From a bacterium (GTDB lineage Bacteria; Patescibacteriota; Minisyncoccia; UBA6257; GWB1-50-10), in assembly GCA_021811055.1 (NCBI GenBank), contig JAJZPU010000003.1, positions 1 to 33,399 of the forward strand: a stretch of 33,399 bases of DNA, in the 5' to 3' direction. The position numbers and the translations under genes are program-made. Below the pieces are notes generated by a model that was not told the origin of the DNA, did not search any database, and was given only the letters and a program-made list of their open reading frames with translations. Shown one piece after another: positions 1 to 33,399 of the stretch (position 1 is its first letter; the number at the start of each line of letters is the position of its first letter).

Positions 1-1
1 C

Positions 2-295
2 GACGCATTATTTCTGAATTTCGACAAGGAGAGCGAAGTATATATAGAAGAAGCCGCCGCGCGATTAAGAAGCGAGGGGATCAAAACGGAAATTTATTTC
101 GGAAATGAGGAAACTATAAAGGGACAGCTCGCATATGCCTTGCATCATGGGGTGCTGATAGTGCTTCTTGCGGGATCGGATGAGAGGGGAAAGGGAACGA
201 TCCAGGTGAAGAACATTGCCGCGCGGACACAGGTGGAAGTCGACCGTTCCGAGGTCGGAAATACGATAAAAAAGATTCTCGGAAGGGAAATTTAG
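2..295 (+). CDS. hisS: Histidyl-tRNA synthetase, C-terminal anticodon-binding part (5' truncated by window)
   Basis: Open frame from base 2: DALFLNFDKESEVYIEEAAARLRSEGIKTEIYFGNEETIKGQLAYALHHGVLIVLLAGSDERGKGTIQVKNIAARTQVEVDRSEVGNTIKKILGREI*; HisRS C-terminal style. Not in the ORF track because it is partial. Confidence 0.75.
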   Translation, partial: DALFLNFDKESEVYIEEAAARLRSEGIKTEIYFGNEETIKGQLAYALHHGVLIVLLAGSDERGKGTIQVKNIAARTQVEVDRSEVGNTIKKILGREI

Positions 296-304
296 TGATA
301 TACT
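296..304 (+). promoter_or_regulatory. Extended -10 promoter (TGaTATACT) 6 nt upstream of hpf ATG
   Basis: TG 296-297, TATACT 299-304, then gagcgc, ATG at 311. Confidence 0.5.
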
Positions 305-310
305 GAGCGC

Positions 311-640
311 ATGAATATCACCATTGTAGCGAAGAAACTGGACTTAACACCATCGATAAAAAAGTTCATAGAAGATAAATTCGGGTCCCTTGCCCGAATG
401 GTTTCCTCATTCGAAAAAGAAGGAGAGCTTGATTGTTTCGTGGAGATCTCGCGGACAACGCGGCACCACAAGAGTGGAGAGGTGTTTTATACGGAGGCGA
501 CATTTAGACTTCCCGGAAAAACGCTTCGTGCCGAAGCGGCCGATCTGGATATACGCGTTGCGATCGACGGAGTGAAGGATACGCTCAAGGCGGAAATCAA
601 AAAATACAAGGAAAAAACGAACGAAAAAAGAAAAAAATAA
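311..640 (+). CDS. hpf: Ribosome hibernation-promoting factor, short HPF/YfiA (RaiA) type
   Basis: 109 aa, MNITIVAKKLDLTPSIKKFIEDKFGSL...; RaiA fold pattern with basic C-terminus. Confidence 0.85.
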   Translation: MNITIVAKKLDLTPSIKKFIEDKFGSLARMVSSFEKEGELDCFVEISRTTRHHKSGEVFYTEATFRLPGKTLRAEAADLDIRVAIDGVKDTLKAEIKKYKEKTNEKRKK

Positions 641-643
641 TAT

Positions 644-2191
644 ATGCCGAAAAAAACGAAATTTTTCAAAAATAAAAAAGTTATTATTGCGGGTATTGTA
701 CTCGTCCTCATTGTAGGTTCGTATTTTATTTTCGGAAGCGGCAAGGACGCGACACGGGAATTGGTCACGGTCATGCGCGGAGACGTCGTGGAAGAGGTGA
801 GTGTCACGGGAAAAGTGGTTCCCGCGAAGAGTATCGATCTCGCGTTCGAAAAAAACGGACGCATCACGCGTCTTCCCGCAACAGTGGGAAAAAAGGTGGC
901 GCAGGGAGAGACTCTCGCGCAGCTCGAGAATGGAGATTTGTGGGCGCAGATCACGCAAGCCGAAGCCACGTTGAAGACTCAGGAGGTTAAGCTCGATGAA
1001 TTGAAACGGGGATCGCGTCCGGAAGAGATCGCGATAAAACAGACGGAGCTGAAGCGCGCGGAGCAGGATCTGCTCAATTACTATCGGAGCGTTCGAGATG
1101 TATTGAACGATGCGTATGCGAAAGCGGATGATGCCGTACGCGCGAAAACAGATGATATTTTTTCCGATGACGATACGCCGAATCCGAAACTGGCATTCAC
1201 CTCTTCGAACACCCAAGGGGCGATCGATGTGGCGTCGATGCGCTATCGTGCGGGGATTGATCTTACGACATGGCGTGCCGAATTGCGGGCGATAAACGAC
1301 AACTCTTCGGAGGAGGAGATTTCCAAAGCGGTCCGTTCGGGAGAACAGTATCTTTCTTTCATACGCGATTTTCTCGCACGAACACTCGATGTTGTGGATG
1401 GAGCAACGGGAGTCGAGGCGACAACGATAAGCACCTATAAATCGAGTATTTACACGGGACGCACGAACGTGAATACGTCATATACATCGTTGAGTTCACA
1501 GGAACAGACGATCGCGTCGCAAAAAATAACAGTGGAACGCATAAAGAACGAATTGGCGCTTACGCTTGCTGGAGCATCATCGGAACAGATCGCGTCGCAG
1601 GAAGCACAGGTGGAACAGGCGCGCGGCAATCTCATGTATTATCGTACGCAATATGAAAAGACACTGCTTCGTGCGCCGTTTTCCGGTACGATAACAAAAG
1701 TGAGCGCGGAAGTGGGTGATATCACTTCGGGAACCCCCGTCGTATCGCTTATCGGATCGGGAAATTTCGAAATAGAAGCGAATATCGCGGAATCTGATAT
1801 CGCGAAAGTAAAAGTGGGGAACACGGCAAAGGTGACGCTTGATGCATATGGCAAGGGAGTTCTTTTTGAAGCGACGATAACGCAGATAGATCTTTCCGAA
1901 ACGGTACTCGAGGGAGTTGCGACGTATAAGACGAAATTTCAGTTCAAGGATAAGGATGATCGGATCCTTCCCGGGCTTACCGCCGATGTGGATGTTATGA
2001 GCGGAAAGAAGGAGAATGTGCTTTTCGTTCCCACACGGAATATCGTGATCGACGGCGGAAAATATTTTGTAATGAAAATTGATGGAGAGAACACCACGAA
2101 GACGGAAATCACGACGGGATTGCGCGGTTCGGACGGACGGACCGAAGTGCTTTCCGGAGTGAACGAGGGCGACAGTATCGGAATCGAATAA
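644..2191 (+). CDS. HlyD/MacA-family periplasmic-adaptor-like protein
   Basis: N-terminal TM, lipoyl-like halves (GKVVPAKSIDLAFEKNGRI; LLRAPFSGTITKVSAEVGDI), coiled coil, beta-barrel; followed by ABC genes. Confidence 0.85.
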   Translation: MPKKTKFFKNKKVIIAGIVLVLIVGSYFIFGSGKDATRELVTVMRGDVVEEVSVTGKVVPAKSIDLAFEKNGRITRLPATVGKKVAQGETLAQLENGDLWAQITQAEATLKTQEVKLDELKRGSRPEEIAIKQTELKRAEQDLLNYYRSVRDVLNDAYAKADDAVRAKTDDIFSDDDTPNPKLAFTSSNTQGAIDVASMRYRAGIDLTTWRAELRAINDNSSEEEISKAVRSGEQYLSFIRDFLARTLDVVDGATGVEATTISTYKSSIYTGRTNVNTSYTSLSSQEQTIASQKITVERIKNELALTLAGASSEQIASQEAQVEQARGNLMYYRTQYEKTLLRAPFSGTITKVSAEVGDITSGTPVVSLIGSGNFEIEANIAESDIAKVKVGNTAKVTLDAYGKGVLFEATITQIDLSETVLEGVATYKTKFQFKDKDDRILPGLTADVDVMSGKKENVLFVPTRNIVIDGGKYFVMKIDGENTTKTEITTGLRGSDGRTEVLSGVNEGDSIGIE

Positions 2192-2195
2192 TCAT

Positions 2196-2918
2196 ATGGA
2201 GGCGCTTATACGGACGGAAAAACTCGAGAAGGTATATATGAACGAGGATGTGTCGACGACGGCTCTTGAGAACATAGCCCTCTCTATAAAGGAGGGTGAG
2301 TTTGTTGCCATTGTCGGTCCCTCAGGATCGGGAAAATCGACACTCATGCAGATACTCGGATGTCTCGACCGTCCGACGGGAGGGAAATATTTTTTCGAGG
2401 GAAAAGAGATCCATAATTATACCGACGACGAATTTGCACGGATACGGAATGAAAAAATAGGATTTGTGTTTCAGGCGTTCAATCTCCTGCCCCGGCTTAC
2501 GGTGCTCGAGAATGTGGCGTTGCCGCTTATGTACAGAGGAATTCCTCCAAGAGAACGCATGAAAAAGGCGAAAGAAATGATCGATCTCGTGGAGCTTTCC
2601 GACAGATCGAACTATCAGACGTCGCGGTTATCGGGAGGACAAAAGCAACGCGTTGCGATCGCGCGAGCGCTCGTGAACGATCCGAAGATCATCTTTGCCG
2701 ACGAACCGACGGGGAATCTCGATTCAAAATCGGGAGGTATCGTGCTTGGATTTTTGCAGGAACTGAACGATCGCGGACACACCATCGTTATCGTGACGCA
2801 TGAATCGTATGTTGCCGAAGCGAGCGACAGGATAGTGCATATCATTGACGGAAAAATAGACAAGGACGAGAAAGTACTTCATCGACGCATCGTCGCGCGC
2901 GAAGGATTCAAAAAATAA
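2196..2918 (+). CDS. ABC transporter ATP-binding protein (MacB/LolD-type)
   Basis: Walker [10 protein letters not shown], signature [15 protein letters not shown], Walker [13 protein letters not shown]. Confidence 0.93.
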   Translation: MEALIRTEKLEKVYMNEDVSTTALENIALSIKEGEFVAIVGPSGSGKSTLMQILGCLDRPTGGKYFFEGKEIHNYTDDEFARIRNEKIGFVFQAFNLLPRLTVLENVALPLMYRGIPPRERMKKAKEMIDLVELSDRSNYQTSRLSGGQKQRVAIARALVNDPKIIFADEPTGNLDSKSGGIVLGFLQELNDRGHTIVIVTHESYVAEASDRIVHIIDGKIDKDEKVLHRRIVAREGFKK

Positions 2919-2922
2919 CCGT

Positions 2923-4164
2923 ATGAGATTCCGCGATTCCATTATTACCGCGAAAAAAGGAATCTCCGTGCACAAGAACAGATCGGCACTCACCGTGCTG
3001 GGTATTGTGATCGGAATTGCTTCGATCATGACGATCATGTCCATGGGTCAAAGTGCCGAGGGTCTGGTGATGGGAGAGATACAGCGTTTCGGTCCCTCGA
3101 ACATATTTCTGTTGCCCGGACGTCAGCCAACCGGTCCGAGCGACAGCGCAGGGACGCTTTTAAACGATTCGTTGAAACAGAAGGATTTCGAGGATTTACA
3201 AAAAAAATCGAATGTGCCGGGAGTGAAAAACGTAATTCCGTATGCGTTCGGATATGTGACGGCATCGTATGATTCCGAAATTTATGACGCAATGGTGATC
3301 GGCAGTACGGAGATCATGAAGAAAAACTTTGATCTTTCTATCGCCCGGGGTTCGTTTTTTGGAAAGACCGATGTCGATGAGAAAGAAAAAGTCGTGGTGA
3401 TTGGGGATAAGGTGCGGGAGGATCTTTTTGGAAATGTAGATCCCATTGGCGAAAAAATACAGCTGAAAAATCAGAAATTCAGAGTCATCGGTGTGCTTGA
3501 GCCCGAAGGACAAGGATCCTTTATCGATTTCAACAAAGCGGTACTCGCTCCCTATACCACCATCCAAGAAAATGTGCTCGGTATCCGTTATTTCAACCGC
3601 ATTGTGGTTGAAGCGGAATCGATAGAAAAAGTTCCCGAGGTTATTCGTGATGTGAAGTCGCTTTTGAGAAACAACCACAACATTGACGATCCGGAGAAGG
3701 ACGATTTTTTCATTCAAACGCAGGAAAGCATCGTGAATCAGGTAAAAACAATCACGGGAATTCTTACGGTGTTACTTTCTTCCGTTGCCGCGATTTCTCT
3801 TGTTGTGGGAGGTGTCGGGATCATGAACATCATGCTTGTGTCGGTTACGGAACGCACGAAGGAGATCGGATTGCGTAAGGCGCTCGGGGCATCGAACAGC
3901 GACATACTCGCGCAATTTTTGTATGAAGCACTGCTTCTTACGGGACTCGGCGGGATAATCGGAGTGGCGCTCGGAGCGGTATTAACATTCATACTTTCAT
4001 ATGCCGCACGGACATTCGGGGGTCTCAATTTTCCATTTTCATTTTCAATCAATGGACTAATGCTTGGAATAGTCGTGTCCGTATCCATCGGTGTTGTTTT
4101 CGGCATATTTCCCGCGCGGAAAGCTTCTAAAAAGAGTCCGATTGAATCATTACACTACGAATAA
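2923..4164 (+). CDS. ABC transporter permease (MacB_PCD + FtsX)
   Basis: N-terminal TM, periplasmic core, GGVGIMNIMLVSVTERTKEIGLRKALGA motif. Confidence 0.92.
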   Translation: MRFRDSIITAKKGISVHKNRSALTVLGIVIGIASIMTIMSMGQSAEGLVMGEIQRFGPSNIFLLPGRQPTGPSDSAGTLLNDSLKQKDFEDLQKKSNVPGVKNVIPYAFGYVTASYDSEIYDAMVIGSTEIMKKNFDLSIARGSFFGKTDVDEKEKVVVIGDKVREDLFGNVDPIGEKIQLKNQKFRVIGVLEPEGQGSFIDFNKAVLAPYTTIQENVLGIRYFNRIVVEAESIEKVPEVIRDVKSLLRNNHNIDDPEKDDFFIQTQESIVNQVKTITGILTVLLSSVAAISLVVGGVGIMNIMLVSVTERTKEIGLRKALGASNSDILAQFLYEALLLTGLGGIIGVALGAVLTFILSYAARTFGGLNFPFSFSINGLMLGIVVSVSIGVVFGIFPARKASKKSPIESLHYE

Positions 4165-4166
4165 CC

Positions 4167-5420
4167 ATGAATTTAAAAGACACCATACGCACCGCAATTC
4201 AGGCGCTCGTGACGCACAAAGGAAGATCGATACTCACCATTCTTGGTATTGTAATCGGCATCAGTGCGATCATGATCGTAATGTCGATGGGGGACAGCGC
4301 AACACAACTTATCGTAAAGGAAATACAGTCATTCGGATCGGAAAATGTTTTTATAAATCCCGGGAAGCCATCAGACGGATTGTTCAGTTTTGGAGGACAG
4401 AGCGCGGCATTACTTTTGAAATCCCTCACCGAAAAAGATGTGGAAAGCCTGCGTGATCCGGCAAATGTTCCCGATGCGATCATCGTAAATCCGGCCGTAA
4501 ACGGATCAGCGTCAATTTCTTTTGAATCTGAAACGAAAACGGTTTCAATGATTGGGAGCGGTGCCGAAGGGTTCGATATTTACAACATATCGGTCGGATT
4601 GGGAAGAAAATTCACGAAAGAGGAAGTGGACGATAAGGCGGCGGTCATTGTTATCGGAAAAAATATCGTGAAGGAACTTTTTGGATCGGAGTCGGCAAAT
4701 CCGGTCGGAGAGAAAATAAAGATAAAAGATAAACGTTTTCGTATCGTGGGCGTTCTTTCCACGTTTGGTACATCGATGTTCGGAATTGATGATATGGTGA
4801 TGATGCCCTATTCGTCTATGCAGCAGTATGTTCTGGGCGTCAGGCACTTTCATGAAATTGCCGTTACGGCACGGACTGCCGACGCGGTACCGGCGATGGT
4901 AAAGGACATAAAACTAACTCTTAGGGATAACCACGACATTGAGGATCCTTCGGATGATGATTTTATTGTGAGTACGCAGGAAGACATTATAAAAAGCGTC
5001 AACAGTATATTGGGTGCCATCACCGTATTTCTCGCTTTTGTCGCGGCGATTTCTCTTGTTGTGGGAGGTGTCGGAGTTATGAATATTATGTTTGTTTCCG
5101 TCACGGAACGCACAAAGGAAATAGGACTTCGAAAAGCGTTGGGTGCGACAAATAAGAATATATTGACGCAGTTTCTCATAGAGGCCGTTTTTCTGACATC
5201 GCTCGGAGGTATCTTCGGGATCATTGTCGGTGCGCTTATCACGTTTTTGGGGGTTGTCGCGGCTTCGTTTTTTACGGGTATCAATTTTCCCTTCCTGTTC
5301 TCCTATTGGGGCGCCTTCCTCGGCATCCTCGTTTCGGGTGGCATTGGCATTGCGTTCGGTATATTTCCCGCATATCAGGCGTCGAAAAAAAGTCCTATTG
5401 AGGCGTTGCGCGACGACTAA
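4167..5420 (+). CDS. ABC transporter permease, paralog of the preceding gene
   Basis: Same MacB_PCD/FtsX layout, GGVGVMNIMFVSVTERTKEIGLRKALGATNKNIL. Confidence 0.92.
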   Translation: MNLKDTIRTAIQALVTHKGRSILTILGIVIGISAIMIVMSMGDSATQLIVKEIQSFGSENVFINPGKPSDGLFSFGGQSAALLLKSLTEKDVESLRDPANVPDAIIVNPAVNGSASISFESETKTVSMIGSGAEGFDIYNISVGLGRKFTKEEVDDKAAVIVIGKNIVKELFGSESANPVGEKIKIKDKRFRIVGVLSTFGTSMFGIDDMVMMPYSSMQQYVLGVRHFHEIAVTARTADAVPAMVKDIKLTLRDNHDIEDPSDDDFIVSTQEDIIKSVNSILGAITVFLAFVAAISLVVGGVGVMNIMFVSVTERTKEIGLRKALGATNKNILTQFLIEAVFLTSLGGIFGIIVGALITFLGVVAASFFTGINFPFLFSYWGAFLGILVSGGIGIAFGIFPAYQASKKSPIEALRDD

Positions 5421-5425
5421 ACAGT

Positions 5426-6130
5426 ATGAAACAACATCGTTTTTTTATCGGGGAAAATAGCATTAAAAAAGAGGGAACACACACGGATGCCGAACTTGCG
5501 CATCAGTTGAAGAAAGTGCTTCGCATGAGATCCGGAGCTACCGTCGTATTTTTCGACGCGTCCGGAAATGAATATACCGTACTGCTTAAAGAAGTGAATG
5601 GATCGGATATCGTGTATGAGATAACGGATAGTAAAAAGAACAATGAAGAAAAAAGGAGAGTGCATCTTTTTGCGAGTATTATAAAACGGGAAAATTTCGA
5701 ATGGATCGTGCAGAAAGCAACCGAATGCGGCGTGTCGGATATTACGCCGATACAGACCGAACGAACGGTGAAGATGGACCTGAAGATGGAGCGATTGAAA
5801 AAAATAATAAAAGAAGCCGCGGAACAGTCGGGACGGGGATACATACCCGAGCTTTTCCCCATAAAAAAATTCAGTGATGTTATGGCGCACGAAGACGGGA
5901 ACGCGATGTCCGTGTTGTGCGATGGAAGTGGCGGGAATGGCGCTGCGGTTTTCGGGAAGAATACGGACATACGGATATTTGTCGGTCCGGAGGGGGGATG
6001 GACCGAACATGAACTTGGATCGGCAAAGGAGAAGGGTATACATATAGTGAACCTCGGATTATTCACGCTGCGTGCGGAAACCGCGGCGGTTATTGCGGCG
6101 TATCTAGGCGTCAATGAAAACAAAGGATAA
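5426..6130 (+). CDS. rsmE: 16S rRNA (uracil-1498-N3)-methyltransferase
   Basis: MKQHRFFI...HLFASIIKRENFEWIVQKATECGVSDITPIQTERT...FVGPEGGWTEHE...LGLFTLRAETAAVIA; classic RsmE motifs. Confidence 0.93.
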   Translation: MKQHRFFIGENSIKKEGTHTDAELAHQLKKVLRMRSGATVVFFDASGNEYTVLLKEVNGSDIVYEITDSKKNNEEKRRVHLFASIIKRENFEWIVQKATECGVSDITPIQTERTVKMDLKMERLKKIIKEAAEQSGRGYIPELFPIKKFSDVMAHEDGNAMSVLCDGSGGNGAAVFGKNTDIRIFVGPEGGWTEHELGSAKEKGIHIVNLGLFTLRAETAAVIAAYLGVNENKG

Positions 6131-6743
6131 AAAAATACGCGCGCGGAACATACTGAAAGGGCTTAAAAAGCTTTTACCGGACGCGGGGATGATGCTCAAA
6201 TATTCGAATAACTGGGAGCTTTTGGTCGCGGTGATGCTTTCGGCGCAATGCACCGACAAAAAAGTGAACGAAGTGACGCGACATCTTTTTAAGAAATACC
6301 GGTCACTTGAACAATATATTCATGCGGACCATCGGGAATTCGAACGGGATATTTATCAGACGGGATTTTATAAAAACAAAACAAAAAATATTCTTGCCGC
6401 GGCGCGGTACATAAAAGAACATCATGGAGGAAAGATACCGAAAACGATGGCGGAAATGATACGAATCCCCGGCGTTGGAAGAAAGACCGCGAATGTCGTG
6501 CTTGGAAATGCGTACGGAGTTGTCGAAGGGATCGCGGTCGACACCCACGTTGCCCGTCTCTCGCAAAAACTCGGATTTTCAAAATACAGGAACCCCGAAA
6601 AAATAGAGAAAGATCTTATGGAACTGTTCATGAAAAAAGACTGGTTCCAGCTCACCTATTATCTTATCGAGTATGGGAGAAAGTATTGCCCTGCGCGAAA
6701 GCATGCTCATGAAAATTGTCCGCTCACAAAATTCGAGAGATAA
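6114..6743 (+). CDS. nth: Endonuclease III
   Basis: LLVAVMLSAQCTDKKVN, HhH IPGVGRKTANVVL, VDTHVARLSQKLG; overlaps rsmE 3' end by 17 nt. Confidence 0.93.
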   Translation: MKTKDKKIRARNILKGLKKLLPDAGMMLKYSNNWELLVAVMLSAQCTDKKVNEVTRHLFKKYRSLEQYIHADHREFERDIYQTGFYKNKTKNILAAARYIKEHHGGKIPKTMAEMIRIPGVGRKTANVVLGNAYGVVEGIAVDTHVARLSQKLGFSKYRNPEKIEKDLMELFMKKDWFQLTYYLIEYGRKYCPARKHAHENCPLTKFER

Positions 6744-6752
6744 TTCTTCCAT

Positions 6753-6780
6753 TTGACATAACCACGATTTTCCGTAGACT
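6753..6780 (+). promoter_or_regulatory. Sigma70-like promoter for tRNA-Ala (TTGACA-16-TAGACT)
   Basis: TTGACA 6753-6758, TAGACT 6775-6780, tRNA begins at 6796. Confidence 0.55.
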
Positions 6781-6795
6781 GGAGAATAGTATTTT

Positions 6796-6869
6796 GCGGG
6801 TATAGCTCAATTGGCGAGAGCGCTTCCCTTGCAAGGAAGAGGTTGCGGGTTCGAATCCTGTTACCTGCA
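6796..6869 (+). tRNA. tRNA-Ala(UGC)
   Basis: Acceptor GCGGGTA/TACCTGC containing the G3:U70 alanine identity pair, anticodon stem CTTCC-CTTGCAA-GGAAG, T loop TTCGAAT; 3' CCA not encoded. Confidence 0.92.
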
Positions 6870-7004
6870 CGCAGCCGGAAATTATACGGTCGCTCCGGAC
6901 ATGACCGGAAATTTCCGTTCCTTGGGCAACGTATCGCCTATTCTTTGAGGCGTTGGTTGTAGGTATAACAAAACCTTCAGTTGCTCAAGCGATATTTTTA
7001 TTTG

Positions 7005-7028
7005 TAACCCTTCTGAAACGAAGGGTTT
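7005..7028 (+). terminator. Possible intrinsic-type hairpin AACCCTTC/GAAGGGTT
   Basis: 8-bp stem with 6-nt loop, followed by only moderately T-rich TTATATTTA. Confidence 0.35.
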
Positions 7029-7068
7029 ATATTTACCATATGCCTGTTTTATGGCACTATAAAAACAC

Positions 7069-7152
7069 GCCCGGGTGTCGGAACTGGTAGACGATCACGA
7101 CTCAAAATCGTGTGGCCGTAAGGCCGTGTGGGTTCAAGTCCCACCTCGGGCA
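7069..7152 (+). tRNA. tRNA-Leu(CAA)
   Basis: Acceptor GCCCGGG/CTCGGGC, anticodon arm CACGA-CTCAAAA-TCGTG, long variable arm TGGCCGTAAGGCCG, T loop TTCAAGT; CCA not encoded. Confidence 0.93.
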
Positions 7153-7158
7153 CGACAT

Positions 7159-8157
7159 ATGCCAGCACGCACTATTGCAATATTCAACCAAAAAGGAGGA
7201 GTGGGAAAAACGACCACCGCAATGAATCTGAGCGGGTATTGTGCTATGCTCGGAAAAAAGACGCTCCTTATCGATTTCGATTCACAGTTCAACGCAACGG
7301 TCGGACTCGGTGTCCGCCATGCTCCCGATGAAACGATCTATCACGCGCTTCTCGGGGGAAAGCATCCTTGGGAAGTCATCCGTCGCACATATCTTGCGGG
7401 TCTCGATCTCGCGCCCGCGACATCCGATCTCGCCGGCGCGCTCATCGAAATGGTGGAAGTTCCCCGCCGCGAATATTTGTTGAGAAAATTCGTGGAAGCG
7501 GTACGCGGCGAGTATGACTATATTTTCGTCGATCTGGGACCAAGTCTGAATCTGCTTACCATAAACGGACTGCTTGCGGCGGATGAGGTTATCATTCCCG
7601 TACAGTGCGAATATTACAGTCTCGAAGGGATCGCTCAGGTGCTCGAGACGCTCGATCTCATACGAAAGAATTTGAATCATCCGATAAAGATCGGAGGAGC
7701 GCTTCTTACGATGTATGACAAGCGTGAAAAACTTTCAAGGGAGATCGCGCGGGAAATCAGACGCCGTTTTCCGTATCATGTGTACGACATAGAAATTCCG
7801 CGGTCGGTGGCGCTTGCCGAAGCGCCGAGTTTTCAAAAACCAATCATGTTGTATGCGCCGCAGAGTCCCGGCGCGTTGGCGTATGAAGAGCTTGCAAAAG
7901 AGCTCATCGGGGAAATTCCACGGACGAAGAGCGAAATATCGTCGTTTTATAAAAAGACCTATCCCGAAGAATTGAAAGTGGATCTGCGGCCGTCACCCAC
8001 GCCCGTACGCGACGAAAAAGAATATGTGGTTGAATACGGCACATATCTTCCGGATGTGCCGGAGGAGGTTCCGCCGCCGCTTATCCTTATGATTCACGAA
8101 CACATGGATCCGGAGAGTGCCGGAGAAAACACCATATCTCCCGTCGGCGCGTTTTAA
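7159..8157 (+). CDS. parA: ParA/Soj-like partition ATPase
   Basis: MPARTIAIFNQKGGVGKTTTAMNL deviant Walker A. Start set to ATG 7159 because the tracked start at 7075 lies inside tRNA-Leu. Confidence 0.9.
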   Translation: MPARTIAIFNQKGGVGKTTTAMNLSGYCAMLGKKTLLIDFDSQFNATVGLGVRHAPDETIYHALLGGKHPWEVIRRTYLAGLDLAPATSDLAGALIEMVEVPRREYLLRKFVEAVRGEYDYIFVDLGPSLNLLTINGLLAADEVIIPVQCEYYSLEGIAQVLETLDLIRKNLNHPIKIGGALLTMYDKREKLSREIAREIRRRFPYHVYDIEIPRSVALAEAPSFQKPIMLYAPQSPGALAYEELAKELIGEIPRTKSEISSFYKKTYPEELKVDLRPSPTPVRDEKEYVVEYGTYLPDVPEEVPPPLILMIHEHMDPESAGENTISPVGAF

Positions 8158-8198
8158 GAGCGATACACCCGTTGTGCACAATCGAATTTTTTGCGGGG

Positions 8199-8226
8199 TT
8201 GACGCCATGCGCACCTTTTGTATCAT
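8199..8226 (+). promoter_or_regulatory. Sigma70-like promoter (TTGACG-16-TATCAT) in the parA-parB spacer
   Basis: TTGACG 8199-8204, TATCAT 8221-8226. Confidence 0.5.
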
Positions 8227-8332
8227 TGGTAGTGGTTTCTATTATGTGCGCGAATCGGCTGCGGACTGAATGTCCGGCCGGCAGGAGGTTCGTATGTACG
8301 TTTGCGGACATGATATGGATCCGTGTACACGT

Positions 8333-8497
8333 TAAACGCTGAAACAGGGGACGCTTTTGTGCTATTTGCCGCATCACATATTTTCGTCATCTCGAGCTGC
8401 TCTTTATATTAACTCACACAAATATTAAACGCTCGAGGTTCGTAACGAAAAACAATTGCAGCAAAAGGCATGGAAAGGAAGCCTCTGTTTTAGTTTA
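8333..8497 (+). ncRNA. Candidate structured RNA (rod-like fold) between parA and parB
   Basis: Nested complementary segments: 8333-8337/8493-8497, 8340-8350/8482-8492, 8354-8362/8458-8467 (one bulge), 8381-8387/8445-8451, 8389-8397/8431-8439, 8403-8410/8421-8429. Strand inferred from the upstream promoter. Confidence 0.5.
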
Positions 8498-8643
8498 CAT
8501 ACCTGTTATCAACCATACATTTCTCTTCACTCGGGCGCTCCTGGACGCTAGCCCAAGTCATACCCTCGTTCGGAGAAATGTGTATTGAAGTTAAATTTAA
8601 TTATTTAGTTGTGGGTTGTTGGTCGTTGGTTTATTATTTACTT

Positions 8644-9627
8644 ATGGCACTAGGAAGAGGACTACAATCATTGATACCGCCGCAGGACGATGCGTCCCGC
8701 GACGAGCATGAAAATCATGAAGAAATAATAGAGGAAAAGGAACGCGTCGAGGAACATCTTCCCGTGTCCCGCTATCGGAACATACGCGAAGCGATACCGC
8801 AGCTTCGGGAAACATACGCGCCGGAACGCGAACATCCGAAACAGGAATCGATATTTCAGATTGAAGTTGAAAAAATAAAACCGAATCCGTATCAGCCACG
8901 GCGGGAATTCAACACGGAAGATTTGAAGGGACTTGCACAGTCGATAAAAGAATTCGGAGTGATCCAGCCGATCACCGTTTCAAAAGTGACGAAAGAGACC
9001 GATCTGGGCACCGATGTCGAATATCAGCTCATTGCGGGAGAGCGGCGTCTTAAGGCGGCAAAAATGGTCGGATTGGAACGGATTCCCGCGATCGTAAAAA
9101 AGATCGATGCGGGAAAGGCGAAACTCGAAATAGCGCTCATAGAGAACATTCAACGGAGTGATCTGAATGCGCTCGATTCCGCGAAGGCATACGCGCGTCT
9201 GCAGGATGAATTCGGTCTCACACAACGCGAAGTCGCGGCACGCGTGGGAAAAAGCAGGGAATCGATCGCAAACACCCTCCGGCTCCTCAACTTGCCCTCG
9301 GAGATACAGGACGCGCTTTTCAATAACACCATCAACGAATCACAGGCACGCACGCTTCTTTCCATCGGGAATTCCGAGGAACAGAAACGGGCGTTTTACA
9401 ATATTATTTCGGGAAAAACCACAATGAAGGAGTTGCGCGAAAAGAAGGAAAATCCCGCCGCTGATCCGGAAGGAAAATTTTGGGAGAAAAAGCTTGAGGA
9501 AAAATTTCAGGCTCCGGTGCAGATACTCAAAAAAGGAGGAAGGGGGAAGATCGTCATTCCGTTCTATTCCCGCGAAGAAATGCAGGCACTCGTCGACAAA
9601 ATGCTCGGCGAGGATACTCTTTCGTAA
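8644..9627 (+). CDS. parB: ParB/Spo0J-like partition protein
   Basis: MALGRGLQSLIPPQ start typical of ParB; NPYQPRREFN, LIAGERRLKAAKM, IENIQRSDLNALDSAKAY, HTH. ATG 8644 preferred over the tracked 8578. Confidence 0.9.
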   Translation: MALGRGLQSLIPPQDDASRDEHENHEEIIEEKERVEEHLPVSRYRNIREAIPQLRETYAPEREHPKQESIFQIEVEKIKPNPYQPRREFNTEDLKGLAQSIKEFGVIQPITVSKVTKETDLGTDVEYQLIAGERRLKAAKMVGLERIPAIVKKIDAGKAKLEIALIENIQRSDLNALDSAKAYARLQDEFGLTQREVAARVGKSRESIANTLRLLNLPSEIQDALFNNTINESQARTLLSIGNSEEQKRAFYNIISGKTTMKELREKKENPAADPEGKFWEKKLEEKFQAPVQILKKGGRGKIVIPFYSREEMQALVDKMLGEDTLS

Positions 9628-9633
9628 GACGCA

Positions 9634-11328
9634 TCAGCGGATATATTTGAAACTCACCTCGTTTGTTCCGGGGATCGATTTCACTTTCACGAGAATTTTC
9701 CGGACTTTTTCCTGCTGTACGGCGGGACAACGAACGGTGACAATGGAATACGTGAAGCGGGGATCTATCTGGCTGTTCAGGAACACGATGTTTATCTTGA
9801 GATCCGCAAACACGCTCGTGATTTCTTTGAGATATCCCGGGCGGTCGAGATTCACGATCTTGAATTCGATGTGCTGTGGTGGCAGCGCTTTTTTTATCTT
9901 CCGGTCTTTCTCTCTTGTTACGCTCCTCAGATATTTTTTCGCCATCGAGCTTTTTACGAATCGCAGCCAGTCTTCCGAAGGTTTTTTTCCTTTTTGCGTC
10001 ATGATTTCCACAAGATCGCCGGAATGTAGTTCATAATCGATGGGCACTATTTTTCCGTTCACCCGCGCTCCGACGCACTGGTTTCCGATTTCGCTGTGAA
10101 TGTGATATGCGAAATCGACGGGTGTCGCGCCCGCGGGAAGATCGATGACGTCGTTTTTCGGAGTGACCACGAAGATACGTTCTTTGAAAAAATCCACCTT
10201 CAGGGAGTCGAGAAAGTCCTTCTGATCGGCAAAACTTTTTTGCCAGTTGCGAAGCTGTTCCACCCAGAGTAGTTCTTTTTTATTTCTTACACCGCCCCAG
10301 CTGTCTTTTTTCGCTCGGGAATCTTTTATTTGTTCGTATGCCCAGTGCGCGGCGATACCAAACTCCGCCTCTTCGTGCATTTCTTTTGTTCGTATCTGTA
10401 TTTCGGTTATTTTTCCTCCGGGCGTCGATACGGTGGTGTGGAGACTTCGGTAGCCGTTCGGTTTCGGGACGGCGACATAATCTTTGAATTTTCCGGGAAG
10501 CGGCGCCCAATGCTTATGAATGGCTCCGAGCGTGGCATAGCATTCTTCAACGGTCGTCACAATGACACGAAGCGCGACAAGATCATAGATCTTTTCGAGT
10601 TCCATATCGTTCCGGAGGAGTTTCCGATACAAGCTGTAATAACGTTTTGCCCGCGAATCGACGGAGACGGGAACGATATGCACCTCTTCGAGCATCTTCC
10701 GGAGTACCGGCTTCAGTTTTTCGGCATAGACTTCCCGTTCCTCGTATTTTTCCTTCACGGTGTCCATGAGCCACCGGTATTCGTCGGGATAGAGATAGGG
10801 GAACGCGAGGTCTTCGAGTTCGCCGCTTAATTTTTGCATACCGAGCCGGTAGGCGATCGGCGCGTAGATCTCCACCGTTTCCCAGGCGATCTCCTTCTGT
10901 TTTGTCGTCGATTTGAAAGTAAGCGTTTGCATGTTGTGCAGACGATCGGCGAGCTTCACGAGAATGACGCGGAGATCCTTGCTGAACGAGAGCACGAGCT
11001 TGCGTATATTTTCCGCATCGGGATTTTCCCCGTATTTGAATTCCTTGAGTTTCGTAAGACCGTTCACGATACCCGCAACCTCTTCACCGAATTGTTTTTC
11101 TATTTCTTTCAGGGAGTGTCCGCTGTCCTCGACGACATCATGAAGGAATGCCGCGGCGATAGAGGATTCATCGAGATGCCAATCGTGCACGAGTTTTGCG
11201 ACCGCGACCGGATGGATGATATACGGTTCGCCGCTGTCCCGCGTGACATTTCTGTGGGCATCTTCCGCGAACGAATAGGCTTTTCGTACAATACTGTTCT
11301 CCGGATATGTAGAAAGCCATTGATTCAT
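9634..11328 (-). CDS. relA: RelA/SpoT-family (p)ppGpp synthetase/hydrolase
   Basis: HD hydrolase (FLHDVVEDS), synthetase (YDLVALRVIV, PKPNGYRSLHTTV), TGS (ATPVDFAYHIHSEIG), short C-terminal ACT-like segment. Confidence 0.92.
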   Translation of the reverse strand: MNQWLSTYPENSIVRKAYSFAEDAHRNVTRDSGEPYIIHPVAVAKLVHDWHLDESSIAAAFLHDVVEDSGHSLKEIEKQFGEEVAGIVNGLTKLKEFKYGENPDAENIRKLVLSFSKDLRVILVKLADRLHNMQTLTFKSTTKQKEIAWETVEIYAPIAYRLGMQKLSGELEDLAFPYLYPDEYRWLMDTVKEKYEEREVYAEKLKPVLRKMLEEVHIVPVSVDSRAKRYYSLYRKLLRNDMELEKIYDLVALRVIVTTVEECYATLGAIHKHWAPLPGKFKDYVAVPKPNGYRSLHTTVSTPGGKITEIQIRTKEMHEEAEFGIAAHWAYEQIKDSRAKKDSWGGVRNKKELLWVEQLRNWQKSFADQKDFLDSLKVDFFKERIFVVTPKNDVIDLPAGATPVDFAYHIHSEIGNQCVGARVNGKIVPIDYELHSGDLVEIMTQKGKKPSEDWLRFVKSSMAKKYLRSVTREKDRKIKKALPPQHIEFKIVNLDRPGYLKEITSVFADLKINIVFLNSQIDPRFTYSIVTVRCPAVQQEKVRKILVKVKSIPGTNEVSFKYIR

Positions 11329-11352
11329 ACGTGTATATTTACTCTACCCCAG

Positions 11353-11380
11353 TTGACATAAATTTCAATTTCCATACAAT
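11353..11380 (+). promoter_or_regulatory. Sigma70-like promoter for groES-groEL (TTGACA-16-TACAAT)
   Basis: TTGACA 11353-11358, TACAAT 11375-11380; no CIRCE element recognised. Confidence 0.6.
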
Positions 11381-11425
11381 AAAACCGTATTGGCAATAAA
11401 AGGTCACCAGTGCTAAAATAACAAA

Positions 11426-13385
<1,960 letters not shown>

Positions 13386-13402
13386 AAAGAAAAGATGCTT
13401 TT

Positions 13403-13438
13403 AAAAAACCGCGCTCTTTAAGGAGCGTGGTTTTTTTT
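13403..13438 (+). terminator. Rho-independent terminator after groEL
   Basis: AAAACCGCGCTC-tttaag-GAGCGTGGTTTTTTTT. Confidence 0.88.
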
Positions 13439-13471
13439 GAACAAAACATTCATACTGAAAAGAAACACACT

Positions 13472-15142
13472 ATGGATACGGAAAAATATAAACCCGCGTT
13501 CGCCGGCGAACATTGGACGGAACGGGACCTTCATTATCTCGAACCATTCGCTTCAAATCCGAAAGGACTCGTCTCGACACTTTCGAATCTTCCGCCGGAA
13601 CTCGTGGGCGCGCTCTCGTCCCGCGCAAGCAGAGCGCAGGGGTCGCTGCTTCGTATATTTCTTAAGGAATATATTTACCCGATCCTTGACGGAGAAGATA
13701 GGGCGCTTGCGGAAGAACTTGACGCGGTGGTGGATTTTTTCCGCGAAAAAGGATTTAAAAACATTTTGAACAATCAGCGCGCGCAGGCATTTTACGCAAA
13801 GTGGCTTTCCCAGTACGGAGACGATTCCATCGCGCAGATGACCGGCACCCATCTCGTATTCTGGGGTATTTCACAGGTCGCGATGAAAAATATGGAAGAC
13901 AGACGTATCGGTCTCGAACCGATAGAAAAATCGACGCGATACGTGAATTTCGGAGAAAAGATAGACGGAAAATATCTTTATTACACTCCCGTTCCGGATC
14001 TTCAATCTGCCGGTCTTCTTGAGGAATATACAGGAGTCATGGATGATCTTTTCGATACGTATGTGGCGTTGCTTCCGAAACTTCTCGAATGGTTGAAAAA
14101 GAATTATGACGACAAGGAATCGGTGCTCGAAAAAAAAGCATTCGACACGCTTCGCGGACTTCTTCCTATGGCGACATTGGGACAGGTCGCGTTCCGTGGA
14201 AATGCGCAGGCATTCGAATATCTCATGAACAGGACGATGCGCCATCCGCTCGGAGAATTGCGATGGATCGCGGAAGCAATGAAAAAAGAACTCGACAAGG
14301 AAATCCCGTCGCTTTTTTTGAGACTGAACGATCCGCAGAGCGAATTCTATCAGGAGGAAGTTTCAAAACGGAGCGAACGCGTACGATCAATGTCGTCAGT
14401 TTCGGAAACTCACCATATCGAACAGGGAGAAAAACCGGCGGTGCGTCTCGTGGAATACGATACACACGCCGAGGATTCCATACTGACGGGAATATTGTAT
14501 CCGGAAAATCATATGCGGTGGGATTCGGTCCTCTCCCGGGTGAAAGAAATGAAGATGAACGAAAAGAAAAATGTCATTGCGGCATATATCGGAAAGAGGA
14601 ATGCGCGGTGGCAAAAAGTGGGAAGAGCGTTCGAAAATTCGTTCATGCGGTTCGAAATAGAAATGAACATCGGCGCTTACAGAGATCTGCAACGGCATCG
14701 GATGATGACCCAGGAGAGACAGCGTTTTACGACGCATCACGGATACGATGTCCCCAAGGAACTCGTGGATGCGGGGCTTTCCCAACCGTTCGTTGCGGCA
14801 CTCGAAAAAACGAAGGCGTTGTTTGGAAAGCTTGAAGCGATACATCCCGATCTCGCCCAATATGTCGTGCCGCTCGCGTATCGCGTCCGTTTTTACCAGT
14901 GGCAGAACGTTCGCCAGTTCTTCTGGGAAACGGAGTTGCGGACGATATCGCAGGGACATCCCGACTATCGATGGATAGAACACGAAAAATACAGGCTCGC
15001 GAAAGAGGCTTTCCCGCTCATTTCCGGATTTGTGCTTGCCGATATGAATGATTATAAAGTCGCGCGGAGAGGCACCGAAGAAAAAATTGCGGCGAAGGAG
15101 AGGGATATCGTCGAAAAACTGAAGGGAAGGGGAACCGTGTAG
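13472..15142 (+). CDS. thyX: Double-length flavin-dependent thymidylate synthase (ThyX-like, two similar halves)
   Basis: C half: FENSFMRFEIEMNIGAYRDLQRHRMMTQERQRF (RHR motif); N half has a related segment ending EKSTRYVNF. Start at ATG 13472; the tracked start 13427 lies in the groEL terminator. Confidence 0.75.
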   Translation: MDTEKYKPAFAGEHWTERDLHYLEPFASNPKGLVSTLSNLPPELVGALSSRASRAQGSLLRIFLKEYIYPILDGEDRALAEELDAVVDFFREKGFKNILNNQRAQAFYAKWLSQYGDDSIAQMTGTHLVFWGISQVAMKNMEDRRIGLEPIEKSTRYVNFGEKIDGKYLYYTPVPDLQSAGLLEEYTGVMDDLFDTYVALLPKLLEWLKKNYDDKESVLEKKAFDTLRGLLPMATLGQVAFRGNAQAFEYLMNRTMRHPLGELRWIAEAMKKELDKEIPSLFLRLNDPQSEFYQEEVSKRSERVRSMSSVSETHHIEQGEKPAVRLVEYDTHAEDSILTGILYPENHMRWDSVLSRVKEMKMNEKKNVIAAYIGKRNARWQKVGRAFENSFMRFEIEMNIGAYRDLQRHRMMTQERQRFTTHHGYDVPKELVDAGLSQPFVAALEKTKALFGKLEAIHPDLAQYVVPLAYRVRFYQWQNVRQFFWETELRTISQGHPDYRWIEHEKYRLAKEAFPLISGFVLADMNDYKVARRGTEEKIAAKERDIVEKLKGRGTV

Positions 15143-15220
15143 CGGTGCGACCCTTTTTTATTCCGTTTTTTTCGTGTATACTTGTGTGGTAAACAAAAAA
15201 GGTCAATTATTTTTTATTGT

Positions 15221-15775
15221 ATGAATATTCTCACTATAGTGCTTGTCGTTATTGCAGTGCTTCTTGTCTGGCTCATCGCCGTGTATAACGGTTTTGTAAA
15301 GCTCATAAACAGAACAAAAGAAGCGTGGTCGGATATCGAAGTCCAGTTGAAGCGGCGGTACGACCTTATCCCGAATCTCGTCGAGACGGTGAAGGGATAC
15401 GCGAAACACGAAAATGCGGCGTTCGAAAACGTCACGAAAGCGCGCGCGCAGGCGTTGGGCGCCCAATCCGTGAAGGAAAAGGAGGTGGCAGACAACATGG
15501 TGACGTCGGCATTGAAAAGCGTGTTTGCCGTCGCGGAAGCCTATCCGCAACTTCGCGCAGTCGAAAGTTTCACGAAACTCCAGGACGAACTTTCCGATAC
15601 GGAAAACAAGATACGGGCGGCACGGAGATTTTATAACGGAAATGTCCGTGATCTGAATACGAAGATAGAAATGTTCCCATACAACGTTATCGCGGGCATC
15701 TTCAATTTCGCGAAGCGAGAGTTCTTTGAGCTCGACAATGAGGCGGCAAAAGAGCCGGTAAAAGTACAGTTTTAA
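15221..15775 (+). CDS. lemA: LemA family protein
   Basis: N-terminal TM, YNGFVKLINRTKEAWSDIEVQLKRRYDLIPNLVETVKGYAKHE; start ATG 15221. Confidence 0.94.
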   Translation: MNILTIVLVVIAVLLVWLIAVYNGFVKLINRTKEAWSDIEVQLKRRYDLIPNLVETVKGYAKHENAAFENVTKARAQALGAQSVKEKEVADNMVTSALKSVFAVAEAYPQLRAVESFTKLQDELSDTENKIRAARRFYNGNVRDLNTKIEMFPYNVIAGIFNFAKREFFELDNEAAKEPVKVQF

Positions 15776-15782
15776 TATCGCC

Positions 15783-17789
15783 ATGAAAAACACCCTTCGC
15801 CATACGGGATCTCTCCCCGCGCACGGGGTGTTTTTTATATGCGTAGCGGTACTGTCGTTTTCCTTTTTTTTCCTACTCGTACACGCGGAAGAAAAAACAT
15901 ATTCGTATAAGGATATTTACACGACATTTGAAATACGGCGGGATGCGACGGTGCGGGTGGAAGAGCGACAGACCTATTCATTCGATAGCGGCGAATTTCA
16001 CGAGGGGTGGAGGGATATTCCCCTGAATGGCGTTGATGCCATTACGGACATAACCGTCGTGGACGGTGCGACGGGACGAGAACTTTCGTTTTCCGGATCA
16101 AAACTCGATAAGACGAGTCCGGAAAGTTGGGATAGATATACCACATATAAAGAGAACGGAAGGCAGATCATCGAATGGTATTACAATCTCGAAAACGCGG
16201 AAATTCCGATCGAAAGGACGTGGATACTTTCCTACACCCTTCATGGAGCGCTGCAATTCGGAACGGCATACAACAGACTGTATTGGAACGTTTTTTCGGG
16301 ATACTCGGTTCCGGTGAATTCCGCTTCGGTGAGTGTCGTCCTTCCGCAAAAATACGAAACAGGGGACACGCAGGGATTTTTTTACCGGTCCGCCATCGAG
16401 GGGGCGCGTGAACTTTTATTTTCTCCGGAAATCGCGAGATACACATTCACGGAACAGATGTTTTCTCCGAATGAATCTTTTACGGTTGATGTGGCGTGGA
16501 AGAAGGGTGTGCCGGCGATGAGCGCGTATCTGTTGGATTTTTTGAAGATGAAGTTCGGGTATGTGTTCTCGATCATCCTGATTCTTGCCGCTTTCGTATT
16601 CATGGGTGGGCATTTCTATACGGAAAAGAAAAAAGAGAAACGGACTATTATTCCCGAATACGAACCGCCGAAAGACATCCCGCCGCTCTTTGCCGAACTC
16701 GTATTGAAAGAGTCTGTCACGCCGAAAGGATTTTCCGCGACGATCGTCGATCTTGCGGTCAGAGGATATATAAAGATCATTCAGGATGAAAAAGGGATAT
16801 GGAATCGCTTTCTCGATGTTGTGCAGTCAAAAAAGAAAACGATCGCGATTATCGTCCTCGTATGTGGCGCATTTTTGGCGACACTCATCGCCGGTTCGAG
16901 AAGTTTGGATCTTTTCTCCCCGATGCTCCTCGGAGTATTCGAATTTGTTTTTCTCATCTTCCTCGTGGTCATTATTCCCGCGATGTTTTCGACAAAAAAG
17001 AAGTCTTATACGTTGAAACTTCTGAAAAGAACCGAACACGATACGAACGTACAGGAATTCGAGAAAAAATATCTTGAAGAATTGTTCGGTGAGGGAGATA
17101 CGTTCTCGCTCGAAGAATTGAAAAAAGATACGACGCGACAGCGCGAATTCTCAAAAAAGATACAGGATATACAGGATGATGCGCTGAAAGAAATGGACGA
17201 CGATACGAAGGCATTCGTGGGTGGCGGTATCCAGAAAAAGAAATATTTCACCATTGTGATTGTTGGGGCTCTTTTTCTCTTCGGATTTTCGTGGTCTCTC
17301 GGATCGAAGATATTTTCATCGAATATGTCGCTGCAGTCCTTCATCGCGGGAGTTTCGCTTGTATCTATTGGGCTCGTGCTCTGGGGTTTTTTGAAATTCG
17401 AAGCACGACTTTCGGAACACGGGATCGTATTAAAACAAAAACTTCTCGGATTTAAGATGTTTCTCGGAGTCACGGAGAAAGACAGAATGAAAACATTGAC
17501 GCCGGATCTCTTTGAAAAATATCTTCCGTACGCAATGATTTTTGGTGTCGAGAAAAAATGGGCGCATGCGTTCGAGGGAATGCATCTGCCGCCGCCCGAG
17601 TGGGTCATGATGCCGTATGCGGTCGGTGCAGTGGACGGCGCGGTCGCGAACGCATTTTCTCCCTCCGCGTTCAGCACGAGTTTCTCTTCCGCGTTCACGA
17701 GTGCCGTTTCAAGCGCGGGTGCTTCGGGGGCTGCGGGCGGAGGAAGCGCGGGAGGGGGCGGAGGCGGTGGCGGAGGAGGCGCCAGCTAG
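15783..17789 (+). CDS. DUF2207-like membrane protein
   Basis: Signal/TM N-terminus, beta-rich ectodomain, internal TMs, Gly-rich GGGSAGGGGGGGGGGAS tail; adjacent to lemA. Confidence 0.82.
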   Translation: MKNTLRHTGSLPAHGVFFICVAVLSFSFFFLLVHAEEKTYSYKDIYTTFEIRRDATVRVEERQTYSFDSGEFHEGWRDIPLNGVDAITDITVVDGATGRELSFSGSKLDKTSPESWDRYTTYKENGRQIIEWYYNLENAEIPIERTWILSYTLHGALQFGTAYNRLYWNVFSGYSVPVNSASVSVVLPQKYETGDTQGFFYRSAIEGARELLFSPEIARYTFTEQMFSPNESFTVDVAWKKGVPAMSAYLLDFLKMKFGYVFSIILILAAFVFMGGHFYTEKKKEKRTIIPEYEPPKDIPPLFAELVLKESVTPKGFSATIVDLAVRGYIKIIQDEKGIWNRFLDVVQSKKKTIAIIVLVCGAFLATLIAGSRSLDLFSPMLLGVFEFVFLIFLVVIIPAMFSTKKKSYTLKLLKRTEHDTNVQEFEKKYLEELFGEGDTFSLEELKKDTTRQREFSKKIQDIQDDALKEMDDDTKAFVGGGIQKKKYFTIVIVGALFLFGFSWSLGSKIFSSNMSLQSFIAGVSLVSIGLVLWGFLKFEARLSEHGIVLKQKLLGFKMFLGVTEKDRMKTLTPDLFEKYLPYAMIFGVEKKWAHAFEGMHLPPPEWVMMPYAVGAVDGAVANAFSPSAFSTSFSSAFTSAVSSAGASGAAGGGSAGGGGGGGGGGAS

Positions 17790-17794
17790 TATAA

Positions 17795-17873
17795 AGCACA
17801 AAGTAGTAAGTATTAAGACTTGATACAAAATGTGCGATACTGAATACTAAATACCATATACTAAATACTAATA
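17795..17873 (+). repeat. AT-rich low-complexity spacer with ACTAAATAC-type repeats
   Basis: ...gatactgaatactaaataccatatactaaatactaataatgg. Confidence 0.6.
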
Positions 17874-18779
17874 ATGGCAACGATATATACGCATCAAAGT
17901 TCGAACACGCGGAAAACCTGGTTTCTTTTCAGCGTCTTTTTTGTTGTTGTGATCGGATTAGGGTGGTTTTTTTCGCGGGTATACGGGAATGTGAACATCC
18001 TGGTTTTTGCGGTGATCTTCTCTTCAGTGATGAGTTTCGTAAGTTACTGGTATTCCGATACGATCGTGCTCCGGATGGCGAAAGCGGTGCCTGTCGATAA
18101 AAATAAGGAACCGGTACTCTGGAATATCGTCGAGAATCTTTCGATCACAGCGGGGCTTCCGATGCCGAAAGTGTACATTATGTACGAAAATGCTCCGAAC
18201 GCGTTCGCGACAGGGCGGAATCCGGAACATGGTGTTGTGGCGGTGACAACGGGTCTCCTTGAGCGGCTGAACAAGAACGAACTCGAAGGTGTCATCGCGC
18301 ACGAGCTGTCGCATATCGGCAACAAGGATACTTTTATCGCGACCGCCGTCGTCATTCTTGTCGGATTTATTTCCCTCATCTCCGATTTCTTTTTGAGAAG
18401 CACGTTTTTCGGAGGACGTGACCGCGAGGAGGGTGGAGGACAAGTACAAACGGTGCTTATGCTCGTGGGAATCGTCCTCGCGATACTTGCACCGATTGCG
18501 GCGACGCTTATGCAACTCGCGATCTCGCGAAAACGGGAATTTCTCGCCGACGCATCGGGAGCGCTTCTTACGCGATATCCGGAGGGACTGGCAAGCGCGC
18601 TTCTGAAAATTTCCGGAGATCCGACAAAACTTCGGACGGCGAACAACACCACCTCGCATCTCTGGTTCGATGATCCGCTCGACAAGCCGGGAGAACGCAC
18701 CTCATGGCTTCATAGACTCTTCATGACACATCCTCCCATAGAAGAACGCGTGAGTGCTCTGAAGGAAATGGCACGATGA
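17874..18779 (+). CDS. htpX: HtpX-like M48 zinc metalloprotease
   Basis: MPKVYIMYENAPNAFATGRNPEHGVVAVTTGLLERL; HEXXH as HELSH; multiple TMs. Confidence 0.94.
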   Translation: MATIYTHQSSNTRKTWFLFSVFFVVVIGLGWFFSRVYGNVNILVFAVIFSSVMSFVSYWYSDTIVLRMAKAVPVDKNKEPVLWNIVENLSITAGLPMPKVYIMYENAPNAFATGRNPEHGVVAVTTGLLERLNKNELEGVIAHELSHIGNKDTFIATAVVILVGFISLISDFFLRSTFFGGRDREEGGGQVQTVLMLVGIVLAILAPIAATLMQLAISRKREFLADASGALLTRYPEGLASALLKISGDPTKLRTANNTTSHLWFDDPLDKPGERTSWLHRLFMTHPPIEERVSALKEMAR

Positions 18780-18850
18780 AGGGAGAACGCATGTGAAAGA
18801 AACGGGAAGGAATCATCGTATTATAGTGTAACAGTACGCATACTTACTAT

Positions 18851-20641
18851 ATGAAAAAGGTTTTTAAAAAACTGTGGGGCTCCATCGTCGCTCATAAGAT
18901 AAGATCGGGACTCTTGATTCTCATTGTCTTTGGAGGCGGTTATTTCGTGCATGGAAAACTGTTTCCGACCGTTGAACCGACAAAATACGTGTTTGCCGCC
19001 GTGGAACGTGGCGACGTTATCGTTTCGGTGACGGGAAGCGGGCAGGTGTCGTCTTCCGACGAGATAACCATAAAACCGAAAACATCGGGCGACATCACGT
19101 GGATAGGGATAAAAAACGGACAGGAAGTGAAAACGGGAGAGACACTCTTTTCGATCGACAGTACCGATATGAGAAAAAGCATCGCCGATGCCGAAGTGTC
19201 GCTTGAAGAGGCGAGATTGAATCTCGAAAAGAGCACACAGCAGGCGCCGATCGATTATCAAAAAAAACTCCGGTCGCTTGAGAACGCGAAAGAGGATCTT
19301 TCAAAGGAATATGTGAATACGTCGAATGCGATATCGGACGCGTATCTTAAAATGCCGGCGATCATGACGAATCTCGAGAATATTCTCTATGGGACCGACA
19401 TCGGGAAAAGCACGGGACAGTGGAATGTAAGCACCTATAAGGATCTTTTCAGCCGGGAAGTGAACAGGGACACCGTTTCTTCTTTTTCCGATGTTGCGGA
19501 AAAGGAGTATAAAGACGCACGGGCGCTCTACGATGCCGCGTTCGCGAAATTCAAAACATTCACCAAGGATTCTTCGGAAGCGGACACGGAGACGTTTCTT
19601 GAAGAGACGATGGAAATGGCGGATGCCGTCGCGCGTGCCGCGAAAAGCGAAAAGAACCTCATCGATACCGTCGACGATATCGCCGAACAGGAAAAAGTGA
19701 CGTTAAATTCATATATCACGACGGCGCAAACAAATCTCAACGCGAATATCACGAGCATGAACAGTACGGTGAGCGCTCTCATTTCACAAAAAGCAGCATT
19801 GAAGAACGCGAAGGATTCCGTTCTCGATATCGAGCACGACATCGCAATACTTGAAATAAACAATCCGACCGGCGGAAATCCGATCGATCTTCAGGTGCAA
19901 AAGAACAATATCAAGAAGCAGGAATCGGATCTCGCCGATCTGAGAAAAAAACTTGTCGACTACACGGTATACGCGCCATTCTCCGGTATTATAACGACCG
20001 TCGATGTGAAAAAGGACGATTCCGTATCGACCGGCACGTCTCTTGCGACGCTTATTACGAAGCAGAAGATCGCGAAAATATCATTGAATGAGGTGGACGC
20101 GGCGAAGGTGAAATTGGGACAGAAGGCGATGCTCTCCTTCGATGCCGTCGATGGGCTTTCGGCCGCGGGAGAAGTGATAGAGATCGATACGGTGGGAACC
20201 GTTTCCCAGGGGGTCGTCACCTACAACGTGAAGATCGGATTGGATTCTTCGGATGACGGGATAAAATCCGGCATGAGCGTGAGCGCGTCCATCATCACCG
20301 ATATTCGTCAGAATGTGGTTATGGTGCCGAATGGAGCGATAAAAACGCAAAATAATTTGAATTATGTGGAAATAGCGAACGGAGTCTCGAACGCAACGAC
20401 AACATCACAAGGGGTGGTGCTCCAATCACTTCCGGAAGCGCGCGCGGTGGAGGTTGGTCTTTCGAATGATTCGATGACGGAAATAGTAAGCGGGGTCACG
20501 GAAGGAGAATATGTCGTGACAAAAACGATACTTTCCACCACGGGCACGCAAACGACGGCTCCGTCGCTCCTGCAGTCTGTCGGTGGCGCGCGTGCCACGG
20601 GAAACACAAGAAGCACGGGGGGAATACAGATCCCTCGGTAA
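18851..20641 (+). CDS. HlyD/MacA-family adaptor protein (second system)
   Basis: N-terminal TM, GSGQVSSSDEITIKPKTSGDITWIGIKNGQEVKTGETL, long coiled coil, YAPFSGIITTVDVKKDD. Confidence 0.85.
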   Translation: MKKVFKKLWGSIVAHKIRSGLLILIVFGGGYFVHGKLFPTVEPTKYVFAAVERGDVIVSVTGSGQVSSSDEITIKPKTSGDITWIGIKNGQEVKTGETLFSIDSTDMRKSIADAEVSLEEARLNLEKSTQQAPIDYQKKLRSLENAKEDLSKEYVNTSNAISDAYLKMPAIMTNLENILYGTDIGKSTGQWNVSTYKDLFSREVNRDTVSSFSDVAEKEYKDARALYDAAFAKFKTFTKDSSEADTETFLEETMEMADAVARAAKSEKNLIDTVDDIAEQEKVTLNSYITTAQTNLNANITSMNSTVSALISQKAALKNAKDSVLDIEHDIAILEINNPTGGNPIDLQVQKNNIKKQESDLADLRKKLVDYTVYAPFSGIITTVDVKKDDSVSTGTSLATLITKQKIAKISLNEVDAAKVKLGQKAMLSFDAVDGLSAAGEVIEIDTVGTVSQGVVTYNVKIGLDSSDDGIKSGMSVSASIITDIRQNVVMVPNGAIKTQNNLNYVEIANGVSNATTTSQGVVLQSLPEARAVEVGLSNDSMTEIVSGVTEGEYVVTKTILSTTGTQTTAPSLLQSVGGARATGNTRSTGGIQIPR

Positions 20642-20647
20642 GGGTAC

Positions 20648-21364
20648 ATGATAGAAATAAAAAATGTATCGAAAATTTATAAAACAGGCGAGGTTGCATT
20701 CGAGGCACTCCGCGGTGTAAGTTTTTCCATCAAGGATGGAGAGTTTGTCGCGATCATGGGTCCTTCGGGATCCGGAAAATCGACACTCATGCACATCTTG
20801 GGAGCGCTCGACACGCCGACAAAGGGTACCTATTTTCTCGACGGAAAGGATGTCTCAAAATTCAGCGATGATGCGCTCGCGGATATCCGGAGAGATAAAA
20901 TAGGATTCGTGTTCCAGGCATTCAATCTTTTGCCACGCACCACCGTCTTGAGGAATGTGATGTTGCCGCTCGTGTACGCGGAAATAGACAAAGAAACAAG
21001 AAAAAAGAGAGCTGAAGCAGCGCTTCGTGCCGCGGGACTTGATGAGGAACATTTCGTTCATCTTTCGAATCAGCTTTCGGGAGGGCAAATCCAACGTGTT
21101 GCGATCGCGCGGGCGCTTGTGAACGATCCGACGCTCATTCTTGCCGACGAACCGACGGGAAATCTCGATACGAAAACAGGAGAGATCGTGCTCGGCACAT
21201 TTCAGAGATTGAATGTGGAACACGGAAGGACCATTGTCCTCATTACGCACGAACACGACGTCGCGGAACACGCCGAACGCATCATTTCGATACGCGACGG
21301 AGAAATAGTCGAAGACAGCAGGAGTCACAAACGACGGATAATGCACCACCATGAAATTCGCTGA
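20648..21364 (+). CDS. ABC transporter ATP-binding protein (MacB/LolD-type, second system)
   Basis: [36 protein letters not shown]. Confidence 0.93.
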
Positions 21365-22577
21365 TCTATCGGAAGAAACATATTTTGCTTTGTCGGCGAA
21401 CAAAGTCCGCTCAGGACTCACTATGCTTGGTATTGTTATCGGCATCGGTTCCGTTATCGCCATGGTGTCGATCGGGCAGGGAGCACAAGGGTCCATCACC
21501 GCGAACATCGAATCGTTGGGATCCAATCTTCTCATTGTGCGGCCGGGTGCGCAGCGTGGTGTCGGCATGCAGGTGAGTTCGGGAAGGGGATCCGCGCAAA
21601 CACTCACGCAGGATGATGCGACTGCGATAAAGGGAACCGTATCGGGCGTAGCCGCCATTGCTCCCGAGGTATCGGGACGATATCAGATAGTGGGAAAGGG
21701 AACGAATACGAATACATCGGTGACCGGCACGACGCCGGACTACACCTCCGTGAGAAACATGGAAGTGGAAGAGGGTTCCTTTATCACCGAGCAGAACATA
21801 AAAAGCCTCTCGAAAGTTGTGGTATTGGGGCCGACGGTGAGGGACGATCTTTTCGGTGAGAACGCGACAAATGTCGTGGGACAGACATTACGCATTAAGG
21901 GAATGGAATTCAAGGTTGTGGGGATCACAAAATCGAAGGGAGGATCGGGATTCGGAAGTCAGGACGATATGGTCTTCGTGCCTCTCACGAGCGCCCAGAA
22001 ATTCCTTGTCGGCAATGAATATCTTTCGACGATAAACATTCAGGCGGAGAGTTCGGAAATAATGACGCAGATACAGGCGGACGTGACGAGTCTGCTTCTC
22101 GAACGGCACCGCATATCGAATCCGGACCTCGCCGATTTCAACGTTATGAACCAGTCGGACATCATCGCGAGTGCGTCGAGCATCACTGATACGCTCACCA
22201 TGCTGCTCGCGGCAATCGCGGGGATATCACTCCTTGTGGGTGGCATCGGCATCATGAACATGATGCTCACGACCGTGACGGAACGGACGCGGGAGATAGG
22301 ACTCCGCAAAGCGATCGGAGCGAAAAGAAAAGATATCAATCTCCAGTTCCTTTCCGAAGCGATCATGCTCACATTCGGCGGCGGGATCATCGGCGTTCTT
22401 CTCGGCTGGCTCATTTCCTTCGGATTTTCGTATTTCAATATCATACAGACACAGATGTCCGGGACTTCCGTAGTTCTCGCGTTCGGCGTTTCGGCACTCA
22501 TCGGCATCGTATTCGGATATTATCCGGCAAGCCGCGCCGCGAATCTTAACCCGATCGAGGCGTTGCGCTATGAATAA
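21351..22577 (+). CDS. ABC transporter permease (MacB_PCD/FtsX, second system)
   Basis: GGIGIMNMMLTTVTERTREIGLRKAIGAKRKDI; overlaps the ATPase gene by 14 nt. Confidence 0.92.
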   Translation: MKFADLSEETYFALSANKVRSGLTMLGIVIGIGSVIAMVSIGQGAQGSITANIESLGSNLLIVRPGAQRGVGMQVSSGRGSAQTLTQDDATAIKGTVSGVAAIAPEVSGRYQIVGKGTNTNTSVTGTTPDYTSVRNMEVEEGSFITEQNIKSLSKVVVLGPTVRDDLFGENATNVVGQTLRIKGMEFKVVGITKSKGGSGFGSQDDMVFVPLTSAQKFLVGNEYLSTINIQAESSEIMTQIQADVTSLLLERHRISNPDLADFNVMNQSDIIASASSITDTLTMLLAAIAGISLLVGGIGIMNMMLTTVTERTREIGLRKAIGAKRKDINLQFLSEAIMLTFGGGIIGVLLGWLISFGFSYFNIIQTQMSGTSVVLAFGVSALIGIVFGYYPASRAANLNPIEALRYE

Positions 22578-22632
22578 AAAAAGAAACAGGAAATAAAGAA
22601 CAAAAGGTCAAAAAATAAAATATGAAAAGTAA

Positions 22633-23070
22633 ATGAAAAATAAAAAAATACAGCTCGTAGTGATCATCGTTATTTCATTTGTTGTGGGATTCGCTGGCGG
22701 CATGCTCGTAAATGGTGGGAGTAAAAATACGCAACAGTCCGCATACCAGATGAACGGAGCTGGATTCGGGCGGGGAATGGCGGGAACCGACACACAAGCA
22801 CGCGGGTTTCAGAGAGGCGGAGGGATGATAAGCGGAGAGGTGACCGCGAAGGATGCGACAAGCATTACGGTGAAGATCCCGAGCGGAGGATCGAAGATTG
22901 TGTTTTTCTCCGCTTCGACAACCATCACGAAGTCGACCGAAGGACTCTCCGATGATATAGTAATAGGAGCGCCGGTAACGATCGCGGGAACGCAAAATTC
23001 CGACGGAAGTGTTTCGGCGCAATTGATCCAGTTGCGTTCGGGAGTTCGCATGATACAACCGGGACAATAG
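22633..23070 (+). CDS. Membrane-anchored protein with DUF5666-like beta domain
   Basis: N-terminal TM; ISGEVTAKDATSITVKIPSGGSKIVFFSASTTITKSTEGLSDDIVIGAPVTIAGTQNSDGSVSAQLIQL. Confidence 0.6.
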   Translation: MKNKKIQLVVIIVISFVVGFAGGMLVNGGSKNTQQSAYQMNGAGFGRGMAGTDTQARGFQRGGGMISGEVTAKDATSITVKIPSGGSKIVFFSASTTITKSTEGLSDDIVIGAPVTIAGTQNSDGSVSAQLIQLRSGVRMIQPGQ

Positions 23071-23091
23071 TGTAGAAAAATGGGTATATAT

Positions 23092-23120
23092 AAAAAATCC
23101 GCTGTGAGGGCGGATTTTTT
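23092..23120. terminator. Bidirectional terminator between convergent genes
   Basis: AAAAAATCCGC-tgtgagg-GCGGATTTTTT. Confidence 0.88.
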
Positions 23121-23128
23121 GTCTTTGT

Positions 23129-23587
23129 TTATTTCGTGTCGCCGCTTCCGATATAGGGAAAGGGAAGCAATTCATTAAGTGATGTTTTTACTATCTCGTC
23201 TTTCTTTGTATTCGAGCAGAGTATCTGAATATCGCTCCCTCCGATCTTTACGAATTCTTCTATGAATTGGCGGCAAGTACCGCACGGCATTATCGGTTTT
23301 TCAATATCACCGTCTCCGTCGATTCCTATGATAGCCATGGAGTGGATATTCCTTTCTCCTTGAGAACTTGCAATGGAAAGTGTGACGCGTTCCGCGCATA
23401 TATTTGCGGAAGATGAGGAAATACACATGTTCGATCCGCTTATGATTTTTCCCGCTACGGTGCGCACTGCGGCACCGACGCGTGTCTTGCTGTTGTAGGG
23501 ATTATAGGCATACTGAAGGGCCTTTTCCGCCTCTCCGAGCAATGCCTTTTCCTCCTCATTCAGTCCGTTGAAATTTGTTGTGAGCAT
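23129..23587 (-). CDS. cdd: Cytidine deaminase
   Basis: CAERVTLSIA ... PCGTCRQFIEEF zinc-deaminase motifs; ATG at 23587 preferred over tracked 23668. Confidence 0.92.
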   Translation of the reverse strand: MLTTNFNGLNEEEKALLGEAEKALQYAYNPYNSKTRVGAAVRTVAGKIISGSNMCISSSSANICAERVTLSIASSQGERNIHSMAIIGIDGDGDIEKPIMPCGTCRQFIEEFVKIGGSDIQILCSNTKKDEIVKTSLNELLPFPYIGSGDTK

Positions 23588-23593
23588 ACAAAT

Positions 23594-23602
23594 ATTATAC
23601 CA
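23594..23602 (-). promoter_or_regulatory. Extended -10 promoter (TGgTATAAT) 6 nt upstream of cdd ATG
   Basis: Minus strand: ggTGgTATAATatttgtATG. Confidence 0.55.
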
Positions 23603-24434
23603 CCGCTTTTTCGATATAGTTCCGATATATCTCCATAAGGCGTTTTGTTTCTTCTCCCACCCGCCCATTCCCGATCGTTACGTCGTCAATCATGACGACG
23701 GGGACGATATCGCGAGTTGTCGAAGTGATGAAGGCTTCCGAGAGTTCTTGAAGCTCCGAAACGGCAATGGGACGCTCGACGACTCTGTAGCCACGTTTTT
23801 TCGCAAGCCGTATGACAAGATTTCTCCGTGTGCCGATTAAAACATCCTCTTTCGGGGTAATGAGTGTCTTGTTTTTAATGCCGAAAAAATTAAACGTGGT
23901 GCCTTCGAATATGTATCCCTTGAATTTATAGAGGATCTCGAACATGCCTTTTTTCTTTTTTTCGGGGAAAAGCGTGAGCATGCGGAGATAGTTCGTTGAT
24001 TTCGCTTCCGGAAATTCACGCATGTATTCCGCGGTCATGAGCGCGACGCCGTTCTCATATACCGTCTTCGGATAGCTTGGGAGTTCTTTCGCGGTGATGA
24101 AGAAGGTCGGAGTGCGAAGATCATAGTCGACGCCATTCAGACTCGCGCCGCCCGTAAGGACGATGCGAATGCCGGCGTCTTGTATCTTGTTTTTCCGGGC
24201 AAGTGTTTCGATGATCTTCCGTATCTCCTTTCTTTTTATTGGAATTCTCATCTTCAAAATACGCGCCGTGCGCTCGAAACGCTTCATGTGCTCGTCGAAA
24301 AGAAAGGGGACACCGTTATAGGTGCGGAGATAATCGAACGCGCCGAATCCCCGTATGACCCCGAGATCATTCACCCCGACCGCCGCCTTCTCCGTCGGGA
24401 CGATTTTTCCGTTGATATAGCAATAATTTTTCAT
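23595..24434 (-). CDS. Class-IV PLP aminotransferase (branched-chain/D-amino-acid aminotransferase-like)
   Basis: GVNDLGVIRGFGAFDYLRTYNGVPFLFDEHMKRFERTARIL; EALITSTTRDIVPV-like C-terminal motif (EAFITSTTRDIVPVVMID). Confidence 0.85.
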   Translation of the reverse strand: MKNYCYINGKIVPTEKAAVGVNDLGVIRGFGAFDYLRTYNGVPFLFDEHMKRFERTARILKMRIPIKRKEIRKIIETLARKNKIQDAGIRIVLTGGASLNGVDYDLRTPTFFITAKELPSYPKTVYENGVALMTAEYMREFPEAKSTNYLRMLTLFPEKKKKGMFEILYKFKGYIFEGTTFNFFGIKNKTLITPKEDVLIGTRRNLVIRLAKKRGYRVVERPIAVSELQELSEAFITSTTRDIVPVVMIDDVTIGNGRVGEETKRLMEIYRNYIEKAVV

Positions 24435-24866
24435 TTATATATTATTTTCCCGTATCGATCCGAATATCTTTTCAATCTTTCGTTTTGTAAGATCACTCAT
24501 CGGATTCAATGTCGCCGCGGTGCGCTCGTCGAGCCACAGGGAAGAATCGTGCTCGTCAGGGTTCAGTTTTATTTCTCCGCCCTTCTCGGGAACGCAAAGA
24601 TAGGTTACTTCGACGGCCTTCATATTCGGTCTGTCCTCCCGAGTGAACTCCTCGACGTCTATCGGTCGCACAATAGTGACCAAGAGTCCCGTTTCTTCCA
24701 GCACCTCTCTTTTCACGGCATCCTCGATTGACGCGTCGCTTTCTTCGTATTTGCCGCCTACGATCGTCCAATAGCCCGACAGGAACTTTTCTCCGGACGA
24801 CCGCCGCAAGACGAGGAGCTTATTTTGATCGACAATGGCGGCACTCGCCATTATTTTTATCTCCAT
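24435..24866 (-). CDS. NUDIX hydrolase
   Basis: GGKYEESDASIEDAVKREVLEETGL Nudix box; start may be the internal ATG at 24851 (MASAAIVDQNK). Confidence 0.88.
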   Translation of the reverse strand: MEIKIMASAAIVDQNKLLVLRRSSGEKFLSGYWTIVGGKYEESDASIEDAVKREVLEETGLLVTIVRPIDVEEFTREDRPNMKAVEVTYLCVPEKGGEIKLNPDEHDSSLWLDERTAATLNPMSDLTKRKIEKIFGSIRENNI

Positions 24867-24943
24867 TTTTATAATTGAATTTTACCTTTTTTCCCCGTGT
24901 ATTTACAAATGGATTTTGAAAATCACTCCCACACCCAAAACAG

Positions 24944-24968
24944 AACACCGCGCATACGCGGTGTTTTT
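24944..24968. terminator. Hairpin terminator-like element
   Basis: AACACCGCG-cata-CGCGGTGTT followed by TTT on plus. Confidence 0.55.
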
Positions 24969-25084
24969 CGGCGCTGACGATGTCCCGAAGTTAGAACCAA
25001 GACGGTTTAATTTCCGGAACCTTGATAAAATCGTACGAGATTTAAGGCGAATTTACAAAGAAAATCCAGCCTTGTTCGATGTTC

Positions 25085-25258
25085 CTACTTTTGCCCAAAA
25101 ACAATATTAGCCACTCGCTCGACTTCCTTATCAGAGAGCTTTGAGCCCTCAAGACGAGTAGACGCGACAGCGGAGGCAATGAGAGTGGCGCGGCGGAGTT
25201 CGGCTGGGCGTTCTGCTGAAATAGCTCGATTCTTTTTCATTTGGTTTAGCTTTGTCAT
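25085..25258 (-). CDS. Small ORF (57 aa), candidate VbhA/YhfG-like Fic antitoxin
   Basis: MTKLNQMKKNRAISAERPAELRRATLIASAVASTRLEGSKLSDKEVERVANIVFGQK*; STRLEG matches the Fic inhibitory-helix pattern (S/T)xxxE(G/N). Below the ORF-track cutoff. Confidence 0.5.
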   Translation of the reverse strand: MTKLNQMKKNRAISAERPAELRRATLIASAVASTRLEGSKLSDKEVERVANIVFGQK

Positions 25259-25314
25259 AGATGCTTAATTATTTTACCGCTTTGTAATGAAGAGTTACCA
25301 CCCTAACCCTTTTT

Positions 25315-25797
25315 CTAGTCGCACTCCTTAGAGTATCCAACTACCCTCCTAATCAAGCCAGTTGCACGCCAAAATACCCAAAGAGTCAGAATCACTGCAG
25401 TAAGCGTTGCCCATTCATCAAAATACGATAAACAGGTGGAAAAACTTTCTGAGAGAACGGTACCAAAGGATAGAGAAAAAGCTAGGATAGTTGAGATAAA
25501 CGACATAAAGACGATTTTTGTAAAATCAGTTCTAAATTGCCAGTCATTCAATAGATGTCTATTCCCGGATTCTTTTACAAGATCAGAGAAAACAATTGTA
25601 GCCGCAAATGCCGCTATGCCGATTACCGACTGAATAACTAAATTAGAGAAAAACTTTGCATCACTAAGAACGTCTAGTATTGCTTTTAAATTTAAAACTA
25701 CACCAAGAAAAATCACAATGAGGGCGATGAGAGCACTTATTAAAAGTTCTTTTCTTAAGGTTCTATAAAGAATTTCTTTGTTGTTACGTTCAGCCAT
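25315..25797 (-). CDS. Hypothetical multi-pass membrane protein (160 aa)
   Basis: Four hydrophobic stretches; RBS-like aaggga upstream of the ATG on the minus strand. Confidence 0.6.
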   Translation of the reverse strand: MAERNNKEILYRTLRKELLISALIALIVIFLGVVLNLKAILDVLSDAKFFSNLVIQSVIGIAAFAATIVFSDLVKESGNRHLLNDWQFRTDFTKIVFMSFISTILAFSLSFGTVLSESFSTCLSYFDEWATLTAVILTLWVFWRATGLIRRVVGYSKECD

Positions 25798-25894
25798 AGT
25801 TCAAATCCCTTCGGGGTTCACTCATTTTATCACTTTTCAGTTTTGAAATGTAGCGCAAAATAAGGGAATTTTAACTAGCACTTTCCAAAACTTC

Positions 25895-25982
<88 letters not shown>

Positions 25983-26119
25983 AATACCCGTCTCACAAGG
26001 GCGGGCGATCATTTTGCCTTACACAAAATGACGTATGACACGTATGTAATATAAGCGAGAAATAATAACAATTCAATCTTGTAAAAACACATTTTTTAAA
26101 ATCCACCACCATACATTGT

Positions 26120-26150
26120 CATCCACCCATTGGCGCGAATGGGTTGGTGG
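26120..26150. repeat. Palindromic element copy 1 (imperfect arm)
   Basis: CATCCACCCATT-GGCGCG-AATGGGTtGgTG; shares the 25-nt core CATCCACCCATTGGCGCGAATGGGT with copy 2. Confidence 0.8.
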
Positions 26151-26210
26151 GTGTGATAGAATGGAAGAAAGGGCGAAAGAGGGGGTGGGGGAATAAAAAA
26201 TAAAAATAGT

Positions 26211-26483
26211 ATGAAAAATATAAAAAGAATTACTCAGATATTTAAAATATTTTCGAATATAAACAGGGTAAAAATTGTACATCTCCTTTCAAAGAAAAGA
26301 ATGATGAATGTAACGGATCTTGCAGAAGCGCTTGAGATTTCATTCACATCGACATCAAAGCATCTCATCATCCTTGAGCGATTTGATGTGGTGAGCTCGA
26401 CAGGGAAGTTGGGGCACGTGTTCTACTCGCTGAACGAAGATATTCCCAACGATGTTCGGGAAGTGATGAATCTTTTTACATAA
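26211..26483 (+). CDS. ArsR-like winged-HTH transcriptional regulator
   Basis: RITQIFKIFSNINRVKIVHLLSKKRMMNVTDLAEALEISFTSTSKHLIILERFDVVSSTGKLGHVFYSL. Confidence 0.8.
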   Translation: MKNIKRITQIFKIFSNINRVKIVHLLSKKRMMNVTDLAEALEISFTSTSKHLIILERFDVVSSTGKLGHVFYSLNEDIPNDVREVMNLFT

Positions 26484-26543
26484 GTTCTCATTACTCCCCA
26501 CTCTCCACTTTTTTCTACTTTTCATTGTTCACTGTTCACTCAT

Positions 26544-26575
26544 CCATCCACCCATTGGCGCGAATGGGTGGATGG
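26544..26575. repeat. Palindromic element copy 2 (perfect 13-bp inverted repeat)
   Basis: CCATCCACCCATT-GGCGCG-AATGGGTGGATGG. Confidence 0.85.
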
Positions 26576-26718
26576 AGAGAAGTTTGAGAAATACGAAGAG
26601 TGTGGTGAGTCTGAGAGGCTGGGCGGGGTTATGTTTGTGGGGGGGCACAACGAGAGGCGAGGCGAATCCCTTACCTTCGAGTTTGGGTCAAATTCCCGCA
26701 TACAGTGTATTTGGAACG

Positions 26719-26727
26719 TGATATAAT
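26719..26727 (+). promoter_or_regulatory. Extended -10 (TGaTATAAT) upstream of the NYN gene
   Basis: cgTGaTATAATtag inside the tracked N-terminus. Confidence 0.5.
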
Positions 26728-26755
26728 TAGTTTGTTAGAATATCTCGTGAGAAGT

Positions 26756-27343
26756 ATGGAAATTCCACACGAAACAAAAATTGTTCTGCATGTTTTCATT
26801 GATGCCTCGAATTTATGGCAAGCACAGAAAGCAAAGGGAAAAATGTTGGATTATAAAAAGTTAAAAGAATTTTTAAAATTGAAATTTTCCGCAACAGAAA
26901 TAAAGGTGTTTTATTACACCGCATATCCAAAAGAAGGTACTCGTGAATACAGTCTCGATGGAAAACATAAATTTTTTGTATATTTAAAAAAAGGACTTGG
27001 ATTTGAAGTGCGGAAAAAAGAGTTAAAAAGAATTCCGATTCACAGAGATGGATGCGATGATTCAATCCAAGAAAAAGGGAATATGGATGTCGAATTAACT
27101 ATAGACGCCGTGCATTTTGCAGAAAACTATTGCAGTGCGGTATTTTTCACAGGCGATTCTGATTTTCTCGCTCTTGTTTCTTATCTAAGAAATATCCATA
27201 AAAAGAAAGTTTATGTGTTTTCTTCGAAAAACAATATATCACAGGAATTACGCACCGGCGCAGATCAATATTTTGACATACTCGAGTTGAAAGATGATGT
27301 CTGGGGAAGAGATCTTAAATATCGTTCTGAGAAAAGTTTTTAA
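26756..27343 (+). CDS. NYN-domain (PIN-like, LabA/DUF88) putative ribonuclease
   Basis: HVFIDASNLWQAQ ... NMDVELTIDAV ... AVFFTGDSDFLALVSYLR acidic motifs; tracked GTG start 26705 is upstream of a promoter-like -10, so ATG 26756 is preferred. Confidence 0.8.
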   Translation: MEIPHETKIVLHVFIDASNLWQAQKAKGKMLDYKKLKEFLKLKFSATEIKVFYYTAYPKEGTREYSLDGKHKFFVYLKKGLGFEVRKKELKRIPIHRDGCDDSIQEKGNMDVELTIDAVHFAENYCSAVFFTGDSDFLALVSYLRNIHKKKVYVFSSKNNISQELRTGADQYFDILELKDDVWGRDLKYRSEKSF

Positions 27344-27346
27344 AAA

Positions 27347-27372
27347 AGCAGCCCTCCGTAAGGAGGGCTGCT
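27347..27372 (+). terminator. Strong hairpin after the NYN gene
   Basis: AGCAGCCCTCC-gtaa-GGAGGGCTGCT; perfect 11 bp, preceded by A-run, weak T-tail. Confidence 0.65.
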
Positions 27373-27504
27373 CTTGGATGTAATACCCTTAAGGTCACAA
27401 ACAGAAACCCTAAGACATTTGTATCTTACCACATTTTAAATATAAAAGTCAAAGTCATCCACATCAGCAGATGGAATCGCGAGCTGGCGGCTAGACCGAG
27501 GTGA

Positions 27505-27536
27505 GCGACGGCGAACCGAGAGTCGGAGGCGAATCC
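27505..27536 (+). repeat. 32-nt direct repeat copy 1
   Basis: gcgacggcgaaccgagagtcggaggcgaatcc. Confidence 0.85.
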
Positions 27537-27780
27537 CAATCTCTTTATATCGTAGCGGGTGAGGAGGAATCCCTTACAAATCGCGGAGAGGAGCGAGCAA
27601 ATGTCTTTGCTCGTGTGAGGATTCGAACGCCGGAGCCAGTGCGCATCAGCAGATGTGCACGCGAGGCCGAAGTGTAAAATGAGAATACAACTGCTTGTAT
27701 TCGAATAACGGAGATGGGCAAGCGTTATGCAAATCTTTGCATTGCGAAGTCTAGAGTAGGGGTGGTCAGCCCGAGGAAGT

Positions 27781-27812
27781 GCGACGGCGAACCGAGAGTC
27801 GGAGCCGAATCC
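27781..27812 (+). repeat. 32-nt direct repeat copy 2 (1 mismatch)
   Basis: gcgacggcgaaccgagagtcggagccgaatcc. Confidence 0.85.
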
Positions 27813-27869
27813 ATGACTGAGAATCATTCCGAGTCGAGGGCAAATCCCGCATTTTTATTGGAATATAGA

Positions 27870-27897
27870 CTAATTATCTACAAGGAGGGATAATTAG
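27870..27897. repeat. 9-bp perfect inverted repeat upstream of hsdR
   Basis: CTAATTATC-tacaaggagg-GATAATTAG. Confidence 0.8.
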
Positions 27898-27941
27898 ACG
27901 AAACGTCAGATATCTATATTGTGAACGCAATAAAATAAGCT

Positions 27942-30494
27942 ATGCCAAACCCTAGAGAAGCAAAAGCACGGATAAAAATAAACAAACTCCTCGAAGAATC
28001 GGGATGGCGTTTTGAGGACGACGAAAGAGGTCGGGCCAATATTTTACTTGAGGCGGGAGTTAAATTTAATGAATTGGACGAAAATTTAGAAAACGCTGTG
28101 ACGAGCGACGGACGTCGCGGCGCCATTGATTTTCTTCTTCTTGATAAAGATGGTCGTGCGCTTGTTGTTATAGAAGCAAAAAAAGAATCGATCGATCCAC
28201 TGTCAGCTAAAGAACAAGCGAGAAATTATTCGCGTAATAAAGGTGCACGTTTTGTGATTCTTTCCAATGGTAATATTCACTATTTTTGGGATACAAAGCA
28301 TGGTAATCCTGATACTATCTCGCGTTTTCCAACACAAGATTCAATTACTCAATATGAAAAATATACACCAAATCCTGTAGAGCTTGCTCAAACACGAGTT
28401 GATGAAAATTATGTTGTTTCCACACAGATACCGAATTATGCACAAGATCCATTATTTCAAAACGAATCGACGAGAGTTGAATTCTTAAAAAATAACAAAC
28501 TCAAACAACTTCGCCCATATCAAGTACAAGCAATAAAAGCTTTACAGTCCGCGGCCGAAGGTGGAAATCAGAGGTTTTTATTTGAAATGGCAACTGGAAC
28601 GGGTAAGACTCTCATCTCTGCTGCGGTCATAAAACTATTTCTTAAATCTGGAAATGCACGCCGCGTGCTTTTTCTTGTTGATCGTCTTGAACTTGAAGAT
28701 CAGGCACAAAAAGCTTTTGTGCAGTATCTTGGACATGATTATCGCAGTGTTATTTATAAAGAAAATCGTGATTCTTGGGCAAATGCGAGCATTGTTGTTT
28801 CCACAATTCAAACTTTTCTCGCCGGTGATCGGTATAAAAAGGAATTTTCTCCGACTGACTTTGAACTCGTTATTTCCGATGAAGCTCATCGCTCTATTGG
28901 TGGCAATAGTCGCGCTGTTTTTGAATATTTTGTCGGCTACAAACTTGGACTTACTGCAACGCCCAAAAATTATCTAAGAGGATTTGATGTTGAGGGGTCC
29001 GATAGTCAGAGAGAATATGAGCGCCGACTTTTGATTGATACCTATAAAACATTTGGTTGTGAATCCGGGAATCCGACTTTTTCTTATGACCTCGAAAAAG
29101 GTGCAGAGGAAGGATATCTTATAAAACCAACACTTGTTGATGCTCGTACCAACATTACCACTAAACTTCTCTCGGAAGAGGGTTATGCTGTGCACATACT
29201 CACCGAAAGTGGAGAGACTATTGATGAGACTTTTAATGAACGCCATTACGAGCGCAAAATTTTCAATGAAGAAACAAATATTGCTATGTGTAGGGCGCTG
29301 ATTGATAACGGACTATATGATCCAGTTGCAAAACAACTTGGAGTAAACTTATTTGGAAAAACAATTGTGTTTGCAATATCACAGCGCCACGCCGCCAGAC
29401 TGACCAATATCTTAAATAAGATTGCTTTTGAAAGGTGGCCAGAACAATACAGTGAATCAAACTTCGCGATGCAAATTTCTTCACAAGTTGTAGACGCGCA
29501 ACAAATGACAATTAATTTTTCCAACAACCGTCTTGGCGGACAAACAAATCATCCCGAAGGATATGACACTAGCAAAACTCGCGTTGCTGTAACGGTTGGA
29601 ATGATGACGACTGGTTATGATTGCCAAGATTTGCTCAATATTGCGCTCATGCGTCCTGTTTTCTCACCAACTGATTTTGTGCAGATTAAAGGACGAGGCA
29701 CTAGAAAGTGGCAATTTGAATATAATGATTATCAAAACGAACCGATTAACGCCCCTAAAGAAAAATTCAAGTTTTTTGATTTCTTTGCCACCTGCGAATA
29801 TTTTGAAAATGAATTTGATTATGATGAAAGAATTACACTTCCACCAATTCATGTAACTCCGTCAACTAGCCCCGAAGGGGACGGTCTTGTTGGTGATCCA
29901 CCGCCGGAACCACCGAAAGGTCCAATAGACCTTGCGACCAGTGACGAATTGGCAACGATTTCTGAAACTCCCGAAGGCGTGATTATGCGCATTGACCGTG
30001 AAGGCTTCAAGCGTGCCGTTGAGGAGGATATCCTTGGAAACAACACGCTTAAAAATATGTGGAATAATGGCGACAGAGAGGAAGCAGAGGAGTTCACTAA
30101 AAAATATATCTTTGACAAGCCGAAATATTTTCTCAATCTTGATAAGATAAAAAAGATTTTTGGTGTTGATCGTCGCGTCACCGTCAAGGAAGTTTTGCAA
30201 TATGCTTTTGGCGAGAGGGAAGAATTTGAAATGAAAGATGATCTTTTGGAATCAGAGTGGGAAAAATTTGTAGAAATCAATAATATTGATCAGGATCATT
30301 ATTGGCCAGCGAAAAACTTTTTTAAAGCGTATATTGTAGATGAACAGGTGCGCGATATAATTAAGCGTAATCAGCCAGCAGAGTTCTATCACTGTGCATC
30401 GTTTGATTTTGAAGACTACCAAAAACTCAATGGATATAGAATAACTGTTCCACAATATATTCATGATTATGCATATCAATTAACAAATTTATAA
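27942..30494 (+). CDS. hsdR: Type I restriction endonuclease subunit R (HsdR)
   Basis: N-terminal nuclease-like region (AIDFLLLDKDGRALVVIEAKKE), EMATGTGKT, SDEAHRSIGG, GLTATPKN, FVQIKGRGTRK. Confidence 0.93.
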   Translation: MPNPREAKARIKINKLLEESGWRFEDDERGRANILLEAGVKFNELDENLENAVTSDGRRGAIDFLLLDKDGRALVVIEAKKESIDPLSAKEQARNYSRNKGARFVILSNGNIHYFWDTKHGNPDTISRFPTQDSITQYEKYTPNPVELAQTRVDENYVVSTQIPNYAQDPLFQNESTRVEFLKNNKLKQLRPYQVQAIKALQSAAEGGNQRFLFEMATGTGKTLISAAVIKLFLKSGNARRVLFLVDRLELEDQAQKAFVQYLGHDYRSVIYKENRDSWANASIVVSTIQTFLAGDRYKKEFSPTDFELVISDEAHRSIGGNSRAVFEYFVGYKLGLTATPKNYLRGFDVEGSDSQREYERRLLIDTYKTFGCESGNPTFSYDLEKGAEEGYLIKPTLVDARTNITTKLLSEEGYAVHILTESGETIDETFNERHYERKIFNEETNIAMCRALIDNGLYDPVAKQLGVNLFGKTIVFAISQRHAARLTNILNKIAFERWPEQYSESNFAMQISSQVVDAQQMTINFSNNRLGGQTNHPEGYDTSKTRVAVTVGMMTTGYDCQDLLNIALMRPVFSPTDFVQIKGRGTRKWQFEYNDYQNEPINAPKEKFKFFDFFATCEYFENEFDYDERITLPPIHVTPSTSPEGDGLVGDPPPEPPKGPIDLATSDELATISETPEGVIMRIDREGFKRAVEEDILGNNTLKNMWNNGDREEAEEFTKKYIFDKPKYFLNLDKIKKIFGVDRRVTVKEVLQYAFGEREEFEMKDDLLESEWEKFVEINNIDQDHYWPAKNFFKAYIVDEQVRDIIKRNQPAEFYHCASFDFEDYQKLNGYRITVPQYIHDYAYQLTNL

Positions 30495-30498
30495 AATT

Positions 30499-32970
30499 AT
30501 GAATACAGACACAAAAAGACACATAGATGCTGCTCGCCAAGTCCTTGTTGGAGTTGTTCCAAATCCAACTTCACAAATTGATCAAATCACTAATGCTTTG
30601 ATTTATAAGTTTATGGATGATATGGATCAATCCGCTATCAAAGCCGGTGGTGAACCCTCATTTTTTATAGGTGACCTTGAACGCTACGCATGGACGCGTC
30701 TCATGGATGCGCGTATAGGCAATCAAGATCGTGTGAATTTATATTCTGAGGCACTTCTCAAATTTTCGGTTGCAAAACAATTACCAGAGCTTTTTCGTGG
30801 AATTTTTAAGTCTGCATTTTTACCCTATCGTAATCCAGAAATACTTGGGTTGTTTTTAAAGGAAATTGATTATTTTGATTATTCACATCCTGAGGAATTG
30901 GGAAATGCGTATGAATATTTACTTTCAGTGATGGGAAGTCAGGGCGATGCAGGACAATTTCGTACTCCGCGACACATTATTGATTTTATGGTTGATACAG
31001 TAAACCCCACTAAGGACGATAAAGTACTTGATCCTGCGTGTGGCACTGGTGGATTTCTAGTCAGTTCGTACAAGCATATTCTTGAGCAACATGATGGCAA
31101 GGATGACCCAAAGAAAAAGGAAAAACCACTCACACCCGACGAACGCAAAAAATTAGTGGCGAATTTTGAGGGCTATGACATTGATCCTACAATGGTGCGT
31201 ATCGCACAGGTGAATATGTATCTACATCAATTTAAAAATCCAAATATATATAACTATGACACCCTTACTATGGAAGAACGATGGAATGATAGGTTTGACG
31301 TTATTTTAGCAAATCCGCCATTCATGAGTCCAAAAGGTGGGGTAAGTACACATAGTAAATTTAGTATTCAGTCTAGTCGTAGCGAAGTTTTGTTTGTTGA
31401 TTACATAATGAATCATCTCAGACCAAGAGGCCGTGCTGGCATCATTGTGCCGGAAGGAATTATTTTTCAATCAGGCACTGCGCATAAGCAACTTCGTAAG
31501 AATTTAGTGAATGATGGACTCTATGCCGTAGTTAGTTTGCCATCTGGCGTATTTGCGCCATATAGCGGAGTGAAGACAAGTATTTTGCTTTTTGATAATG
31601 AAATAGCAAAATTAAGCAAGGAAATTTTGTTTGTAAAAATTAAGAATGATGGCTTTGATCTTGGGGCTACACGGAGGCCGAGTCAATTTAATGATTTACC
31701 CCACGCTAAAGAGGCAATTTTAGAATATCAAAAATGCATTACGGTTGGCGATCAAACAAAAATAAACGGTGTTGTTTTTAAACACAGTCAACTTTTATTT
31801 GCGGTCAGTAAAGAGAAAATAGCAGAAGATGGCGACTACAACCTTTCGGGTGACCGCTATCGTGTAGCGACTGATTACAGCAATGCTAAATGGCCGATGG
31901 TGAAACTTGGTGAAGTTATTCATTTAGATTTTGGCGAAAGAATTACGAAAAACAATAAACAAGGCACAAAATATCCGGTTTATGGTGGAGGTGGCGAAAG
32001 CTTTAGAACGAATGAATATAATCGCGAGAATGAATATGTGATTGCTCGGTTCGCAATGTCTGAGAATTGTGTTCGCTTTGTATCAGGTCCATTTTGGATG
32101 ATGGATTCTGGTGGTACTTTTTCGGTTTTACCTGAATATAAAGATAAATTGAATAAAGACTTTATTGGAAAGATTCTATTAAGTCGTCAAAAAGATATTT
32201 TCATGTGTGCACGTGGCGGAGCACAGAAAAATTTGAATAATGATCATTTTTATGAATTAAAAATCCCTCTCCCGCCTCTCGAAATCCAAAAACAAATCGT
32301 GGCGGAGCTGAACGGCTATGCGGGTATTATCGCTGGCGCAAAACAAATCGCCCAAAACTGGAAACCTAAAATTGATATTGATCCAGAGTGGGAGAAGGTG
32401 AAGTTGGGGGAGGTTGTTGATTTTACTGGTGGCTATGCATTTAAGAGTGGGGAATTAAAAAAAGAAAAATCCAGCGACGCTGACTTACCCGTGATTAAGA
32501 TCGGGAATGTCGGCAGAAATGGAGATGTAGAAATTGAAGATGCACAATATTTTCCAAATAATAAATCACTAGCGAAGTTTCTCGTTAATAAAGACGACAT
32601 TGTTATTGCTATGACTGGTGCGACAGTTGGAAAAGTAGCTGTTTCTAAATCTGATAATTTACTTCTCAATCAGCGTGTCGGTCTCGTAAGACCAGACGAA
32701 CAAAGGCTTTCCAAATATTTTCTTAAATCAGTTTTGTTCTCGAATGATTTTTATGAATATTGTCAGATGACTGCTGGTGGTGGAGCACAAGGCAATATCT
32801 CTCCGAATCAGATAAAAGAATATGAAATCCCTCTCCCGCCTCTCGAAATCCAAGAACAAATCATAGAAAAAATTGAAGCCGAGCGCGCCCTCGTGGAATC
32901 CGCCAAAAAGTTGATTAATATTTACGAACAAAAAACCAAAGAATCTATTGCCAAACTTTGGGAAGAATAA
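30499..32970 (+). CDS. hsdM: Fused Type I methyltransferase-specificity protein (HsdM-HsdS)
   Basis: HsdM: LDPACGTGGFLV, ILANPPF; followed in the same frame by two HsdS-type units, each ending IPLPPLEIQ(K/E)QI. Confidence 0.93.
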   Translation: MNTDTKRHIDAARQVLVGVVPNPTSQIDQITNALIYKFMDDMDQSAIKAGGEPSFFIGDLERYAWTRLMDARIGNQDRVNLYSEALLKFSVAKQLPELFRGIFKSAFLPYRNPEILGLFLKEIDYFDYSHPEELGNAYEYLLSVMGSQGDAGQFRTPRHIIDFMVDTVNPTKDDKVLDPACGTGGFLVSSYKHILEQHDGKDDPKKKEKPLTPDERKKLVANFEGYDIDPTMVRIAQVNMYLHQFKNPNIYNYDTLTMEERWNDRFDVILANPPFMSPKGGVSTHSKFSIQSSRSEVLFVDYIMNHLRPRGRAGIIVPEGIIFQSGTAHKQLRKNLVNDGLYAVVSLPSGVFAPYSGVKTSILLFDNEIAKLSKEILFVKIKNDGFDLGATRRPSQFNDLPHAKEAILEYQKCITVGDQTKINGVVFKHSQLLFAVSKEKIAEDGDYNLSGDRYRVATDYSNAKWPMVKLGEVIHLDFGERITKNNKQGTKYPVYGGGGESFRTNEYNRENEYVIARFAMSENCVRFVSGPFWMMDSGGTFSVLPEYKDKLNKDFIGKILLSRQKDIFMCARGGAQKNLNNDHFYELKIPLPPLEIQKQIVAELNGYAGIIAGAKQIAQNWKPKIDIDPEWEKVKLGEVVDFTGGYAFKSGELKKEKSSDADLPVIKIGNVGRNGDVEIEDAQYFPNNKSLAKFLVNKDDIVIAMTGATVGKVAVSKSDNLLLNQRVGLVRPDEQRLSKYFLKSVLFSNDFYEYCQMTAGGGAQGNISPNQIKEYEIPLPPLEIQEQIIEKIEAERALVESAKKLINIYEQKTKESIAKLWEE
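32261..32298 (+). repeat. Direct repeat copy 1 in the HsdS part
   Basis: aaatccctctcccgcctctcgaaatccaaaaacaaatc. Confidence 0.9.
32825..32862 (+). repeat. Direct repeat copy 2 in the HsdS part (1 mismatch)
   Basis: aaatccctctcccgcctctcgaaatccaagaacaaatc. Confidence 0.9.
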
Positions 32971-32973
32971 CTT

Positions 32974-33399
32974 ATGTGGGATTCTACATATAATAGGTAT
33001 ATAGAGCGTTTACTTAACGATCAATATGAAGCGGCAGAACTTCTTGGACATGAACTGACTAAAGGGGAAATAAGAGAGGAATTTATTCGGGAACAGATTA
33101 ATAACCAATTTGGCGGAACAGTCCTGTGCGTATCTGGCGTTTTATCAATAGAAAAAAAGAAAGAAAGATACAAACAATGTGATCTTGCTTTACTTTCCCA
33201 TAAAACTAGAAGAAGAGAACTCGGACATCAGTATTTGATTAATCCAAAGGATGTTTTGTTAATAGCAGATGTAAAAAGTTCTCTAAAAATGAGAGACATA
33301 AAAGAATGGGATGAAATTGCAAAAAAAATTCACAAAAGAGCAAAAAAGGAAAAATGGGTCATTACTCCACAAATTGGATTAATATCCTATAGATATACG
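32974..33399 (+). CDS. DUF6602-like / PD-(D/E)xK-like protein, 3' truncated by window
   Basis: MWDSTYNRYIERLLNDQYEAAELLGHELTKGEIREEFIREQI...RYKQCDLALLSHKTR...DVLLIADVKSSLKMRDIKEW...; QCD...DVKSSL core. Open to the window end, so absent from the ORF track. Confidence 0.6.
   Translation, partial: MWDSTYNRYIERLLNDQYEAAELLGHELTKGEIREEFIREQINNQFGGTVLCVSGVLSIEKKKERYKQCDLALLSHKTRRRELGHQYLINPKDVLLIADVKSSLKMRDIKEWDEIAKKIHKRAKKEKWVITPQIGLISYRYT

Follow-up and report, generated by a model that had tools for sequence, protein, structure and literature searches.

A structured noncoding RNA with palindromic loops, probably inserted between parA and parB in a bacterial family with small genomes

The spacer between parA and parB in the window (the whole 33,399-nucleotide stretch analyzed, which is contig C20 of a 751-kb genome that is 98% complete) almost certainly encodes a functional structured RNA. 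It would add a family to the catalogued ncRNAs, from a lineage whose genomes are very reduced, and literature searches returned no description of it. Comparison of its homologs indicates that it is likely to be a stand-alone gene of one small-genome family, inserted into the parAB operon, whose structured product probably acts in trans. An earlier note on this DNA, whose label CPR fits the genome size, had placed in the spacer an ncRNA of unknown kind, expressed from a promoter of its own; conservation, covariation and a conserved promoter now strongly support that proposal.

RESULTS

Locus, promoter and distribution of the RNA

The features of the locus, all on the plus strand, are as follows.

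7159–8157, +, parA, upstream neighbor of the RNA (Pfam AAA_31, E 1.1e-55; CbiA/ParA)
8199–8226, +, RNA promoter TTGACG-16-TATCAT (10/12 consensus matches)
8232–8499, +, whole ncRNA, ~268 nt, with approximate ends placed from the promoter and terminator positions
8234–8322, +, P1, long 5′ hairpin (minimum-energy fold; arm-swap test)
8275–8280, +, palindromic hexamer CGGCCG at the P1 apex, proposed kissing loop (palindromic in 37/37 homologs, six hexamers)
8322–8331, +, P2, short hairpin CGU-GUAC-ACG with a self-complementary tetraloop (minimum-energy folds, homolog comparison)
8338–8494, +, P3, long 3′ rod, the structure described in the earlier note (models R1 and R2 match; covariation)
8390–8439, +, top of P3, where the stem AUCUCGAGC/GCUCGAGGU encloses a large A/U-rich loop (invariant G and CTTT columns, 23 sequences)
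8632–8637, +, TATTAT, probable -10 element of a separate parB promoter, 6 nt 5′ of the ATG (position conserved across spacers)
8644–9627, +, parB, downstream neighbor of the RNA (Pfam ParB_N, E 4.3e-30; HTH_ParB, E 4.4e-30)

The spacer measures 486 bp, as first read, from the end of the parA stop codon at 8157 to the parB ATG (MALGRGL) at 8644, and the TTGACG-16-TATCAT promoter is present where it had been placed, at 8199–8226. The promoter scan by itself gives promoter-like sites in numbers not above chance expectation, so the weight of this promoter comes from its conservation. A promoter with at least 9/12 matches, its -10 box 4–7 nt 5′ of the RNA, is present in most of the 37 homologs, and most of the remainder have recognizable RNA -10 boxes. 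In most copies, the promoter is of the TTGACA-like/TATNAT or TANNAT type with near-constant spacing to the RNA. Upstream of the RNA promoter, the spacers L041, L043 and L060 contain repeats of the type TCTCTAACGGG(G/A)TTGAC, some of them inverted, that reach up to the -35 box. On the other side of parA, a tRNA-Leu gene lies directly 5′ of the gene (7069–7153); among the relative loci scanned, several likewise have tRNA matches close to parA, and several parB loci of other families adjoin tRNA-like sequence.

The RNA occurs in 36 genomes of one bacterial family, as a single copy in each and beside parA or parB wherever the contig allows, and in one further genome, G021, at another site. The resulting set of 37 comprises 27 parA-parB spacers and 10 further loci and spans about 20 genera. 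Nucleotide searches with the spacer DNA itself found matches within the genus only; a ParB search recovers the same locus across the family. Of 29 readable family spacers, 27 (296–814 nt) have the same layout: a -35/-10 box is followed by a GGTTC-like start and a long hairpin whose apex resembles CCGGCCGG; GGACT and a short hairpin resembling ACGTATACGT come next, and then CTAAAACAGAGG ... TTTCGAGTTGCTCTTTA ... CTCGAAA ... CCTCTGTTTTAGTTT. The other two carry no RNA: in G021 the genes are 2 nt apart, and in G007, which has kept parAB and lacks the RNA, 67 nt apart. A covariance model of P2 and P3 (R1) matches 35/43 family genomes, with a single main match per genome; G011 and G024 hold divergent copies that were recognized by eye. 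In four near-complete genomes of the family (G018, G026, G027 and G035) no chromosomal ParB was detected, and these also lack the RNA. R1 was run against 245 genomes of the order and R2 against 387 of the class, and the matches came from the same family only, apart from weak ones with no parA or parB nearby; the large R2 search missed a known positive, G002, and distant homologs may escape it.

Three-hairpin architecture

Five nested stems had been proposed from the sequence, and all of them lie at 8334–8497 and form in the minimum-free-energy fold. The rod is real and corresponds to P3, but the transcript is larger than the structure first described: the conserved hairpins P1 and P2 precede the rod and had been overlooked, and with them the palindromic loops that are the most informative feature of the RNA. 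The stretch 8199–8497 folds at -99.1 kcal/mol, compared with -80.5 ± 4.9 kcal/mol for dinucleotide shuffles (z -3.79; 1/200 as good); its opposite strand gives z -2.85.

The P2 stem differs in sequence among homologs while its pairing is kept. The base of P3, CUGAAACAGGGG/CCUCUGUUUUAG, is followed by U-rich sequence and constitutes a terminator-like G+C stem. The P3 loop contains a conserved GYUCUUU motif, seen in the window as UGCUCUUUA at 8399–8407. A large asymmetric internal loop had also been drawn at 8363–8380/8452–8457. This is mostly closed in the best fold, where 8365–8373 are paired and about 7/5 nt are left, and nothing equivalent is seen in relatives, where P3 forms a rod with hardly any interruption.

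At the 3′ end of the RNA in six copies (L043, L049, L056, L059, L060 and L064), a second ACAGAGG strand sits just 5′ of CCUCUGUUUU. It could form a short local terminator hairpin with CCUCUGU, competing with the long-range base of P3.

Evidence that the structure is under selection

All 37 RNAs fold better than their shuffled versions (z < -2 in 37/37, median -5.4, 60 shuffles each). RNAalifold on plain MAFFT alignments recovered no more than the conserved stems, the arms having diverged too far; an arm-swap test and a model-fitted alignment were therefore used. When P1 arms were swapped between genera, the mean duplex energy changed from -36.7 kcal/mol for native pairs to -22.4 kcal/mol, and the middle arms of P3 (n = 27) changed likewise from -28.7 to -15.5 kcal/mol. 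In an alignment of 31 P3 sequences with 44 pairs, 92.3% of cells are paired, compared with 71.3% after shuffling and at most 51% after sliding, and 34/44 pairs show double-sided changes. P3 covaries strongly in this set, with a score of 0.600 against 0.211 for shuffled columns and at most 0.118 for slid ones. The alignment was made with R2, a model itself built on eight of the 31 sequences, and leans toward that model; the arm-swap test needs no alignment and is therefore an independent witness.

Given this covariation and the conservation across about 20 genera, it is scarcely credible that the spacer is non-functional and holds chance hairpins, a cluster of terminators or a mobile repeat. 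A dispersed repeat is indeed present in the same spacer (8512–8597), but the RNA part is single copy per genome.

That dispersed intergenic element is also found in the same genome at G000:C36:12111-12191 and G000:C43:13875-13934, and G031 and G014 carry at least 10 and 9 copies, respectively. It has a conserved core, CTCGGGCGCTCCGGGCCGCT..GGCCAAGTCTTACCCTCGTTC, and flanking arms that differ per copy and tend to be complementary within a copy (ATACATTTCTC/GAGAAATGTGTAT in the window). It was not detected in the orthologous G002 spacer and had no Rfam match.

Palindromic loops and a predicted homodimer

The apex of P1 is a palindromic hexamer in 37/37 copies, of six kinds: CGGCCG (25), UGGCCA (6), CGUACG (3), and CAGCUG, CUGCAG and GCUAGC (1 each). 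The inner tetramers are GGCC, GUAC, AGCU, UGCA and CUAG. On a ParA+ParB tree of 36 loci the hexamer changed 8 times, of which 4 changes fell in the inner tetramer; the chance that four random inner changes all stay palindromic is about 1.5e-5. Most P1 loops are CGGCCG and 4 inner-tetramer changes are counted, so the case for a dimer made from P1 by itself draws on few events. The inner bases are adjacent, so their pairing with each other within one molecule is impossible. The P2 loop is self-complementary, allowing G-U, in 25 of the 27 P2 hairpins of minimum-energy folds, compared with 14% expected, a by-eye reading that is indicative. The 17 changes of the P2 tetraloop on the tree are likewise indicative, since loops were assigned by eye where the automatic scan chose another hairpin.

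Self-complementary loops on P1 and P2 are the sequence signature of symmetric kissing-loop homodimers, as in OLE and GOLLD. Switching of a loop between palindromes is the reasoning applied by Kretsch et al. (2025), and on the same grounds we predict, with reasonable confidence, that the RNA forms a homodimer by way of P1, to which P2 may contribute. Where copies are GC-rich, part of the palindrome lies inside the P1 stem (loop CGGCC), and a kissing contact there would need opening.

The centers of P1 and P2 are also 6–12-bp DNA palindromes beside parB, and they might instead bind a symmetric protein as DNA, for example a partition or transcription factor, with RNA folding being secondary. We regard this as very unlikely: the sequences differ widely among genera, G-U pairs in the stems (L040, L041 and L059) break the symmetry of the DNA, the flanking arms covary as RNA, and the whole region is framed by a promoter and a terminator.

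Independence from parB and origin of the insertion

The RNA is almost always immediately 5′ of parB, which raises the alternative that it is the 5′ part of the parB mRNA, a cis-acting leader or attenuator in which the terminator-like base of P3 controls read-through. The alternative terminator hairpin offered by the second ACAGAGG in L043, L049, L056, L059, L060 and L064 would fit such a switch, but it is not general. A TANNNT box ends 6–12 nt before the parB ATG in 27/27 of the RNA-carrying spacers listed and in 0/2 of the RNA-less spacers; the background is A+T-rich, and it is the constancy of position that carries the weight. The copy in G021, moreover, adjoins ddl rather than parB. With a promoter of its own, a terminator-like end and a separate -10 box for parB, the RNA is unlikely to be a parB leader.

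Elsewhere in the order, the gap between parA and parB is -20 to 82 nt at loci where both genes were read, compared with 296–814 nt in the RNA-carrying spacers of the family. The simplest history would be that the RNA gene was inserted into an ancestrally continuous parAB operon, which would be a case of an RNA gene breaking up an operon that ranks among the most conserved in bacteria.

In the ParA+ParB tree, G021 branches at the base of the family or close to it. It carries a three-hairpin RNA at L102 1165-1378 (G021:C31), between ddl and an apparent convergent ABC transporter gene, with a fold z of -6.36, an R1 score of 36 bits (E 1.6e-7) and the P1 loop CGUACG, as in the other basal genomes, G016 and G008. 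The model match is weak, terminators alone reaching about 30 bits; the conserved GCUCUUU is absent, and the genome is 67% complete. Homology of this RNA to that of the parAB spacer is therefore suggestive rather than proven. Its position beside ddl may possibly be the ancestral location of the RNA, and its presence there while parAB is closed argues for action in trans. Copies of this type beside ddl were found in none of 30 other loci, and a search of 40 relatives with the L102 DNA gave a 32-base match only.

DISCUSSION

Proposed mode of action

In the scheme we propose, a sigma-70 RNA polymerase would start at about 8233 and stop after the base of P3. Two RNA molecules could then pair through their symmetric P1 loops, making a kissing contact of 6 bp to which P2 may add. 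Such a dimer would present two P3 rods, whose large loop with the conserved GYUCUUU is a likely contact for a protein or RNA partner.

A broader reading, toward which we lean slightly, joins this scheme to the history of the locus. The RNA would represent a new family of compact ncRNAs that assemble, from RNA alone, into homodimers or chains by palindromic kissing loops on P1 (and P2), with compensatory changes from loop to loop maintaining the contact. It would have moved into parAB from elsewhere in the chromosome and split the operon, whereby parB acquired a promoter of its own that is apparently leaderless. To our knowledge, natural self-assembling RNAs are few and mostly very large. If this reading is true, an RNA of ~270 nt that carries a two-loop palindromic signature and evolves fast in known genomes would offer a small, tractable system for studying RNA quaternary structure.

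Comparison with known RNAs

Searches with cmscan at permissive E-values gave no Rfam family match for the window, 17 homologous loci or L102, so the RNA is not a catalogued one. Two housekeeping identities were rejected because the genome has these RNAs elsewhere: tmRNA at G000:C31:23887-24209 (E 6.8e-53) and RNase P RNA at G000:C22:4662-5058 (E 5.3e-35).

A resemblance to 6S RNA (RF00013) had been suggested from the long hairpin with a central bubble. The two share a long rod-like hairpin and a strong promoter. A 6S-type regulator of RNA polymerase, in which P3 would mimic an open promoter, could draw on that rod, on the failure to detect 6S in the clade and on the abundance that the strong promoter suggests. 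We nevertheless consider it highly improbable. The 6S covariance model matched 0/30 relatives at E ≤ 10 (8/14 controls were detected) and neither the window nor the 17 homologous loci. The topology also differs: P1 takes up the 5′ end, which does not pair with the 3′ end, and two further conserved hairpins accompany the rod. The large bubble is not conserved, and with it the 6S resemblance fails.

The base of P3 resembles intrinsic terminators of the AAAACAGRGG...CCYCUGUUUU type, and one plain terminator elsewhere (L101) scores 31 bits with R1; in the present RNA, however, a conserved rod of ~130 nt separates the two strands.

At the level of the loop, a functional analogy can be drawn between P1 and the HIV-1 dimerization initiation site, with no relation by descent. 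In that site the apical loop carries a palindrome of six nucleotides with purines beside it (PMC7357161), and the P1 palindrome is purine-flanked in several copies (L040, AG-CGUACG-A; L102, AAG-CGUACG-A).

A close parallel is with OLE, GOLLD and ROOL, which are homo-oligomeric bacterial ncRNAs (Kretsch et al. 2025, PMC12286853). In that work, switching from GGCC to GAUC or AGCU supports a symmetric kissing loop that was also seen by cryo-EM in OLE. The present RNA is likewise a structured bacterial ncRNA whose symmetric loop switches between palindromes, GGCC to AGCU occurring in both, and its P1 loop changes only from one palindrome to another (37/37, six hexamers, 8 changes). The Rfam models of OLE, GOLLD and ROOL found no match in the window, the 17 loci or L102. 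The present RNA is much smaller (about 205–290 nt), has a simple three-hairpin layout and belongs to another lineage. As far as sequence can tell, it would work like the homo-oligomeric ncRNAs while standing outside their families.
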